From the NCBI RefSeq assembly GCF_011174775.1, contig NZ_JAANHS010000002.1, positions 124,001-188,000 of the forward strand: a stretch of DNA of 64,000 nucleotides, read 5' to 3'. Of this stretch, positions 1 to 64,000 are shown piece after piece; position 1 is the first letter of the stretch; each line of letters starts with the position of its first letter. The notes under the pieces are model-generated. The model searched no databases, was not told the origin of the DNA, and saw only the letters and a list, made by a program, of their open reading frames with translations. This stretch comes from Rhodobacter calidifons. GTDB lineage: Bacteria > Pseudomonadota > Alphaproteobacteria > Rhodobacterales > Rhodobacteraceae. A program made the translations under genes and the position numbers.

Positions 1-60
1 TGGCAGAAGGAATACGAGGCCCAGGCCGCCCGGTCGCGCCGGATTCTGGCGGCGGAATGA
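1..60 (+). CDS. C-terminal end of a formate dehydrogenase alpha subunit (partial)
   Basis: The first 19 codons form an open frame that ends WQKEYEAQAARSRRILAAE followed by TGA, and overlap the fdhD start by the usual ATGA. The rest of the gene lies outside the window. The identity rests mainly on context: in the NAD-dependent, molybdenum-containing formate dehydrogenases of Rhodobacter and relatives (fdsGBACD) the large catalytic subunit gene comes directly before fdsC/fdhD and fdsD, which are the next two genes here. Too little is left to see any cofactor motif. Confidence 0.6.
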   Translation, partial: WQKEYEAQAARSRRILAAE

Positions 61-857
61 AGGGCGCGCGGGCCACGCCCCGGCTGGTGTTCGGGACTTC
101 GGTTGCGGCCGGAGAACGGGTGCTGCCCGAGGAAGTGGCCGTGGCGCTGTCATTCAACGGGACGACGCAGGCGGTGATGATGGCAACGCCCGCGGATCTG
201 GAGGATTTCGGTGTGGGCTTCGCCCTGACCGAGGGGATTGCCCGGCCCGAGGAGATCCTGTCGGTCGAGGTGGTCGAGGTCGCGCGGGGCTGGGACGTGC
301 AGGTCTGGCTGCGCCCCGAGGCCGAGGCCCGGCTGGCGGCGCGGCGGCGGGTGATGGCAGGGCCGGTGGGCTGCGGGCTGTGCGGGATCGACTCGATCGA
401 CCAGGCGCTGCGCGAGGTGCCGGTGGTGCCGCCCTCGCCATTCCGGATGACGCCTTCGCAGGTGCTGGCGGCGGTCGCGGCGCTGCCGGGGCAGCAGCGG
501 CTGCACGACGCGACGCGGGCGGTGCATGGCGCGGCGTTCTGGAACGGGCGGATCGCCCTGGCCCGTGAGGACGTGGGGCGGCACAACGCGCTGGACAAGC
601 TGGTCGGCGGGATGCTGCGGGAGGGGATCGCTCTGCCGGGTGCGGTGGTGCTGACCAGCCGCGTCTCGACCGACATGGTGCAGAAGGTGGCCATGCTGGG
701 CGCGCCGATGGTGATTGCGGTTTCAGCCCCGACGGTGGCGGCGGTGGATCTGGCCGAGGCTGCGGGGATCACCCTTGTGGCTGTGGCGAGGGGGGAGCGT
801 TTCGAGGTCTTCTCGCATACGGATCGGATTGTGACGGAGGAAGCCCGTGTCGGTTGA
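57..857 (+). CDS. fdhD: Formate dehydrogenase accessory sulfurtransferase FdhD (FdsC)
   Basis: 266 aa, usual length for the family. FdhD/FdsC carries sulfur to the molybdenum cofactor, or protects the sulfurated cofactor, before insertion into the formate dehydrogenase catalytic subunit; it is cytoplasmic. The conserved cysteine pair is visible as GCGLCG at residues 105-110 (C106, C109). The downstream stretch LAREDVGRHNALDKLVGG is the family's signature around the cofactor-binding region. The ATG overlaps the preceding stop by four bases and the 3' end overlaps fdsD by eleven bases, so the three genes are one translationally coupled operon. Confidence 0.93.
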   Translation: MKGARATPRLVFGTSVAAGERVLPEEVAVALSFNGTTQAVMMATPADLEDFGVGFALTEGIARPEEILSVEVVEVARGWDVQVWLRPEAEARLAARRRVMAGPVGCGLCGIDSIDQALREVPVVPPSPFRMTPSQVLAAVAALPGQQRLHDATRAVHGAAFWNGRIALAREDVGRHNALDKLVGGMLREGIALPGAVVLTSRVSTDMVQKVAMLGAPMVIAVSAPTVAAVDLAEAAGITLVAVARGERFEVFSHTDRIVTEEARVG

Positions 858-1074
858 AAAGATCACCCGGATGGCGAATGATATCGCGAAGTTCATGGAA
901 TCGAAGCCGCATGACGAGGGCGCGGCGCTGCTGGCGGCCCATATCAACGATTTCTGGGATCCCCGGATGCGGCGGCAGCTGTTCGAGATCCTGGATGCCG
1001 GCGGGGCGGGGCTGCGGCCGCTGGTGATCGACGCGGCCGGCGCGATCCGGCGGCCGGTGCCCGCAGCGGCCTGA
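847..1074 (+). CDS. fdsD: Formate dehydrogenase delta subunit FdsD
   Basis: 75 aa with a GTG start inside the end of fdhD. The sequence opens MSVEKITRMANDIAKFMES and contains HINDFWDPRMR, characteristic of the small delta subunit of NAD-dependent formate dehydrogenases. In related organisms FdsD is a non-redox subunit needed for a stable active complex. It is the last gene of the operon: the next gene is on the opposite strand and a tandem hairpin follows its stop. Confidence 0.9.
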   Translation: MSVEKITRMANDIAKFMESKPHDEGAALLAAHINDFWDPRMRRQLFEILDAGGAGLRPLVIDAAGAIRRPVPAAA

Positions 1075-1085
1075 TCCCGGGGGCG

Positions 1086-1133
1086 CCGGAATTCTGAAGA
1101 AGAATTCCGGTCCGGAAATCGTTCGATTTCCGG
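1086..1133. repeat. Tandem-hairpin repeat, copy 1 (family TH), probable bidirectional terminator
   Basis: Two perfect inverted repeats side by side: CCGGAATTC at 1086-1094 pairs with GAATTCCGG at 1102-1110, and CCGGAAATCG at 1112-1121 pairs with CGATTTCCGG at 1124-1133. The element fills the gap between the convergent fdsD and rfbA ends. Related modules occur at 50718-50784 and 63792-63859, with a similarly built but differently worded element at 5656-5715. Confidence 0.8.
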
Positions 1134-1142
1134 TGGCGGGCG

Positions 1143-2015
1143 TCAGTCGCGCAGAACGCCGGCGAGATGCGCACCGTAGCTCGACTTGCCGAAGACCTGC
1201 GCCTGGCGTTCCAGTCCGGCGCGGTCGATCCAGCCCTGACGGAAGGCGATCTCGTCCGGCGAGCCGACCTGCATCCCCTGCCGGTCCTGAAGCGTGCGGA
1301 CGAAGTTCCCGGCATCCAGCAGGCTGCCCGGCGTGCCGGTATCGAGCCAGGCGAAGCCGCGGCCCATGCGTTCGACCCGGAGGCTGCCCTCGGCGCGGTA
1401 GTGTTCCAGGACATCGACGATTTCCAGCTCGCCGCGCGGCGAGGGCCTGATCGTCGCGGCAATGTCCGGCGCGCGGCCGTCGAGGAAGTAGAGGCCGGTG
1501 ATCGCGAAGCTCGAGGGGGGGACCTTCGGTTTCTCGACGATCCGGGTGACGCGGCCGTCGGCGTCGAAGGCCGCGACGCCATAGCGTTCGGGGTCGGAGA
1601 CATGGTAGCCGAACACGGTGCCCCCCGAAGCCTGCCCGCTGGCGCGATGCAGGATTTCGGGCAGGCCGTGGCCGAAGAAGATGTTGTCCCCAAGGCACAT
1701 GGCGGAAGGCGCGCCCGCCAGGAAATCGCGCGTCAGAAGGTAGGCCTGCGCCAGGCCCTCGGGCCGTTCCTGGACAACCCAGGTGAAGCTGACGCCCCAT
1801 TGGCGGCCGTCGCCCAGCAGGCGCTGGAACTGGGGCTGATCCTCGGGGGTGGTGATGATCGCGATCTCGCGGATGCCCGCAAGCATCAGGACCGAGATCG
1901 GGTAATAGATCATCGGCTTGTCGTAGATCGGCAGAAGCTGTTTCGACACGCCCAGCGTGATCGGCCAGAGGCGCGAGCCGGTGCCTCCGGCGAGGAGGAT
2001 GCCTTTGCGGGTCAT
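1143..2015 (-). CDS. rfbA: Glucose-1-phosphate thymidylyltransferase RfbA
   Basis: 290 aa, typical length. Catalyses dTTP + glucose-1-phosphate to dTDP-glucose, the first step to dTDP-L-rhamnose for surface polysaccharide. The nucleotidyltransferase loop LAGGTGSRLWP begins at residue 8, followed by GVSKQLLPIYDKPMIYYP and, later, CLGDNIFFGHG and EIVDVLEHY. The ATG at 2015 was chosen over an upstream in-frame ATG because the family starts two or three residues before the glycine loop and this start overlaps the rfbD stop as ATGA. Last gene of the rfbCBDA operon. Confidence 0.96.
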   Translation of the reverse strand: MTRKGILLAGGTGSRLWPITLGVSKQLLPIYDKPMIYYPISVLMLAGIREIAIITTPEDQPQFQRLLGDGRQWGVSFTWVVQERPEGLAQAYLLTRDFLAGAPSAMCLGDNIFFGHGLPEILHRASGQASGGTVFGYHVSDPERYGVAAFDADGRVTRIVEKPKVPPSSFAITGLYFLDGRAPDIAATIRPSPRGELEIVDVLEHYRAEGSLRVERMGRGFAWLDTGTPGSLLDAGNFVRTLQDRQGMQVGSPDEIAFRQGWIDRAGLERQAQVFGKSSYGAHLAGVLRD

Positions 2016-2857
2016 GAGCGCAACTCCTTCACGATCGCTTTCAGCCCCTCGCGCCAGTCCGGGCGCGGGAGGCCGAATGCAGCGGTGAATGCCCGACAAT
2101 CGAGGCGGGAATTCAGCGGGCGTCTGGCCGGGGTGGGGTATTCGCTGGTCGGGATGTCGGTGATCCGGCAGGAAAGTCCGGCCTCGGCCATGATACGCCT
2201 TGCGAAATCGGCCCAGCTGGTGTCGGGGGCGCCCGAGAAGTGATGGGTGCCGCCGGGGGTGCCGTCGGCCATGGCTCTGGCGGTGGTCAGCAGCGCCTCG
2301 GCGATGGCTGCGGCGGGGGTCGGGCCGCCGATCTGGTCGGCGACGACGTTGAGGCTTTCGCGTTCGGTCCCGAGGCGAAGCATGGTTTTCACGAAGTTCG
2401 CGCCGTGGGCGGAGACGACCCAGGAGGTGCGCAGGATCAGATGCTTGCCACCTGCCGCCCGCACGCCCTGTTCCCCGGCCAGCTTGGAGCGGCCATAGGC
2501 GCCAAGCGGGGCTGTCGGGTGGTCGGGGGCGAAGGGCTGGTCGCCCGCGCCGTCGAAAACATAGTCGGTGGAGACGTGGAGGAAGCGGATGCCCCTGGCG
2601 GCGGCGGCCCTGGCCATGGCGGCGGGGGCATCGCCGTTGACCACGGTTGCGGCGGCTTCCTCGGCCTCGGCCTTGTCCACGGCGGTCCAGGCGGCGGCGT
2701 TGATAACGGCGTCGGCGTCCGAAGCCGCGATGGCGGCGGCGCAGGCGGCGGGGTGCATCAGATCGGCCTGATCGCGGCCGAGGTAGGTGGCGTCGGGGGC
2801 GAGGCGCTGAAGTTCGCGCGCGACCTGGCCGGTCTTGCCGAACACGAGGAGCTTCAT
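2012..2857 (-). CDS. rfbD: dTDP-4-dehydrorhamnose reductase RfbD
   Basis: 281 aa. Performs the last step, NAD(P)H reduction of dTDP-4-keto-rhamnose to dTDP-L-rhamnose. It opens with the Rossmann motif [17 protein letters not shown]; the short-chain dehydrogenase YxxxK is YGRSK (Y121, K125), preceded by [10 protein letters not shown]. The chosen ATG overlaps the rfbB stop by four bases, while the longer upstream extension is Pro/Arg-rich and not family-like. Confidence 0.95.
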
Positions 2858-3891
2858 GCCCGGCCCAGCCTTTCGCCCACGCCCTGCCGGTTCAGGAGCG
2901 GGCGCCACCAGGCTTCGTTGTCGAGATACCAGCGGACGGTGCGGCGCAGGCCCTCTTCCACGGTCACGCTTGGCCGCCAGCCCAGTTCCTCGCGGATGCG
3001 GGTGGGGTCGATGGCATAGCGGGCGTCATGGCCGGGGCGGTCGGTGACGAAGGTGATCTGGTCGGCATAGGGCGTGGCCTTCGGCGCCATCTCGTCGAGA
3101 AGCGCGCAGATCGTGCGCACGAGGTCGATGTTGCGGCGCTCGTTCTCGCCGCCGATGTTGTAGCTGCGGCCGATCCGGCCCTTCTCCAGCACAAGGAGGA
3201 GGGCGTCGGCGTGGTCCTCGACATACAGCCAGTCGCGGACGTTTTTGCCCGTGCCGTAAACCGGGATGGGTTTGCCGTGCAGCGCGTTCAGGATGACGAC
3301 CGGGATCAGTTTCTCGGGAAAGTGGTAGGGGCCGTAGTTGTTCGAGCAGTTGGTCAGGACGACCGGCAGTCCGTAGGTTTCGTGCCAGGCGCGGACGAGG
3401 TGGTCGGAGGCAGCTTTCGACGCGGAATAGGGTGAACGGGGGTCGTAGGGGGTTTCCTCGGTGAACCGGCCTTCCGGGCCGAGGGAGCCGAAGACCTCGT
3501 CGGTGGAGATGTGGTGAAAGCGGAAGCTGTCGGGTTTCCCCTGCCGCATCCAGTGGGCGCGGGCGGCCTCCAGCAGGTTGAAGGTGCCGGTGATGTTCGT
3601 CTGGATGAAATCCGCCGGGCCGTCGATGGAGCGGTCCACATGGCTTTCGGCGGCCAGGTGCATCACGGCGTCGGGGCTGTGGGTCGCGAAGATGCGGTCC
3701 AGCGCGGCGCGGTCGCGGATGTCGGCCTGTTCGAAGCTGTAGCGGTTGGAGCTGGCGACCGGGGCCACGTTGGCGGCATTCGCGGCATAGGTCATGGCGT
3801 CGAGGTTGACCACTTCGTGACCTCGGGCAACGGCCAGGCGGACGACGGCAGAGCCGATGAAGCCGCAGCCTCCGGTGACGAGCAGTTTCAT
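2854..3891 (-). CDS. rfbB: dTDP-glucose 4,6-dehydratase RfbB
   Basis: 345 aa. Converts dTDP-glucose to dTDP-4-keto-6-deoxyglucose using bound NAD+. Visible are the nucleotide-binding GGCGFIG (residues 7-13), the catalytic STDEVFG (T130, D131, E132) and YSASK (Y155, K159), plus [17 protein letters not shown], which is diagnostic for this enzyme among extended short-chain dehydrogenases. Start overlaps the rfbC stop as ATGA. Confidence 0.97.
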
Positions 3892-4448
3892 TGCGGCTCC
3901 CGGCGGAAGGGGATGCCGATGTCGGCGAGCAGAGGGGCCCGGGCGTCCTTGTCCGACAGGATCGGCGTGGTGGTGCCCCAGTCGATGCCAAGCGCGGGGT
4001 CGTCCCAGCGGACGGCGCCGTCATGGTCGGGGCTGTAGAGGTCGGAGCATTTGTACTGCACCTCGGTGTCGTCGGTCAGGGTGACGAAGCCGTGCAGGAA
4101 GCCCTTGGGGACGAAGAGTTGCCGCCCGTTTTCGGGGGTCAGTTCGATGGCGACATGGCGTCCGTAGGTCGGCGAGCCAGTGCGGATGTCGACGGCGACA
4201 TCCAGGATCGCGCCGCGCGAACAGCGGACCAGCTTGTCCTGGGCGCGGGGCGGGGACTGGAAGTGCAGGCCGCGGAGCGTGCCTCTGGCGGCCGAGAAGG
4301 AGTGGTTGTCCTGCGCCCAGGGCAGGTCGAGCCCGGCATCGGCCATCCGCGCTGCGTTCCAGGTTTCCATGAACCATCCGCGCGCGTCGCCGAAGCGGCG
4401 GGGGGTGAGGATCAGGACCTCGGGCAATGCGGTGGGGTCAATCTGCAT
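3888..4448 (-). CDS. rfbC: dTDP-4-dehydrorhamnose 3,5-epimerase RfbC
   Basis: 186 aa after trimming an upstream extension. Epimerises dTDP-4-keto-6-deoxyglucose at C3 and C5. Cupin-fold signatures are [27 protein letters not shown] (H62, the catalytic His region) and the [10 protein letters not shown] strand, with [13 protein letters not shown] near the active-site Tyr. First gene of the four-gene rhamnose operon; its promoter should lie in 4449-4599, the gap shared with the divergent dehydrogenase gene at 4600. Confidence 0.95.
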
Positions 4449-4599
4449 GGGTGAAACTCGGACGGCACGGCTGCGGCAGACTTGCGACGAACGGGGGCGC
4501 AATGCAAGCCAAGATGGCCGGGAAACAGTCTGTTTGCGGGGTTTTGCCGGGTCGCATCCTGGGCTATCACGAGGGCCGCAGTCTGGGGAAGGACGGGAC

Positions 4600-5649
4600 A
4601 TGACTCATCTTTGGGTGCGCGCGGAACAGCGGCCGAACGAGGAACGCGTGGGACTGACGCCCGAGGGCGCGGCGGCGCTGGTCAAGGCGGGGATCCGGGT
4701 GACGGTGGAGAAGTCCTCGGTCCGCGCGATCCCGCTGGAGGGCTATGTGGCGGCGGGCTGCGAGATCGCGGAAGAGAACCTGTGGCCGAAGGCGCCTGCC
4801 GATGCGATCATCTTCGGGCTGAAGGAACTGCCGGAGGATGGCACGCCGCTGACGCACCGGCACATCATGTTCGGCCATGCCTACAAGGGGCAGCCGGCGG
4901 GGCGGGTGCTGTTGCAGCGGTTCAAGGCGGGCGGCGGGACGCTTTACGATCTGGAATATCTGGTGGACGAGACCGGGCGTCGGGTGGCGGCCTTCGGCTA
5001 TTGGGCGGGCTATGCCGGCGCTGCGGTTTCGCTGAAATGCTGGGCGGCGCAGCAGCGGGGCGGGATTGCCGGGCCGGTCAGGAAGGTGGCGTCGAAGGAG
5101 GCGCTGCTGGCGCAACTGGGTGAGGAGTTGGCCGGGCTGGGTCGGCCCCGGGCGATCATCATCGGCGCGCTGGGCCGGGTGGGGACGGGGGCGGCGGACC
5201 TCTGCACGGCGATGGGCGTCGAGGTCACCCGGTGGGACATGGCCGAGACGGCAAGCGGCGGGCCCTTCCCGGAAGTGTTGCAGCACGAGATCTTCCTGAA
5301 CTGCATTCTTGCGCGTCCGGGCTGTCCGGTGTTCGTGCCCGCCTCGGCCAAGACGGATGCGCGCAAGCTGACGGTGATCGGGGATATCGCCTGCGATCCG
5401 ACCTCGGACTTTTCGCCGATCAAGGTCTATGACCGGGCGACGGACTGGGATGTTCCGGCCTTGCGGGTCCATGACGACCCGCCGCTGGACGTGACGGCGA
5501 TCGACAATCTGCCCAGCCTGATGCCGGTGGAATCCTCGCAGGACTATGCGGCGCAGCTGTTGCCGTCGCTGCTGACGCTGAACGACCTTGGCTCCGGCGT
5601 CTGGGGGCGGGCCAAGGTGGAATTCGACAGGCACGTCGCGGGCGTGTGA
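4600..5649 (+). CDS. Saccharopine dehydrogenase, lysine side (LYS1/LKR type)
   Basis: 349 aa with an alanine-dehydrogenase-like N-terminal domain and a Rossmann motif GALGRVGTG at 189-197. K75 (GLKELPE) and H93 (FGHAYKGQ) are placed like the two catalytic residues of fungal saccharopine dehydrogenase. These enzymes join lysine and 2-oxoglutarate to saccharopine or the reverse. Because bacteria make lysine by the diaminopimelate route and a glutamate-forming partner follows, catabolism (lysine-ketoglutarate reductase activity) is the likelier role. The ATG at 4600 follows GGAAGGACGGGAC and fits the family N-terminus; the open frame extends upstream but without similarity. Cofactor preference cannot be read here. 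Confidence 0.82.
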   Translation: MTHLWVRAEQRPNEERVGLTPEGAAALVKAGIRVTVEKSSVRAIPLEGYVAAGCEIAEENLWPKAPADAIIFGLKELPEDGTPLTHRHIMFGHAYKGQPAGRVLLQRFKAGGGTLYDLEYLVDETGRRVAAFGYWAGYAGAAVSLKCWAAQQRGGIAGPVRKVASKEALLAQLGEELAGLGRPRAIIIGALGRVGTGAADLCTAMGVEVTRWDMAETASGGPFPEVLQHEIFLNCILARPGCPVFVPASAKTDARKLTVIGDIACDPTSDFSPIKVYDRATDWDVPALRVHDDPPLDVTAIDNLPSLMPVESSQDYAAQLLPSLLTLNDLGSGVWGRAKVEFDRHVAGV

Positions 5650-5655
5650 GCGGGG

Positions 5656-5715
5656 GCGAATCTTTTCGGAAAGATTTGCAAGAGTTTTCGCAAACTCTTG
5701 CCGCCAGACGGCAAG
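5656..5715. repeat. Tandem-hairpin element, copy 2 (family TH-like), inside an operon
   Basis: Three consecutive or overlapping inverted repeats: GCGAATCTTT (5656-5665) with AAAGATTTGC (5670-5679, one G-T pair); GCAAGAGTTT (5678-5687) with AAACTCTTGC (5692-5701), perfect; CTTGCCG (5697-5703) with CGGCAAG (5709-5715). It lies between two codirectional genes that probably work together. No T-run follows the hairpins, so processing or mRNA stabilisation is as likely as termination. Confidence 0.75.
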
Positions 5716-5732
5716 CGGAGGGGAGAAAGACC

Positions 5733-6884
5733 ATGACGATCCACTGGTGCGGCACGGGGCTGTCGTCGATTCCGGGCCTGAGGCGGCTGATCGAGGCGGG
5801 GCATCCGGTCACGGTCTGGAACCGCACGGTCGAAAAGGCCCGCGCCGAGGTTGGCGACCTGACGCAGGACATCCGGGCGTTTTCGCTGGAGACCCTGGCC
5901 GAGGCGCTGAAGCCCGGCGACATCGCGGTGTCGATGTTGCCTGCGGATCAGCATGTGGGGATCGCCAGGCTGTGTCTGGAGAAGGGGGCGAACTTCTGTT
6001 CGTCCTCCTACATCGCGCCCGAGATGCGGGCGCTGGATGAGGATTTCCGCGAGGCGGGGCTGGTGTCGATCAACGAGGTCGGCCTCGACCCCGGGATCGA
6101 CCATTTGATGGCGCATGATCTGGTGGCGCGCTATCGGGCGTCGAAGGTCTATGACAACGACAACGTGCTGAGCTTTACCAGCTACTGCGGCGGCGTGCCG
6201 AAAGAGCCGAACGCCTTCCGTTACAAGTTCTCCTGGGCTCCGGCGGGGGTGCTGAAGGCGTTGCGGTCTCCGTCCCGCAGCCTGCGGCATTTCACCGAAC
6301 TGCGGGTGGCGCGGCCCTGGGATGCGATCAGCCGTTACGACGCACCGCTGCCGGTGCCGGAGAGTTTCGAGGTCTACCCCAACCGCGACAGCTATCCGTT
6401 CATGGAGGAATACCGCTTCGAGAAGCACTGGAAGGTCAAGGACTTCGTTCGTGGCACGATAAGGCTGAACGGCTGGGCCGATGCCTGGGCTCCGATCTTC
6501 CGCGAGATCGAGGCGCTGGAAGGCAAGCCGCTGGCCGAGATCAACGCGGCGCTGGAGGCACGGGCGGCGGCGCTGTTGAAAGAAAACGCCTACGCGCCGG
6601 GAGAGCCCGACCGGGTGGTGCTGTTCGTGGCACTGAAGGCGGAGCGCGACGGGAAGCCGGTGTTCCATCAGACCTGGGCGATGGATGCCTGGGGCGATGT
6701 GCGCGGGACGGCGATGGGGCGGCTGGTCTCGGTCCCGGTGTCGCTGGCGATCCAGGCGGTGCTGAACCGCGAGATTCCGGCGGGCGTCCACGGCGCGCCA
6801 CATGACCCGAAGCTGGTGGCGCGCTGGCTGGATCAGGTCGGCCATCTGGCGCAGTTCCTGCGGCGGATCGACCATCTGGGCTGA
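5733..6884 (+). CDS. Saccharopine dehydrogenase, glutamate-forming (LYS9/SDH type)
   Basis: 383 aa. The N-terminus MTIHWCGTGLSSIPGLRRLIEAGH is a shortened Rossmann start; GANFCSSSYIAPEMRALDEDF, NEVGLDPGIDHLMAHDL and YCGGVPKEPNAFRYKFSWAP are hallmarks of the saccharopine dehydrogenase (L-glutamate-forming) family, which splits saccharopine into aminoadipate semialdehyde and glutamate. The ATG at 5733 has a strong GGAGGGGAGAAAG site upstream. It sits 83 bases after the LYS1-like gene; together they match the two halves of the animal and plant bifunctional lysine-degrading enzyme and the saccharopine route known in some marine alphaproteobacteria. Confidence 0.85.
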   Translation: MTIHWCGTGLSSIPGLRRLIEAGHPVTVWNRTVEKARAEVGDLTQDIRAFSLETLAEALKPGDIAVSMLPADQHVGIARLCLEKGANFCSSSYIAPEMRALDEDFREAGLVSINEVGLDPGIDHLMAHDLVARYRASKVYDNDNVLSFTSYCGGVPKEPNAFRYKFSWAPAGVLKALRSPSRSLRHFTELRVARPWDAISRYDAPLPVPESFEVYPNRDSYPFMEEYRFEKHWKVKDFVRGTIRLNGWADAWAPIFREIEALEGKPLAEINAALEARAAALLKENAYAPGEPDRVVLFVALKAERDGKPVFHQTWAMDAWGDVRGTAMGRLVSVPVSLAIQAVLNREIPAGVHGAPHDPKLVARWLDQVGHLAQFLRRIDHLG

Positions 6885-6898
6885 CGGCACCCGCTGAC

Positions 6899-6960
6899 GG
6901 CTCCTCGTTCGGCTTCGCCTTCCCGTCGCGGGCGACGGGCGGGTGCTGACGAGAGCATCG
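6899..6960. repeat. CTCCTCGTTCGG-type intergenic repeat, copy 1 (family CTCG)
   Basis: Begins CTCCTCGTTCGGCTTCGCC and contains a perfect hairpin, CCCGTCGC (6922-6929) with GCGACGGG (6932-6939). Similar sequence recurs at 14222-14252 (inverted), 16789-16854 and 60296-60347. All copies are in gaps near gene ends, so a role as terminator or REP-like element is plausible. Confidence 0.55.
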
Positions 6961-7031
6961 ACGCGCGGTGCGGTTTTGCCTATCATCCCGCCACGACCCG
7001 GGGAAAACCGGGCAAGCGAGCGAGGCGGGGC

Positions 7032-8765
7032 GTGGGCGAAACCGGCAAGAGGTCAGGACGTCTTGACCGGCTGGCCGATCGGCTGGCCCTGCTGAGTGCG
7101 CGGCGCGTGCGGGCGGCGCGCGGATTCGTGTCGCAGCCCGAACCGCGGTCGATGGGCCTGGTGACACGGGGCCGGCAGCTGGTGCAGGGCTCTGTCCTTC
7201 TGGCCGGCAACCTGGTCGAGGCGCCGGACGGCCGGTTCTGGGACATCGAGCCACCGGATCGCGCCTTTGCCGAAGAGGCGCAGGGCTTTGCCTGGCTGGA
7301 CGATCTTGCGGCCCTGGGCACCCGGGACGCCAGGGCGCGGGCCCAGGCCTGGACCTGGGACTGGATCGCGCGCCATGGCCGGGGCCGCGGCCCGGGCTGG
7401 ACGCCGGACCTGACCGGGCGGCGGATCATCCGCTGGGTGCACCACGCCACCTTCCTGCTGGCCGGGCGGGGTCAGGACGATACCGAGGCCTTCTTCCAGT
7501 CGCTGTCGCAGCAATCGGCCTATCTGGCCCGGCGCTGGCAAGGCGCCGCCCCGGGCCTGCCGCGGTTCGAGGCCCTGACCGGCCTGGTCTATGCCGGGAT
7601 CTCGCTGATCGGGATGGAGGCCCTGACCGGCCCGGCAACCGAGGCGCTGGCCAGGGCCTGCGAGACCGACATCGACGGGGAAGGCGGCCTTGCGACACGG
7701 AACCCCGAGGAATTGCTGGAGGTCCTGACCCTCTTGACCTGGTCGGCCGCCGCCTTGACCGAGGCCGGCCAGACCGTGCCGCAGCAGGTGCAGGACGCGA
7801 TCCTGCGCATCGCCCCGGCCTTGCGCGCACTGCGCCACTCGGATGGCGCGCTGGCCCGGTTTCACGGCGGCGGCAGGGGGGCAGAAGGGCGGCTGGAGCA
7901 GGCGCTGGCCTCGGCGGGTGTCTGGGGCGGGGCGCCACCGGTGATCGCGATGGGCTATGCCCGGCTGTCGGGCGGGCGGACGACGGTGATCGTCGATGCC
8001 TCCTCGCCGCCGGGCGGGCGGGCAGCCGAGACGGCGCATGCCTCGACAGCGGCCTTCGAGCTGACCTCGGGCCGCCGGCCGGTGGTGGTGAACTGCGGGT
8101 CGGGGCTGACCTTCGGCCCGATGTGGCGGCTGGCGGCACGGGCGACCGAATGTCATTCTGTGCTGGCGATGGACCGGGTGTCGTCCTCGCGCCTCTATCC
8201 GACCGGCGAGGCCTTGCAGTATCGCGCCGCCGTCACCGCCTCGCGCATGACCATGGGCAGCGAGGGGACCGACCTGTACCTCGCGCATGACGGCTGGGTC
8301 CGGACCCATGGGCTGACCGCCAGCCGCAGCCTGACGCTGAGCCATGACGGGCGGCGCCTGTCGGGGGTCGAGGCGCTGACCGCGCTGAAGGCCGAGGCGC
8401 GCAAGCGGTTCGAGGAGGTGATGACCGCCTCGGCGATGCAGGCGGGGCGCTTTGCGGTGCGGTTCCACCTGCACCCGGATGTCGATGCGGCGCTGGACAT
8501 GGGCGGCGCGGCGGTGACCCTGAGGCTGCGCAGCGGCGAGATCTGGATCTTCCGCTTCACCGGGCCGGCCGAACTGTCGCTTGACCCCTCTGCCTATCTG
8601 GAAAAGGGGCGATTGCACCCCCGGCCAAGCCTGCAAATCGTGCTTCGGGGCGAGGCAAGGGGCTTCGAGACACGCCTGGGCTGGACCTTGGCGAAGGCAA
8701 AGGATACTCCGCTGGCCATCCGGGATCTGGAGGGCGTGGAGCCCGAGGATCCCCTGGCAGAGTGA
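7032..8765 (+). CDS. Heparinase II/III family protein
   Basis: 577 aa, GTG start. The heparinase II/III-like catalytic region is at about residues 330-560 (VNCGSGLTFGPMWRLAARATECHSVLAMDRVSS, then LAHDGW and FHLHPDVDAALDMGG); the N-terminal half is an alpha-helical toroid-like region. No signal peptide is obvious despite the polysaccharide-lyase relationship. In Rhodobacterales this gene commonly sits just before purH, as here (12-base gap), but its substrate is not known and the placement suggests a house-keeping role in envelope glycan handling rather than heparin degradation. Confidence 0.85.
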   Translation: MGETGKRSGRLDRLADRLALLSARRVRAARGFVSQPEPRSMGLVTRGRQLVQGSVLLAGNLVEAPDGRFWDIEPPDRAFAEEAQGFAWLDDLAALGTRDARARAQAWTWDWIARHGRGRGPGWTPDLTGRRIIRWVHHATFLLAGRGQDDTEAFFQSLSQQSAYLARRWQGAAPGLPRFEALTGLVYAGISLIGMEALTGPATEALARACETDIDGEGGLATRNPEELLEVLTLLTWSAAALTEAGQTVPQQVQDAILRIAPALRALRHSDGALARFHGGGRGAEGRLEQALASAGVWGGAPPVIAMGYARLSGGRTTVIVDASSPPGGRAAETAHASTAAFELTSGRRPVVVNCGSGLTFGPMWRLAARATECHSVLAMDRVSSSRLYPTGEALQYRAAVTASRMTMGSEGTDLYLAHDGWVRTHGLTASRSLTLSHDGRRLSGVEALTALKAEARKRFEEVMTASAMQAGRFAVRFHLHPDVDAALDMGGAAVTLRLRSGEIWIFRFTGPAELSLDPSAYLEKGRLHPRPSLQIVLRGEARGFETRLGWTLAKAKDTPLAIRDLEGVEPEDPLAE

Positions 8766-8777
8766 CAGGGTAGCCCC

Positions 8778-10364
8778 ATGACCAACCTCGTCCCCATCGG
8801 CCGCGCGCTGATTTCAGTTTCCGACAAGACCGGCCTGCTGGATCTGGCGCGGGCGCTGGCGGGATATGGGGTGGAGCTGATTTCGACCGGCGGGACCAGC
8901 GGCATGCTGCGGGCGGCGGGGCTGGCGGTGCGCGATGTGGCCGATGTCACCGGCTTCCCCGAGATGATGGACGGCCGCGTCAAGACGCTGCATCCGAACG
9001 TCCATGGCGGGCTTCTGGCGCTGCGCGACGACGACGAGCATCTGGTGGCGATGGCGGCGCACGGGATCGAGCCGATCGACCTTCTGGTGGTGAACCTCTA
9101 CCCGTTCGAGGAAACCGTGGCGCGGGGCGCGGATCATGCGACCTGCATCGAGAACATCGACATCGGCGGGCCGGCGATGATCCGGGCGGCGGCGAAGAAC
9201 CATCGCTTTGTCACCGTGGTCACCGATCCGCGGGATTACGACTGCCTCCTGACCCAGCTGAAGGCGCATGACGGGGCGACGACGATGGCCTTCCGGCAAA
9301 AGCTGGCACTGACGGCCTATTCACGGACGGCGGCCTATGACACGGCGGTTTCGACCTGGCTCGCGGAAGAGCTGAAGGAACCCGCCCCGCGCTATCGCAG
9401 TTTTGCCGGAAAACTGGCCCAGCCGCTGCGCTATGGCGAGAATCCGCACCAGGCGGCGGCCTTCTACACCGACGGCTCGAACCGCCCCGGGGTGGCAACG
9501 GCGCGGCAGTGGCAGGGCAAGGAGCTGAGCTACAACAACATCAACGACACCGACGCAGCGTTCGAACTGGTGGCGGAATTCGGCGGCGATGCCCCGGCCT
9601 GCGCGATCATCAAGCACGCGAACCCCTGCGGCGTGGCGACGGCCGCGACCCTGACCGAGGCCTACATCCGTGCCTACCAGTGCGACCAGACCTCGGCCTT
9701 TGGCGGGATTGTCGCGTTGAATCAGGTGCTTGACGGGGCGACGGCGGAAGAGATCGTGAAGATCTTCACCGAGGTCGTCATCGCCCCCGATGCCACCGAC
9801 GAGGCGAAGGCGGTGTTTGCGGAGAAGAAGAACCTGCGGCTTCTGACCACCGGCGCGCTGCCGGACCCGAAAGCCAAAGGGCTGGCGTTCCGGCAGGTGG
9901 CGGGCGGGTTCCTGGTGCAGGATCGGGATGCGGGGCATGTCTCGGCCAGCGACCTAAAGGTGGTGACGAGGCGGGAGCCGTCAGAGGCGGAGCTGCGCGA
10001 TCTGATGTTCGCCTGGACCGTGGCCAAGCACGTCAAGTCGAACGCGATCATCTATGTGAAAGACGGCGCGACCGTGGGCGTGGGCGCCGGGCAGATGAGC
10101 CGCGTCGATTCGACCCGCATCGCCGCGCGCAAGGCACAGGACATGGCCGAGGCGCTGGGCCTGCCGGGGCCGATGACGCAAGGCTCGGTCGTGGCGTCGG
10201 ATGCGTTCTTTCCCTTTGCCGACGGGCTGATCACCGCAGCCGAGGCCGGGGCGACGGCGATCATCCAGCCGGGCGGGTCGATGCGCGACGAAGAGGTGAT
10301 CGCGGCGGCGGACGCGCGCGGGCTGGCCATGGTCTTCACCGGCCAGCGGCATTTCCGGCACTGA
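8778..10364 (+). CDS. purH: Bifunctional AICAR formyltransferase / IMP cyclohydrolase PurH
   Basis: 528 aa. Carries out the last two steps of purine synthesis. The N-terminal IMP cyclohydrolase (MGS-like) domain shows [19 protein letters not shown] and [15 protein letters not shown]; the C-terminal transformylase domain shows [27 protein letters not shown] and the catalytic IIKHANPCG. The end [12 protein letters not shown] is typical. The stop overlaps the lspA start. Confidence 0.98.
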
Positions 10365-10873
10365 TGATGCGGCCGTTCTGGATCACGGCGGCGACGACCT
10401 TGGGGCTGGATCAGTTGACCAAGCTGGCGGTCGTGCATGGGCTGGACCTGATCGACCGGCACGAGATCGACGTGCTGCCGCCCTTCGTCAACTTCCGCAT
10501 GGCCTGGAACTACGGCATCAACTTCGGCCTGCTGGCGCATGGCTCGGACCTGGTGCGCTGGGGCTTGATCGCGGTGGCGCTGGCGATTTCCGCCTGGGTC
10601 GTCTGGTGGATGCGGCGCGAGAGCGGCAACCGCAAGGCCGAACTGGCGGGGGGACTTCTGGTCGGCGGCGCGCTGGGCAATGTCATCGACCGGGTGCTTT
10701 ACGGCGCGGTGGCGGATTTCCTGAACATGTCCTGCTGCGGGATCGAGAACCCCTATGCCTTCAACGTCGCCGACATCGCGATCTTTGCCGGGGCGCTGGG
10801 GCTGGTGATCTTTGCCAAAGGCGATGCAACGGGCAAGGCAACAGACGGCAAACCCCGGCGCAAGGCGCGCTAA
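10364..10873 (+). CDS. lspA: Signal peptidase II LspA
   Basis: 169 aa inner-membrane aspartyl protease that cleaves prolipoproteins. Four hydrophobic segments are visible. The two catalytic aspartates are in [17 protein letters not shown] and [10 protein letters not shown]. The start is either ATG at 10364 (overlapping the purH stop) or the next codon, ATG at 10367. The following gene encodes a lipoprotein, a sensible neighbour. Confidence 0.95.
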
Positions 10874-10935
10874 TCGGGCGTGACGAGTGCACGGCTTTAG
10901 GCTAAGACGGGCGAAAGACGGTGGCGGAGGCAGGA

Positions 10936-11466
10936 ATGCGGGCAGGACAGGGCAGGGCGATCATCGCGGTTGCGACGATGATCTCGCTGGCGGCCTGCGG
11001 CGACAAGGGCGATCCGCAGCTGATGAACCTGCGTTCCGGCCCCGGGCCGGACGAATTTGCCATCGTGCCCCCCAAACCCCTGGAAATGCCGAAGAATCTG
11101 GCCGATCTGCCGGAGCCGACCCCGGGCGGGCCCAACCGCACCGACCGCGACCCCGAAGCCGAGGCCGTGGTTGCCCTGGGCGGCAGGCCCTCGGCCGCGG
11201 GCGGCATTCCGGCGGCGGATTCGGCGCTTTATGCCCATGCCGCCCGGTTCGGCGTCGATGGGGGCATCCGGGCGACGCTGGCCTCGGAAGACCTGCAATG
11301 GCGGCGCGACAACAGCGGTCGCATCCTGGAACGGCTGTTCAACGTGAACGTCTATTACAAGGCCTACCGCAAGCAGCGGCTGGACCAGCAGGCGGAACTG
11401 GCCCGCTGGCGCGCGCTGGGCGTGCGCAATCCCTCGGCCCCGCCCCGCAAGAAGGGCGAGGAGTAA
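10936..11466 (+). CDS. DUF3035 family lipoprotein
   Basis: 176 aa. The signal peptide ends in a lipobox, SLAACG, so the protein should be lipidated at that Cys. The mature part is Pro-rich ([26 protein letters not shown]) and matches DUF3035, a family without assigned function that lies next to lspA in Rhodobacterales. The ATG at 10936 was preferred over GTG at 10921 because GGAGG at 10926-10930 is five bases before it. Confidence 0.82.
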
Positions 11467-11559
11467 CAACCGCGTGGCCCCTGCCCGCCCGGGCTTGATT
11501 GTCGCGGCGCCGCGCCGCAGGTTCCCCGCAGGACATCATTCCCGGACCTGGAGAAGCCG

Positions 11560-12909
11560 ATGCTTGGACGAACTGGCGCCGGCCTGGCCCTTGCGCTGAC
11601 CCTGGCGCTGCCTGTCGCGGCGGATGTGCCGGTCACGACCTTCACGCTGGACAACGGCCTGGACGTGGTGGTGATCGAGGATCACCGCGCCCCGGTGGTG
11701 GTGCAGATGATCTGGTACCGGGTCGGCGCGGCGGATGAGCCTCCCGGCCATTCCGGCATCGCGCATTTCCTGGAACATCTGATGTTCAAGGGCACCGAGA
11801 AGGTCGCCCCCAACGCCTTTTCCGGCATCGTCGAGGCGCAGGGGGGCGACGACAACGCCTTCACCAGCTGGGACTACACCGCCTATTTCCAGCGCATCAG
11901 CGCCGACCGGCTGGAGCTGGTGATGGAGATGGAAGCCGACCGGATGCGCAATCTGCGCCTGACCGAAGAGGACGTGGCAACCGAACGGCAGGTGATCCTG
12001 GAGGAACGCAGCCAGCGCACCGACAGCAACCCGAGCGCGCTGCTGATCGAGCAGATGCGGGCGGCACAGTTCCAGAACAGCCCCTACGGCATCCCGGTGA
12101 TCGGCTGGCGGCACGAGATGGAGGCGCTCTCGCGCGAGGATGCGCTGTCCTATTACGAACGCTTCTACGCGCCGAACAATGCCACGCTGATCGTGGCCGG
12201 CGACGTGACGCCGGACCGGGTGCGCGCCCTTGCCGAACGCCACTATGGCCCGCTGGAACCCTCTGCCGGGATCGCGCCCCGCCTGCGCCCGCAGGAGCCG
12301 CCGCAACTGGCCGAACGCCGGATCGTGCTGGCGGACGAGCGGGTGTCGGAACCCTATGTCTTCCGCACCTATCTGGCCCCGGAACGCGACCCGGGCGATC
12401 AGAAGACGGCCGCCGCGCTGACCGTGCTGGCCGAGCTTCTGGGCGGCAACGGGCAGACCTCGGTCCTGGCGCGGGCCTTGCAGTTCGACCGGAAGGTGGC
12501 GGTCTATTCCTCGGCCTTCTACGACGGCACCACCATCGACGATGCGACCTTCGGGCTGGCGGTCGTCCCGGTGCCGGGCGTCAGCCTTGAAGCGGTAGAG
12601 GCCGAGCTTGACCGGGTGCTGGCCGAATTCCTGGAGCAGGGCCCCGATCCGGCCGCGCTGGAACGGATCCGCACCCAGGTCCGCGCCGGAGAAATATATG
12701 CGCGCGACAGCGTGGAAAACCTGGCGCATCGCTATGGCCAGGGGCTGAGCGTCGGGCTGACCGTCGCCGACATCGACGGCTGGGACGAAGCGCTGGGCGA
12801 GGTGACCGAGGCCGATGTGATGGCCGCGGCGCGGCTGGTCCTTGACCGCCGCAACGCGGTGACGGGGTGGCTGACCCGGCCCGAAGCCAAACAGGAGGCC
12901 ACGCCATGA
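11560..12909 (+). CDS. M16 family zinc metallopeptidase, active subunit
   Basis: 449 aa with a signal peptide (about residues 1-21, cleaved near VAADVP). The inverted zinc motif HFLEH is at 69-73 (H69, E72, H73), with the distal glutamate ligand in ATERQVILEERSQR (about 148). Two M16 half-domains are present. In M16B bacterial pairs an active subunit like this works with a non-catalytic partner, which here starts within the last four bases. Probably a periplasmic peptide-processing protease; substrate unknown. Confidence 0.92.
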   Translation: MLGRTGAGLALALTLALPVAADVPVTTFTLDNGLDVVVIEDHRAPVVVQMIWYRVGAADEPPGHSGIAHFLEHLMFKGTEKVAPNAFSGIVEAQGGDDNAFTSWDYTAYFQRISADRLELVMEMEADRMRNLRLTEEDVATERQVILEERSQRTDSNPSALLIEQMRAAQFQNSPYGIPVIGWRHEMEALSREDALSYYERFYAPNNATLIVAGDVTPDRVRALAERHYGPLEPSAGIAPRLRPQEPPQLAERRIVLADERVSEPYVFRTYLAPERDPGDQKTAAALTVLAELLGGNGQTSVLARALQFDRKVAVYSSAFYDGTTIDDATFGLAVVPVPGVSLEAVEAELDRVLAEFLEQGPDPAALERIRTQVRAGEIYARDSVENLAHRYGQGLSVGLTVADIDGWDEALGEVTEADVMAAARLVLDRRNAVTGWLTRPEAKQEATP

Positions 12910-14201
12910 TCCGCGCACTGTTTGCAGCTTTCCTTGCCCTGGCCCTGCCGGCACAGGCCGAGATTCCGATCCGCGAAGTCACCTCTCCCGGCGGGATCAC
13001 CGCCTGGCTGGTCGAGGACCACAACATCCCCTTCGCCGCGCTGGAGATCCAGTTCAAGGGCGGCACCTCGCTGGATGCGCCGGACAAGCGCGGCGCGGTC
13101 AACCTGATGGCGGCGACGCTGGAGGAAGGTGCGGGCGAGATGGACAGCCGCGCCTTCGCCGAGGCGCGCGATGCGCTGGCGGCGAAGATCCGCTTCAATG
13201 CGAACAGCGACTCGGTCTCGGTCTCGGTGAAGTTCCTGACCGAGAACCGCGACCAGGTCGTGGACCTGCTGCGCGAGGCGCTGGTCTACCCGCGTTTCGA
13301 CCAGGATGCGGTGGACCGGGTGCGGGAACAGGTCCTGTCGAACCTGCGGTCGAACGCCAAGGATCCCGGCACCATCGCCGCCGAGACGTTCGACGCGATG
13401 GCCTTCGGTGATCATCCCTATGGCACGACCGGGGACGGCACGATCGAGACGGTGACGACGCTGACACGCGACGACGTGGCGGCGGCGCACAAGGCGGCGC
13501 TGGCGCGGGACCGGGTCCATGTCGCGGCCAGCGGCGACATCACGGCCGAGGAACTGGGTCTGCTGCTGGACCGGCTGCTTGGCGATCTGCCGGCAACCGG
13601 TGCTCCGCTGCCGGGCGCTGCGCCATGGCTTCTGTCGGGCGGCGTCACGGTGGTCGATTTCCCGACCCCGCAGGCGACGGTGTTCTTCGGACAGAAGGGC
13701 ATTCCGCGCGACGATCCGGATTTCTTTCCAGCCTTCGTGCTGAACGAGGTGCTGGGCGGTGGCCGCTTTACCGCGCGATTGATGACCGAGGTGCGCGAAA
13801 AGCGCGGACTGACCTACGGGATCGGCACCTACATCGTCAACATGGACCATGCCGACATGATCCTGGGCCAGTTCGCCGCCTCGAACGACAAGGTGGCCGA
13901 GGCGATCCGGGTGGTGAAGGAACAATGGGGCCGCGTCGTCAGCGAGGGCGTGACGGACGAGGAACTTGCCGCGACCAAGACCTATCTCACCGGGTCCTAT
14001 CCGCTCCGCTTCGACGGGAACGGCCCGATTGCCAGAATCCTGGTCGGGATGCAGATGGACGGGATGCCGATCGACTATGTGACCACCCGCAACGCGCGGG
14101 TGGAGGCTGTGACGATGGAGGACATCCGCCGTGTCGCCGCGCGGCTGTTCCGACCCGATGACCTGCACTTCGTCGTGGTCGGCCAGCCGACGGGACTGTG
14201 A
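12906..14201 (+). CDS. M16 family protein, non-catalytic partner
   Basis: 431 aa with an N-terminal signal peptide (FAAFLALALPAQAE). Where the zinc motif should stand the sequence is RGAVNLMAATLEEGAGEMD, so the two His ligands are lost. The conserved R/Y pair of the inactive subunit remains in RFTARLMTEVREKRGLTYGIGTYI. It is coupled to the active subunit by an ATGA overlap, so the two likely form the usual M16B heterodimer. Confidence 0.9.
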   Translation: MIRALFAAFLALALPAQAEIPIREVTSPGGITAWLVEDHNIPFAALEIQFKGGTSLDAPDKRGAVNLMAATLEEGAGEMDSRAFAEARDALAAKIRFNANSDSVSVSVKFLTENRDQVVDLLREALVYPRFDQDAVDRVREQVLSNLRSNAKDPGTIAAETFDAMAFGDHPYGTTGDGTIETVTTLTRDDVAAAHKAALARDRVHVAASGDITAEELGLLLDRLLGDLPATGAPLPGAAPWLLSGGVTVVDFPTPQATVFFGQKGIPRDDPDFFPAFVLNEVLGGGRFTARLMTEVREKRGLTYGIGTYIVNMDHADMILGQFAASNDKVAEAIRVVKEQWGRVVSEGVTDEELAATKTYLTGSYPLRFDGNGPIARILVGMQMDGMPIDYVTTRNARVEAVTMEDIRRVAARLFRPDDLHFVVVGQPTGL

Positions 14202-14221
14202 CGCCGGACCCGCCGCGTCCG

Positions 14222-14252
14222 TCCTGACGAGGGGCCTTCGGCGAACGAGGAG
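14222..14252. repeat. CTCCTCGTTCGG-type repeat, copy 2 (inverted)
   Basis: Read on the minus strand this stretch gives CCTCCTCGTTCGCCGAAGG, close to the repeat at 6899. It follows the M16 pair and precedes pgsA, so it may mark the end of the upstream operon. Short, and only a partial hairpin is visible. Confidence 0.4.
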
Positions 14253-14308
14253 GTTTGCCGGGCAACAAGCCTCTTTCCCCTGTCGGACCCTTGGTCTACG
14301 ACTTCGGC

Positions 14309-14974
14309 ATGACCTGGACGATCCCGAACACGCTGACCGTGCTTCGTCTGCTGGCCGCGCCCGGCGTGGCGGTCATGTTCCTGTATTTCCATCGCCCCTG
14401 GGCCGACTGGCTGGCGCTGACCTTGTTCGTGGGGGCGGCGATCACCGACTGGTTCGATGGCTATCTTGCGCGGCTTTGGAAGCAGGAATCGAAGTTCGGC
14501 GCGATGCTGGACCCGATTGCCGACAAGGCGATGGTGGTGATCGCGATCATGGTCATCACCGGCTACAACGGGATGAACCCCTGGCTGATCCTGCCTGCGA
14601 CCGTGATCCTGTTCCGCGAGGTGTTCGTGGGGGGCTTGCGCGAATATCTCGGGGAGAAAAGCGGTCAGCTGAAGGTGACAAGACTTGCCAAGTGGAAGAC
14701 CACGGCGCAGATGATCGCGATTGCGGTCCTGTTCCTGGGCACCGGGTTCGAGTATCTGAACGGCGTGGCAATGCAGGGCATGACGACCGAGCAGTATGTC
14801 GAGGCAGTGATCGCCGGCGAGGCCGACCCGATCCGCGCCTGCGGCAAGCGGGACTGCGCGTCCTATGCGAACCTGGTCGGCATCTGGCTCTTGTGGGTGG
14901 CGGCTTTCCTGACGGTCGTCACAGGTTGGGAGTATTTCGTGAAGTCGCTGCCATTCTTGCGGGAGGACAAGTGA
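14309..14974 (+). CDS. pgsA: CDP-diacylglycerol-glycerol-3-phosphate 3-phosphatidyltransferase PgsA
   Basis: 221 aa integral membrane enzyme that makes phosphatidylglycerol phosphate. The CDP-alcohol phosphotransferase motif is complete: DWFDGYLAR then FGAMLDPIADK. An upstream TTG start would add 18 residues without family character, so the ATG giving MTWTIPNTLTVLRLL was chosen. The insert near GKRDCASYANLVGIW is normal for rhodobacterial PgsA. Overlaps moaD by GTGA. Confidence 0.95.
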   Translation: MTWTIPNTLTVLRLLAAPGVAVMFLYFHRPWADWLALTLFVGAAITDWFDGYLARLWKQESKFGAMLDPIADKAMVVIAIMVITGYNGMNPWLILPATVILFREVFVGGLREYLGEKSGQLKVTRLAKWKTTAQMIAIAVLFLGTGFEYLNGVAMQGMTTEQYVEAVIAGEADPIRACGKRDCASYANLVGIWLLWVAAFLTVVTGWEYFVKSLPFLREDK

Positions 14975-15219
14975 TCGAGGTCCTGTATTTCGCCTGGGTC
15001 CGGGAACGGATCGGTCTGCCGCGCGAGAAGGTCGAGACCGCGGCCGCCACGGTGGCCGAACTGGTCGAGGAGTTGCGCGCCCGCGAGGAACGGTATCAGG
15101 CGGCCTTTGCCGACCTGACCTCGCTGCGGGTGGCGCTGGATCAGGAGCTGGCGTCCTTCGACGCGCCGTTGAAGGGCGTGCGCGAAGTCGCCTTCTTCCC
15201 GCCGATGACTGGAGGCTGA
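14971..15219 (+). CDS. moaD: Molybdopterin synthase sulfur carrier subunit MoaD
   Basis: 82 aa, GTG start overlapping the pgsA stop. Beta-grasp fold sulfur carrier; it ends PMTGG, the double glycine that is thiocarboxylated. It begins IEVLYFAWVRERIG as expected. Works with MoaE, encoded two bases downstream, to make molybdopterin, needed by the formate and xanthine dehydrogenases also encoded in this window. Confidence 0.95.
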   Translation: MIEVLYFAWVRERIGLPREKVETAAATVAELVEELRAREERYQAAFADLTSLRVALDQELASFDAPLKGVREVAFFPPMTGG

Positions 15220-15221
15220 GG

Positions 15222-15662
15222 ATGCGGATCGCGGTGCAGTCCGCGGCCTTCGATCTGGGGGCCGAGGTATCGGCCTTCACCGCCGGAGTGCGCGGGTCGG
15301 GGGCGGTGGTCAGCTTCACGGGCCTCGTGCGCGACGAGGGCGGGACCCTGTCCGGCATGGAGATCGAGCACTACCCCGGCATGACCGAGAAGGCGATCCG
15401 GGGGATTGCCGAGGAGGCGGTCCGGCGCTGGGCGCTTTGCGATGCCCTGGTGATCCACAGATACGGGAAGCTGGCACCGGGCGAGGCGATCATGATGGTC
15501 GCCACGGCCGCGCCGCACCGGGCGGATGCTTTCGCGGCGGCGGAGTATCTGATGGACTACCTGAAAAGCCGGGCTCCGTTCTGGAAGAAGGAGTTGGGCG
15601 CCGGGGGAGAAGCCTGGGTCGCCGCGAAGGACGCGGACGAGGACGCGTTGAAGCGGTGGTAG
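15222..15662 (+). CDS. moaE: Molybdopterin synthase catalytic subunit MoaE
   Basis: 146 aa. Inserts two sulfurs into precursor Z. Family marks are GAVVSFTGLVRDEGG, LEIEHYPGMTEKAI-like MEIEHYPGMTEKAI, and the catalytic KSRAPFWKKE segment with two essential lysines. Only two bases separate it from moaD. Confidence 0.95.
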   Translation: MRIAVQSAAFDLGAEVSAFTAGVRGSGAVVSFTGLVRDEGGTLSGMEIEHYPGMTEKAIRGIAEEAVRRWALCDALVIHRYGKLAPGEAIMMVATAAPHRADAFAAAEYLMDYLKSRAPFWKKELGAGGEAWVAAKDADEDALKRW

Positions 15663-15697
15663 CGCCGCGCGTGGCGCGGTTTTCGGGTCGTTTGGAA

Positions 15698-16747
15698 TCA
15701 AGGGCTTGGTTGTGGGCGTTTACCCCTGATTAACCGGGAAGCGGGCATCGGGCAGCGCGGCGCGCCGAAGCGGGACTGCCAGCTGGGTTGCAGGTCAAGG
15801 GGTTCGGGGCGCGCCAGCCAGACCGCGCGGGCAATGGCGCGGGCAAGGCAGGTGGCAGCGGCGTGGCCAAGCTGGAAGGTGTCGGTCAGGGGGTCCGACA
15901 GCGGTTTCCCGCCCGTGGCGACGCTGAACACGAGGTCTCCGTCCAGGGGCGTATGCGCGGGGACAAGGGCGCGGGCCATGCCGTCATGGGCGGCCACGGC
16001 CATGCGCTGCGCCTGGGCCTTGGTCAGGGCGGCATCGGTGGCGACGATGGCGATGGTTGTCGCCTCGCCCAGACGCTTGCGCGGCAGGGGGGCGTTCTGC
16101 GCGACCATCGGCGCGGGGCCGAGGCCGCCGAACTCGGCGGCTTCCTCCCAAGGCGCGGCCCAGAAATGCGGGGTCTCGCCCACGGTGGCCTGGCCGAGCG
16201 CGTTCACCACGACCAGCGCCCCGACGGTGAGGCCCGAGGGCAGGACGCAGGAGGCGGAGCCGAGGCCGCCCTTCAGATTGCCGGTCATCGCGCCGTAGCC
16301 GGCGCCGGCGGTGCCGAGGGCGAAGTCCTGCGACGCGGCATCGAAGGCGCGGCGGCCGAGAGCCGGGTAGGGGCTTTCGGTCCAGTCCTTGTCGCCGCCG
16401 TTCAGCAGGTCGAAGACGATGGCTCCGGGGACGATGGGCACGCGGACGGGGCCGACGGCAAAGCCCCGGCCCGCCGCGCGCAGGGCCTGCATCACCCCCT
16501 GCCCGGCATCGAGGCCGAAAGCGGAGCCGCCTGACAGGAAGATCGCGTCCACCTCCTGCACCATGCGGTCGGGGGCGAGGAGGTCGGTTTCTCGTGTTCC
16601 GGGAGAGCCGCCCATGACGTGGACGGCGGCGGTGAAGGGATGGTCGGCGGCAAGGACCGTGACGCCGGAGCGAAGCGTCGGGTGGTCGGCATTGCCGACG
16701 CGAAGGCCGGGGACATCGGTGATAAGGTTTCGCGGACCGGGGCGCAT
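15698..16747 (-). CDS. P1 family peptidase (DmpA/L-aminopeptidase type)
   Basis: 349 aa from the ATG at 16747 (MRPGPRNLITDVPGLRVGNA); an open frame continues upstream through the intergenic region but looks non-coding. P1 peptidases are self-cleaving N-terminal nucleophile aminopeptidases; the probable cleavage site is before the Ser in KGGLGSASCVLPSG. FLSGGSAFGLDAGQGVM is another family block. No signal peptide, so cytoplasmic. Convergent with moaE, 35 bases apart; substrate unknown. Confidence 0.88.
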   Translation of the reverse strand: MRPGPRNLITDVPGLRVGNADHPTLRSGVTVLAADHPFTAAVHVMGGSPGTRETDLLAPDRMVQEVDAIFLSGGSAFGLDAGQGVMQALRAAGRGFAVGPVRVPIVPGAIVFDLLNGGDKDWTESPYPALGRRAFDAASQDFALGTAGAGYGAMTGNLKGGLGSASCVLPSGLTVGALVVVNALGQATVGETPHFWAAPWEEAAEFGGLGPAPMVAQNAPLPRKRLGEATTIAIVATDAALTKAQAQRMAVAAHDGMARALVPAHTPLDGDLVFSVATGGKPLSDPLTDTFQLGHAAATCLARAIARAVWLARPEPLDLQPSWQSRFGAPRCPMPASRLIRGKRPQPSP

Positions 16748-16788
16748 GGGCGTCAGGCTAGCGCAGTCTGGCTTGGGCGCAAGGTGAA

Positions 16789-16854
16789 GCTCCTCGTCGC
16801 CTCCGGCGCTCGTCGCTGTCCCCCGCGACGAGAAGCCGAAGGCGCACGAGGAGC
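16789..16854. repeat. CTCCTCG-type repeat, copy 3, long imperfect hairpin
   Basis: GCTCCTCGTCGCC at the left end pairs imperfectly with GGCGCACGAGGAGC at the right end, and an inner perfect hairpin joins CTCGTCGC (16809-16816) with GCGACGAG (16825-16832). Same family as 6899-6960. Confidence 0.55.
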
Positions 16855-16928
16855 GGTGCGAGCGGGAGCGCGGTGTCACCGGATCGGCGATGGTTTCGGG
16901 GCGCGGTCTTCCGGCGTCCGCCGATGAA

Positions 16929-16977
16929 GGGTCGCAGACCGGCGTTTCAGGGGTCGCAAACGGCCTTGCGCAAGAGG
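16929..16977. promoter_or_regulatory. Candidate operator: spaced direct repeats and near-palindrome
   Basis: GGGTCGCAGAC (16929-16939) recurs as GGGTCGCAAAC (16951-16961), start to start 22 bases, about two helical turns. Directly after comes CTTGCGCAAG (16965-16974), a perfect palindrome inside a larger near-palindrome. The arrangement would suit a dimeric regulator of the divergent peptidase or creatinase genes. Inference only; no regulator gene is adjacent. Confidence 0.35.
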
Positions 16978-17144
16978 CCAGGACGGCGCATTCAAGGGGT
17001 GAGCCGTGGCGATGGCGTCGCCGCAGGGGCATCCGCCCCGATGCTTGTGGACCCGAACCGAAGGGGCTTCCGCTTCCGTCCTGTACGCCGGGACCTTTCG
17101 GGGTCCCGTGGCTGTTCCCGGACCCCCTGCGATGAGGTCTGGAC

Positions 17145-18359
17145 ATGACATTGAACCGCCCCGAGATGTACCGCTTTCACAACGGCGGCAGGAAGGACGC
17201 GCTGCCCTTCGCCGATGCCGAATACCACGACCGGCTGGCGGGCCTGCGTGACATCATGGAGCTGCACGCGCTGGACGCGGTGGTGCTGACCAGCATGCAC
17301 AATGTGGCCTATTATTCGGGGTTCCTCTATTGCAGCTTCGGGCGGCCCTATGCCTGCGTGGTGACGAAGGACCAATGCGTCACGATCAGCGCCGGGATCG
17401 ACGCGGGCCAGCCCTGGCGGCGGTCGATCGAGGACAACATCACCTATACCGACTGGACGCGCGACAATTTCTGGCGGGCGGTGGTATCGGTGGTGGGCAC
17501 CGGCAAGGCGGTGGGCTGCGAGGCGGACCATCTGACGCTGGAGCGGGCCGAGAAGTTCAACAGCTTCCTTCAGCCGAAGCGGGGCGTCGATGTGTCCCCG
17601 GCAACCATGCAGCAGCGGATGCGGAAGTCGGAGGCGGAGATTGCCCTCATCAAGCAGGGGGCGAATGTCGCCGACGTGGGCGGCCATGCGATCCGCGAGG
17701 CGATCAGGGTCGGGGCGACGGAGCTTGAGGTTTCGATCGCAGGCCGGGATGCGATGGAGCGGGAGATCGCGCGGCGCTTTCCGGATGCCGAATACCGCGA
17801 CACCTGGGTCTGGTTCCAGTCGGGGATCAACACCGACGGCGCGCATAACCCGGTGACGAACCGCAAGCTGCGGCATGGGGATATCCTGAGCCTCAACTGC
17901 TTTCCGATGATCTCGGGCTATTACACCGCGCTGGAGCGGACGCTGTTCCTGGGCGAGGTGGAAGAGGCCAGCCTGAAGGTCTGGCAGACCAACATCGCGG
18001 CCCATGAGTTCGGGATGAAGCTGTTGCGGCCGGGGGCCAGCTGCGCCGAGATCACCATGAAGATCAACGCCTTCCTGGCCGAGCGCGACATGCTGCAATA
18101 CCGGACCTTCGGCTATGGGCACAGTTTCGGGGTGTTGTCGCACTACTATGGCCGCGAGGCGGCGCTGGAGTTGCGCGAGGACATCGACACGGTGCTGGAG
18201 CCGGGGATGGTCATCAGCATGGAGCCGATGCTGACGATCCCCGAGGGGATGCCAGGGGCGGGCGGGTATCGGGAGCACGACATCTTCGTCGTGACCGAGG
18301 ACGCGCCCGAGGACATCACGCACTACCCTTACGGGCCTGCGTTCAACGTGGTGGGATAA
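17145..18359 (+). CDS. Creatinase (creatine amidinohydrolase)
   Basis: 404 aa, the length of characterised creatinases. Hydrolyses creatine to sarcosine and urea. Pita-bread (M24-like) fold without metal. Strong signature blocks are TSMHNVAYYSGFLYCSFGRPYA, ISAGIDAGQPWRR, WFQSGINTDGAHNPVT (H234 corresponds to catalytic His232 of the Pseudomonas enzyme) and FGYGHSFGVLSHYYGREAALELREDID. No sarcosine oxidase or creatininase gene is nearby, so downstream metabolism is encoded elsewhere, or the enzyme acts on another guanidino compound. Ends before a strong terminator. Confidence 0.9.
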   Translation: MTLNRPEMYRFHNGGRKDALPFADAEYHDRLAGLRDIMELHALDAVVLTSMHNVAYYSGFLYCSFGRPYACVVTKDQCVTISAGIDAGQPWRRSIEDNITYTDWTRDNFWRAVVSVVGTGKAVGCEADHLTLERAEKFNSFLQPKRGVDVSPATMQQRMRKSEAEIALIKQGANVADVGGHAIREAIRVGATELEVSIAGRDAMEREIARRFPDAEYRDTWVWFQSGINTDGAHNPVTNRKLRHGDILSLNCFPMISGYYTALERTLFLGEVEEASLKVWQTNIAAHEFGMKLLRPGASCAEITMKINAFLAERDMLQYRTFGYGHSFGVLSHYYGREAALELREDIDTVLEPGMVISMEPMLTIPEGMPGAGGYREHDIFVVTEDAPEDITHYPYGPAFNVVG

Positions 18360-18365
18360 GGGTTC

Positions 18366-18391
18366 GGGCCGGGGAGATCCCCGGCCCTTTT
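18366..18391 (+). terminator. Intrinsic terminator after creatinase
   Basis: GGGCCGGGG (18366-18374) pairs with CCCCGGCCC (18379-18387) across a four-base loop and is followed by TTTT. It lies between the convergent creatinase and GlsB-like genes; the T-run favours the plus strand. Confidence 0.85.
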
Positions 18392-18394
18392 CGG

Positions 18395-18649
18395 TCAGGC
18401 GCGCTTGATGACGCGGATGAGCAGCAGCAGGATCACGGCGCCGAGGGTGGCCGAGATGATCGCGCCGACGATGCCGCCGCCCAGCGACAGGCCCGCGTAA
18501 GGAAAGAGCAGGCTGGCGAGGAAGGCGCCGACGATGCCGACGACGATGTTGCCCAGAAGGCCGAAGCCGTAGCCCTTGACGATCTGACCTGCAAGCCAGC
18601 CGGCGACGGCGCCGATGATGAGGGTGATGACGAGTGCTTCGATGGCCAT
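18395..18649 (-). CDS. GlsB/YeaQ/YmgE family membrane protein
   Basis: 84 aa, three hydrophobic segments rich in Gly and Ala: MAIEALVITLIIGAVAGWLAGQIV, GLLGNIVVGIVGAFLASLLF and a third ending LLLIRVIKRA. The family (transglycosylase-associated protein) is often stress-induced; molecular function not established. Transcribed toward the terminator at 18366. Confidence 0.88.
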   Translation of the reverse strand: MAIEALVITLIIGAVAGWLAGQIVKGYGFGLLGNIVVGIVGAFLASLLFPYAGLSLGGGIVGAIISATLGAVILLLLIRVIKRA

Positions 18650-18933
18650 GCGGATTCCCCTTTGCAGCCGCTTCTGATTGGAGCGGTACCTCTACAATGC
18701 GCGAAGTTCCGCCGGGTTCCCGGGTGCAGGCGCAAGATATGGAAGATTTTGCGCAAGGGGCGCTGGATATGCGCAAGACCGGGAAAGGGCCGACGGTACA
18801 GAATCGAACAGGAATCCCTGCCAGCGCCAGCTTCGGCCGGGAAGATTCGGAAAAGCTTGCACTTTTGGGCTTGACGCATGGCCGCGACCGTGGCGCAAGT
18901 GGCGGAAGCTGCCCCTGACCGTGAGTCTGCCAA

Positions 18934-19818
18934 GTGACCCTTCTTCCCGCCCGGATCCTTGCGATCCTCGTCCTTCCCGTGCTTGCCGCCTGCGCAAGCG
19001 CCCCTAAACCGCAAGAGCCGAAGGTCGTTCCGGGCTATGAAGCCATCCAGGACGGCGCCTTCTTCATCGAGGCGGTGCCCGAGCAGTATCTGTTCGAGGG
19101 CAATCGCCGGACCGAGGTCGCCTATGCGGGCGACGAGCCACCCGGGACAGTGGTCGTCGATACCTATGCGCGCAAGCTTTACCTTGTCGGCGAAGGCGGC
19201 ACGGCGACGCGCTATCCCATCGCGGTCGGGCGCGAGGGGCTGTCCTTCCGCGGCAGTGGCGTGATCGGGCGCAAGGCGGAATGGCCGTCCTGGCAGCCCA
19301 CGGCGAACATGATCCGCACCCGGCCCGACCTGTATGCCGCCTATGCCGGCGGCCTGCCGGGCGGGTTGCAGAATCCGCTGGGTGCGCGGGCGCTGTATCT
19401 GTATCGCGGCGGGCGGGACACGATGTTCCGCATCCATGGCACCTCGGACGCGGCCTCGATCGGCCATGCGACCAGCGCGGGCTGCATCCGGCTGTTCAAC
19501 CAGGATGCCATCGACCTTTACAACCGCGTTCCCGTCGGAACCCGCGTGAAGGTCCGGACCGAGGCGGAAAGCCTGGCGCTGGAAGGCCCGCAGATGATCG
19601 ACGCCTATGGCCGCCTGGTGCCCGAGACGCCGGAGAACATCGCCAAGAAGGAACGCGACGCCGCCGAAATCGCGCGGCAGGAGGCGAAGGATCGCGTTGC
19701 CGCCGAAAAGGCCGAACGCAAGCGCCTTGCCGCCTGCGAGCGCCGCGGCATCGCGGCCGAGGAATGTCCGCGCCCCGTGGTGTCGGGCACGGCGGTCACG
19801 GTGGGGACGTCTGGCTAG
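18934..19818 (+). CDS. L,D-transpeptidase lipoprotein (YkuD domain)
   Basis: 294 aa, GTG start; lipobox LAACAS at about residues 17-22, so an anchored periplasmic lipoprotein. The YkuD domain covers about 70-210, with the catalytic block FRIHGTSDAASIGHATSAGCIRLFNQD containing the active Cys. Such enzymes make 3-3 peptidoglycan crosslinks or attach proteins. The C-terminal 60 residues are a charged Ala/Glu/Lys/Arg helix of unknown role. Its TAG stop shares the palindrome CTAG with the stop of the convergent cupin gene. Confidence 0.92.
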   Translation: MTLLPARILAILVLPVLAACASAPKPQEPKVVPGYEAIQDGAFFIEAVPEQYLFEGNRRTEVAYAGDEPPGTVVVDTYARKLYLVGEGGTATRYPIAVGREGLSFRGSGVIGRKAEWPSWQPTANMIRTRPDLYAAYAGGLPGGLQNPLGARALYLYRGGRDTMFRIHGTSDAASIGHATSAGCIRLFNQDAIDLYNRVPVGTRVKVRTEAESLALEGPQMIDAYGRLVPETPENIAKKERDAAEIARQEAKDRVAAEKAERKRLAACERRGIAAEECPRPVVSGTAVTVGTSG

Positions 19819-20156
19819 ATCCGGATCACATAGTCCTTGAGGGTGGTCTGCACGACCTCCCAGGTGCCTTCGAAGCCCGGGCGGATGATCAGGCTGTCGC
19901 CCGGGTGCAGCTGGGTGACCGATCCGTCCGCCCCGGTCAGGATGGAATATCCCGACAGGATGCGGAAATATTCCCATTCCGAATAGCTGACCCGCCACTT
20001 GCCGGGGGTGGACTGCCAGAGCCCGGCATAAAGGCCGTCACGGTCCTCGAGGTTCCAGGTCGAATGCACGGGATCGCCGGAAATGACCTTCGCCGGATCG
20101 GGACGGGTGATTTCCGGAGGGGTGCCGTCGCGGCTGACGCGCTGGATCAGGGTCAT
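19815..20156 (-). CDS. Cupin domain protein (ureidoglycine aminohydrolase-like cupin_3)
   Basis: 113 aa single cupin: WRVSYSEWEYFRILSGYSILTGADG, LHPGDSLIIRPGFEGTWEVV. The closing motif resembles the DUF861/cupin_3 family, several of which bind metals or small acids; the true ligand is unknown. The ATG at 20156 is preceded on its strand by AAGGAGA at good spacing, so the longer in-frame start was rejected. Confidence 0.8.
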   Translation of the reverse strand: MTLIQRVSRDGTPPEITRPDPAKVISGDPVHSTWNLEDRDGLYAGLWQSTPGKWRVSYSEWEYFRILSGYSILTGADGSVTQLHPGDSLIIRPGFEGTWEVVQTTLKDYVIRI

Positions 20157-20311
20157 GGTGGTCTCCTTTGCCGGCATTCAGACCGGAGCGGCTGGTCCGG
20201 TCAAGTCCGGGGCGCTGCTCTCGGCGGTGCTGCGCTGCGGCGCAAATCTGTTGCGGCGGCGTTTCGCTTGTGCCCATATGGCGGGCAGAATGTGAAAGCT
20301 GAGGCCTAGCG

Positions 20312-21142
20312 ATGAGCGCCACGTCCCCTGTCCGGCCTGTGCTTCCCCCCGATATCCGCGCCCGCAAGGGGGGCGCGCCGCTGGTGGTGCTGACGGCCTA
20401 TTCCACCCCGGTAGCCCGACTGGTCGATGCGCATTGCGACATCGCGCTGGTGGGCGACAGCGTCGGCATGGTGATCCACGGCATGTCCTCGACCCTGGGT
20501 GTCACGCTGGAGATGATGATCCTGCACGGGCGCGCCGTGGTGCGGGGCTGCACGAAGGCGATGCCGGTGATCGACATGCCCTTCGGCAGTTACGAGGAGG
20601 GCCCGCAGCAGGCCTTCCGCAACGCGAGCCGCCTGATGGCCGAGACAGGCGCCCCGGCGGTGAAGCTGGAGGGCGGGGTGCAGATGGCCGAGACGATTGC
20701 CTTCCTGACCGCGCGCGGCGTGCCGGTGATGGCGCATGTCGGGCTGACGCCGCAGGCGGTGAACACCTTGGGCGGCTACAAGGTGGTGGGCCGGGACGCC
20801 GAGGCCGAGAAGGTGATGGCGGATGCGAAGGCGGTGGAGGCGGCGGGGGCGTTTGCCGTGGTGCTGGAAAAGGTGCCCGCGGGGCTGGCGGGGCGGATCA
20901 CCCGTGAGCTGTCGATCCCGACCATCGGCATCGGGGCCGGGGCGGACTGCGACGGGCAGGTGCTGGTGGTGGATGACATGCTGGGGCTGTTCACCGAGTT
21001 CCGGCCGAAGTTCGTGAAACGCTATGCCGAACTGGGCAAGGCGGCGGACGAGGCCATTGCGACCTATGCCGCCGAGGTGCGAGGCCGCGCCTTCCCGGCG
21101 GCGGAACATGCCTTCCCTGACGTGGTTCCGGTGAAGACATGA
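20312..21142 (+). CDS. panB: 3-methyl-2-oxobutanoate hydroxymethyltransferase PanB
   Basis: 276 aa. Makes ketopantoate from ketoisovalerate and methylene-THF, first committed step of pantothenate. Blocks: [27 protein letters not shown] (metal Asp), [50 protein letters not shown]. Overlaps panC by ATGA. Confidence 0.97.
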
Positions 21143-21978
21143 TCCCGATCCTGCGGACCGTGGCCGACCTGCGCGCCCTTGCGCGCGGCTGGAAGGCGAA
21201 GGGCGAAACGCTGGGCGTGGTCCCGACGATGGGGGCCCTGCACGACGGCCACCTGTCGCTGGCCCGCCGGGCGCGGGCGGAGTGCGACCGGGTCATCACC
21301 ACGATCTTCGTGAACCCCAAGCAGTTCAACAATCCCGAGGACCTGAAGAAATACCCCCGCAGCGAAGAGGCGGATGCGGCGCTGCTGGCCACGGTGCCGG
21401 TGGATGCGATCTTTGCGCCGCCGGTCGAGGAGGTCTACCCGGACGGCTTCATCACCACGGTCAGCATGACCGGCGTCGCCCAGCCGCTGGAGGGCCACAT
21501 GCGCCCCGGCCATTTCGACGGCGTGGCGACGGTGGTGACGAAGCTGTTCGGCATGTCTCTGGCCGACAGGGGCTATTTCGGGCACAAGGACTGGCAGCAG
21601 TTGCAGGTCGTTCTGCGGCTGGTGCGCGACCTGAACCTGCCGGTGGAGGTGGTCGGCTGCGAGACGATCCGCGAGGCGGACGGGCTGGCGATGTCCTCGC
21701 GCAATATTCGGCTGACGGCGGAGGGCCGGGCGAAGGCTCCGGTTCTTTATGCGGCGATCACCCGGGCCGCGGACGACATCCGTGCGGGTCATGCCGACCG
21801 GATGGCGATCCGCGAAGCGGCGGAGACGATGCGGGAAGCCGGGTTCGAGCGGGTGGAATACATCGAGCTGCGCGATGCCGAGACGCTGATGCCATCCGAC
21901 GACCCGCGGCGGCCACGGCGGATGCTGGCGGCGGCCTGGGTCGATGGGGTGCGGCTGATCGACAACATTCCGGTGTGA
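21139..21978 (+). CDS. panC: Pantothenate synthetase PanC
   Basis: 279 aa. Condenses pantoate with beta-alanine using ATP. Visible motifs: [14 protein letters not shown] (HxGH), [44 protein letters not shown] and AMSSRNIRL (KMSKS-like). Second gene of panBC; no panD in the window. Confidence 0.97.
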
Positions 21979-22018
21979 TCGGGCGGTTTTCGAATTGAGC
22001 GCTGACGCGCGCGGCTTT

Positions 22019-22090
22019 GTCTCGTCGTCGGCCTTCGCCTCCTCCTCGGCTGATGGGGGTTTCACCCCCAAACCCCCAGAGTATTTGCAA
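22019..22090. repeat. Intergenic repeat: CTCG-like part plus GATATTT-family hairpin (family GP, copy 1, variant)
   Basis: The first part, CTCGTCGTCGGCCTTCGCC, resembles the CTCG family. The second part is a hairpin, GGGGG (22055-22059) with CCCCC (22065-22069), then AAACCCCCAGAGTATTTGC, a divergent version of the element whose better copies are at 24605, 40048 and 43887. It lies 160 bases before the uncharacterised operon and may end panBC transcription. Confidence 0.6.
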
Positions 22091-22248
22091 CATGGGCAAG
22101 GGCAGGGGCCGGGGATTCCGCGCTTGGCGGATGGTCTGAGTTGTTGCAAGACTTGGCGCGTTCGGGGCGTCCGAAAAACCGGCGCCGGGATGATGTAATT
22201 CGTTGTTACATCACTATGTGATGCAAACGTGGTTCAACGGAGGGTCGG

Positions 22249-23319
22249 ATGGCCGATTTCGAGACGCAGATCAGGGAAAGCCAGGCTCAGGTGGCCGAGG
22301 CGCAGGCGAAGATCAGTGAGATCACCAGCCGGATCGAGGCGGCGCGGTCGAAGCTGGACCAGGGCGTGCAGCTGGACGTGGAAAACGCCACGCTGGAAGA
22401 TGTGCACAAGCACACCGAGCTGATGAACGCGAACATCGCCGAACTGATCATGGGGCTGGATGATGTGACGGCCGGATTTTCCAAGGAATTCAGCGAGATG
22501 CGGTCGAAGACGGGGATGGAGAGCTTCATCGGCATCTTCGCCCCGGCCAAGGCGGAAGCGATGCGGCAGGAGCGGATGCGGGCGGCCACCATCGACGACA
22601 AGTTGCAGGATCTGATCTCGAAGTCGGACGTGATCGTGAAGCTGTTGCAGGGGCAGCTGGATCTGCTGAACACGCAGAAGGGGCGGGTGGAGGCGAACCT
22701 GGCGTCAACGCTGGCCGAGCGGGAAGAGACGGTGGGCGCGCTGGAAGCGGTGCGGGCAGAGATCGCGGCGATGGACCCGAAGATCATCGAGCTGGAGAAC
22801 AGGATCGCGGTCGAGCAGGACGCGGCGGCGCGGACGAAGCTGGAGACGGAGCTGGCGACGCTGAATGCGCAGTACAATGCGCTGGTGCAGGATGAGCAGG
22901 TGAAGCTGGCGAAGTCGCAGACGCTGGAGCGGTACATCGAGAAGGGCAAGACCTGGGTGGACAGCTTGCAGAACCAGGCGGCGACGCAGCTGGTGCTGAT
23001 CAACAAGCTTCAGACGGATACCAAGCAGCGGGTGGTGCTGTATGATGCTTTGACGTCTTCGTTGAAGACCGCCCAGCAGCAGGACGTGGCGCACAGGATC
23101 AACGAGATCGGGGTGAAGACCGACCAGGAGGCCCAGACCGCGATGGCGGCGATCGGGGCGGCGACCAACGACAAGATGGCCGACATGCTGGAAGCGCATG
23201 AGGGGCATATGGTGTTCGCGCGGGCGATCCTGGAGCAGAAGGCGAAGGCGGATGAACGCTTTGCGCGCCGGTTCGCGGCGATCGTCGAGAAGCACGACAA
23301 GAACGCCTATGGGGAGTAG
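22249..23319 (+). CDS. Long coiled-coil protein, first gene of an uncharacterised operon
   Basis: 356 aa, no signal peptide or membrane segment. Most of the length is heptad-like coiled coil (about 1-45, 100-250 and 300-350), rich in Glu, Lys, Ala and Leu; the middle includes FGIFAPAKAEAMRQERMR-like FIGIFAPAKAEAMRQERMR. The general look recalls PspA- or TelA-type membrane stress scaffolds, but I cannot assign it to either. Preceded by GGAGGG at good spacing. The AAA+ ATPase two genes on is an obvious candidate partner: many AAA+ proteins remodel or load coiled-coil assemblies. Function unknown. Confidence 0.75.
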   Translation: MADFETQIRESQAQVAEAQAKISEITSRIEAARSKLDQGVQLDVENATLEDVHKHTELMNANIAELIMGLDDVTAGFSKEFSEMRSKTGMESFIGIFAPAKAEAMRQERMRAATIDDKLQDLISKSDVIVKLLQGQLDLLNTQKGRVEANLASTLAEREETVGALEAVRAEIAAMDPKIIELENRIAVEQDAAARTKLETELATLNAQYNALVQDEQVKLAKSQTLERYIEKGKTWVDSLQNQAATQLVLINKLQTDTKQRVVLYDALTSSLKTAQQQDVAHRINEIGVKTDQEAQTAMAAIGAATNDKMADMLEAHEGHMVFARAILEQKAKADERFARRFAAIVEKHDKNAYGE

Positions 23320-23364
23320 CGAGGCCCCGGCGGTGGCCCGGTCCTGGTGCGGGCTTTGCCGGAC

Positions 23365-23405
23365 GCCCCCCACCCCCCTCCCCTCCCCACGCGGGGAAGG
23401 GGAGG
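23365..23405. repeat. C/T-rich inverted repeat, copy 1 (family CT)
   Basis: CCTCCCCTCCCC (23377-23388) pairs with GGGGAAGGGGAGG (23393-23405), with the lead-in GCCCCCCACCCCC. Intergenic between the coiled-coil gene and the next. Near-identical copies are found at 27816 and, inside coding sequence, at 34652. Confidence 0.8.
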
Positions 23406-23449
23406 CGCAAGTTTCGGACCCTCGGTCCGTGTGATTGCGGACGCATGGA

Positions 23450-24577
23450 ATGCCTGATCCCACCGTCAAGGACATCCTCACCTCGGACCACCATGAGCTG
23501 TACGACACGCTCGTCGCGCGGCGGTATTTTGCCAAGTTCGACCGGATCACCGGGCATCTGGGCCGGGTGGCGGCGGAGGTGGAGGCGGAGGGGCGGCTGA
23601 CGCGCACCGAAGCGCGCGTGCTCGGGCGGTATCTGACGGCGGTGGCGGGGACGTTCCGGGCGTTGTCGCACAAGTACCTGATGACGGGGCGGGGGGAGTC
23701 CGCGCCTCGGCTGACCATCGATCGGCATGAGAGCGGGTTTCCGGTGGCTCAGGAGCTGATGACCATGGCGGTCGATGCGCAGCAGGCGGAGAAGCATCTG
23801 GCCGGGATGCCCTCCGAGGCCGAGCTGAAGGACCGGATGGTGCGGCAGATCGTGGGGGACCTGACGATCCCGACGGCTTTGCAGTTCGCGCTGTCGCAGC
23901 GGTATTACTATGAGGCGCTGGCGGCGGGGGGTCTCTTCTGGGCGCGGAATGATCCGGACGCGCAGTGGATTCGGGATCTGGGCACGCGGCGGCATTTCCT
24001 GGTGCATTGGGCGGTCTGGGACACGCAGAACAACCTGCCGGTGGTTTACCTCATGGACGTGGAGGACAGCGGCAGGCGGCCCTTGCCAACCGACGCCTAC
24101 CGCTGGCCGCAGGCGCAGGCGGCGCTGATGGCGCAGTCGGTGGGGGGGCTGAAGCTTCTGACGATTGCCACCGGGTTCGACAAGGATTTCAGCGACCTGC
24201 ACCCGAAACGGCTGCGGCGGATCATCCTGGGGCCGATGTATTCGGCCAGCTTCACCCTGCAATCCGGGCCGATCTCCAAGGTTCTGGAGGGGGCGAAAGC
24301 GCCGGAAGGGGAGGATTGGGCGCTGGTCTGGACGGTGGAGGATCTGGTCAGCGACCGCGAGGAAGAGGTGAAGGACGGCTGGTTTTCGACGGCCGTGCGG
24401 CAGGTCTACAAGCTGGACCCGGTGGCGGGGGCGGAACTGGGGGCGACACGGCAGGACCGGATGATCATCCTGCCGGAAAGGCCCTATCAGGTGCTGGTGG
24501 AGCAGAACCCCGCCGGGCTGCGGGCCTATCGGAAGTTCGTCGTGGGGGCCGGGGGGCGGCTTGTTCCGACGTTGTGA
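23450..24577 (+). CDS. Uncharacterised 375-aa protein of the coiled-coil/AAA+ operon
   Basis: Soluble protein, no signal peptide. N-terminal third is helical and charged (LYDTLVARRYFAKFDRITGHLGRVAAEVEAEGRLTRTEARVLGRYL); the central part contains QRYYYEALAAGGLFWARND and RRHFLVHWAVWDTQNNLPVVYLMDVEDSG; the end is mixed beta. I recognise no catalytic motif or named family with confidence. The ATG at 23450 was preferred to an upstream in-frame TTG. Lies between the coiled-coil gene and the ATPase gene, all on one strand, so a joint role is likely. Confidence 0.75.
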   Translation: MPDPTVKDILTSDHHELYDTLVARRYFAKFDRITGHLGRVAAEVEAEGRLTRTEARVLGRYLTAVAGTFRALSHKYLMTGRGESAPRLTIDRHESGFPVAQELMTMAVDAQQAEKHLAGMPSEAELKDRMVRQIVGDLTIPTALQFALSQRYYYEALAAGGLFWARNDPDAQWIRDLGTRRHFLVHWAVWDTQNNLPVVYLMDVEDSGRRPLPTDAYRWPQAQAALMAQSVGGLKLLTIATGFDKDFSDLHPKRLRRIILGPMYSASFTLQSGPISKVLEGAKAPEGEDWALVWTVEDLVSDREEEVKDGWFSTAVRQVYKLDPVAGAELGATRQDRMIILPERPYQVLVEQNPAGLRAYRKFVVGAGGRLVPTL

Positions 24578-24604
24578 GGGGTGGATGCCTCGGGGGCGCT
24601 GCCC

Positions 24605-24675
24605 GCCGCCTTTGGTTCTCGAACCAATGGCGCACCAAAGGCGGCCCCGGGATATTTGTGGACAGATGAAAGGGC
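24605..24675. repeat. GATATTT-family repeat (family GP), copy 2; supplies an RBS
   Basis: GCCGCCTTTGGT (24605-24616) pairs with ACCAAAGGCGGC (24634-24645); an alternative inner hairpin joins TTGGTTC with GAACCAA (24612-24627). Then follows CCCCGGGATATTTGTGG and ACAGATGAAAGGGC, matching the copies at 40048 and 43887. The final GAAAGGG is the only purine-rich stretch before the ATG at 24683. Confidence 0.8.
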
Positions 24676-24682
24676 TTATCGC

Positions 24683-26611
24683 ATGAGCGCGCGCGACACG
24701 ATGGAGCTGAAGGAAGAGACGGTCCGGGCGCAGTATGAGACAGCGCTGGGGATGGTTCTGGGCTTCGATCATGCGCCGCGATTGGCGAAGCCTCTGGTTC
24801 AGGCGGCGGTGGCGGAACGGTCTCCGGGGGTTGGGGCGCGGCCCACGTTCCGGTCCACGGTGCCGGGGATGGCGACGCGGACGACGGCGCGGCCCGGCGG
24901 GGTGCGGCTGGCGGAGCGGGTGGAGGGGTTGGGCGATGGCCTGGTGACGCCGGTGCAGGCAGCGGTGCTGAATGCCTTGCGCCGTAGCCTCGCGATTGCG
25001 CTGGCGATGGGGGAGACGTTTTCGGCTCAGTCGGGCCTCGCCGAGTTGAAGAAGTCGAACCTGGAGGGGCGGGTGCCGGATGCGCGCCGCGCGGAGTTCG
25101 GGGAGTTGTTGCAGGGTGAGGCGTTGGTGGTGCTGTTCACCTTTGCCAATGCTTTGGCGTACCTCATCGCGCCGCATGTGGGGCCGGGGACGGTGGAACT
25201 GGGCGAGGTGGAGGAGGTGTTGACGGACAATGCTCCGCTGGCCTTGCAGGGCGCATTGTGGGAGCTGGATCAGGACATCGGCGCGCTGGCGACGGATGAC
25301 GTGAAGCTGGTGGCGGTGGTGTCGGCCTTTGCCGAGGCGCTGATGAAGAAGGTGCAGATCCGGGCGGAGAATGGGGCTCGGGTCAGCGTGTTTACCGGTG
25401 CGTCTTGGAAGGTGGAGGCCGACGGGCTGACCATCGCGGGGTTCAAGCCCGCGAAGGCGGCGAAGGGTGGCGTGATCGCCATGGCCTTCAAGAAGCCGCA
25501 TGAGGTGGTGGGGAACCACATCGCCAAATATCAGAGTCTGCGGCTGGCGAAGATGCTGATGGCCTATGATTTCGAGCGGCGGCTGAACCCGTTTGCCGAG
25601 CTTGGCGGGTTCATCTTCACCTTCATGGGGGACGGGAAGCCCGGGACGGGGAAGACCACGCTGATCCAGATGATGGCGGGCTTGCTGCACGATTACTGCA
25701 AGGTGGCGGGCTATCCGTTCCGGTATCAGAACTTCAGTATCGACCAGATCGACAGCTATCAGGGCAAGTCGGGGCAGAACGCGAAGGCGTTCATCGATGC
25801 GGTGCTTGATCCGAGTGTGATCGGCTTCGGGACCATCGACGACATCGACCAGGTGGCGGGCAAGCGGGGGGACCGGCAGTCCAGCGCGGGCCAGCAGGAG
25901 GTGACGGCGGTCTTCATGCAGGCCTTCGCCGGCGCGGGAACGGTGGTGCGGGGGAACTGCACCTTCGGGATGTTCAGCAACTTCCCGGAGAACGTGGACG
26001 ATGCCCTGCGCCAGCGGGCCGGGGCGCGGTTCCTGGTCGATGGGCCGCAGACGAAGGAGGATTACATCGACATCCTCTCGCTTTTGCTGGGCAAGAACCA
26101 TTCCATTCCAGTGGGCGACCATGAGTTGTTTGCGGCGCAGGAGATCAGGAAGGCTGTTGCCGCGTCCTTCGAGGGGCATTCCAAGCCGCATGAGGAGGGG
26201 CTTCTGAAGGTCTGGGACCGGGTGGCGCAGGAGATCGGGCCGCTGGACACGCTGGCGAAGCTCGGGGCCTATCTGAAGGCGATCCAGCAGGCGGATGAGC
26301 GGTTCACCGGGCGGGCGATCAAGAACATCACCGATGCGGTGAAGGTCCGGGCGATGGACTTCGAACTGCCGGATGAGTGGATGGAGGAGCCGGACCTCTT
26401 CCTGTTCAAGCCCTATGACGAGAAGCTGGCGATGATAAGGGGGCTGATGCGGCCGATCACGGTGGAGATGGTGATCCAGGAGATCAACCGCTATGCCGAT
26501 TCCGAGTTCCGCTATGCCGACAAGTCGGACGAGGTGGCCATCGAGGCAATGGTGCGCGACTTTGGCCTGACGGAAGAGGCGAAGCGGCGATATATGGAGG
26601 GGAAGGGGTGA
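24683..26611 (+). CDS. AAA+ ATPase of an uncharacterised operon
   Basis: 642 aa. A helical N-terminal half (1-300) precedes an AAA+ core: Walker A GDGKPGTGKTT at 316-326, Walker B IGFGTIDDID at 380-389, a sensor-like SNFPENVDDALRQRAGARF at 432-450 with candidate arginine fingers R443, R445 and R449, and a helical lid to the end. The lettering is reminiscent of MoxR-like or Rubisco-activase-like ATPases but I cannot place it in a named clade. The ATG at 24683 follows the SD-like stretch of the repeat; an upstream start would translate the repeat. Likely remodels a partner encoded in the same operon. Confidence 0.85.
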   Translation: MSARDTMELKEETVRAQYETALGMVLGFDHAPRLAKPLVQAAVAERSPGVGARPTFRSTVPGMATRTTARPGGVRLAERVEGLGDGLVTPVQAAVLNALRRSLAIALAMGETFSAQSGLAELKKSNLEGRVPDARRAEFGELLQGEALVVLFTFANALAYLIAPHVGPGTVELGEVEEVLTDNAPLALQGALWELDQDIGALATDDVKLVAVVSAFAEALMKKVQIRAENGARVSVFTGASWKVEADGLTIAGFKPAKAAKGGVIAMAFKKPHEVVGNHIAKYQSLRLAKMLMAYDFERRLNPFAELGGFIFTFMGDGKPGTGKTTLIQMMAGLLHDYCKVAGYPFRYQNFSIDQIDSYQGKSGQNAKAFIDAVLDPSVIGFGTIDDIDQVAGKRGDRQSSAGQQEVTAVFMQAFAGAGTVVRGNCTFGMFSNFPENVDDALRQRAGARFLVDGPQTKEDYIDILSLLLGKNHSIPVGDHELFAAQEIRKAVAASFEGHSKPHEEGLLKVWDRVAQEIGPLDTLAKLGAYLKAIQQADERFTGRAIKNITDAVKVRAMDFELPDEWMEEPDLFLFKPYDEKLAMIRGLMRPITVEMVIQEINRYADSEFRYADKSDEVAIEAMVRDFGLTEEAKRRYMEGKG

Positions 26612-26626
26612 TGGGACGACCGAGCG

Positions 26627-26688
26627 CCACCCCGGGCTTGACCCGGGGTCTCGACTTGACGGAGGCCCCGGATCAGGTCCGGGGCGGG
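26627..26688. repeat. CCCCGGACTTGA-type inverted repeat, copy 1 (family CG)
   Basis: CCACCCCGGGCTTGACCCGG at the left is matched, with several differences, by the inverted right arm ending GGTCCGGGGCGGG. A better-preserved copy is at 30381-30446. It lies directly after the ATPase gene, in front of the small membrane protein gene; an ATG overlapping the ATPase stop at 26611 opens a frame that runs through the repeat and ends at 26724. Confidence 0.7.
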
Positions 26689-26708
26689 AGAGCCCGGGAG
26701 CAAGCCGC

Positions 26709-27091
26709 GTGCACGAGCCGCTGACACTGACCCTCTGGAACTCCATCCTGCCGCTGGCGGGGTTGAGTGCGCTGGTGGCGTGGCTGCCGGGGTGGTTCGC
26801 GGGGGCTGGGTGTTTGTCGCAGCGGGTGCTGGCCTGGGCGGTGGTGAAGACGGCTGTGGTGGCCTTGGTCGTGGGGGCCGGGTTGGCGGTGGCGCTGTAT
26901 GCGGCGATCAATGACGGGGTGGTGGCGGGGATCCTGGCGGCCCCGGTTCAGCGGGTGGGGTTCTACCTGGGCCGCTCAGCCCTGTTCGCGCTGCTGTGGG
27001 GGCCGGTGTTGGGGTTCGTCTGGCTGGTGAAGGCGCAGGAGATGAACCGGCGGTTGGGCATGCGGATGGTGGATGAGGGGGGAAGGGGTGA
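26709..27091 (+). CDS. Small membrane protein, probably frameshifted at its end
   Basis: GTG start; the first 122 or so residues have three or four hydrophobic segments (LTLWNSILPLAGLSALVAWLPGW, WAVVKTAVVALVVGAGLAVALY, LGRSALFALLWGPVLGFVWLV) ending KAQEMNRRLGMRMVDEG. As written the frame then continues to 27437 through 115 residues that overlap another gene and look non-coding (SSRRYLPDSPLHCDRLVDRK). One extra G in the six-G run at 27077-27082 would end it as MVDEGGKG at a TGA overlapping the next ATG. I therefore take 27091 as the probable end. Unknown function; neighbour of the AAA+ ATPase. Confidence 0.55.
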
Positions 27092-27450
27092 TGGGAGCAG
27101 GATTGGTCGGGCTGTTTGGAGCACTTCTAGTCGGCGGTATCTTCCCGATTCTCCTTTGCATTGCGATCGGTTGGTGGATCGGAAAACGCATCGCCTACTG
27201 GACACTGTCAGTTCGGAGCTTCTCCGTTGCAGTGGCGCTGACTTGCATAGTCGTGGCCGCTTTCTGGTATCCGGCAATCAGCGCTTCCATCGAAGCCAAG
27301 CCCGAAGTGAGCGCGTGGGACTATCTTGTCGCTATGAAAAATGCACTCACCTTCGCATTCTTGCCTACAGCGATATCTGCGGCGCTTTCTTGGGTGTTGA
27401 ACTACGACGAAGCACTGCAACAGAGGGCGAAAGCTAAGGACGCGGCCTGA
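27091..27450 (+). CDS. Small membrane protein of lower G+C, likely acquired
   Basis: 119 aa, four hydrophobic segments (AGLVGLFGALLVGGIFPILLCIAIGWWIG, SFSVAVALTCIVVAAFWYPAISA, LTFAFLPTAISAALSWVLNY). Start ATG at 27091 with GGAAGGGG upstream. Three rows I counted (27241-27420) are 52-55% G+C against about 67% in the later 28441-28500, and codon use is less G/C-ended than the neighbours. Looks like an insertion into the operon together with the DUF559 gene three bases on. Function unknown. Confidence 0.6.
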   Translation: MGAGLVGLFGALLVGGIFPILLCIAIGWWIGKRIAYWTLSVRSFSVAVALTCIVVAAFWYPAISASIEAKPEVSAWDYLVAMKNALTFAFLPTAISAALSWVLNYDEALQQRAKAKDAA

Positions 27451-27453
27451 AAG

Positions 27454-28071
27454 ATGACCGGAATCCATCCCATCACACGGCTGAGGGCGCGGAAGCTGCG
27501 GACGGAGATGACGCCGCAGGAGCGGAGGCTTTGGGCGAAGCTGCGGGAGTTGAACCGGATGTTGGGGCTGCACTTCCGGCGGCAGGCTCCCATTGGGCCG
27601 TTCATCGCGGATTTCGCCGATCTGGGGCGAAGGTTGGTCATTGAGGTGGACGGAAGTGGGCATGGTGGGCCTCGGGATGCGGCGCGGGATGAGTGGTTGA
27701 GCGCGCAGGGGTTTCAGATGTTGCGGTTCTGGAACCCGGAGGTGTCGGGGAATATCGAGGGTGTGATGCAGGTGATCTTCGACGCAATTGATGGCGAGTC
27801 CTTGGCTGAGGGCGTGCCCCCCACCCCCATCCCCTCCCCACGGGGGGGAGGGGAGGCTCTTGGGGCGAGCGGTGCGCGTGAAAAACAACGGGTAGCGCAT
27901 GGTGCTGACGCCCCCTCACCCCATCCCTCCCCCACCCGGGGGGAGGGAGGCGCTGCCCTTGATGCGTCGAGTGGGACGGACGAACCAGGTGCCTCCCCTC
28001 CCCCTTCGTGGGGAGGGGATGGGGGTGGGGGGCCACCGTCAGAAACCCGCGTAACTGGGGGACGGGAATGA
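27454..28071 (+). CDS. DUF559 (Vsr-like endonuclease fold) protein with a repeat-encoded tail
   Basis: 205 aa. Residues 1-117 are a complete DUF559 domain: MTPQERRLWAKLRELN, HFRRQAPIGPFIADF, LVIEVDGSGH (candidate nuclease acidic residues) and MLRFWNPEVSGNIEGV. The remaining 88 residues (from about GVPPTPIPSPRGGG) are encoded by three copies of the CT repeat and their spacers, giving Pro/Gly-rich, low-complexity protein. The natural end of the domain was probably near 27810. DUF559 proteins are related to very-short-patch repair nucleases and are often mobile; activity unproven. Confidence 0.8.
   Translation: MTGIHPITRLRARKLRTEMTPQERRLWAKLRELNRMLGLHFRRQAPIGPFIADFADLGRRLVIEVDGSGHGGPRDAARDEWLSAQGFQMLRFWNPEVSGNIEGVMQVIFDAIDGESLAEGVPPTPIPSPRGGGEALGASGAREKQRVAHGADAPSPHPSPTRGEGGAALDASSGTDEPGASPPPSWGGDGGGGPPSETRVTGGRE
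27816..28032. repeat. Cluster of three C/T-rich inverted repeats (family CT, copies 2-4)
   Basis: Copy 2 at 27816-27856 (GCCCCCCACCCCC then CCCCTCCCCACGGGGGGG), copy 3 at 27911-27950 (CCCCATCCCTCCCCC, GGGGGGAGGGAGG) and copy 4 at 27992-28032 in the opposite orientation. All three fall inside the open frame of the DUF559 gene and none brings a stop codon in that frame. Confidence 0.85.
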
Positions 28072-29417
28072 AACGCCTCATCCAACGCGGTCTCATGTTC
28101 GGGAACCTGATCGAGGTCTCCTCGCCGGCCCTTGTCGAACGCTACAACCGGGCGCTCAAGCATCTGACGGGGAAGACGACGAAGCTCGACGATTTCCACA
28201 TCGACCTGTCGGGCTATTCGCCCGAGATCGGCGATGAACTCGATGACCACCTCTACCTCAACCCCAACGGGGCGAACCGGCAGTTCATCTTGCTGACCAC
28301 GGCGCAGAAGGATGCGCCTTTGCTCAACATCAAGTTCTCCACCTCGCGCGGGATCCTGACGCAGTTCATCGAGAAGAACGAGGCGCAGCTTTTTGCGCTG
28401 ACGGCGCGGGATGCGGTGTGTGGAGAGTTGCAGAACTCGGTCTATGCCTTCGACACGCCGGCCAGGCTGTTCGACATCCGGCAGGTGACGGTCGAGGCGG
28501 ATACGATCGGCGGGCATGTGGCGGATGCGGGGAAGCTGGCCAAGCTGATCGAGCGGTTCCGGGCCGAGCCGGACGGCTGGCGCGATGATCTTCTCATCGC
28601 CGAGATGATCGGGCTGGCGAAGAAGACGGGTGACGTGACGCGGGTGCCGATCAGCCTGCCCGCGATGACCTTTCAGCAGCCGAATTTCTGGACCAGCCAT
28701 TTCGGCGGCATCTACATCTTTCAGGGGGTGCGCTATCCGGCGGCGATTTCGGCTCTGGACTGGCGGTCGCTGGGAGAGGTGCCCGTCGCGCAGGTGATGG
28801 ACCTGACGCACCGCAACCAGATCGCCGACTGGCTGGAGCGGAATGGGTTGGTGGAGCCCATCGTGCAGGCGCGGGGGACGGATGCGGCGGCGATCCTGCG
28901 GCAGAAGATGGATTTCATCCTGGTCGATGCGGCGGACCGGCTGGGGATCGAGGTGGGCGACGCGCGGCGGACAGAGCTGCGGAAGGTGGCCTACAAGCTG
29001 GGGACCGCGCTGCCCGAGGAGTTCCTGGGGCTCGCGGCGCTCTTGCGCTGGGTCGAGGCCGGGGGGGCCTGGCCGAAGATAACCTCGGAGCATCCGGCCT
29101 ATTTCTACACGCTGCGCGGCAAGGGGCCAGAGCGGGATCTGGTGAACATGCTGCTGTCGGAACTGTCGCCGATGGACGTGCGGCAGATGTTCATCACCCA
29201 CAAGGAGCTGTTCTACGCCCAGTATGCAACGTGGAGCGAGCGCAAGAAGACCTATGTGGCGGATTTCCTGGCGCGGGAGTATCAGGTGGACAAGGAAGGC
29301 GCCCGGACTGCTCTGTTCGGGCCGGAGCCGGGCATGGACGCGCTGCACCGGCCGCAGATGGTGGAGGGGCCGAAACCGTCCCGCCCGGTGGTGGGACCCT
29401 GGGGAGGAAGACGCTGA
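28068..29417 (+). CDS. Uncharacterised 449-aa protein of the AAA+ operon (possibly DUF6638)
   Basis: No signal peptide or clear membrane segment. Opens MKRLIQRGLMFGNLIEVSSPALVERYNRALKHLTGK; middle blocks are NRQFILLTTAQKDAPLLNIKFSTSRG and NFWTSHFGGIYIFQGVRYP; the end is basic and Pro-rich. I think it belongs to a rhodobacterial family of unknown function, perhaps DUF6638, but this is from memory and unsure. ATG at 28068 has GGGGGACGGGA upstream. TGATG overlap couples it to the next small membrane protein. Confidence 0.75.
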   Translation: MKRLIQRGLMFGNLIEVSSPALVERYNRALKHLTGKTTKLDDFHIDLSGYSPEIGDELDDHLYLNPNGANRQFILLTTAQKDAPLLNIKFSTSRGILTQFIEKNEAQLFALTARDAVCGELQNSVYAFDTPARLFDIRQVTVEADTIGGHVADAGKLAKLIERFRAEPDGWRDDLLIAEMIGLAKKTGDVTRVPISLPAMTFQQPNFWTSHFGGIYIFQGVRYPAAISALDWRSLGEVPVAQVMDLTHRNQIADWLERNGLVEPIVQARGTDAAAILRQKMDFILVDAADRLGIEVGDARRTELRKVAYKLGTALPEEFLGLAALLRWVEAGGAWPKITSEHPAYFYTLRGKGPERDLVNMLLSELSPMDVRQMFITHKELFYAQYATWSERKKTYVADFLAREYQVDKEGARTALFGPEPGMDALHRPQMVEGPKPSRPVVGPWGGRR

Positions 29418-29695
29418 TGGGGTGGCTGCGGCTTGCGTTCCTGATGTATGTCGGGTTGACCATTGCCTATTTCCTGACCTCGATCTATTCGCGGTCGGTC
29501 CGGCGCGAGAAGCTGGAGAAGGAATGGGACAGCGACCCCGCACGCGAGGGGCTGACGGCAGAGGAACGCCGGGCCTTCATCGAGGCGGGGATGGTGCATT
29601 ACGACAAGGGGCTGAAAAGGCGGCTTCTGTGGCTTATCTACATCCTGCCGACCGTGGGCTTTCTGGCCACGGTCTATTTCGTCAACTGGACCTGA
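29417..29695 (+). CDS. Small two-segment membrane protein
   Basis: 92 aa, hydrophobic segments at about 3-22 (LRLAFLMYVGLTIAYFLTS) and 69-90 (LLWLIYILPTVGFLATVYFV) around a charged loop with LEKEWDSDPAREGLTAEERRAFIEAG. Its ATG overlaps the previous TGA. Typical small partner or anchor; no family recognised. Confidence 0.75.
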   Translation: MGWLRLAFLMYVGLTIAYFLTSIYSRSVRREKLEKEWDSDPAREGLTAEERRAFIEAGMVHYDKGLKRRLLWLIYILPTVGFLATVYFVNWT

Positions 29696-29707
29696 AAGGA
29701 CGCTCCC

Positions 29708-30379
29708 ATGTGGACCAGGATCAAATGGGGCATCCGCATCCTTCTGGCGCTGATCGTCGGGCTGTTCCTGCATTACACCCTGCCGCAGCGCGACGTGGTG
29801 CAGATCATCAACACTTACAACCGGATCACGCAGATCGGCGGAAACTGGATGTTCTATGCGATCGAGGACACCGGGACCGGCGTGGAGACGGCAACCACCT
29901 CGCGCGATATCCGCTATATCGACGCGGTCTTCGCGAACGGCAAGACGATGACCTACCGGAACGAGGATACGGGCTGGTTCTGGCCGCCCTATTTCAAGTG
30001 GAATTCCAGCACCTTGCAGGCCGAGGCGACCAATGCCGCGCGCACGCCGGGGCAATGGGTGGCGGTGACGCATTACGGCTGGCGGCTGCCGATCTTTTCG
30101 ATCTTCCCCAATGCGGTGTCGATCACCAAGGTCGAGGGGCCAGATGTCACGCTGATCCCTTGGGTCAACATCATCATCCTGTCGGTGCTGGCCTTCGTGC
30201 TGTTCATGCTGCGCAAGATGTGGTTGCAATTCCGCGAGCGGATGGTCGATCCGGCGCTGGCCGAAGTGGGCGAGACCTTTGACGCCGCTGGGCAGCGGGT
30301 CGAATCTGCCCGGAAAGAGGCGCGGGGGTTCTTCGGGCGGATCGGAGCCTGGCTGAACACCTGGCGGGCCAAGAGATGA
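29708..30379 (+). CDS. DUF1523 family membrane protein
   Basis: 223 aa. N-terminal membrane segment (GIRILLALIVGLFLHYTLP), an extracytoplasmic domain with DVVQIINTYNRI, YRNEDTGWFWPPYFKWNSS and THYGWRLPIFSIFPNAVSI, then a second segment (WVNIIILSVLAFVLFML) and a charged cytoplasmic tail. The tryptophan-rich YRNEDTGW-WPPYFK block is the DUF1523 signature. Function unknown. Last gene of the operon, followed by a CG-family inverted repeat. Confidence 0.85.
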   Translation: MWTRIKWGIRILLALIVGLFLHYTLPQRDVVQIINTYNRITQIGGNWMFYAIEDTGTGVETATTSRDIRYIDAVFANGKTMTYRNEDTGWFWPPYFKWNSSTLQAEATNAARTPGQWVAVTHYGWRLPIFSIFPNAVSITKVEGPDVTLIPWVNIIILSVLAFVLFMLRKMWLQFRERMVDPALAEVGETFDAAGQRVESARKEARGFFGRIGAWLNTWRAKR

Positions 30380-30380
30380 C

Positions 30381-30446
30381 CCCGCCCCGGACTTGACCCG
30401 GGGCCTCTGGTCGCCGCACGAGGCCCCGGATCAAGTCCGGGGCGGG
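30381..30446. repeat. CCCCGGACTTGA-type inverted repeat, copy 2 (family CG), probable terminator
   Basis: 26-base arms: CCCGCCCCGGACTTGACCCG... at 30381-30406 and its inverse at 30421-30446, with one mismatch, around a 14-base loop. It fills the gap between the convergent DUF1523 and pheT genes and could stop transcription from both sides. Similar palindromes are widespread in alphaproteobacterial genomes. Confidence 0.85.
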
Positions 30447-30454
30447 TGTCCGGC

Positions 30455-32872
30455 TCAGGCGCGCAGCGTGCCGCCGGTCGCCTTGGTGACATTCTCGATG
30501 ATCTTCGCGCTGACGGCCTCGATCTCGGCTTCGGTCAGGGTCTTGTCCTGCGGTTGCAGGCGCACGGTCAGGGCGATGGACTTCTTGCCCGGCCCCATCT
30601 GCGCCTCGGCCTTCTCGCCGGTGAACTGGTCGAAGACGCGGACGGATTCGATCAGGGTCTTGTCGGCACCTTGGGCGGCGTTGACGGCGGTCAGGGCCTC
30701 GACCTTGGAATCGACGACGAAGGCGAAGTCCCGCTCCACCGCCTGAAGGTCGCTGATCGCAAGCGCCGGGCGGGTGGGGGTTTTCGCCTTAGGCGCCGGG
30801 ATGTTGGCGATCAGGATGGTGAAGGCCACGGCGGGACCCTTCACGTCCATCGCCTGAAGCACGCGGGGGTGGATCTCTCCGAAGGTGGCGAGCGTATTGG
30901 GGCCGAGGCCGATCACGCCGGAGCGGCCGGGGTGCCACCAGGGGGCCACCTTGCGGGTGATCTGGACGCGGGACGGCGCGCCGAGGGCGGCCAGCACCGC
31001 CTCGGCATCGGCCTTGGCGTCGAAGACATCGACCATGCGGCGGCTGCCGTGCGGGTCGCGGGGCGCGGTGGCGCCGACGAGGAGGCCTGCGGCGTGCAGG
31101 TGCTGGTCGCCGGGTTCGCCGCCGTGGAAGGCGGGGCCGATCTCGAAGAGCGCGAGGTCCATGAAGCCACGCGCCTGGTTGCGGGCGGCGGCGGCGAGGA
31201 GTCCGGGGAGGAGATCAGGGCGGAGGTGCGTCATCTCGGAGGAGATGGGGTTTTCGACGCGGACGGCATCGGTTCCCCCGCCGAAGAGGGATGCGGATCT
31301 GGCGTCGATGAAGCTGTAGGTGACGGCCTCGTTGTAGCCGAGGGCCGCGATGGTGCGCCGCGCTGTGCGTTCGCGGACTTGCAGGGGCGTCAGGATCGGG
31401 CGGGGTACGCCCGGCTGGGTGCGGGCCATCGGCGCGCCTTGCAGTTTCGTCAGGCTGGCGATGCGGGCGACTTCCTCGACAAGGTCGGCGTCGCCGAGGA
31501 TGTCGGGGCGCCAGCTGGGCGGGGTCACTTCGTTGCCGTTCAGGGTGAAGCCCAGCGCCTGAAGCGTCTCGCGCTGCGTGGCCTCTGCGATGTCCATGCC
31601 GACGAGGCTGACCACGCGGGCGGGGTCGAGGCGGTAGGTGCGGGTCGTGTCGAGGGGCGCGCCGTCCTGCACCACGGTCCCGGCCTCGCCGCCGCAGAGG
31701 TCGAGGATCATCTGTGTGGCGAGTTCGAGGCCCGGGAGGGTGAAGGCCGGGTCCACGCCGCGTTCGAACCGGTAGCGGGCGTCGGAGTTGATCTTCAGCG
31801 CGCGCCCCGTGGCGGCGATGGTGATCGGGTCCCAATACGCGCTTTCCAGAAAGACGTCGGTGGTTTCCGGGGTGCAGCCCGAGGCCTCGCCGCCCATGAT
31901 TCCGGCGAGCGACTCGGGTCCGTTGTCGTCGGCGATGACCATCTGACCGGGGGTCAGGGTGTAGGTCTTGCCGTCGAGCGCCAGCAGCGTCTCGCCTTCT
32001 CGGGCGGGGCGGATGTGGAGGTCGCCCTTCACCTTCGCGGCGTCGAAGACGTGCAGGGGGCGGTTCAGGCCGAAGGTGAAGTAGTTGGTGATATCCACCA
32101 GCGCCGAGATGGGGCGCAGGCCGATGGCCTTGAGGCGGGCCTGCATCCAGTCTGGCGAAGGGCCGTTCTTCACGCCACGGATCAGGCGACCGGCGAAATG
32201 GGGGCAGCCTTTGGTTTTCAGCTCGGGGGCGATGTGGACGGCGATGGGGGTGGGGAAGCGGCCCGGAACCGGGGTGACGCTGACGGGTTTCAGCTTGCCC
32301 AAGCCCCGCGCCGCCAGATCGCGGGCGATGCCGTGCACGCCCAGCGCGTCGGGACGGTTGGGGGTGACCTTGATCTCGATCACCGGGTCGTTGAGACCGC
32401 GATAGTCGATGAAGCGGACTCCAAGCGGTGCGTCCGAAGGTAGCTCGATGATGCCGTCGTGGTTGTCCGACAGCATGAGTTCGCGTTCGGAGCAAAGCAT
32501 GCCGTTCGACTCCACGCCCCGGATCACGCCGGGCTTGAGATCGACGCCGGTGCCGGGGACATGGGTGCCGGGAGGGGCGAAGACGCCGATCAGGCCGGTT
32601 TTCGCGTTGGGTGCGCCGCAGACGACCTGGACTTCCTCGCTGCGCCCGCCGGGGCCGTCGGGGAAGGTCTCGACCCGGCAGACGCGGAGGCGGTCGGCGT
32701 TGGGGTGCTGGACGGCCTCGATCACGCGGCAGATGCGGAAGGGGCCGAGTTGCGCGGTTGGGTCCTCGATGCCTTCGACTTCCAGGCCAAGGTCGGTCAG
32801 CGCCTCGGCAATGGCCTCGACGGTGGCGTCGGTGTCGAGGTGATCCTTCAGCCAGGACAGGGTGAACTTCAT
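30455..32872 (-). CDS. pheT: Phenylalanyl-tRNA synthetase beta subunit PheT
   Basis: 805 aa. Non-catalytic editing and tRNA-binding subunit of PheRS. Opens MKFTLSWLKDHLDTDATVEAIAEAL; the tRNA-binding domain (40-150) contains RICRVIEAVQHPNADRLRVCRVE; B3/B4 editing domain about 200-400; B5 about 400-480; C-terminal anticodon-binding (FDX-ACB) ends the protein. pheS is not adjacent in this window, although the two are usually neighbours. Confidence 0.97.
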   Translation of the reverse strand: MKFTLSWLKDHLDTDATVEAIAEALTDLGLEVEGIEDPTAQLGPFRICRVIEAVQHPNADRLRVCRVETFPDGPGGRSEEVQVVCGAPNAKTGLIGVFAPPGTHVPGTGVDLKPGVIRGVESNGMLCSERELMLSDNHDGIIELPSDAPLGVRFIDYRGLNDPVIEIKVTPNRPDALGVHGIARDLAARGLGKLKPVSVTPVPGRFPTPIAVHIAPELKTKGCPHFAGRLIRGVKNGPSPDWMQARLKAIGLRPISALVDITNYFTFGLNRPLHVFDAAKVKGDLHIRPAREGETLLALDGKTYTLTPGQMVIADDNGPESLAGIMGGEASGCTPETTDVFLESAYWDPITIAATGRALKINSDARYRFERGVDPAFTLPGLELATQMILDLCGGEAGTVVQDGAPLDTTRTYRLDPARVVSLVGMDIAEATQRETLQALGFTLNGNEVTPPSWRPDILGDADLVEEVARIASLTKLQGAPMARTQPGVPRPILTPLQVRERTARRTIAALGYNEAVTYSFIDARSASLFGGGTDAVRVENPISSEMTHLRPDLLPGLLAAAARNQARGFMDLALFEIGPAFHGGEPGDQHLHAAGLLVGATAPRDPHGSRRMVDVFDAKADAEAVLAALGAPSRVQITRKVAPWWHPGRSGVIGLGPNTLATFGEIHPRVLQAMDVKGPAVAFTILIANIPAPKAKTPTRPALAISDLQAVERDFAFVVDSKVEALTAVNAAQGADKTLIESVRVFDQFTGEKAEAQMGPGKKSIALTVRLQPQDKTLTEAEIEAVSAKIIENVTKATGGTLRA

Positions 32873-32931
32873 CGCAGGCGCCTCCAAACTTCGGGGTTCC
32901 GATTAGCGGAAAGCGGGGGCGAGGGGAAGCG

Positions 32932-33663
32932 TCAGGCGGCGATGCGGGCGTAGAGGTTGAAGAGGCCGAAGAGGATCGGCTGGTGGACGAGGTAGATGAT
33001 AAGCGAGTGGCGGCCGGGGAAGGTGAGGGTATGGGCGAGGCGGGAGGGTGCGGTGCCGCGCCAATGGTCGAGGCGCAGGGCCTTGGCGGTGGCGATGCCG
33101 GCGAGCGCGGGGGCGGCCCAGGGGATGAGGGGGACGTAGTCGCCCATCATGGGCCGGGTCTCGGCAAGGCCGGTCCAGACGAGCCAGATCGGGTCGAAGG
33201 CCGGGAAGCGCGGGCCCCAGGCGGCGGCGAAGATCACGGCGGCGAGGGCGAGAGTTACGGGCCAGGGCAGGCGCAGGGCGACGAGGCCGATGAGAGCGGT
33301 CGCGGCCATGGCGTGGAGGATGCCGAACCAGATGGGGCCCCCGGGCACCAGCCAGATCGAGGCGGTGGTGACGAGGGCGGCGGCGCCGGCGATCATCGCC
33401 CAGCGGCGCCAGAAGGCGGGCCAGCGGATCGCGCGGCCATGGGCGAGCCAGAGGGAGATGCCGGAGAGGAAGAGGAAGGACCCGGCGATCATACGGGCGA
33501 AGTAGTACCAGAAGGGTTGGCTCATCGTGCCGGGGTCGATGTGGCCGAAAAGGGCGAGGTCGAAGGTGAAGTGGAAGATCACCATGCAGACCACGGCGAG
33601 GGTCCGCGCAATGTCGAGGCCGAGAAGGCGGGCGGGCGGGAGAAGGGCGGGGGCGCTGGACAT
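32932..33663 (-). CDS. DUF1624 / heparan-alpha-glucosaminide N-acetyltransferase-like membrane protein
   Basis: 243 aa with six or more hydrophobic segments. LLGLDIARTLAVVCMVIFHFTFDL near the N-terminus is the usual opening of DUF1624 acyltransferase-like proteins; PGRHSLIIYLVHQPILFGLF closes it. Such proteins are thought to acylate sugars on the membrane, but the true substrate is unknown. The ATG at 33663 leaves out an upstream Arg/Pro-rich stretch. Confidence 0.8.
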   Translation of the reverse strand: MSSAPALLPPARLLGLDIARTLAVVCMVIFHFTFDLALFGHIDPGTMSQPFWYYFARMIAGSFLFLSGISLWLAHGRAIRWPAFWRRWAMIAGAAALVTTASIWLVPGGPIWFGILHAMAATALIGLVALRLPWPVTLALAAVIFAAAWGPRFPAFDPIWLVWTGLAETRPMMGDYVPLIPWAAPALAGIATAKALRLDHWRGTAPSRLAHTLTFPGRHSLIIYLVHQPILFGLFNLYARIAA

Positions 33664-33710
33664 GGGCCGGAGGGTGGCGCGGAACGGTGGGGGCCGCAAG
33701 GCGGGTTCGC

Positions 33711-33734
33711 AGGGTGGGCAATATTGCCCACCCT
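33711..33734. repeat. 24-base perfect palindrome
   Basis: The 12-base arm AGGGTGGGCAAT (33711-33722) is followed directly by its inverse ATTGCCCACCCT (33723-33734). It sits between the dnaE stop and the next gene start on the minus strand. A short REP-like or terminator element is likely. Confidence 0.7.
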
Positions 33735-33742
33735 ACTTGGCG

Positions 33743-36700
33743 TCAGAGCTCTTCGATGGCCAACACGCCTTGCATCGCCTTGATCGCGCCCTTCACCTGC
33801 GGGGTGATCGGGTAGCTGTCGGGCAGCGCGATGTCGATTTCCCGACCCTGGGGGTCGGTGATGCAGAGGGTGATCGAGCCCCGGCTGCGGCCCTCGACCC
33901 GGGACAGCAGCGAGGCGAGGGAGATGGCGGCCTCGGGGCGGGAGAGGTGGATGCGCAGGTCGGGCGCCCCGGCCTGGGCGGCGACCATGTCGATGGGGGT
34001 GATGGATTGGGCGAGGAGTTTGAGGGTGTCGCCTTCCAGTTCTGCCTTGACGGTGAGGACGACGTTTTCGCCCGCGTCGAGGTAATCGCGCGAGGATTCC
34101 AGCACGTCGGAGAAGCAGGTGACCTCGTAAAGGCCGGTGGGATCGGAGAGCTGGACGAAGGCGAAGCGGTTGCCTTTGGCGGATTTGCGTTCCTGTCTGG
34201 ACGATACCGACCCGGCAAGTTTGGCGATGCAGGGGCCGCGTTCGGCCTTCTGGGTGACCTGGGCCAGAGTTTCGACGCCCTTCTTGCGCAGCGCGGACAT
34301 GTAGTCGTCCAAGGGGTGGCCGGAGAGATAGAAGCCTACGGCCTGGTGTTCCTGGGCCAGGCGCTCGGTGGGAAGCCAGTCGTCGCGGAAGGGGAGCCGC
34401 GGTTCGGGGATGTCGGCCCCGGCGCTGCCGAAGAGCGAGTTCTGGGTGGATGCGGCGGCTTCGTGGATGGCGGCGGAATAGGCGACGAGGGCGTCGAGCG
34501 AGTCGAACACGCGGGCGCGGTTGGGGTCGAGTTGGTCGAAGGCTCCGGCGCGGGCGAGCATCTCCAGCGGGCGCTTGCCGATGCGTTTCAGGTCCACGCG
34601 GCGGGCGAAGTCGAAGAGGGTGGTGAAGGGTTTGTCGGTCTGGCTGACCGGGTGCCCCCCACCCCCATCCCCTCCCCACGGGGGGGAGGGGAGGCGCGGG
34701 CTGTCGGGCGATTGAGCCTGGGATGACGCGGGTGCCATCCGGGCCTGGACGATGAGGTTCATCGCCTCGACGCCGACGTTCTTCAGCGCGCCGAGGCCGT
34801 AGACGATGGCACCGTCGCGGACGGTGAAGGTGGCAAGGCTGGCGTTGACGCAAGGCGCGACGGTCCTGATGCCCAGCTTGTCCACCTCGCGCTTGTAGAC
34901 CGCCAGCTTGTCGGTGAGGTGGATGTCGCAGTTCATCACGGCGGCCATGAACTCGGCCGGATAGTTCGCCTTGAGGTAGGCGGTCTGGTAGCTGACCACG
35001 GCATAGGCGGCGGCATGCGACTTGTTGAAGCCGTAGTTGGCGAATTTCTCCAGCAGGTCGAAGACCTCGCCGGCCTTCCTGGCGTCGATCCCGTGGGTCT
35101 TCGCGCAGCCTTCGATGAACTTGGGCCGCTCCTTGGCCATTTCCTCGGGGATCTTCTTCCCCATCGCCCGGCGCAGAAGGTCGGCGCCGCCGAGCGAATA
35201 GCCCGCCATGACCTGGGCGATCTGCATCACCTGTTCCTGATAGACGATGATGCCCTGCGTCTCCTTCAGGATGTGGTCGATCGTCGGGTGGATGGATTCG
35301 ATCTCGCGCAGGCCGTTCTTGACCTCGCAGTAGATCGGGATGTTCTCCATCGGCCCCGGACGGTAGAGCGCCACCAGCGCCACGATGTCCTCGATGCAGG
35401 TGGGCTTCATCCGCCTGAGCGCGTCCATCATGCCCGAGCTTTCGACCTGGAACACCGCGACTGTCCTTGCGGAGGCGTAGAGATCGTAGGTGGCCTTGTC
35501 GTCCAGCGGGATCAGGTTGATGTCGAATTCGATGCCCCGCAGCCTCAGAAGATCCATCGCGTTCTGGATCACGGTCAGGGTCTTGAGGCCGAGGAAGTCG
35601 AATTTCACCAGCCCCGCCGCCTCGACCCATTTCATGTTGAACTGGGTGGCGGGCATGTCCGATCGCGGGTCGCGGTAGAGCGGCACCAGCTGATCCAGCG
35701 GGCGGTCGCCGATCACCACGCCCGCGGCATGGGTCGAGGCGTTGCGATAGAGGCCTTCGATCCTGGCGGCGTAATCGAGGAGGCGACCGACGACTTCCTC
35801 TTTCGCGGCCTCGCGCAACCGGGGTTCGTCGGCCAGCGCCTTGGTGATCGAGACGGGTTTGACGCCTTCGACCGGGATCATCTTCGACAGCTTGTCGACC
35901 TGACCATAGGACAGTTGCAGCACGCGGCCCACGTCGCGGACGGCGGCCTTGGACAGAAGCGCGCCGAAGGTGATGATCTGGGCCACCCGGTCGCGGCCGT
36001 ATTTCTCCTGCACATAGGCGATGACTTCCTCGCGCCGGTCCATGCAGAAGTCGATGTCGAAGTCGGGCATCGAGACGCGTTCGGGGTTCAGGAAACGCTC
36101 GAACAGCAGCGCATAGCGCAGGGGGTCGAGGTCGGTGATCGTCAGCGCATAGGCGACAAGGCTGCCCGCACCCGAGCCCCGGCCTGGACCCACGGGGATG
36201 TTGTGGTCCTTGGCCCATTTGATGAAGTCGGCCACGATCAGGAAATAGCCGGGGAAGCCCATCTTCTCGATGATGCCAAGCTCGAAATCGAGGCGGGCCT
36301 GGTATTCCTCGGGCGTGGCGGAATGGGGGATCACGGCCAGACGCTTCTGCAAGCCTTCGTTGGCCTGACGGCGCAGTTCCTGCACCTCGTCATCGGCGAA
36401 GCGCGGCAGGATCGGCTTGCGCTTCTGGGCGGCATAGGCGCAGCGTTTCGCGATCTCGACGGTGTTTTCCAGCGCCTCGGGAAGGTCGGCGAAAAGCGCG
36501 ACCATCTCTGCCTCGGACTTGAAATAGTGCTGCGGGGTCAGGCGGCGGCGGGGCTGCTGCTGGTCGACATAGGCGCCCTCGGCGATGCAGATGAGGGCAT
36601 CATGCGCCTCGTACATCTCGGCCTTTGGAAAATAGACGTCGTTGGTGGCGACGATCGGCAGGCCCAGTTCGTAGGCGAGGTCGATGGCGCCGCGTTCGGC

Positions 36701-37288
36701 CAGCGCCTCGTGTTCGGGAAGCGCGCCGCCGGGGCCGGGGTGGCGTTGCAGCTCGACATAAAGCCGGTTCGGGTAGATCGCGGCGAGGCGTTCCAGGATC
36801 GCGCGGGCCTTGGTGTGCTGGCCGGTGGCGTGGAAGCGGCCCAAGGGGCCTTCGGGGCCGCCGGTGAGGCAGATCAGGCCCTGAGCGTTCTGTGCTAGCT
36901 CGTCCAGCGTCACCTGCGGCAGGTTGGCCGAGCCCGTCATCGCCCCGTCGATGTAAAGCCGCGTGTTGAGCCGCATCAGGTTCATGTAGCCCTGTTCGTT
37001 CTGGACCAGAAGGACGATGGGCGCGGGCAGGCGGGGCTTTTCGCCCGGTTGGGCGGGGTCATGGGCGATGGAGATCTGGCAGCCGACGATGGGCTGGACC
37101 CCGGCGCCCATGGCGGTGACGGAGAACTCCAGGGCCGCGAACATGTTGTTCGTGTCGGTCACGGCCACGGCGGGCATGGCCTGCGCCGTGCAGAGGCCGA
37201 CGAGTTTCTTCACCGGCACCGCGCCTTCGAGAAGCGAGTGTTCGGTGTGGGTGCGGAGGTGGATGAAACGGGGGTTCGCGCCGGGCAT
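33743..37288 (-). CDS. dnaE: DNA polymerase III alpha subunit DnaE
   Basis: 1181 aa replicative polymerase. PHP domain at the N-terminus (FIHLRTHTEHSLLEGA); catalytic region with VGPGRGSGAGSLVAYAL and the acidic MPDFDIDFCMDRR; then GVKPVSITKAL, helix-hairpin-helix and a C-terminal OB domain. The repeat at 34652-34694 adds about 25 residues (around 860-885, PRLPSPPWGGDGGGGHP) between the polymerase/HhH part and LKRIGKRPLEMLARAGA; family members lack this. The frame is kept, so the protein is probably active. Confidence 0.97.
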   Translation of the reverse strand: MPGANPRFIHLRTHTEHSLLEGAVPVKKLVGLCTAQAMPAVAVTDTNNMFAALEFSVTAMGAGVQPIVGCQISIAHDPAQPGEKPRLPAPIVLLVQNEQGYMNLMRLNTRLYIDGAMTGSANLPQVTLDELAQNAQGLICLTGGPEGPLGRFHATGQHTKARAILERLAAIYPNRLYVELQRHPGPGGALPEHEALAERGAIDLAYELGLPIVATNDVYFPKAEMYEAHDALICIAEGAYVDQQQPRRRLTPQHYFKSEAEMVALFADLPEALENTVEIAKRCAYAAQKRKPILPRFADDEVQELRRQANEGLQKRLAVIPHSATPEEYQARLDFELGIIEKMGFPGYFLIVADFIKWAKDHNIPVGPGRGSGAGSLVAYALTITDLDPLRYALLFERFLNPERVSMPDFDIDFCMDRREEVIAYVQEKYGRDRVAQIITFGALLSKAAVRDVGRVLQLSYGQVDKLSKMIPVEGVKPVSITKALADEPRLREAAKEEVVGRLLDYAARIEGLYRNASTHAAGVVIGDRPLDQLVPLYRDPRSDMPATQFNMKWVEAAGLVKFDFLGLKTLTVIQNAMDLLRLRGIEFDINLIPLDDKATYDLYASARTVAVFQVESSGMMDALRRMKPTCIEDIVALVALYRPGPMENIPIYCEVKNGLREIESIHPTIDHILKETQGIIVYQEQVMQIAQVMAGYSLGGADLLRRAMGKKIPEEMAKERPKFIEGCAKTHGIDARKAGEVFDLLEKFANYGFNKSHAAAYAVVSYQTAYLKANYPAEFMAAVMNCDIHLTDKLAVYKREVDKLGIRTVAPCVNASLATFTVRDGAIVYGLGALKNVGVEAMNLIVQARMAPASSQAQSPDSPRLPSPPWGGDGGGGHPVSQTDKPFTTLFDFARRVDLKRIGKRPLEMLARAGAFDQLDPNRARVFDSLDALVAYSAAIHEAAASTQNSLFGSAGADIPEPRLPFRDDWLPTERLAQEHQAVGFYLSGHPLDDYMSALRKKGVETLAQVTQKAERGPCIAKLAGSVSSRQERKSAKGNRFAFVQLSDPTGLYEVTCFSDVLESSRDYLDAGENVVLTVKAELEGDTLKLLAQSITPIDMVAAQAGAPDLRIHLSRPEAAISLASLLSRVEGRSRGSITLCITDPQGREIDIALPDSYPITPQVKGAIKAMQGVLAIEEL
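34652..34694. repeat. C/T-rich inverted repeat inside dnaE (family CT, copy 5)
   Basis: CCCCTCCCC and GGGGAGGGG arms around ACGGG, with the lead-in GCCCCCCACCCCC, nearly the same as the copy at 27816. It is inserted in frame in dnaE and translated on the minus strand as a Pro/Gly/Trp-rich insert. Confidence 0.9.
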
Positions 37289-37532
37289 GGCGGGAGTCTA
37301 GCGCGGGCTTTGCGGGGGTGGAAGGGCAGTTTGGTCTCAGGCTGCGACGCCCGAATTTTCGGCAAATCCTGATAACAGCTTCGCCTTTTGGCGATGAGTT
37401 TGTTCTTGCCTTGAATCGCCGGGCCGCGCTTGATGGAATGACAACCAGAACAAGGGGCGCGTGGGTCGCTTTACGCCGCATCGGGCGATCCCGCAAAGTG
37501 CCTCGACCGGGGAGAAGGCGGCGGACTGACAG
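37289..37532. other. Divergent dnaE-xdhA intergenic region
   Basis: 244 bases. Contains a short hairpin around GCTTCGCCTTTTGGCGATG. Must hold both promoters. A purine-responsive leader for xdhA is conceivable, but I see no riboswitch consensus I can defend. Confidence 0.4.
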
Positions 37533-38906
37533 ATGAGCATTGCGTTTCTGTTGAACGGAACGCCGGTTCGCATCGAGGGGGAAGCCCCGACGCGGACGCT
37601 TCTGGACTGGCTGCGCGAAGAGCGCGGGCTGACCGGGACCAAGGAGGCGTGCTGCGAGGGCGACTGCGGGGCCTGCACGGTGATGGTCACCGACGAGGGC
37701 GGCTCGAAGGCGCTGAACGCCTGCATCCTGTTCCTGCCGCAACTGCATGGCAAGGCGGTGCGGACCATCGAGGGTGTGTCGGGGCCGAAGGGTGAGATGC
37801 ATCCGGTGCAGGCGGCGATGGTGGCGCATCATGGCAGTCAGTGCGGGTTCTGCACGCCCGGTTTCGTGGTCAGCATGGCAGTGGCGCATCTGAACGGGGC
37901 GCGGGATCACGACGACCAGCTGGCGGGGAACCTCTGCCGGTGCACCGGGTATGCCCCCATCGTGCGGGCGGCGGAGGCGGCGGCTGGTGAGGCGGTGCCG
38001 GACTGGATGAAGGCGGATCGGGACGTGTTGGCGTCGTTCGCTGCGGGAGAGGCGGGGGCGTTCCGGCCCCAAGATTCGGGTGCACTGGCGGAGTGGTATC
38101 TGGCCAATCCGGATGCCGTGCTGGTGGCCGGGGCGACAGATGTGGGGCTTTGGGTGACGAAGCAGCTGCGGGAGTTTCCGGTGGCCTTCCTATCGGGCGT
38201 CGAGGACCTGAAGGGGATCGAGGTGCGCGGGGGCAGCCTGCATGTGGGCGCTTGCGTGACGATCAGCGCGCTGCGCGAGGCGGTGAAGGACCGGCTGCCC
38301 TCGTTCGCCGAGCTTTTGCGGCGGTATGCGTCGGTGCAGGTGCGCAATGCGGCGACGATCGGGGGCAATATCGCCAACGGCTCGCCCATCGGCGACGGGC
38401 CGCCGGCGCTGATCGCCCTGGGGGCCACGCTGCATCTGCGGCGGGGGGACGAGATGCGGTCGATGCCGCTGGAGGACTTCTTCCTCGACTATCGCAAACA
38501 GGACCGGCGACCGGGAGAGTTCGTGGCGGGAGTGTCGTTCCCGGAAAGCGCCCCGGCGCTGCGGTGCTACAAGATTTCCAAGCGGTTCGATCAGGACATC
38601 AGCGCGGTCTGCGGGTGTTTCAACGTGACGGTCACGGACGGTGTGGTGACATCCGCCCGGATCGCCTTTGGCGGCATGGCCGGGGTGCCGAAGCGCGCCA
38701 TCCGCGCGGAGACGGCGCTGATCGGGCGTGACTGGACGGAGGCGACGATGGACGCGGCGGCCGAGGCGATGGCGGGGGACTTCACTCCGCTGAGCGACAT
38801 GCGGGCCAGCGCGGCCTATCGCATGCTCACGGCGCAGAACCTTCTGCGGCGGTATTTCCATGATCTGAACGGCGTGCCGGTTTCGGTGCTGGAGGTGGCG
38901 CGATGA
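37533..38906 (+). CDS. xdhA: Xanthine dehydrogenase small subunit XdhA
   Basis: 457 aa. Carries two [2Fe-2S] clusters and FAD. Plant-type ferredoxin motif CCEGDCGAC (C40, C41, C45, C48); second cluster cysteines in CGFCTPGF and CRCTGY; FAD-binding [15 protein letters not shown] and a CO-dehydrogenase-like C-terminal domain. Electrons from xanthine or hypoxanthine oxidation pass through it to NAD+. Overlaps xdhB by ATGA. Confidence 0.96.
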
Positions 38907-41317
38907 GCATGGGGAAAGCCCTGCCGCATGACGCGGCACCCCTGCATGTGACCGGGCAGGCGCGCTATGTGGACGACCTGCCCTTGGCCAATGCGCTGCA
39001 TCTGGCCTTCGGGCTGTCCTCGGTCGCGCATGGCGAGATCACGGGGATCGACCTGTCGGCGGTGAAGGCTGCTCCGGGGGTCGTGGCGGTGCTGTCGGCG
39101 GAGGACTTGCCGGACATGCCGGATTGCAGCCCTTCGGCGCATGACGAGCCGCTGTTGGCCGTGGGCAAGGTGCATTACGTCGGGCAGCCGGTTTTTCTGG
39201 TCGTGGCCGAAAGCCATCTGGCGGCGCGCAAGGCGGCGCGGCTGGGGAAGGTTTCTTACCGCGAACTGCCCGCGCTCTTGACCGTCGATGACGCGCTGGC
39301 GGCGAACAGCCGGTTCGAGCAGGGGCCGGTCATCTGGGCCAAGGGCGATGCGGCGCGGGCCATTGCGGCGGCTCCGCGCGTCGTCGAGGGATCGTTCGAG
39401 GTGGGGGGGCAGGAGCACTTCTATCTTGAGGGGCAGGTCGCGGCGGCGATCCCGCAGGAAGGGGGCGACATGATCGTCCATTCCTCGACCCAGCATCCGA
39501 CCGAGGTGCAGCACAAGGTGGCCCATGCGCTGCATCTGCCGATGTCCTCGGTCCGGGTGGAAGTGCGCCGGATGGGCGGGGGGTTCGGTGGGAAGGAATC
39601 GCAGGGGAACGCCTTGGCGATTGCCTGTGCGGTGGCGGCGCGTCTGACGGGGCGGCCCTGCCGGATGCGCTATGACCGGGATGACGACATGGTCATCACG
39701 GGCAAGCGGCATGATCTGCGGATCGTCTATCGCGCCGGGGTGGACGAGGAGGGGCGGATTCTGGGGCTGGAGTTCACGCATCTCTTCCGCTGCGGCTGGT
39801 CGCAGGACCTGAGCCTGCCGGTCGCGGACCGGGCGATGCTGCATGCGGACAACTGCTATCACCTGCCCCACATCCGCATCGAGAGCCACCGGCTGAAGAC
39901 CAACACGCAAAGCGCCACGGCCTTCCGGGGCTTTGGCGGCCCGCAGGGGATGGTGGGGATCGAGCGGGTGATGGACCATGTGGCTTTCGTCTTGGGGCGA
40001 GAGCCGCTGGAGGTGCGCAAGGCCAACTTCTATCGCGGGATGGGAGACCCCGGGGGCCAGCCCCCGGACCCCCGGGATATTTCCGGACAGATGAAAGCAG
40101 GGAGTGGGGCGGATCTGACGTCTCGCGGTGCGGCGGGCCCTGTCGGGTCGCATGACTTGCCGCCGGACGGGCGGGTGCAGACCACGCCCTATCACATGCC
40201 GGTGGAGGATTTCATCGGGCACGAGCTGGTGGCCGAGCTGGAGCGGACCAGCGACTACCGGGCGCGGAAGGCGGAGATTGCGGCGTGGAATGCGCGGTCT
40301 CCGGTGTTGAAGCGGGGGATCGCGCTGACGCCGGTGAAGTTCGGGATTTCGTTCACGCTGACCTGGCTGAACCAGGCCGGGGCGCTGGTGCATGTCTATC
40401 AGGACGGGTCCATCGCGCTGAACCATGGCGGGACCGAGATGGGACAGGGGCTGTTCCAGAAGGTGGCGCAGGTGACGGCCTCGGTCTTCGGGCTGGACGT
40501 CGGGATGGTGAAGATCACGGCGACGGACACGGGGAAGGTGCCGAATACCTCGGCCACGGCGGCGAGTTCTGGGAGCGACCTGAACGGGATGGCGGCGAAG
40601 GCGGCAGCAGAGACCATCCGCGGGCGGCTGGCGGAGTTCATTGCCGAGAAGCATCAGGTGAAGGCTTCGACGGTCAGGTTCGTGGATGGCACCGTGAAGG
40701 TCGCGGGCGAGGTCTATGACTGGGCGCGGGTGGTGGCCTGGGCCTATCAGGCGCGGGTCAGCCTGTCCTCCACGGGCTATTACGCGACGCCGAAGATCAT
40801 CTGGGACCGGGTGAAGGGGACGGGGCGGCCGTTCTACTATTTCGCCTACGGGGCAGCCGTGACCGAGGTGGTGATCGACCGGCTGACCGGGGAGAACCGG
40901 ATTTTGCGGGCCGATCTGCTGCACGACACGGGGACCTCGCTGAACCCTGCCCTGGATATCGGGCAGGTCGAAGGGGCCTATGTGCAGGGCGCGGGCTGGC
41001 TGACGACGGAGGAGCTTGTGTGGGATGGCAAGGGGCGGCTGATGACGCATGCTCCCAGCACCTACAAGATCCCGGCCTGTTCGGACCGGCCGCGCGATTT
41101 CCGCGTGGCGCTGTGGGGGCGGCCTAACCGCGAGGATTCGGTCGGGAAGTCCAAGGCAGTGGGGGAACCGCCGTTCATGCTGGGGATCTCGGCGCTTTAT
41201 GCGCTATCGGATGCGGTGGCGGCCTGCGGGGATGGGTCGGTCTATCCGGCGCTGGATGCGCCGGCGACGGCGGAACGGGTGCTGATGGCGGTCAGGAGGG
41301 TCGAGGGCTGTGTTTGA
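38903..41317 (+). CDS. xdhB: Xanthine dehydrogenase molybdenum subunit XdhB, with a repeat insertion
   Basis: 804 aa, about 40 longer than usual. Molybdopterin subunit: [59 protein letters not shown] and the catalytic-Glu block [16 protein letters not shown]. Residues about 382-424 ([19 protein letters not shown]...) are encoded by a GP repeat and following sequence, between [14 protein letters not shown] and [17 protein letters not shown] where homologues run straight through. No frame loss. GTG-started xdhC overlaps its end by eight bases. Confidence 0.95.
40048..40100. repeat. GATATTT-family repeat inside xdhB (family GP, copy 3)
   Basis: CCGGGGG (40050-40056) pairs with CCCCCGG (40061-40067), then ACCCCCGGGATATTTCCGG and ACAGATGAAAGC, clearly the same element as the intergenic copies at 24605 and 43887. 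It is in frame in xdhB without a stop. Confidence 0.88.
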
Positions 41318-42266
41318 CCTTGCGGCATTGGCAGAGGCGATCCGGGCGCATGGGCGGGTCGCTCGGGTGGTGATCGCGGGGGTCGAGGGATCGAGCCCGC
41401 GCGAGGTGGGCGCGTCGATGCTGGTCTGGGATCAGGGGCAGTCGGGGACGATCGGCGGCGGGGCGCTGGAGTATGAGGCGGCGGCGAAGGCGCGTCTGAT
41501 GCTGGCTGGCCGCCCTACCCCATCCCTCCCCCACGGAGGGGGGAGGGAGGCGCCCTCGGTCGAGCGGGTCGCGCTGGGGCCGAGCCTTGGCCAGTGCTGC
41601 GGCGGGGCGGTGGTGCTGTGGACCGAGGTGTTCCAAGCGGTGCCGGAAGCCGTGGCGGGTGTGGTCGCGCGGGGTGTGGGCGAGATGCCCCTTGCGGTGA
41701 AGCGGGTCCTGGCGGCGGCGCGGGGGCAAGGGGTGCGGCCCGCGCCGGGGCTGGTGGCCGGCTGGCTGGTGGAGCCGGTGGCGGAGGCGGAGCGGCAGGT
41801 CTGGGTCTGGGGCGCGGGGCATGTCGGGCGGGCCCTGGTCAATGTGCTGGCGCCCTTGCCGGGGATCGCGCTGACCTGGGTGGATGTCGCGGCAGAGCGG
41901 TTTCCGGAGGGGGTGCCGGACGGGGTGACGGTGGTTCCGGCGCGCGATCCGGCGGTGCTGGCGGATCACGTGCCGCCGGATGCCGAGCATCTGGTGCTGA
42001 CCTTTTCCCATGCGCTGGACCTGGAACTGTGTCACCGGCTGCTGAACCGGGGGTTCCGGTCCTGCGGGCTGATCGGGTCGGCGACGAAATGGGGGCGGTT
42101 CCGGTCTCGGTTGAAGGCGCTGGGGCATTCCGGTGAGGCGGTGGGGCATATCCGCTGTCCGATCGGGGACCCAAGTCTGGGCAAGCACCCGCAGGCGATT
42201 GCGATTGGCGTGGTGGCGGAGATGTTGAGGGCTCCGGCGGCGAAGGTGGGGGAGAAGCGGGCATGA
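41310..42266 (+). CDS. xdhC: Xanthine dehydrogenase accessory factor XdhC, with a repeat insertion
   Basis: 318 aa. XdhC binds the molybdenum cofactor and helps its sulfuration and insertion into XdhB. Opens [23 protein letters not shown]; carries LGQCCGG; C-terminal Rossmann-like VWVWGAGHVGRALVNVL and LIGSATKWGRFRSRL. Residues about 66-82 (RPTPSLPHGGGREAPS) come from a CT repeat. Translationally coupled to both neighbours. Confidence 0.93.
   Translation: MFDLAALAEAIRAHGRVARVVIAGVEGSSPREVGASMLVWDQGQSGTIGGGALEYEAAAKARLMLAGRPTPSLPHGGGREAPSVERVALGPSLGQCCGGAVVLWTEVFQAVPEAVAGVVARGVGEMPLAVKRVLAAARGQGVRPAPGLVAGWLVEPVAEAERQVWVWGAGHVGRALVNVLAPLPGIALTWVDVAAERFPEGVPDGVTVVPARDPAVLADHVPPDAEHLVLTFSHALDLELCHRLLNRGFRSCGLIGSATKWGRFRSRLKALGHSGEAVGHIRCPIGDPSLGKHPQAIAIGVVAEMLRAPAAKVGEKRA
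41513..41550. repeat. C/T-rich inverted repeat inside xdhC (family CT, copy 6)
   Basis: CCCCATCCCTCCCCC followed by GGGGGGAGGGAGG with ACGGA between; matches the copy at 27911. In frame in xdhC, adding about 13-17 residues. Confidence 0.88.
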
Positions 42267-43789
42267 CCAGACCGGAGCTTCTGCGCGTCGAGGGGATCAC
42301 CAAGGCCTATCCGGGTGTGGTGGCAAACTCGGATGTTTCGTTCTCCATCGGTGAGGGTGAGATTCACGCTCTCCTGGGCGAGAACGGGGCGGGCAAGTCG
42401 ACCATGGTCAAGATGATCTATGGTCTGGTGCGGCCCGACAGCGGGACAATGACCTTGCGCGGGGCTGCCTACACGCCGTCGAAGCCGGCCGAGGCGCGGC
42501 GGTTGGGCGTGGCGATGGTGTTCCAGCATTTCAGCCTGTTCGAGGCGCTGAACGTGGCCGAGAACGTGGCGCTGGGGATGGAGAACCCTCCGCCGATGCG
42601 GGAACTGGCCGCGCGCATCCGGGCGGTCAGCGAGGAATACGGGTTGCCGCTGGACCCCAGCCGCATGGTGGGCGACCTGTCGGCAGGGGAAAGGCAGCGG
42701 GTGGAGATCATCCGCTGCCTGTTGCAGGACCCGAAGCTCTTGATCATGGACGAGCCGACCTCGGTTCTGACGCCGCAGGAGGTGGAGATCCTGTTCAGGA
42801 CGTTGCGGCAGTTGTCCTCCGAAGGGACGGCGATCCTGTATATCAGCCACAAGCTGGAAGAGATCAGAAGCCTCTGCGACGAGGCGACGATCCTGCGGCG
42901 GGGCAAGGTGGTGGCGACTTGCACCCCGCGCGAGCGGACGGCGCGGGAGATGGCGGAGCTGATGGTCGGTCAGGCGCTGAAGACCCCGGAGCGGCGGATG
43001 GGGGCGAAGGGCGAGGTGGCGCTGGGCGTGTCGGACCTGTCGGTCGAGTCGCCCATTCCCTTCGGGACCTCGTTGAAGGGGGTGTCCTTCACGGTGGCCA
43101 GGGGCGAGGTTCTGGGCATCGCCGGGGTGGCCGGGAACGGCCAGGATGAGCTTTTGCTCGCATTGTCGGGAGAGTTGAAGGCGGCGCCGGACAAGGTGCG
43201 GGTCGCAGGTCAGCCGGTCGGCGATCGCGGGCCGGTGGAGCGGCGGAAGGCCGGGTTGGTGGCTGCACCGGAGGACCGCTATGGCCATGCGGCGGCGCCG
43301 GACATGTCGCTGGTGGAAAATGCGTTCCTGACGGCGGGGGTCCGCAAGGGCCTGACGCAGAACGGGTTCGTGGACTGGGCCGGGACGCGCAGGTTCGCCG
43401 AGGAGATCATCGCGGCCTATGACGTGCGGACCCCGGGGCCGGATGTGGCGGCGCGGGCGCTGTCGGGGGGGAATTTGCAGAAGTTCCTGATGGGGCGCGA
43501 GCTGATGCAGGGGGCGCAGGTCATCGTCATCAACCAGCCGACCTGGGGGGTGGATGCGGCGGCGGCGGCCTCGATCCGGCAGAGCATTCTGGACCGGGCG
43601 GGGGAAGGGGCCGCGGTGGTGGTCATCAGCCAGGACCTGGATGAGCTGCTGGAGGTTTCGGACAGCTTTGCAGTCCTCAACGAGGGGCGGTTGACCAGGC
43701 CCCGGCCGACCGAGGGGCTGACGATGGACGAGATCGGGCTGATGATGGGCGGGGCCCACGGGATGGAGGTCGCGCATCATGTGGCCTGA
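42263..43789 (+). CDS. BMP-type ABC transporter ATP-binding protein (two ABC domains)
   Basis: 508 aa, ATGA overlap with xdhC. N-terminal ABC domain is complete: GENGAGKSTMVKMIYG, LSAGERQRVEI, LLIMDEPTSVL. The C-terminal domain is degenerate: GVAGNGQDELLLALSG replaces the usual lysine and VIVINQPTWGVD lacks the standard Walker B, while LSGGNLQKFLMGRE is kept. This is the pattern of ribose/nucleoside-type importers. The coupling to xdhABC points to purine bases or nucleosides as cargo. Confidence 0.93.
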   Translation: MTRPELLRVEGITKAYPGVVANSDVSFSIGEGEIHALLGENGAGKSTMVKMIYGLVRPDSGTMTLRGAAYTPSKPAEARRLGVAMVFQHFSLFEALNVAENVALGMENPPPMRELAARIRAVSEEYGLPLDPSRMVGDLSAGERQRVEIIRCLLQDPKLLIMDEPTSVLTPQEVEILFRTLRQLSSEGTAILYISHKLEEIRSLCDEATILRRGKVVATCTPRERTAREMAELMVGQALKTPERRMGAKGEVALGVSDLSVESPIPFGTSLKGVSFTVARGEVLGIAGVAGNGQDELLLALSGELKAAPDKVRVAGQPVGDRGPVERRKAGLVAAPEDRYGHAAAPDMSLVENAFLTAGVRKGLTQNGFVDWAGTRRFAEEIIAAYDVRTPGPDVAARALSGGNLQKFLMGRELMQGAQVIVINQPTWGVDAAAAASIRQSILDRAGEGAAVVVISQDLDELLEVSDSFAVLNEGRLTRPRPTEGLTMDEIGLMMGGAHGMEVAHHVA

Positions 43790-43803
43790 TCTGGTTGGCC
43801 GGG

Positions 43804-43935
43804 GGCTCCCCTCCCACAGAGGGGGAGGCGCGGGTTGCGGCGTTCCGTGCAACTGGTCGGCGGCACGCGTGCCGGGCTGTCGGAATGGGGGGCCAGCCCC
43901 CCAGACCCCCCGGGATATTTGTGGACAGATGAAAG
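43804..43935. repeat. CT repeat remnant (copy 7) followed by GATATTT-family repeat (GP copy 4)
   Basis: GGCTCCCCTCCCACAGAGGG at 43804 is a shortened CT element. The GP element starts with GGGGGG (43887-43892) pairing CCCCCC (43897-43902), continues CCCCCCGGGATATTTGTGG and ends GATGAAAGGGGC. GAAAGGGG is the only SD-like stretch before the GTG at 43945. The pair of repeats separates the ATPase gene from the permease genes within one operon. Confidence 0.8.
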
Positions 43936-43944
43936 GGGCGTGTC

Positions 43945-45024
43945 GTGCTGAGGCTTGAGAAGCGCCCGACGCCGAGCCGGTTCTGGCTGTACGCGACGCC
44001 GCCCGCCGCGGTGATCCTGACCATGGTCGCGGGGGGCATCCTGTTCGCCGCGATGGGCAAGAACCCGTTCGAGGTGATCCGCACCATCTTCTGGGACCCG
44101 GTCTTCGGCGAGTTCGCCTTTTACCTGCGGGGGCAGCTTCTGGTGAAGGCGGGGCCGCTGATCCTGATCGCGATCGGCCTTGCGCTGGGCTTTCGCGCGG
44201 GCATCTGGAACATCGGGGCCGAGGGGCAGTACATCATGGGCGCGATCTTCGGCGCTTCGGTGGGGTTGGCCGTGTTCCCGACGGAAAGCCGGTGGATCTT
44301 TCCGGTCATGGTGGTGGCTGGCGCCTTCGGCGGCTGGGTCTGGGCGATGATCCCGGCGATCCTGAAGACGCGGTTCAACACGAACGAGATTCTGGTCTCG
44401 CTCATGCTGGTCTATGTGGCGCAGACGATTCTGGCCAAGGCCTCGACTGGGTTCCTGAAGAACCCCGAGGGGATGGGCTTTCCGGGCAGCCGCAACTTCT
44501 CCAGCTATCCTGCGGCGAAGAATGCCTTTCTGTATGAGCCGCTGGGGCTGCACTGGGGCGGGGTGGCGGCGCTGGTGACGGCGGTGCTGGCCTATATCCT
44601 GCTGACGCGGCATCAGGCGGGGTTCCAGATCCGGCTGGCCGGACAGGCGCCCCGGGCGGCACGGTTCCACGGGGTTAACCCGGCGCGGCTGGTCGTGTTG
44701 TGCATGGGGATTTCCGGCGCGCTCGCGGGGCTGGCGGGGCTGTTCGAGGTGACGGGACCCGCGGGGCAGATCAGCATCGACTTCAACACGGGCTACGGCT
44801 TCACGGCGATCATCGTGGCCTTCCTCGGGCGGCTGAACCCGCTGGGGATCGTGCTGGCCGGGTTCCTGATGGCGCTGACCTATGTCGGCGGCGAGATGGC
44901 GGCGACCCAGCTGGGGCTACCCGCGGCGGCGATCCAGGTGTTCCAGGGGATGCTGCTGTTCTTCCTTCTCGCGGTGGATGTGTTGACGAACTATCGGTTC
45001 CGGCTGGCGGTGGGGGCGCATTGA
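43945..45024 (+). CDS. BMP-type ABC transporter permease 1
   Basis: 359 aa, GTG start, about nine membrane segments. Typical blocks: FRAGIWNIGAEGQYIMGA, TRFNTNEILVSLMLVYVA, FHGVNPARLVVLCMGISGALAGLAGLFEVTG and LGRLNPLGIVLAGFLMALTYVGGE. First of two permeases of the probable purine/nucleoside importer. Confidence 0.93.
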   Translation: MLRLEKRPTPSRFWLYATPPAAVILTMVAGGILFAAMGKNPFEVIRTIFWDPVFGEFAFYLRGQLLVKAGPLILIAIGLALGFRAGIWNIGAEGQYIMGAIFGASVGLAVFPTESRWIFPVMVVAGAFGGWVWAMIPAILKTRFNTNEILVSLMLVYVAQTILAKASTGFLKNPEGMGFPGSRNFSSYPAAKNAFLYEPLGLHWGGVAALVTAVLAYILLTRHQAGFQIRLAGQAPRAARFHGVNPARLVVLCMGISGALAGLAGLFEVTGPAGQISIDFNTGYGFTAIIVAFLGRLNPLGIVLAGFLMALTYVGGEMAATQLGLPAAAIQVFQGMLLFFLLAVDVLTNYRFRLAVGAH

Positions 45025-45025
45025 G

Positions 45026-45952
45026 ATGGACCTTGGCGGTATCAATCCGGTCATCCTGATCGCAACGCTCATGGCCTCGGCGGTGCCGATTCTGCTGGCG
45101 GCGCTTGGGGAGACGGTGGTGGAACGCGCGGGCGTGCTGAACCTGGGCGTCGAGGGGATGATGATCTTCGGCGCGCTGGGCGGGTTCATCGTCGCGGTGC
45201 ACAGCGGAAGCCCGGTGCTGGGCTTCATCGGCGGGGCGGTCTGCGGGGCGCTGTTGAGCCTGATCTTTGCGGCTCTGACCCAGGTGTTCCTCGCAAACCA
45301 GGTGGCAACGGGGCTTGCGCTGACGCTGTTCGGGCTGGGCGTGTCCAGCCTGGGCGGGCAGGGTTACAACGGGATCAAGCCGCCGCCCACGGGCAAGCTG
45401 TTCCCGCAAGCGCTGACGGACCTTCCGGTGGTGGGGCCGATCGTCTTCGGGCACGACTGGGTGGTCTATTTCAGCATCGCCATGACGGCAGTGCTGTGGT
45501 GGGTGCTCAAGTCAACCCGCGTCGGCCTCATCATCCGCGCGGTCGGCGAAAGCCACGAGGCGGCGCATGCGCTGGGCTACAAGGTCAACCGTATCCGGCT
45601 GGCTTGCATCGCCTTTGGCGGCGCGATGGCGGGGATGGGCGGGGCTTATGTCTCGCTGGCTAGGGTGCCGCAATGGGTGGACGGGATCACCGCGGGCGCA
45701 GGCTGGATCGCTCTGGCCATCGTGGTCTTTGCCAGCTGGAAGCCGTGGCGCGTGCTGATCGGCGCCTATCTTTTCGGCGGGATCACCGTGTTGCAGCTGA
45801 ACCTCCAGGTCGCCGGGTCGGCGATCCCGGTCGAGTACTTGTCCATGGCCCCCTATCTGATAACCATCCTTGTGCTGGTCATCATGTCGGCGGGGCGCAA
45901 GGCCAGTGGTGCTCCGGCGGCGCTGGGACAGAATTTTCACGCCTCGCGCTGA
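45026..45952 (+). CDS. BMP-type ABC transporter permease 2
   Basis: 308 aa, starts one base after the previous stop. Membrane protein with [43 protein letters not shown] and [38 protein letters not shown], all usual for the second permease of this class. Confidence 0.93.
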
Positions 45953-46004
45953 GGCAGATAACCGCGGGGCCGCCAATGGCCCTGCCACCAAGGGGAGTGA
46001 CGAG

Positions 46005-47090
46005 ATGAAACGGAGAAATCTGCTGGCGACGGCGGCGATGGGTGTCCTGCTGGCAAGCGGCGGCGCCTTGGCGCAGGGCATGGACAAGGTGAAGGCCTGC
46101 TTCGTCTATGTCGGTCCGATCGGCGACGGCGGCTGGACCTTCCAGCACCATGATGGCGCGATGCAGGTGAAGGCGGCCTATGGCGACAAGGTCGAGATCC
46201 AGTATCAGGAAAGCGTGCCCGAAGGCGCCGATGCCGAACGCGTGCTGACCCAGATGGCACTGGGCGGCTGCAACATCATCTTCACCACCTCCTTCGGCTA
46301 CATGGATGCGACCAATGCCGTCGCGGCCAAGTTCCCGGACGTGAAGTTCGAACATGCCACCGGCTTCAAGCGCGAGCATCCGAACGTGTCCACCTACAAC
46401 GCGCGCTTCTACGAGGGCCGCGCGATCCAGGGCCATATCGCGGGCAAGATGACCAAGTCGAACAAGATCGGCTACATCGCGTCCTTCCCGATCCCCGAGG
46501 TCATCATGGGGATCAACAGCTATTACCTGCACGCCAAGAAGGTGAACCCGGATGTGCAGCTGTCGGTCGTCTGGGCCTTCACCTGGTTCGACCCGGCGAA
46601 AGAAGCCGATTCGGCCAAGGCGCTGATCGACCAGGGCGTCGACGTGATCGCCGCGCACACCGATTCCACCGCTCCGCTTGCCGAGGCCGCGAAGGTCGAG
46701 GGCGTGATCGGATTTGGTCAGGCCTCGGACATGGCGGCCTACAAGGACGGGCCGCGCGTGACCTCGATCATCGACAACTGGGGGCCCTATTACGTCAAGC
46801 GCGTCGGCGCCCTGCTGGACGGGACCTATGAACAGATCGACGCCTGGGAGGGGATCGCCGGCGGCGAGGTGCTGATCGGCGAGATCACCGACAAGGTGCC
46901 GGCGGATGTGAAGGCCGAGGCCGAGGCGATGCGTGACGCCATCGCGGCGGGAACCTACCACCCGTTCACCGGGCCGATCAACAAGCAGGACGGCAGCCCC
47001 TGGCTGGCCGAGGGCGAGACGGCCTCGGATGGCGATCTGCTGGGCATGAACTTCTACGTCGAAGGGATTGTCGGCGACATTCCGAAGTAA
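46005..47090 (+). CDS. BMP family substrate-binding lipoprotein/periplasmic protein
   Basis: 361 aa with a cleavable signal peptide (LLATAAMGVLLASGGALAQG). Family marks: FVYVGPIGDGGWTFQHHDGA, TTSFGYMDATNAVAAKFPDVKFEHATGF, GRAIQGHIAGKMTKSNKIGYIASFPIPEVI, VWAFTWFDPAKEADSAKALIDQGVDVIAAHTDS. BMP proteins of this class bind nucleosides or bases. No lipobox Cys, so probably soluble periplasmic. Follows the permeases after a 52-base gap with AGGGGAG before the ATG, and is followed by two hairpins. Confidence 0.93.
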   Translation: MKRRNLLATAAMGVLLASGGALAQGMDKVKACFVYVGPIGDGGWTFQHHDGAMQVKAAYGDKVEIQYQESVPEGADAERVLTQMALGGCNIIFTTSFGYMDATNAVAAKFPDVKFEHATGFKREHPNVSTYNARFYEGRAIQGHIAGKMTKSNKIGYIASFPIPEVIMGINSYYLHAKKVNPDVQLSVVWAFTWFDPAKEADSAKALIDQGVDVIAAHTDSTAPLAEAAKVEGVIGFGQASDMAAYKDGPRVTSIIDNWGPYYVKRVGALLDGTYEQIDAWEGIAGGEVLIGEITDKVPADVKAEAEAMRDAIAAGTYHPFTGPINKQDGSPWLAEGETASDGDLLGMNFYVEGIVGDIPK

Positions 47091-47100
47091 TCCGGGCGTT

Positions 47101-47125
47101 GCGGGACGGATTGCGTCCGTCCCGC
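47101..47125. terminator. Strong hairpin after the BMP gene
   Basis: GCGGGACGGA (47101-47110) pairs perfectly with TCCGTCCCGC (47116-47125) across TTGCG. No T-run, so it may act as an mRNA 3' stabiliser or a weak terminator. Confidence 0.65.
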
Positions 47126-47151
47126 CTGACGCGATATGCGACAAGTGACGA

Positions 47152-47183
47152 GAGGGGCACCGGCCATCGGTGCCCCTCGGCTT
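47152..47183 (+). terminator. Second hairpin, probable intrinsic terminator
   Basis: GAGGGGCACCG (47152-47162) pairs perfectly with CGGTGCCCCTC (47168-47178) across GCCAT and is followed by GGCTTT. It is only 13-18 bases before the next ATG, so it could also shut off or attenuate the oxidoreductase gene. Confidence 0.65.
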
Positions 47184-47195
47184 TCGGGGGGTGCA

Positions 47196-48272
47196 ATGGA
47201 CGCGGATTTCCTGATCATCGGGGGTGGGATCGCCGGGGTTTCGGCGGCGGCGCGGATGTCGGAGCTGGGCTCGGTCATCCTGCTGGAGGCCGAGGACACG
47301 CTGGCGCATCACGCAAGCGGCCGCTCGGCGGCGCTGTTCGAGCCGCGCTATGGCGCCCCGGCGGTGGTGGGGCTGTCGATGGCGTCCGAGGCGCATTTCC
47401 GCAGCCTGCCGGGCGTGCTGTCTCCGCGCGGCCTTCTTCTGGTGGCCAAGGCCGATGCGGAGGAGGCTTTCGAGCATGACCTGAACGGCATGGCCTTCGA
47501 CCGGATCAGCCTGGAGGAGGCGCGGGCGATCGTGCCGATCCTGAACCCCGAGACCGTGGCGATGGCGGGCTATGCCGCCCATGCCGAGGATCTGGACACC
47601 GACCTTGTGGTGCAGGGCTTCGCGCGCGAGGCCAGGGCGCGGAGTGCGCGGGTTCTGACCAGAGCGCGGGTCAGCGCCATCGCGAAGGACGGGGCGGGGT
47701 GGCGGGTGACCTGTGACGCAGGCGAGTTCACCGCGCGGATGATCGTCAACGCGGCGGGGGCCTGGGTGGATCAGGTGGCGGCGATGGCCGGGGTGCGACC
47801 GCTGGGCTTCACGCCCTATCGCCGCTCGATGGCGCGGATCCCGGCGCCGGGCGGGCTGGACGTGAGCCGCTGGCCGATGCTGTTCGGCCCCGGCGAGGAC
47901 TGGTATGCCAAGCCCGATGCGGGGGCGCTGATCGTCTCGCCCGCAGAAGAAGACCTGATGGAGCCGCACGACGCCTGGGCCGACGACATGGTGCTGGCCG
48001 AGGGGCTGGCGCGGTATGAGGAGATGGTGACGGAACCCGTGACGCGGCTGCTGGCCAGCTGGGCGGGGTTGCGGACCTTCTCGCCCGACCGGGTGCTGGT
48101 GATCGGTCCGGATGTGCGCGAGCCCGGCTTCTTCTGGCTGGCAGGTCAGGGCGGATACGGCTTTCAGACCTGTCCGGCGGCAAGCCGGCTTGCCGCGGAC
48201 CTGATCGGCGGCCGTACGCCCGATATCGAGGCCGATCTGGTCGCCGCGCTGTCGCCGTCCCGCTTTGGTTGA
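47196..48272 (+). CDS. FAD-dependent oxidoreductase (glycine/D-amino acid oxidase type)
   Basis: 358 aa. Dinucleotide-binding IIGGGIAGVSAAARMSELGSVILLEAE at the N-terminus, HHASGRSAALFEPRYG, and a C-terminal WLAGQGGYGFQTCPAASRLAADLI. DAO family (DadA/SoxB-like) flavoenzyme. Given creatinase elsewhere in the window, a sarcosine-type substrate is conceivable but there is no direct evidence. Leader contains the hairpin at 47152. Confidence 0.87.
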   Translation: MDADFLIIGGGIAGVSAAARMSELGSVILLEAEDTLAHHASGRSAALFEPRYGAPAVVGLSMASEAHFRSLPGVLSPRGLLLVAKADAEEAFEHDLNGMAFDRISLEEARAIVPILNPETVAMAGYAAHAEDLDTDLVVQGFAREARARSARVLTRARVSAIAKDGAGWRVTCDAGEFTARMIVNAAGAWVDQVAAMAGVRPLGFTPYRRSMARIPAPGGLDVSRWPMLFGPGEDWYAKPDAGALIVSPAEEDLMEPHDAWADDMVLAEGLARYEEMVTEPVTRLLASWAGLRTFSPDRVLVIGPDVREPGFFWLAGQGGYGFQTCPAASRLAADLIGGRTPDIEADLVAALSPSRFG

Positions 48273-48334
48273 CCCACGTCAAGGCGGGCGCTGCGGGCTG
48301 CGTGCCATGGCGGGGTCGGCGAAGGAGGCCCCCG

Positions 48335-48682
48335 ATGACGCAGAGCTATTCCGACAGGATCACCGAAATGCGCCGCGAGTTGCGCGCGCTGAACGCCCTT
48401 GTCCCCGAGACGGCGAAGGGGTTCGGCGCCCTGTCCAAGGGCGTGAAGGACCACGGCACGCTGAGCCTGAAGGAAAAGGAATACATCGCGCTGGGCATGT
48501 CGGTCATCCTGCGCTGCGAGCCCTGCATCAACTTTCACGTCGAGGCGCTGATGAAGGCAAGGGCAAGCCGGGAAGAGCTTGGCGACGTCCTGGCCATGGC
48601 GGTGCAGATGGGCGGAGGGCCCGGCCTGATGTATGCCGGCCATGCGCTGGCCTGCTGGGACGAACTGGCCGCCCGGGCCTGA
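48335..48682 (+). CDS. Carboxymuconolactone decarboxylase / AhpD-like protein
   Basis: 115 aa. Core motif ILRCEPCINFHVEALMKA with the CxxC pair of AhpD-like reductants and a nearby His. Probably a small thiol-dependent peroxidase partner. The ATG at 48335 with GAAGGAGG upstream was chosen over an ATG inside the previous gene. Confidence 0.85.
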   Translation: MTQSYSDRITEMRRELRALNALVPETAKGFGALSKGVKDHGTLSLKEKEYIALGMSVILRCEPCINFHVEALMKARASREELGDVLAMAVQMGGGPGLMYAGHALACWDELAARA

Positions 48683-48748
48683 GTCGGTTTCCGCCGACCC
48701 GCATCAATGCGGGGTGACAGGGGCCGCAAGACTTGGCAGCCTGACGCC

Positions 48749-49534
48749 ATGTTGCGGATCCTTGTCAGCCTTGCCCTTCTTGCGCTTGCCGCCTGTGGTG
48801 CTGCTCCGCGCGGCGCGGCGCCGGAAACGGGTGAAATCACCGTCATGAGCGCCAACTTCGACGATGCGAAGCCGGTCGCATGGCCGGGACGCTCGCCCGA
48901 CCGCTATCCGGTGCACGGGATCGACCTGTCGCGGTTCCAGCCCCAGGTGGACTGGCCCACGGCGCGGGCGAACGGGGTGAATTTCGCCTTCATCAAGGCG
49001 ACCGAGGGCGGCGACATGCTGGACCCGATGTTCGAAAGCCACTGGCGCGGCGCGGGCGCGGCCGGGGTCAGGCGCGGGGCCTATCATTTCTTCTACCATT
49101 GCCGCCCGGCGGCCGAACAGGCGCGCTGGTTCATCCGCCATGTTCCGCGCACTCCGGGTGCCCTGCCCCCGGTGCTGGACCTGGAATGGACGCCCTTCAG
49201 CCCGACCTGCACCATCCGCCGCGACGGCGCCACGATCCGCGAGGAGGCGCGGATCTTCCTGGACATCGTGGAGCGGCACTATGGCCAGCGGCCGATCATC
49301 TACACCACCGTCGATTTCTTCCGGGATACCGAGTTGTGGCGCCTGCAAGGGGTGGAATTCTGGCTGCGCTCGGTCGCGGATCATCCGCATGGCGTCTATG
49401 ACGGCAAGGCCTGGACCTTCTGGCAATATACCTCGACCGGGCTGATCCCGGGCATCAGCGGCAAGGTCGATATCAACGTCTTCGCAGGCTCGCGCCAGGC
49501 CTGGTCGAACTGGCTGGCGCAACGATCCCTATGA
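48749..49534 (+). CDS. Glycoside hydrolase family 25 (lysozyme) lipoprotein
   Basis: 261 aa. Signal peptide with lipobox LAACGA. GH25 features: VHGIDLSRFQPQVDW (catalytic Asp), NFAFIKATEGGDMLDPMF, GAYHFFYHC, VLDLEWT (catalytic Asp/Glu), IIYTTVDFF, FWQYTSTGLIPGISGKVDINVF. Muramidase probably held at the membrane, acting on peptidoglycan. Confidence 0.93.
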   Translation: MLRILVSLALLALAACGAAPRGAAPETGEITVMSANFDDAKPVAWPGRSPDRYPVHGIDLSRFQPQVDWPTARANGVNFAFIKATEGGDMLDPMFESHWRGAGAAGVRRGAYHFFYHCRPAAEQARWFIRHVPRTPGALPPVLDLEWTPFSPTCTIRRDGATIREEARIFLDIVERHYGQRPIIYTTVDFFRDTELWRLQGVEFWLRSVADHPHGVYDGKAWTFWQYTSTGLIPGISGKVDINVFAGSRQAWSNWLAQRSL

Positions 49535-49684
49535 CATTTCCGGGCACCTTGCCCTATATGTGGCGAAAGCGGATACAATTTGTCGCCAAATCAGCACAGA
49601 CCCGACGCAGCATTTGACCTAAGCTGCCTTAGTCCTGCCCTGCTTGCCGATGATTCTTGGGGCATCGAACATAGGACGCCCAAG

Positions 49685-49858
49685 ATGGATAAGACGTTCC
49701 GCATTCTGAAGAAACTGGGTCTTGGCCGTGCTCGCAAGGCCGAAGAAGATACGCCGTTCGAAAAGCGCCTGAAGAAGGTGACGCGCATTCGCGTGGTCAA
49801 TCAGCAGGGGCTTGGCGGGCCGGTGTTCAAAAGCCGACAGCCAGAGACGGAAGCCTGA
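49685..49858 (+). CDS. Small basic protein convergent with mipZ
   Basis: 57 aa: MDKTFRILKKLGLGRARKAEEDTPFEKRLKK..., very basic with a short amphipathic start. ATG follows AGGACG. The frame is open upstream to 49580 but with less convincing character. Its end overlaps the 3' end of mipZ by 32 bases on the other strand. Not recognised; it may be a genuine small gene because codon use is regular and a separate upstream region (49535-49684) is free of other genes. Confidence 0.5.
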   Translation: MDKTFRILKKLGLGRARKAEEDTPFEKRLKKVTRIRVVNQQGLGGPVFKSRQPETEA

Positions 49859-50636
49859 GCCCCGTCATCAGGTCGCGCAACTCCTGGCGGGCAGCGATGT
49901 TCGACAGGTTCAGCTGATCGACCCCGGTATCCTTCAGGTCCAGCAGGGTCAGGCCGCGCGGGAAAAGTTCGCGGAAGATCACCCGTTCGGAAAAGCCGTT
50001 CAGCACGCGAAAGCCGATGCGGCGCGACAGTTCTTCCAGCGCCGCGCCGACCTTCTTCTTGTTGTGCATCGCCTGCGCGCCCAACCGGTTGCGCACCACG
50101 ATCCAGTCGATCGGTTGCAGGCCCGCCTGCGCCCGCATCTGCCGCGCGCCCCAGACCATTTCAGAGTAGATCGAGGGCCCCCTGATCCTGCCGGTCACGC
50201 CGTCCATCCGCGCCAGAAGGTCGAAATCGACGAAACTGTCGTTCAGCGGCGTGATCAGCGTGTCGGCCAGCGTATGGGCCACCTGGGACAGGCGCGTGTG
50301 GCTGCCGGGGCAGTCGATGACGATGTAATCCATTTCGGCATCCATCGCCTCGATCGCGCGGGTCAGGCGCAGGTCCTGGGCGTTCTCGCCCTCGGCCAGG
50401 CTGGCCGGATCGACCTCGGGCAGCTCGCGGTAGTCGGGCGTCGGCAGGTTGAGGCCCGCCTCCTGCATGAAGTTGCGCCGGTTCTCGATATAGCGCCCGA
50501 AGCTCCTCTGCCGCAGGTCGAGGTCGAGCGCACCGACCTTCTTGCCCAGGCGCGACAGGGCGGTCGCCACATGCATGCAGGTGGTGGATTTCCCCGAACC
50601 GCCCTTCTCGTTCCCGACGACGATGATCCGCGCCAT
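49827..50636 (-). CDS. mipZ: Cell-division positioning ATPase MipZ (ParA family)
   Basis: 269 aa. Deviant Walker A NEKGGSGKSTT at the N-terminus, DLDLRQRSFGRYIENRR, VIDCPGSHTRLSQVAH and TPLNDSFVDFDLL. MipZ forms a gradient from ParB-bound origins and blocks FtsZ assembly near the poles in alphaproteobacteria. Located downstream of rpmE, separated by a TH repeat. Confidence 0.93.
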   Translation of the reverse strand: MARIIVVGNEKGGSGKSTTCMHVATALSRLGKKVGALDLDLRQRSFGRYIENRRNFMQEAGLNLPTPDYRELPEVDPASLAEGENAQDLRLTRAIEAMDAEMDYIVIDCPGSHTRLSQVAHTLADTLITPLNDSFVDFDLLARMDGVTGRIRGPSIYSEMVWGARQMRAQAGLQPIDWIVVRNRLGAQAMHNKKKVGAALEELSRRIGFRVLNGFSERVIFRELFPRGLTLLDLKDTGVDQLNLSNIAARQELRDLMTGLRLPSLAVGF

Positions 50637-50717
50637 ACTGTCCCCTGCGCTTGTCCCGGCGGCTTTCTATGCGTTGCGCCGGCAAGGGGGAAGCGGGATT
50701 TCGCCCAAGACAGAAGG

Positions 50718-50784
50718 CGATTTCTTCAAAGAAATCGGCTCGCAGCCTCTGAAGGCTCCGGTCCGGAGTTTTCGAAAACTCCGG
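50718..50784. repeat. Tandem-hairpin repeat, copy 3 (family TH)
   Basis: Three modules: CGATTTC (50718-50724) with GAAATCG (50731-50737); AGCCT (50744-50748) with AGGCT (50753-50757); and a perfect 22-base palindrome, arms CCGGAGTTTTC and GAAAACTCCGG (50763-50784). Lies between rpmE and mipZ and probably ends the ribosomal operon. Confidence 0.85.
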
Positions 50785-50847
50785 GGTGCGCCACATGCGA
50801 AAGGGCGCGCCTTGCAGCACGCCCCCCGTTCGGCGCAGGTCCGGGAT

Positions 50848-51069
50848 TCAGAAGCCCAGGCCGGCGTATTTGTTCTTGAACTTCGACACGCGGCCGCCGG
50901 TGTCCATCAGCTTGGCCTGCTGGCCGGTCCAGGCCGGATGCGCCAGCGGGTCGATGTCCAGCGACATGGTGTCGCCTTCCTTGCCCCAGGTCGAGCGCGT
51001 CACATAGGTCGTGCCGTCGGTCATCTTGATGGTGATGGTGTGGTAGTCGGGATGGGTATCGGCTTTCAT
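50848..51069 (-). CDS. rpmE: 50S ribosomal protein L31
   Basis: 73 aa: [29 protein letters not shown], then [28 protein letters not shown]. It lacks the CxxC zinc pairs, i.e. the C-minus form common in alphaproteobacteria. Eleven bases after rplS. Confidence 0.95.
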
Positions 51070-51080
51070 GGCTCCACTCC

Positions 51081-51455
51081 TCACTCGGCTTTTTCTTTGT
51101 AGTTGGTGACTTCGGCAATCCGGGCCGATTTGCCGCGACGGGCGCGGAGGTAGTACAGCTTGGCGCGGCGAACCTTGCCGCGGCGGACGACCTCGATCGA
51201 GTCGATGTTGGTCGAATAGAGCGGGAACACACGCTCCACACCTTCGCCGAAGGAAATCTTGCGGACGGTGAACGAGGCGCCGAGCGTCAGCCCGCCCTTG
51301 CGACCGATGCAGACGCCTTCATAGGCCTGCACGCGCGAGCGCGAGCCTTCGGTCACCTTGTAGCCGACGCGGATCGTGTCGCCGGCCTTGAAATCCGGGA
51401 TGGTCTTGCCGAGGGCGGCGATCTGTTCCGCCTCGAGTTGCGCGATGAGGTTCAT
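51081..51455 (-). CDS. rplS: 50S ribosomal protein L19
   Basis: 124 aa: [85 protein letters not shown]. Start chosen by family fit. A 258-base gap (51456-51713) separates it from trmD and may hold its own promoter or leader; no defined motif seen there. Confidence 0.97.
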
Positions 51456-51713
51456 GCGCTGTCTCCAGTTCTGCCTGCGGTGGTTTCCGCAGAGGTGATG
51501 CCGCGCCAGAGCTTCCGGTCTTCGTCCGGGTCCCCCTTGCTGCTGCAAGAAGCCCGCCGCAGGTGGCGCCTGCTTTTCTGTATGTGCCGCCCCCTTGCGG
51601 TGACCCTGCGGAAGAAGGCAGGCAGGCAAGGGGAATCGGGTCCGATGGGCAGATCGCCCCGGACCGGGCGCGTATAGGGGGAAGGCGGGTTCCGGTCAAG
51701 GGGCGCGGCAGGC

Positions 51714-52517
51714 TCAGCGCCCGCGCTTTTCCCACAGATCGGGGCGGCGGGCGCGGGTCAGGGCCTCGGCCTGGGTGCGGCGCCATCTGGCGATTTCGGC
51801 GTGGTTGCCGGATTGCAGGACGGCAGGGATCTCGTGACCCTCCCAGACGGCGGGACGGGTGAATTGCGGATGTTCCAGCAGGCCGTCGGAGAAGCTTTCC
51901 TCTTCGGTAGAGGCGGCATTGCCGAGGACACCGGGGATCAGGCGGACGGTGGCGTCAAGCACGGCCTGCGCGGCGATCTCGCCGCCGGTCAGGACGAAGT
52001 CGCCGAGGCTGATCTCCTCGACCTGATGGTGGTCGAGCACGCGCTGGTCCACGCCCTCGAAGCGGCCGCACAGCAGGGTCAGCCCCTCGCCCTGGGCAAG
52101 GCGGCGGGCGGTGGCCTGGGTGAAGGGCGCGCCGCGCGGGGAGAGATAGATGACCGGCCAGCGCGTGCGGTCGGCGGGGGTGCCGATGCGGGCGTGGCAG
52201 AGGGCGGCATCCACCACGTCGGGGCGCAGCACCATGCCCGCCCCGCCCCCTGCGGGGGTATCATCGACGTTGCGGTGCCTGCCTTCGCCGAACTGGCGCA
52301 GGTCGATGGTTTCCAGCTGCCAGAGCCCGAAATCCAGCGCCTTTCCGGTCAGCGACAGGCCCAGCGTGCCCGGAAAGGCCTCGGGGAACAGGGTGATGAC
52401 CTTGGCCGTGAAGGCACCGTTGACCAGCCGCGGTTCCTCCATGAGGTCGCGGGGTTGCAGCGTGGGCCGGATCCGCAGGCGGCCGTGGCTTTTAGGGCTT
52501 GCAGGGGTGTCGGACAT
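51714..52517 (-). CDS. trmD: tRNA (guanine37-N1)-methyltransferase TrmD
   Basis: 267 aa. SPOUT methyltransferase: [74 protein letters not shown] (knotted SAM site). N-terminal 35 residues are an extension; a shorter start at an internal Met is possible. Confidence 0.95.
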
Positions 52518-52560
52518 GCGACGGCATTAGCGCGAATGGCGCCGCCGGAAAAGCCCCGGT

Positions 52561-53538
52561 TCAGGCCCGGCGGGTGCGGCGCTGGCGGAAGGGGACAGGT
52601 TCTCTTGGGGCGGGAAGGTCATCGACCTCTGCTGCGGTGCCCGTGGCTGCCGCCACGGCCCGAGCCAGCGCACGCAGACCGTCACGCAGGTCGGCTTGCA
52701 GATGCGCCGGCAGGTCGGAGTCCGGTGCCGCCGCTGCCGCCGCGCGCAGCTCGGCCGGCGTCGGGAAATCGGTGGCGCGGTTCGGGAAGGCCGCGATCAG
52801 GGCCATCGCGCGGGGAACGTAAAGCCGCAAGAGGTCAAGATCGCCATTGGCGATGGCAAAGGCCTTGGCCATCGACCCCGGCACCTGGCCGGGCGCGACG
52901 ATCTCGGGCTCGGTTGCCCAAAGCAAAAGGCCGCGGCGCAGCGCGGCATGGCTGCGGTCGGGCTTGGCCAGCGCCGCAGTCAGCGCATCGAGGCGAAGTT
53001 CGGCGGTCGGCACGTCCAGCACGGCCGCGACGGCCTCGGTCACCTCGGCGTCGGGGGCGGTGTCGGGCAGGTTCAACAGCGGAATGATCGCCGTGGCCGC
53101 CAGTCCGACGGCATTCTCGGCATGGGCCGATTCGGCCTCTTCGTCGAGGAAATAGCCAAGACTTGCCGCCTCGCGCGAATCCCACAGCATCCGGCACAGC
53201 GGAATCGCGATGAACGAGATGGACACCGGCAGAATCGGGTTCACCCCCACGGCATCGATCCCGGCAAGTCCGCCAAGCCCGCTGCCGATGCCGAACAGCG
53301 CGGCGACCAGGACGATCTGCGACAGGACCTGGGCCAGGGCCGCAAGCAGGGCGCTGCCGGTCAGCCATTCTTCCGGCGAGGACGGCCATTGTTCCGGCCG
53401 CAGCACCATGAGCCAGACGACGAAGATCGCGATGAACGGGGCAAGCATGGTCCAGCCAAAGCCGCAGAGTCCGGCGATCAGGGGCCCAAGGTAAAGCAGA
53501 GCCGTCGCACCCTTGACCAGGCGCATGCGCGTGAACAT
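52561..53538 (-). CDS. Uncharacterised membrane protein in the trmD-rimM operon
   Basis: 325 aa. Three to four hydrophobic segments in the first 130 residues (ATALLYLGPLIAGLCGFGWTMLAPFIAIFVVWLMV, LLAALAQVLSQIVLVAALFG, PILPVSISFIAIPLC), then a soluble Ala-rich helical domain. ATG at 53538 follows AGGAAAGGG. Its presence between trmD and rimM suggests co-expression with translation genes but no function can be named. Confidence 0.75.
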   Translation of the reverse strand: MFTRMRLVKGATALLYLGPLIAGLCGFGWTMLAPFIAIFVVWLMVLRPEQWPSSPEEWLTGSALLAALAQVLSQIVLVAALFGIGSGLGGLAGIDAVGVNPILPVSISFIAIPLCRMLWDSREAASLGYFLDEEAESAHAENAVGLAATAIIPLLNLPDTAPDAEVTEAVAAVLDVPTAELRLDALTAALAKPDRSHAALRRGLLLWATEPEIVAPGQVPGSMAKAFAIANGDLDLLRLYVPRAMALIAAFPNRATDFPTPAELRAAAAAAPDSDLPAHLQADLRDGLRALARAVAAATGTAAEVDDLPAPREPVPFRQRRTRRA

Positions 53539-53587
53539 GTCCCACCCTTTCCTGCGTTCCGGGCCGCGGAGGCACCGGGCCGGTCGA

Positions 53588-54091
53588 TCACTCCGACTCG
53601 TCAGGCAGATCGACAACAATGCGCCCGGCTGCCAAGTCGACATTGGGGACGATTGCCGTGGTAAAGGGCAAAAGCAGGGCCGATTTATGACGGTTGGTCG
53701 ATATTTCCAGAATGTCGCCCGCCCCGTGGTTGAAGATGGCGGTGACCTTGCCGATCAGCTCGCCTCCCGTGTCGAAGGCGGGAAGGCCGATGAGGTCGGC
53801 ATGGTAGAACTCGTCATCGGGCAGGGCAGGCAGCCGGTCGCGTCGGACGTAAAGGCTGGTCCCGCGCAGGGCCTCGGCCTGTTCCCGGGTGGTCACGCCG
53901 GAGATCCGCGCGCCGAGGCCGCCGGCAACGGGGCGTGTGAGGGTGATGTGGAAGGTTCGGCTGCCGTCTTCGGTGGTCAGCGGGCCGTAAGAGGCGATGT
54001 CCGTCGGTTCCGAGCAGAAGGACTTGATCCGGACCTCGCCGGATACGCCGAACGCCCCGGCGATGGCGCCGATGCAGATCAGGTCGGACAT
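53588..54091 (-). CDS. rimM: Ribosome maturation factor RimM
   Basis: 167 aa. MSDLICIGAIAGAFGVSGEVRIKSF is the classic opening; C-terminal PRC barrel includes LIGKVTAIFNHGAGDILEI and ALLLPFTTAIVPNVDLAAGRIVV. Needed for 30S maturation with ribosomal protein S19. Start overlaps the bluB stop by one base. Confidence 0.96.
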   Translation of the reverse strand: MSDLICIGAIAGAFGVSGEVRIKSFCSEPTDIASYGPLTTEDGSRTFHITLTRPVAGGLGARISGVTTREQAEALRGTSLYVRRDRLPALPDDEFYHADLIGLPAFDTGGELIGKVTAIFNHGAGDILEISTNRHKSALLLPFTTAIVPNVDLAAGRIVVDLPDESE

Positions 54092-54723
54092 CAGCGTGTC
54101 TCCAGATGAAGGGCCGGGCTTCGCTGTTCCCAGCCTTCGCGTTCGAGTTCGGGCACCACGTCGTCCTTTTCCGGCCAGCCGATGCAGAGATAGCCGATGA
54201 AACGCCAGCCCTGCGGCACGTCAAGGTCGCGTGCAAGCCGGTCGCGGTCAAGGATCGACACCCAGCCGAGGCCAAGCCCCTCGGCCCGCAGCGCCAGCCA
54301 CAGATGGGTTATGGCGCCGACCACGGAATAGGCGCGGGTCTCTGGCATCGTTGCGGCGCCGAGGCCCGAACCCTTGGTGGTCGTGTCGTCGCAGAAGGCG
54401 GCCAGGTGAACCGGGGCTTCGGCCATGCCCGACAGCTTGAGGCGACTGTAGCTTGCCGCCCGCGCGCCGTCGTAGCCTTCCAGCGCACGGGCATTGCAGG
54501 CCTGGAAATTGTCCATGCAGGCCGCGCGGCGGGCCGGGCTGTCCACGCGAAGCAGGCGCCAGGGTTCGGACAGGCCGACCGAGGGCGCAAGCGAAAGGAC
54601 CCGCAGGCAGCGCGCCAGCAGGTCCTCGGGCACCGGGTCGGTGCGAAAGCGGCGCACGTCGCGGCGCCAGCGCATGAGGCGGACCAGCTCGTCCCGGAAC
54701 TCTGGGCTGAACCGGCCGGTCAT
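54091..54723 (-). CDS. bluB: 5,6-dimethylbenzimidazole synthase BluB
   Basis: 210 aa nitroreductase-fold flavoenzyme that cannibalises FMNH2 to make the lower ligand of B12. MRWRRDVRRFRTDPVP, VLSLAPSVGLSEPWRLLRV, FCDDTTTKGSGLGAATMPET and GLGWVSILDRDRL are BluB-specific. Unusually placed inside the rpsP-rimM-trmD operon, away from the cob genes at 60-64 kb. Confidence 0.93.
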   Translation of the reverse strand: MTGRFSPEFRDELVRLMRWRRDVRRFRTDPVPEDLLARCLRVLSLAPSVGLSEPWRLLRVDSPARRAACMDNFQACNARALEGYDGARAASYSRLKLSGMAEAPVHLAAFCDDTTTKGSGLGAATMPETRAYSVVGAITHLWLALRAEGLGLGWVSILDRDRLARDLDVPQGWRFIGYLCIGWPEKDDVVPELEREGWEQRSPALHLETR

Positions 54724-54726
54724 GGC

Positions 54727-55080
54727 TTATTCGGCGGCCGGTTCCGCAGCGCGGGCGGCCTTCTTGGCGGCGCGCTCTGCCATGGCCTTGCCGGGGGTGC
54801 CGGCCTTGGGGTTGTTGCGCACGGTCTTCGGGCGGGCGCCGGCGGCTTCCAGGAAGCGGGCAACGCGATCGGTGGGTTGCGCGCCCTGGGACAGCCAGTG
54901 CTGCACACGCTCAAGGTTCATCACGACGCGCTTTTCGTCGTCCTTGGCCAGAAGCGGGTTGTAGGTGCCCAGCTTCTCGATGAAGCGGCCGTCGCGGGGC
55001 ATCCGCGAATCGGCAGCGACGATGGAATAGAACGGGCGCTTCTTGGAACCACCGCGCGCGAGACGGATTTTCATAGCCAT
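54727..55080 (-). CDS. rpsP: 30S ribosomal protein S16
   Basis: 117 aa: [43 protein letters not shown], with an Ala/Lys-rich tail. The ATG at 55080 has GAGGAG eight bases before it. Confidence 0.97.
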
Positions 55081-55123
55081 TTGGTTTTCTCCTCTGAATG
55101 GCGGGTTTTGGGGCAAGCCCATG

Positions 55124-55420
55124 TCATTGCTGTAGTTTCTCGTGATGCCTGATGACTTCGCTGATGATGAAGGTCAGGAATTTCTTGGCCAGCTCGGGTT
55201 CGAGGTCGGCCTCGGTGGCCAGCTGGTGCAGCCGCGCCATCTGGCGCGCCTCGCGGTCGGGGTCCGAAGGCGGAAGTCCGTGTTCCGCCTTCAGCCGACC
55301 GACGGCCTGAGTGTGCTTGAACCGTTCGGCAAGCGTATAGACGAGGATCGCGTCCAGCCGGTCGATCGAGGCGCGATGGTCCTTCAGAAGCGCGGCGGCG
55401 CGGGCGGCGGCATCGGTCAT
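55124..55420 (-). CDS. Chorismate mutase (AroQ type)
   Basis: 98 aa all-helical: [46 protein letters not shown]. Converts chorismate to prephenate for Phe/Tyr synthesis. Four-base overlap with the preceding acetyltransferase gene. Frequently beside rpsP in this family. Confidence 0.9.
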
Positions 55421-55956
55421 CGGGCGGTCTCCGGCAGGTGACGATAGACAAGGCAGTCATGGCCGATGGCGGCCTCGGCAACGTGGTCGCGCCGGGCGCC
55501 GAGCCGTTCGGCCACCGCGACCGAGCCGGCATTGGCCGGGTCGATGTAGGAGACCAGCGTTGCCAGCCCCTGCGTGGCGAACAGCCAGGCGCGCGCGGCG
55601 CGGGCGGCCTCGATGGCGAGGCCCTGGCCTTTGTAGCCGTCGAAGAGGTGGCAGCCGAACTCCGGTTCGTCCCAGCCGTCGTAAAACAGCACGCCGATCC
55701 GGCCGATGAAGTCGCCTGCCTTGGTATCCACCGAGAAGATCCCGTGACCGCGCAGCGCCCAGAGGCCGATATTGGCCCGAAGGCCGCGCCAGACCTGCTG
55801 ACGAAGCGCACCGCCGCCGACGAAGGCGGCGCGGGGGCTGTCGTTGAATGCGAGCATGGCCGGAAAGTCCGCCTCACGCGGTTCGCGCAGCACCAGACGT
55901 TCGGTCTGAATGACCGGGATCGTCACGGTGATCTGGTGCTCGGGGCTGGGCATCAC
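55417..55956 (-). CDS. GNAT family N-acetyltransferase (RimJ/RimL-like)
   Basis: 179 aa. ERLVLREPREADFPAMLAFNDSPRA is a RimJ-type opening; GYKGQGLAIEAARAARAWLF is the acetyl-CoA loop, and YIDPANAGSVAVAERLGA the usual helix. GTG at 55956 overlaps the ffh stop; the next codon is ATG at 55953. Possibly acetylates a ribosomal or other protein N-terminus; substrate unknown. Confidence 0.87.
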   Translation of the reverse strand: MMPSPEHQITVTIPVIQTERLVLREPREADFPAMLAFNDSPRAAFVGGGALRQQVWRGLRANIGLWALRGHGIFSVDTKAGDFIGRIGVLFYDGWDEPEFGCHLFDGYKGQGLAIEAARAARAWLFATQGLATLVSYIDPANAGSVAVAERLGARRDHVAEAAIGHDCLVYRHLPETAR

Positions 55957-57464
55957 TTCTTCTTCATCAGCCCCGAAAGGCCCGCAGGCAGGGTGATGCC
56001 ACGAGGCAGGCCGCCCAGACCGGGGGGCAGGCCGCCGCCCATGCCGCCAAGGCCGCCCTGCATCCCCTTGGCCATCTCGGCCAGTTCCTCGGGCGACATC
56101 TTGGACGGGTCGGGCATGCCGCCCTTGCCCAGAAACTGCCTGACAAGGTTCTTCATCATGCCGCCCTTGCCCATCCGCTTCATCATCTCAGCCATCTGCT
56201 TGTGCTGTTTCAGCAGACGGTTCAGATCGGCCACCTCCAGCCCCGCGCCCGCGGCGATGCGCTTCTTGCGGCTGGCTTGCAAGAGGTCGGGGTTCGCGCG
56301 TTCCTTCCTGGTCATCGAGTTGATCAGCGCGATCTGGTGGCGCAGCATCCTGTCGTTCAGGCCCGCCGCCTCGGCCTGGGCCGACATCTTGGCCATGCCG
56401 GGCATCATGCCCATCAGGCCCTGCATGCCGCCCATCTTCAGCATCTGTTCCAGCTGCATCTTCAGGTCGTTCATGTTGAACAGACCCTTGGCGAAGCGCT
56501 TGGCCATGCGTTCGGCCTGTTCGGCCTCGAAGGTCTCCTGCGCCTTCTCGACCAGCGCCACGATGTCGCCCATGCCAAGGATGCGGCCGGCGACGCGTTC
56601 GGGATCGAAGGGCTCGATCGCGTCCATCTTCTCGCCCAGGCCGACAAAGCGGATCGGCTTGCCGGTGACGGCGCGCATGGACAGCGCTGCACCGCCGCGG
56701 CCATCGCCGTCCATCCGGGTGAGGACGACGCCGGTGATGCCGACCTTGCCGTCGAATTCGGTGGCGACGTTCACCGCGTCCTGGCCGGTGAGGCCGTCGA
56801 CGACCAGCAGTGTTTCGCGCGGCTGGGCGATGTCGCGGACCGCCTGCACCTCGTCCATCAGCACTTCGTCGATGTGCAGCCGCCCGGCGGTATCCAGGAA
56901 CAGCACGTCATAGCCGCCTAGGCTGGCCTGGGTCCTGGCGCGCCTGGCGATCTGGACGGCGGTTTCGCCTTTCACGATGGGAAGGGAATCGACGCCGATC
57001 TGGGTGCCGAGGATCGCCAGCTGCTCCATCGCCGCGGGGCGGTTGGTGTCGAGCGAGGCGAGAAGGACCTTCTTGCCGTTCTTTTCCTTCAGCCGCTTCG
57101 CCAGTTTCGCGGTGGTGGTGGTCTTGCCCGAGCCTTGCAGACCGACCATCAGGATCGTCGCCGGCGGGTTGTCGATCTTCAGCGCCTCGGCCGGACCATC
57201 GCCCGCCAGCACGCGGATCAGTTCGTCATGGACGATCTTCACCACCATCTGGCCGGGGGTGATCGACTTGGTCACCGCCGCGCCGGTGGCCTTTTCGGTC
57301 ACGCGCTTGATGAAGTCCCGGGCGACGGGGAGGGAGACGTCGGCCTCCAGCAGCGCCACGCGCACTTCGCGCAGCGCGGTGACGACGTCGGCTTCGGACA
57401 GCGCCCCCTGTTTGGTGAGACGGTCGAAGACGCCGCCAAGGCGTTCGGACAGGCTTTCGAACAT
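55953..57464 (-). CDS. ffh: Signal recognition particle protein Ffh
   Basis: 503 aa. NG GTPase domain: GLQGSGKTTTTAKLA, DTNRPAAMEQL, LDTAGRLHIDE, TRMDGDGRGGAALS, GLGEKMDAIEPFDPERVAGRILGMGD; then a Met-rich M domain (MLKMGGMQGLMGMMPGM) that binds signal peptides and 4.5S RNA, with a Gly/Met/Pro tail. First gene of the ffh-rpsP-rimM-trmD-rplS operon. Confidence 0.98.
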   Translation of the reverse strand: MFESLSERLGGVFDRLTKQGALSEADVVTALREVRVALLEADVSLPVARDFIKRVTEKATGAAVTKSITPGQMVVKIVHDELIRVLAGDGPAEALKIDNPPATILMVGLQGSGKTTTTAKLAKRLKEKNGKKVLLASLDTNRPAAMEQLAILGTQIGVDSLPIVKGETAVQIARRARTQASLGGYDVLFLDTAGRLHIDEVLMDEVQAVRDIAQPRETLLVVDGLTGQDAVNVATEFDGKVGITGVVLTRMDGDGRGGAALSMRAVTGKPIRFVGLGEKMDAIEPFDPERVAGRILGMGDIVALVEKAQETFEAEQAERMAKRFAKGLFNMNDLKMQLEQMLKMGGMQGLMGMMPGMAKMSAQAEAAGLNDRMLRHQIALINSMTRKERANPDLLQASRKKRIAAGAGLEVADLNRLLKQHKQMAEMMKRMGKGGMMKNLVRQFLGKGGMPDPSKMSPEELAEMAKGMQGGLGGMGGGLPPGLGGLPRGITLPAGLSGLMKKK

Positions 57465-57639
57465 CGCGTCACCTCGTGCTGTTTGCCCCGATATGGGGCG
57501 GCGAAGCCCTGGCGCAAAGCGAAAGCGCACCCGTGGGCGCAGACGCGCTGACGGATGGCGATCCCGGGAAATGCCCAAGGGACCGGAAGCTGATGCCTCC
57601 GGGGAACTGGTCGGCGGATACGCCGGATGGGGGGCGGAG

Positions 57640-57906
57640 TCAAGCTGTGCTGGCGGCGGCCTTGTCGCGGATGCGCCGCAGGACGGGCGACCCGTGCTTC
57701 GTTCCGAACAGGCCGCGCCGGGTGGCCGTGCTGCGATGTCCGGCACGGCCGCAGGGGACGGTCAGCGGCCGGACCGGGCTGCCGAGCCAGCCGACGATCA
57801 AGAGAAGCGCGATGGCGGTCAGGACCATCCGGCCGCTGACCACCGAGGCGCGGAAAGGGCCCTGGGCCATCGGCGCCGGAATCGTCGCGACGGGAAGGCC
57901 CCTCAC
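57640..57906 (-). CDS. Small membrane protein coupled to the upstream gene
   Basis: 88 aa from a GTG that overlaps the previous TGA as GTGA. One hydrophobic segment (MVLTAIALLLIVGWLGS) then a basic tail with RRGLFGTKHGSPVLRRIRDKAAAS. Short of a named family, but translational coupling and the clean segment support it as real. Internal Met (APMAQGPF) is an alternative start. Confidence 0.55.
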   Translation of the reverse strand: MRGLPVATIPAPMAQGPFRASVVSGRMVLTAIALLLIVGWLGSPVRPLTVPCGRAGHRSTATRRGLFGTKHGSPVLRRIRDKAAASTA

Positions 57907-58379
57907 CGGCCGGCCTTGTCCGGTGCAAGCCAGCGGTTGATCGCCGCCGCAGCCCGGCCCGGCCCCCGGCCCGAGGTCGAGACCGACAGGAGCGGGCGCC
58001 GACCGCCACCCTTCAGCAGAAGGACCGGCCGCGCGGTCGAACCGCCCTTCGAGGACGGATTGCGCTGGACCTCGGCGCCGATCACCTCGGACAGGGGCAG
58101 GCTGTCCTCTTTCTGCCCGATCAGCGAGGCAACGCGGATCGAGACCATCCCGGAGGAGCGGTCGAAGAAGACGATGGTGCGCCGCACGAAGAACACGAAG
58201 CCCGCCAGCAGAAGCGGGATGCCAAGGCCCAGCATCGCCACCCCCGCCCATTCGCCCTGACGGGCCAGACCGAAGACCGCCGCCGCGTCGATCAGCACGA
58301 AGGCCGACAGCAGCAGCGCGATCAGCAGCGGACGGTCCTCCAGCACCAGAAGTGCGGGCGTTTCGGTCCGGATGCGCAT
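57903..58379 (-). CDS. Two-segment membrane protein with PH-like domain
   Basis: 158 aa. Hydrophobic segments around 20-37 (LLIALLLSAFVLIDAAAVFGL) and 48-66 (VAMLGLGIPLLLAGFVFFV), then a beta-rich domain (RRTIVFFDRSSGMVSIRVASLIGQKEDSLPLSEVIGAEVQ) that resembles bacterial PH-like modules. Function unknown. Divergent from the LysR gene. Confidence 0.75.
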   Translation of the reverse strand: MRIRTETPALLVLEDRPLLIALLLSAFVLIDAAAVFGLARQGEWAGVAMLGLGIPLLLAGFVFFVRRTIVFFDRSSGMVSIRVASLIGQKEDSLPLSEVIGAEVQRNPSSKGGSTARPVLLLKGGGRRPLLSVSTSGRGPGRAAAAINRWLAPDKAGR

Positions 58380-58508
58380 GTCCTTTCCCCTGATCCATGG
58401 TCCAGCCGTCCGAACCCTATCAAGGCAGCCACAGGGCACAACAGACTTGCGCCGGCCCGCGTCCCGGCGTTTTCTGTGCGTCCCTGCACAGGCTGGAAAG
58501 GGCGCGAC

Positions 58509-59393
58509 ATGGAGAACTGGGACGAGATCCGCACCGCCTATCAGGTGGCACGTCTGGGCACGGTGTCCGGCGCGGCCGAGGTTCTGGGGGTGCATCATGC
58601 CACGGTGATCCGCCACATCGACGCGCTGGAAAAGCGGCTGGGGGTCAAGCTGTTCCAGCGCCATGCCAGGGGCTATACGGCGACGGAATCCGGCCGCGAC
58701 CTTCTGGCCGTGGCCCAGACCACCGAAGAGCAGTTCGCCCATCTGGCCAGCCGGATCAAGGGCCAGGGCGAGACGGTGTCGGGCGAACTGGTCGTGACCT
58801 CGATCGCAGGGATCGCCGATCTTCTGACCCCGGTGATGGTCAGCTTTCAGGACAAATGGCCCGAGGTCCGGGTCCGGTTCCTGACCGACATGCGGCTGTT
58901 CCGGCTGGACTATGGCGAAGCGCATGTGGCGATCCGCGCCGGCAACGGGCCGGAAGAGCCGGACAATGTGGTGCAGCCCCTGGCCCGGATGCAGGCGGGG
59001 CTTTACGGGTCGCGCGCCTATGTCGAACGGCACGGCAAGCCGGCCTCCGAGGCCGACTTCGTCGGCCACCGCTTTGTCTGCACCGATGCCGACGCGACGC
59101 GCGCGCCCTTCCATCGCTGGCTGCGGGCGACGGTGCCGCCCGAACAGATCGTCTATGCCGCGACCGAACCTGCCGCGCTGGAAGAGGCGGTGCGGCAGGG
59201 GGCGGGTCTGGGCTTCATCATGACCCTGCGCGCGGCCGAGGACCCCGATCTGGTCGAGATCCTGCCGCCGCGGCCGGAATGGGACTCGGCCCTGCGTATC
59301 GTGACCCATGTCGATCTGCACCGCACGCGCAAGGTGCAGGCCTTCCTGACCCATCTGAAGGAGGCGGCGAAGTCCTGGAAGTTCTGCACCTGA
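58509..59393 (+). CDS. LysR family transcriptional regulator
   Basis: 294 aa. N-terminal winged helix (WDEIRTAYQVARLGTVSGAAEVLGVHHATVIRHIDALEKRLGVKLFQRHARGYTAT), C-terminal periplasmic-binding-like effector domain. TGATG overlap couples it to a DMT transporter gene, so it probably controls that exporter. Confidence 0.92.
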   Translation: MENWDEIRTAYQVARLGTVSGAAEVLGVHHATVIRHIDALEKRLGVKLFQRHARGYTATESGRDLLAVAQTTEEQFAHLASRIKGQGETVSGELVVTSIAGIADLLTPVMVSFQDKWPEVRVRFLTDMRLFRLDYGEAHVAIRAGNGPEEPDNVVQPLARMQAGLYGSRAYVERHGKPASEADFVGHRFVCTDADATRAPFHRWLRATVPPEQIVYAATEPAALEEAVRQGAGLGFIMTLRAAEDPDLVEILPPRPEWDSALRIVTHVDLHRTRKVQAFLTHLKEAAKSWKFCT

Positions 59394-60280
59394 TGCGGAC
59401 CGGCCTGTCGCAACCGTCGCGCGGCCATCTGGCGATGCTGGCCTTTTCGGCGCTGGTGGCGGGGTCATTCTCGCTGGGCGTCCTGGCCGCGCCGCATATC
59501 GACCCCGGCGCCCTGTCGGTGGTGCGCTTCATCCTGGCCGGTGTCCTCGTCGGTGGGGCGGCGGCACTGACCACGGGTCTGCCGCGGCAGGCCTGGGCGG
59601 CACCCTGGCGTTATCTGGTGCTTGGCGGTCTGTTGGGCAGCTATTTCGTGCTGATGTTCGAGGGTCTGAAGACCGCGCCGCCCGTCTCGGCGGCGGCGGT
59701 CTTTACCCTGACCCCGCTGATGGCCGCGGGCTTCGGCTGGCTGACGCTGCGCCAGCGGCTGACCGGCAGGATGGCCCTGGCCCTTGCCATCGGGGCCTTG
59801 GGCGCGCTGTGGGTGATCTTCCGCGCCGACCTGGCTGCGCTGATGGCCTTCGAGGTCGGGCGGGGCGAGGCGATCTACTTTCTGGGCTGCGTGGCGCACG
59901 CGGCCTACGCGCCGCTGGTGCGCAGGCTGAACCGGGGCGAGCCGGCACTGGTCTTCACCTTCGGGATGATGGTGGCGGGGACGGTCCTGCTGGCGCTTTA
60001 TGCCGGGCGGGCGGTGCTGGCGACCGACTGGCCGGCGCTGCCGGGGATCGTCTGGGTGACGCTGGTCTATGTCGCGGTGGCGGCAAGTGCCCTGACCTTC
60101 GTTCTGCTGCAATATGCCAGCCTGCGCCTGCCGGCTGCAAAGGTGATGGCCTATACCTATCTCGTCCCGTCCTGGGTGATCCTGTGGGAGATCGTTTTGC
60201 ATGGCGCGGTGCCGCCCGCCCTGGTGCTGGCGGGCGTGGCGCTGACCATGCTTGCCCTCGGCCTGCTTCTGAAGGAATGA
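59393..60280 (+). CDS. EamA/DMT superfamily transporter
   Basis: 295 aa with about ten hydrophobic segments in two EamA repeats (LVAGSFSLGVLAAPHIDPGALSVVRFILAG; FLGCVAHAAYAPLVRRLNRGE). Drug/metabolite exporter class; cargo unknown. Coupled to the LysR gene. Confidence 0.9.
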   Translation: MRTGLSQPSRGHLAMLAFSALVAGSFSLGVLAAPHIDPGALSVVRFILAGVLVGGAAALTTGLPRQAWAAPWRYLVLGGLLGSYFVLMFEGLKTAPPVSAAAVFTLTPLMAAGFGWLTLRQRLTGRMALALAIGALGALWVIFRADLAALMAFEVGRGEAIYFLGCVAHAAYAPLVRRLNRGEPALVFTFGMMVAGTVLLALYAGRAVLATDWPALPGIVWVTLVYVAVAASALTFVLLQYASLRLPAAKVMAYTYLVPSWVILWEIVLHGAVPPALVLAGVALTMLALGLLLKE

Positions 60281-60295
60281 CCGGGCCGCTCGTCG

Positions 60296-60347
60296 GAACC
60301 TTCGTTCCTCCTCGCTGGCGACGACGCGCCGACGGCGCAGGAGGAGC
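60296..60347. repeat. CTCCTCG-type repeat, copy 4
   Basis: TCCTCCT (60306-60312) pairs with AGGAGGA (60339-60345), with an inner GGCG (60317-60320) and CGCC (60327-60330). Separates the convergent DMT and kinase genes; likely terminator. Confidence 0.55.
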
Positions 60348-60349
60348 CG

Positions 60350-61294
60350 TCAGGGGCGCAAGGCCGCCAGTCCGTCGGTCAGGAAGGCTTCGGCAAGCTC
60401 AAGCGTGCCCAGGGTATAGACCGGCCCGCCCAGGGCCTGCGCGGTGTCGCTGTCGGCGCGGGTGGCCAGCCAGGCAGTCAGCAGCACCCGGCGCAGGAAG
60501 ATCAGCGCGGGGATCATCGCCCGATCCCCTGCGCCAAGGGGCGCTGCGCGGGTGTATCCCTCCAGCCAGCGGGCGATCAGCTCGGGCAGGCGCGGGTCGG
60601 TCTCGATGAACGACAGCGCGGCGGCCAGGTCATAGGCCCACCAGCCGAACCCGCAATCGTCGAAGTCGATGGCCGTCAGCCGTTCGCCGGCCACCATCAG
60701 GTTCGCCAGCCGCAGGTCGGCATGGATCAGCCCGAAGACATCCGGCCCGGTGCCGTAGGCATGCAGCCGCGCCGCCAGTGCATCGGTGGCGCGGGCCAGC
60801 AGCGCCGCGCCCGGCGCATCCAGCCCCTGCGCCTGCCGCCAGTGGCCCCAGTGCGGTTGCGGCCCCAGGATCGTCTCGACGTCCCAGCGCTTGCGGGTGA
60901 AACCGGGGGGCGGCGTCCAGCCGCGCGCATGCAGGTGGAGCCGGGCGGTGATCTCTCCCAGCGGTGCGAACCAGCGCGACAGGTCGTCGCCGGGGCGCAG
61001 CTCCTGGCCGGGGATGCGGGCGAAGGCGACGATGCGGCGGCCGTCGATCTCGCTGACCATGCCTTGCCTGCCGGGCACGGGGCGAACGCAATGCAGGTCG
61101 GGAAGGTCCTGAAGCGCGGCCAGCCAGGCCAGTTCCGAGGCGATCTCGGCCCGCGAGTGATAGCCGGGTCGGTGCAGCCGCAGCACCAGATCGCCCGCGG
61201 CCCAGGTTTCGTTCTCGGAGCGGTTGAGCAGGGCAAGCGGGGTATCGGGCGGCAGGTCGTAAAGCCGCAGCGCGCGGGCGATCAGCTCAGACAT
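60350..61294 (-). CDS. Aminoglycoside-phosphotransferase-like small-molecule kinase
   Basis: 314 aa APH/choline-kinase fold: LLNRSENETWAAGDLVLRLHRPGYHS (ATP lysine replaced by a nearby Arg/Leu context), catalytic HADLRLANLMV and the metal IDFDDCGFGW. Starts eight bases inside the end of cobF, so translated from the cobalamin transcript. Substrate unknown; a kinase acting on a cobalamin precursor alcohol such as threonine, ethanolamine or aminopropanol is possible but unproven. Confidence 0.85.
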   Translation of the reverse strand: MSELIARALRLYDLPPDTPLALLNRSENETWAAGDLVLRLHRPGYHSRAEIASELAWLAALQDLPDLHCVRPVPGRQGMVSEIDGRRIVAFARIPGQELRPGDDLSRWFAPLGEITARLHLHARGWTPPPGFTRKRWDVETILGPQPHWGHWRQAQGLDAPGAALLARATDALAARLHAYGTGPDVFGLIHADLRLANLMVAGERLTAIDFDDCGFGWWAYDLAAALSFIETDPRLPELIARWLEGYTRAAPLGAGDRAMIPALIFLRRVLLTAWLATRADSDTAQALGGPVYTLGTLELAEAFLTDGLAALRP

Positions 61295-62030
61295 CGCCGC
61301 CCCGGCGCAGAAGGTAGATGTCCATGATCCAGCCGTGTTCGACACGCAGCCGGGTACGGGTGGCGAGGATCTGGTCGCTGACCTCGGCCAGCGGGCCATG
61401 GATCAGGCATTCTTCCGGCATGCCGACATAGGCGCCCCACCAGATCGTCACGCCCGCAGGGTCGATCGCGGTGAAGGCGCCGCCCTTGTCCAGCATGACG
61501 GCAAGCGTGGTGGCGCCCTCGGGCCAGCCATGGTCGCGCAGGTTGCGGCCGGTGGTGATGGTCACGGGGGCGGCAAGGGTGTTCAGCGGGATGGCATGGG
61601 CTGCGGTCAGGGCCTGAAGCGAGGTGATGCCGGGGATGACCCTGACCGTGACGCCCGGCAGCCGGGCCGCCATGCGCAGCGTGCTGTCGTAAAGCGAGGG
61701 GTCGCCCCAGACCATCACGGCGATACGCTGAGCGCCGGGATGGGCGGCGATGGTCTCGGCCCAGACCTTCGCGATGGCGTCATGCCAGTCGTTCACCGCG
61801 CCGAGGTAGTCGTCCTGCTCTGCCCGGGTGGGGACGTCGTAGGCGGCGACCGGGACGGGTCGGGCGAGGACGCGCGCCAGGATCAGCTCTCGCACCTCGG
61901 CGAGGTCGGATTTCGTGCTGCCCTTGCGCGGGATCAGGATCAGGTCGGCCGCGTTCAGCGCGCCGATCGCCTGGCCGGTCACATGATCCGGGTTGCCCGT
62001 GCCGATGCCGATGAGGAAAAGCGTGGTCAT
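61287..62030 (-). CDS. cobF: Precorrin-6A synthase (deacetylating) CobF
   Basis: 247 aa SAM-dependent tetrapyrrole methylase of the aerobic B12 route (C1 methylation and deacetylation). LFLIGIGTGNPDHVTGQAI, LIPRKGSTKSDLAEVR, VMVWGDPSLYDSTLRMA, IPGITSLQALTAAHAIPLN and GEEIT-like TITTGRNLRDHGWP. 55 bases after cbiM and probably on the riboswitch transcript. Confidence 0.93.
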   Translation of the reverse strand: MTTLFLIGIGTGNPDHVTGQAIGALNAADLILIPRKGSTKSDLAEVRELILARVLARPVPVAAYDVPTRAEQDDYLGAVNDWHDAIAKVWAETIAAHPGAQRIAVMVWGDPSLYDSTLRMAARLPGVTVRVIPGITSLQALTAAHAIPLNTLAAPVTITTGRNLRDHGWPEGATTLAVMLDKGGAFTAIDPAGVTIWWGAYVGMPEECLIHGPLAEVSDQILATRTRLRVEHGWIMDIYLLRRGGDV

Positions 62031-62085
62031 GGGCCCGGGCTTTAGCAGAGGCGCAGCCCGAAGGCCAAGGCCGCGCCCGATGGGA

Positions 62086-62760
62086 TCAGGCCGCCGTGTA
62101 GAGGCGCGGCGTCACGAGGACGGACCCCGACGCGCGGATCGCCTTGGCCGCCGCCAGCACGGCGAGATCGACCAGGGGCTCGATCAGGACGACCGCCATG
62201 TAGGCGACGCCGAACGTGCCGATGGCGGCAAGGTTCGCAGCGGCGAAGCCCTGGCCGTAGAGCGCCCAGAACGCGACCCAGGTGACGACCCCGCCCTGGT
62301 AGACCAGCGACAGGGCCAGCACCTGCCGGTATTGCAGGTCCACATAGGCCGTACCGGGTGCAATCACCCGCTTCGACACCTCGTACAGCGCAAAGAGCGG
62401 CACCAGAAGCGTCGTGACGTTCATCCCGTATTGCGGCAGATCCGAGGGCGCGAAGAACAGGCCCTGGATCAGAAGGCCCATCGCAAGGCCGATGGCAGCG
62501 GGTCCGGCCCCGAGGATCAGGAACAGGGTGGAGCCGAGGATCAGGTGCACCTCGCTGACGCCGATGGGGAAGTGCGGCAGCACCTCGAAGAAGCAGAAGA
62601 CGCCAGCGGTTGCAATGAGCGAGCGCAGGGCGACCGAGGTCAGCCCCTGCTCCTTCGTGGCTCTGGCGATGTGGTAAAGGGCAACGCCCCCTGCGGCGGC
62701 AGCGGTGGCGTAGCTGAGCGCGATCTTTGCCTCGCTGACGAGGCCCGGTTCGATATGCAT
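62086..62760 (-). CDS. cbiM: Cobalt energy-coupling-factor permease CbiM
   Basis: 224 aa with about seven membrane segments. MHIEPGLVSEAKIALSYATAAAAGG (His at position 2 is the metal-binding start of the family), FFEVLPHFPIGVSEVHLILGSTLF, PAAIGLAMGLLIQGLFFAPSDLPQYGMNVTTL. S component of a cobalt importer; the rest of the transporter is not in the window. Preceded by AGGAGGG and a cobalamin riboswitch. Confidence 0.92.
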   Translation of the reverse strand: MHIEPGLVSEAKIALSYATAAAAGGVALYHIARATKEQGLTSVALRSLIATAGVFCFFEVLPHFPIGVSEVHLILGSTLFLILGAGPAAIGLAMGLLIQGLFFAPSDLPQYGMNVTTLLVPLFALYEVSKRVIAPGTAYVDLQYRQVLALSLVYQGGVVTWVAFWALYGQGFAAANLAAIGTFGVAYMAVVLIEPLVDLAVLAAAKAIRASGSVLVTPRLYTAA

Positions 62761-62804
62761 AAGTCCCTCCTGACCGTCACACCCGACGGCGGTTTGCTTC
62801 CTTT

Positions 62805-62995
62805 GCAGGGCCGGTCTCCTGGCTGGCGGATCGTGGAGGGTCTTCGCCTTCCCATCCCGTCGGGGACAGTGGCTTGTGAAGACCCGCTCACCGCTGACAG
62901 TCGCGGGGGCGGCTGATGTCACGGACCCCCTGATGGGTAGGCCCGCTCCTCATTCCCGTTTCAGTCCCGGCGCTTTGCGCCTGATGGGACACCTT
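62805..62995 (-). promoter_or_regulatory. Cobalamin riboswitch upstream of cbiM
   Basis: On the minus strand the element runs AAGGTGTCCCATC, AAACGGGAATGAGG, GCCGCCCCCGCGACTGT, AAGCCACTG, GGGAAGGCG and the B12 box AGCCAGGAGACCGGCC (62809-62824), in the order of the known aptamer. Downstream, CCGTC and GACGG form a hairpin directly before AGGAGGG, so translation of cbiM is probably blocked when cobalamin binds. It begins 60 bases after the cobA stop. Confidence 0.95.
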
Positions 62996-63054
62996 GCCCT
63001 CCCTTCCTGCGCCTCTGGCGACGTCCGGTCAAGGAGGAAGGCGACTCCGCAGGG

Positions 63055-63783
63055 TCAGTCTGCGACCCCGTCGGCCAGCTTGCCGAAAAGGATGAGGCCC
63101 GGAAGCGGGCTGCGGTCGCCTGACAGAGTTTCTGCCAGGGCTTCGACGGTGGAACGATGCAGACGCTGGTCCGGCGTGCTGACGCCTTCGGCCAGAAGCG
63201 CCGGAGTGTCGGGCGGCAGGCCATGGGCGATCAGCGCCTGGGCCAGCGCGGGAAAGGTGCGCTTGCCCATGTAAACCACCGTGGTCGCCTGCGGGTCGGC
63301 CAGGGCGGGCAGGTTCAGGCCCGGCGGCAGGTTGCCGGTCACATCGGCGGCAGTGATGAACTGGATCCGCTGGGCGTGCTGGCGCCGGGTCAGCGGGATG
63401 CCCGCGGCGGCGGCCGCGGCCGAGGCCGAGGTGACGCCAGGGATGATCTCGCAGGGGATGCCGGCGGCGCGAACGGCGGTCAGCTCTTCCTCGAGCCGGC
63501 CGAAGATGCCGCTGTCGCCCGATTTCAGCCGCACCACCCGCGCCCCGGTCCGGGCATAGTCCACCAGAAGCCGGCTGACGTGATCCTGCCTCGGCGAGGC
63601 GCGCCCCGCCCGCTTGCCCACGCCCACCATGTCGGCCCCCGGCCGCGCCAGCGCGAGGATCGGGCCCGAGGACAGATCGTCGAACAGCACCGCATCGGCC
63701 TGGGCCAGCGCCTTCACCGCCCTCACGGTCAAGAGGTCCGGGTCGCCGGGTCCGGCCGAGACGAAATGGACGAAGCCGGTCAT
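63055..63783 (-). CDS. cobA: Uroporphyrinogen-III C-methyltransferase CobA
   Basis: 242 aa. First committed step of cobalamin synthesis (precorrin-2). VHFVSAGPGDPDLLTVRAVKAL, DDLSSGPILALARPGAD, VRLKSGDSGIFGRLEEE, EIIPGVTSASAAAAAAGIPLTRR, TTVVYMGKRTF. Single-domain SUMT. Upstream of the riboswitch, so it is not itself under that element unless the promoter lies further up. Confidence 0.95.
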   Translation of the reverse strand: MTGFVHFVSAGPGDPDLLTVRAVKALAQADAVLFDDLSSGPILALARPGADMVGVGKRAGRASPRQDHVSRLLVDYARTGARVVRLKSGDSGIFGRLEEELTAVRAAGIPCEIIPGVTSASAAAAAAGIPLTRRQHAQRIQFITAADVTGNLPPGLNLPALADPQATTVVYMGKRTFPALAQALIAHGLPPDTPALLAEGVSTPDQRLHRSTVEALAETLSGDRSPLPGLILFGKLADGVAD

Positions 63784-63791
63784 CCCTGCCC

Positions 63792-63859
63792 CCGATTTCC
63801 CTGCGGAAATCGGAACGGAGCCTGTTCAGGCTCCGGACCGGAATTCGCACGAATTCCGG
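63792..63859. repeat. Tandem-hairpin repeat, copy 4 (family TH)
   Basis: Three perfect modules: CCGATTTCC (63792-63800) with GGAAATCGG (63805-63813); GGAGCCTG (63817-63824) with CAGGCTCC (63827-63834); CCGGAATTC (63838-63846) with GAATTCCGG (63851-63859). The third module uses the same arms as the first hairpin at 1086-1110. Between cobA and the gene upstream of it. Confidence 0.85.
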
Positions 63860-63880
63860 GGGCGGAAGGGAGACGTTCGG

Positions 63881-64000
63881 TCATGGCTCGGCTGCGATCA
63901 GGTGAAAGAAGGTGCCGGTCGATAGCCCGCCGCCGGGCCGGAGTCGAGTGCTGCCGGTCTCGGCCACCCGGGCGCCGGTGGCATCCGTAACCTCGGCCAG
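63881..64000 (-). CDS. C-terminal end of an unidentified gene (partial)
   Basis: On the minus strand the frame gives 39 residues ending LSTGTFFHLIAAEP and TGA; the rest is outside the window. Position directly upstream of cobA suggests a cobalamin synthesis gene. The 39 residues are not enough to name it. Confidence 0.5.
   Translation of the reverse strand: MAEVTDATGARVAETGSTRLRPGGGLSTGTFFHLIAAEP

Follow-up and report, generated by a model that had tools for sequence, protein, structure and literature searches.

The window analysed here, a 64,000-nt stretch of the Rhodobacter calidifons contig NZ_JAANHS010000002.1, carries a palindromic element (E1) that lies in frame inside enzyme genes. 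The best overall explanation, to which we give a probability of about 0.6, is that E1 is a version of the BoxC/PIT/TM palindromes that makes in-frame inserts and is spread most likely by nucleases of the DUF559 family. This reading draws on the in-frame inserts, empty and filled alleles, palindrome doublets, linkage to DUF559 genes, palindrome orientation, subtype clustering, a copy-number correlation and a predicted nuclease fold.

Three genes of the window contain repeats with the reading frame kept, as seen in the sequence and in alignments of relatives. In dnaE (33743-37288, minus strand) a type-A E1 copy lies at 34652..34695 with its C-rich strand on the plus strand (C22:158653-158695, 67.8 bits). 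It is part of a longer extra segment (34637..34738, minus strand, 34 codons) that gives DnaE a net 33 residues relative to the empty allele LIVQAR-GDKPF, about 14 of them from E1 itself; an earlier note on this DNA had put the gain at 25. Its figure of 15 for XdhC holds, as the type-B copy at 41509..41550 (plus strand) adds about 15 aa in frame to the product of xdhC (41310-42266). Among 25 readable same-genus rows, the dnaE site carries E1 in 2, is empty in 14, has a net four-residue insert in 3 and other inserts in 6 (rows dropped were L063, L073 and L082, with shifted frames, and L080 and L081, contigs ending inside the site). At the xdhC site, a scan recognised E1 in 11 of 23 same-genus rows; one more has a decayed E1 and 11 have none; when filled in relatives, the site holds one E1 copy or an inverted pair. 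Since these sites are empty in some relatives, the extra residues of DnaE and XdhC are true insertions, in line with the earlier view that family members have none. In xdhB (38903-41317), the E2 element (40048..40100, plus strand, in frame; a hairpin plus GGATATTT..GGACAGATGAAA) is a separate repeat family and an old inherited insertion common to most of the genus. Only about 17 of the roughly 40 extra XdhB residues once ascribed to the repeat come from E2, the rest being a non-repeat 13-residue stretch present in 18/23 same-genus rows.

Further copies of both families occur elsewhere. Between genes of the window there are a single E1 (23365..23405, plus strand), an E2 with hairpin and tail (43887..43937, plus strand; C22:167888) and an E2 tail (24645..24674, plus strand). 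The genome holds at least 32 E1 DNA matches (40/54 candidates scored), at least 50 E1 model matches at E<0.01 (150/1384 candidates scored) and at least 43 E2 matches (40/59 candidates scored), which contradicts the possibility that the inserts occur nowhere else in the genome. Two repeat families, E1 and E2, have been inserted in frame in unrelated enzymes. A total of 10 of the 50 E1 model matches are in frame inside seven enzyme genes; the genome-wide count, a check suggested in the earlier note, thus adds phnI, hrpB, rsmE, a hydrolase gene and an ampD-like gene to dnaE and xdhC. Empty alleles were seen in relatives for four of these seven hosts. All readable rows of the phnI and hrpB sites in the genus (25 and 29, respectively) are in frame across the site, with an internal stop in one row only (L267); partial rows (phnI L275 and L287, hrpB L316) and L288-L290, repeats of genomes already counted, were left out. 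Over 45 nt, the copies in dnaE and hrpB (C11:383420) are 100% identical, and inverted E1 doublets are also present inside genes.

E1 is made of a C/T-rich hairpin and a third block, which is C-rich and mirror-symmetric; single copies are ~43 nt and doublets ~110-145 nt long. The window copies pass a scan for a hairpin (stem ≥9 nt) with an adjacent third C-rich block, and across loci (related ones among them not being independent) agreement between the third block and the mirrored arm is 8.66 of 9 positions versus 7.71 with the blocks swapped. BoxC/PIT palindromes have been known from E. coli since the 1990s, and a later survey counted them in 262 genomes of proteobacteria, according to the portions of the literature available. 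They share with E1 the C-rich hairpin and third block, a length of ~35-40 nt and inverted doublets of two types, as well as, in the available portion of PMC4666352, many copies in proteobacteria. That portion gives them no function, gene-class or mobile-element link, describes TM loci as unstable and places those of E. coli K-12 always between genes, whereas E1 has entered the reading frames of several enzyme genes and is linked to DUF559. By reading, the window copies do not match the exact TM_ECO consensus CCCTCNCCCN3-6GGGNGAGGGN3GGGNGAGGG, being variants with CCCCTCCCC or CCCTCCCCC arms, so what they share is the architecture and not the exact E. coli sequence; TM_ECO-like copies occur in relatives (L040, L052, L013 and L015). 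Judged by its sequence architecture, E1 is the genus's version of the BoxC/PIT/TM palindrome, with predicted triplex formation. No Rfam match reached the gathering score in window positions 22000-45000.

Types A and B are defined here by the arm and in PMC4666352, in the portion available, by the second loop. Within this genome's own doublets, type A pairs with type B in eight of nine, the remaining one being ambiguous. Of 11 close E1 pairs, 7 are in plus-minus order (26-57 nt spacers), 2 minus-plus and 1 plus-plus, and the eleventh is an overlap of one E1 palindrome matched on both strands. All six frames are open in 46 of 50 E1 copies (letter shuffles average 26.7, maximum 34), so an insertion that lengthens a gene by a number of bases divisible by three, at a position that tolerates it, would be expected to survive as a Pro/Gly-rich insert. 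From one species to another, the same site then holds a single copy, a pair or a decayed element, or is empty. The likeness to the palindromic elements (RPE) of Rickettsia drawn in the earlier note stands as far as the mode of action goes, since both are palindromic repeats in frame in unrelated genes (PMC10969869, in the part available). Its companion claim of an unrelated sequence gave way to the BoxC/PIT/TM architecture: RPE are ~150 bp according to the same part of that source, whereas E1 is shorter, C/T-rich and filed with the BoxC type by architecture.

The E1 copies at 27816-28032, previously described as intergenic like the one at 23365, which is so, in fact form the in-frame C-terminal tail of a DUF559 (PF04480) nuclease gene (27454..28071, plus strand), the only DUF559 match in this genome. 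Copy 1 (type A, 27816..27856, plus strand) has exactly the element sequence of the dnaE copy, and copies 2 (type B, 27910..27950, plus strand) and 3 (type A, 27992..28033, minus strand) are the left and right halves of an inverted doublet. Because E1 copies form this tail, we carried out the search that revealed a wider association of palindromes with DUF559, a connection absent from the earlier note. Within the genus, 14 of 16 DUF559 loci have E1 in the fetched flanks (up to 1.5 kb each side), the two without a palindrome being L051 and L053; at class level a palindrome was found in flanks of up to 1.5 kb at 22 of 30 loci, with the strict palindrome absent from 8. The far flanks of the same loci served as the control. 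When 20 class-level loci were extended to ~20 kb, 21 palindromes lay within 100 nt of the gene, 3 at 100-200 nt, none at 200-2000 nt and 4 farther out (5.25/kb within 100 nt vs 0.01/kb beyond 200 nt); 6 of the 20 had no strict palindrome nearby. Among the best 80 of 582 confirmed loci, 58 have a palindrome within 200 nt of DUF559 and 22 have none. TM no. 9 of E. coli K-12 adjoins ycjD, as listed in the available part of PMC4666352.

The nearest palindromes are also oriented. Over 124 loci (leaving out the genus loci L051 and L053, with no palindrome, and L054, with one), the nearest palindrome downstream reads plus in 69 cases and minus in 6 (p 1e-14), and the nearest upstream reads minus in 55 and plus in 15 (p 2e-6). 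Several loci (L148, L160 and L189) have a whole doublet on each side of the gene. Palindrome subtype follows the DUF559 tree, with 22 changes vs 36.6 after shuffling and none of 200 shuffles as low (68 rows in 7 arm classes, related loci among them not being independent, leaving out arm types seen fewer than three times). The positional link between DUF559 and palindromes, found in many bacterial groups, is strong, and the parts of the open-licence PMC literature searched contained no published account of it.

DUF559 (the E. coli YcjD family) is predicted to fold like Vsr and the homing endonuclease I-Bth0305I. The structure model (pLDDT 93) matched 3r3p (E 5e-5) and 1vsr (E 6e-3) in Foldseek, and D, E, D and H residues are invariant in DUF559. 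Both enzymes share the PD-(D/E)XK-like fold predicted for DUF559, with acidic and His residues; as a difference, the DUF559 genes here are flanked by palindromes. Available parts of the literature interpret a Caulobacter DUF559 protein as a Vsr-like mismatch-repair enzyme (PMC12907096) and assign one DUF559 gene to the EDxHD family of homing enzymes (PMC9403480). PADLOC gave no defence match for the window's DUF559 protein or for YcjD.

With palindromes flanking the gene in many bacterial groups, DUF559 is a good candidate mover, and we infer that it mobilises them. The larger unit of E1 is a doublet in which a type-A palindrome is joined to an inverted type-B palindrome, and is thus built like a REPIN. 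DUF559 may recognise the folded palindrome and cut DNA there or at a target, and repair would then copy the doublet into a new place. The proposal parallels the RAYT transposases thought to copy REPINs, with which it shares an inverted palindrome doublet as the unit, single copies as remnants, and repeats flanking a gene for a DNA-cutting enzyme (PMC3116915, in the part available), but the nuclease is unrelated, with a predicted PD-(D/E)XK or EDxHD-type fold in DUF559 and a Y1 transposase in RAYT. RAYT (PF01797) itself is not supported as the mover in the genus, as 0 of 32 genomes had a match over the cut-off (two weak matches fell below it). We regard it as an even bet that YcjD-type DUF559 proteins are the movers of BoxC/PIT/TM elements at large, i.e., a bacteria-wide mobile nuclease-plus-palindrome system, separate from RAYT/REPIN, which spreads A/B doublets, travels between phyla with the gene and sometimes writes in-frame segments into core enzymes. 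If borne out, elements living in the manner of REPINs would depend on two unrelated types of enzyme. With one small nuclease family linked by position, deleting a single gene of E. coli K-12 would put the question of the mover to a direct test. That such elements add protein sequence outside Rickettsia as well is shown by the in-frame copies in dnaE, xdhC, phnI and hrpB.

Copy number points in the same direction with exceptions. Of 60 E. coli records sampled, the 37 with ycjD have a median of 17 palindrome places and the 23 without it a median of 3, a correlation that is confounded by clade; conservation of ycjD in phylogroups A, B1 and C is reported in the part of the literature available, and the O157:H7 genome H160 has no ycjD, yet 12 palindrome places. 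In the genus, the median number of E1 copies is 36.5 with DUF559 (n = 14) vs 11 without (n = 18; one-sided p 0.008), and one-sided p is only 0.04 in 23 high-quality genomes. G023 was scored as DUF559-negative though its 21-bit match exceeds the cut-off, because the match sits in a 2012-aa frame. Many E1 copies occur without DUF559 in G024 (65), G008 (39), G004 (36) and G046 (34), and few despite DUF559 in G021 (3) and G007 (9).

The orientation data would also fit DUF559 being a homing endonuclease that stands alone and carries its own gene into doublets spread by something else, the minus-gene-plus order then arising where the gene has split a doublet. The predicted fold, the EDxHD assignment in PMC9403480 and the mostly minus-gene-plus arrangement favour this, as does the same minus-plus order in 4/5 E. 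coli K-12 doublets (Table 1 in the available part of PMC4666352). We nevertheless consider it unlikely, because it leaves the tracking of copy number with ycjD in the E. coli sample and with DUF559 in the genus unexplained, and the three loci with a whole doublet on each side do not look like one split doublet. Still less probable, in our view, is that the palindromes are passive, being spread and deleted by slippage, recombination and gene conversion at a triplex-forming sequence, with DUF559 repairing or processing them and kept near them or in palindrome-rich genomes. The instability of TM loci without a mobile-element link in the part of PMC4666352 available and the Vsr-like repair role proposed in Caulobacter (PMC12907096, likewise in part) agree with such a role. 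So do the alx-sstT alleles of E. coli, whose 75-nt difference is consistent with deletion between CCCTCTCCC repeats. At the other E. coli doublet loci compared, a 186-nt difference at fepB-entC comprises the doublet and its flanks but no clear duplication, and rearrangements make ygfF-gcvP unreadable; none of the loci revealed a fresh insertion with a target-site duplication. Passive spread does not predict the crowding of palindromes within ~100 nt of DUF559 and their rarity in other flanks, nor their orientation and the clustering of subtypes on the DUF559 tree.

For the in-gene copies, variable linkers with C/G-rich drift and no repeat insertion are a very improbable source. The dnaE, hrpB and phnI sites do carry non-E1 stretches in some relatives, but near-identical DNA at scattered places (the 45 nt shared by dnaE and hrpB), inverted doublets inside genes and clean empty alleles such as that of dnaE argue against it; we rejected linker drift alone because scattered copies share DNA identity and doublet structure.

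Over ~75 kb compared with the sister genome G020, E1 is kept in dnaE and present as a degenerate copy in xdhC, and the other window copies are absent. G020 has another gene at the DUF559 position, no DUF559 match and 27 E1 matches genome-wide; what the comparison shows is inheritance combined with turnover rather than one jump.

Both repeat families lie in frame in the genes to which the earlier note had assigned them: a C/T-rich palindrome (hereafter, E1) in dnaE (34654-34694) and xdhC (41509-41550), and a separate hairpin-plus-tail repeat, the GGATATTT element (hereafter, E2), in xdhB (40048-40100). Searches of the 3.62-Mb genome with both repeats returned at least 32 E1 matches with a single DNA query (40 of 54 candidates scored) and at least 43 E2 matches (40 of 59 candidates scored). 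For E1, a covariance model made from 24 copies raised the count to at least 50 at E < 0.01, a lower bound since 150 of 1384 first-look candidates were scored. E1 and E2 are genome-wide repeats, in numbers far above chance.

Alignment with relatives showed that the E1 copies in dnaE and xdhC are true insertions, as proposed earlier. Of 25 readable same-genus rows for dnaE (five more were unreadable), 14 show LIVQAR or a near variant, one residue and then DKPF at the site, three have a net insert of four residues and six have other inserts. The E1 insert is found in the remaining two, i.e., the genome itself and its sister G020, with a net gain of 33 residues rather than the approximately 25 first estimated. 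In the alignment of DnaE with its best solved match, 5fku_A (E. coli), the query is covered as far as residue 851 and again from 888. At the xdhC site, E1 was recognisable in 11 of 23 same-genus rows (seven with a single copy, four with an inverted pair), decayed in one and absent from 11. The dnaE site (34637-34738) is a hotspot: nine relatives (L057-L062, L067, L072, L074) have other in-frame stretches there, none recognised as E1. The contigs of two further relatives (L080, L081) stop within it, suggesting that assemblies can break at these palindromes and that draft copy counts are possibly too low.

Of 23 same-genus rows, 21 have an E2 tail at this position of xdhB, in three different hairpin forms, so the element here is an old insertion whose hairpin has since changed; L030 has a degenerate form, and L031 and the distant relatives lack it. 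The in-frame E2 accounts for only ~17 of the roughly 40 extra XdhB residues attributed to it, and ~30 more form a non-repeat stretch present in 18 of the 23 rows. Chain 1jro_B (Rhodobacter capsulatus), the best solved match of XdhB, can be aligned before as well as after the insert. One tail with three hairpins in close species (window 40048-40100, L010-L032) looks as if hairpins had been exchanged between E2 copies.

A codon-score test placed eight of the 50 E1 copies within genes and four in possible extensions. Reading of the frames gave ten copies in seven genes and three more in the tail of a DUF559 gene, the remaining 37 being intergenic or unproven. Single copies occur in dnaE, xdhC, rsmE and an ampD-like amidase gene, and doublets (two palindromes in opposite orientation) in phnI, hrpB and an SRPBCC/alpha-beta hydrolase gene. 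Pfam domains agree with this reading: a single one spans the PhnI doublet (protein 1-387, profile 1-347), the RsmE insert lies inside the methyltransferase domain, the HrpB doublet separates upstream helicase domains from HrpB-specific ones, and the hydrolase doublet is flanked by a domain at either end. Support is weaker for the ampD-like gene, whose Pfam domain ends ahead of the element. The PhnI insertion site corresponds to residues 142-152 of the solved PhnI 7z15_C. By strict scan, E1 was detected in 9 of 25 readable genus rows for phnI and 13 of 29 for hrpB, the rest being decayed or clean, and every readable row is in frame across the site, with an internal stop in one (L267). This stop directly follows the E1 insert in phnI; the gene may be broken, or the stop may be a sequencing error. 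All six frames are open in 46 of the 50 E1 copies (shuffled letters: mean 26.7, maximum 34), as against 25% of ordinary 43-mers of the window; E1 is unusually safe for translation in either orientation.

With its C/T-rich hairpin and third C-rich block, E1 is built like the BoxC/PIT/TM intrastrand-triplex palindromes, of which the window copies are variants differing from the exact TM_ECO consensus. In the TM_ECO study (PMC4666352), 3610 copies were counted across 262 proteobacterial genomes, those of E. coli K-12 were intergenic without exception, five inverted doublets each joined type A with type B, and no tie to mobile elements or gene classes was reported. E1 doublets likewise join two forms (here A and B by arm) in eight of nine cases, with one unclear; of 11 close pairs nine are inverted, seven of these being + - with 26-57 nt spacers. 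E1 is a BoxC/PIT-type palindrome behaving like a protein-coding palindromic element. The original observation is confirmed with corrections, and its interpretation was right in kind, though incomplete.

The copies at 27816-28033, previously taken as intergenic, form the in-frame tail of the DUF559 nuclease gene (27454-28071, + strand), the sole DUF559 match in the genome. Across the genus, 14 of 16 DUF559 loci hold E1 (fetched stretch, up to 1.5 kb each side), at 0.92 per kb compared with 0.06 for dnaE and 0.12 for xdhB loci, though these genes hold E1 in this genome. Using an explicit hairpin-plus-third-block rule, we detected a palindrome at 22 of 30 alphaproteobacterial class-level DUF559 loci. 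For 20 of the 30, extended to up to 20 kb each, with the far flanks as control, 21 palindromes lay within 100 nt of the DUF559 domain (5.25 per kb) and three more at 100-200 nt; the interval 200-2000 nt had none, and the other 295 kb had four. A palindrome within 200 nt was present at 14 of the 20. Among titled DUF559 loci from many phyla (best 80 of 582), 58 had a palindrome within 200 nt, and density fell from 9.9 per kb at 0-50 nt (palindromes touching the match end counted as distance 0) to under 0.11 beyond 500 nt. We found no paper linking DUF559 to BoxC/PIT-type palindromes in the open-access literature, as partly surveyed, and the link looks new.

The palindromes also have a preferred orientation. 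Of 124 DUF559 loci, 94 had at least one palindrome no more than 250 nt away, and 51 had them on both sides; the nearest was + in 69 and - in 6 downstream (binomial p 1e-14), and - in 55 and + in 15 upstream (p 2e-6). Counting all palindromes within 250 nt gave + 80, - 29 downstream and - 59, + 30 upstream, and several loci (L148, L160, L189) had a whole + - doublet on each side. In [Erwinia] mediterraneensis (L176), seven + TM palindromes ~100 nt apart form a tandem array after the DUF559 gene.

When the nearest palindrome was classed by arm (68 rows, seven types seen at least three times), these types required 22 changes along a tree of 123 DUF559 domains, as against 36.6 with shuffled labels (0 of 200 shuffles as low), and 18 against 31.3 without the window's genus (60 rows); the tree has few columns and many unresolved forks, and near-copies add to the clustering. 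Two close DUF559 proteins, one from a Dadabacteria and one from a Deltaproteobacteria genome (L138, L147; fork support 85), share an arm type, as if gene and palindromes had travelled together. Across 198 palindromes, 8.66 of 9 positions of the third block are the mirror image of the hairpin arm, compared with 7.71 (at most 7.86) when third blocks were swapped between loci, related loci not being independent.

In E. coli MG1655, the only palindrome found by scanning 16 kb around ycjD, a DUF559 gene, adjoins it and is TM no. 9 of the published table (PMC4666352). The gene was found in 3365 of 5426 genomes. Among 60 records sampled evenly from 5375 matching ones, those with ycjD (n = 37) had 11-26 palindrome places (median 17, ycjD site included) and those without (n = 23) had 1-15 (median 3; one-sided p 3e-10), a correlation confounded by clade: according to a paper on eefABC, phylogroups A, B1 and C have a conserved ycjD instead of the eef operon (PMC12817139). 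Within the genus, median E1 counts were 36.5 with DUF559 (n = 14) and 11 without (n = 18; one-sided p 0.008; p 0.04 in 23 high-quality genomes), with exceptions in both directions. G020 has no DUF559 match yet 27 E1 matches; in the compared region its dnaE copy is kept, its xdhC copy is degenerate and the other window copies are absent.

Structural matches of the predicted DUF559 model (pLDDT 93) include the homing endonuclease I-Bth0305I (E 5e-5) and Vsr (E 6e-3), besides NGO0050 of N. gonorrhoeae. The invariant residues (D, E, D and H) are retained in the window's DUF559 protein. In earlier work, YcjD was assigned to the PD-(D/E)XK superfamily (PMC1189080) and one DUF559 gene to the EDxHD homing family (PMC9403480). 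We infer that DUF559 most likely recognises the folded palindrome and cuts, and that repair then copies the doublet to another place. Most copies lie between genes and a few inside them, where those keeping the frame at tolerant spots persist and decay. A serious alternative is a Vsr-like repair role, as described for a Caulobacter DUF559 protein (PMC12907096). A clean single jump with target duplication was not found, the E. coli alleles compared being ambiguous or fitting deletion.

Genes seem to be exchanged at the DUF559 region (26611-28067) itself, since G020 has a different gene of ~1.5 kb between the same neighbours. A third repeat family, with inverted pairs like CCCGCCCCGGACTTGACCCGGGGCCTC / GAGGCCCCGGATCAAGTCCGGGGCGGG, occurs at 26627-26688 and 30381-30446.
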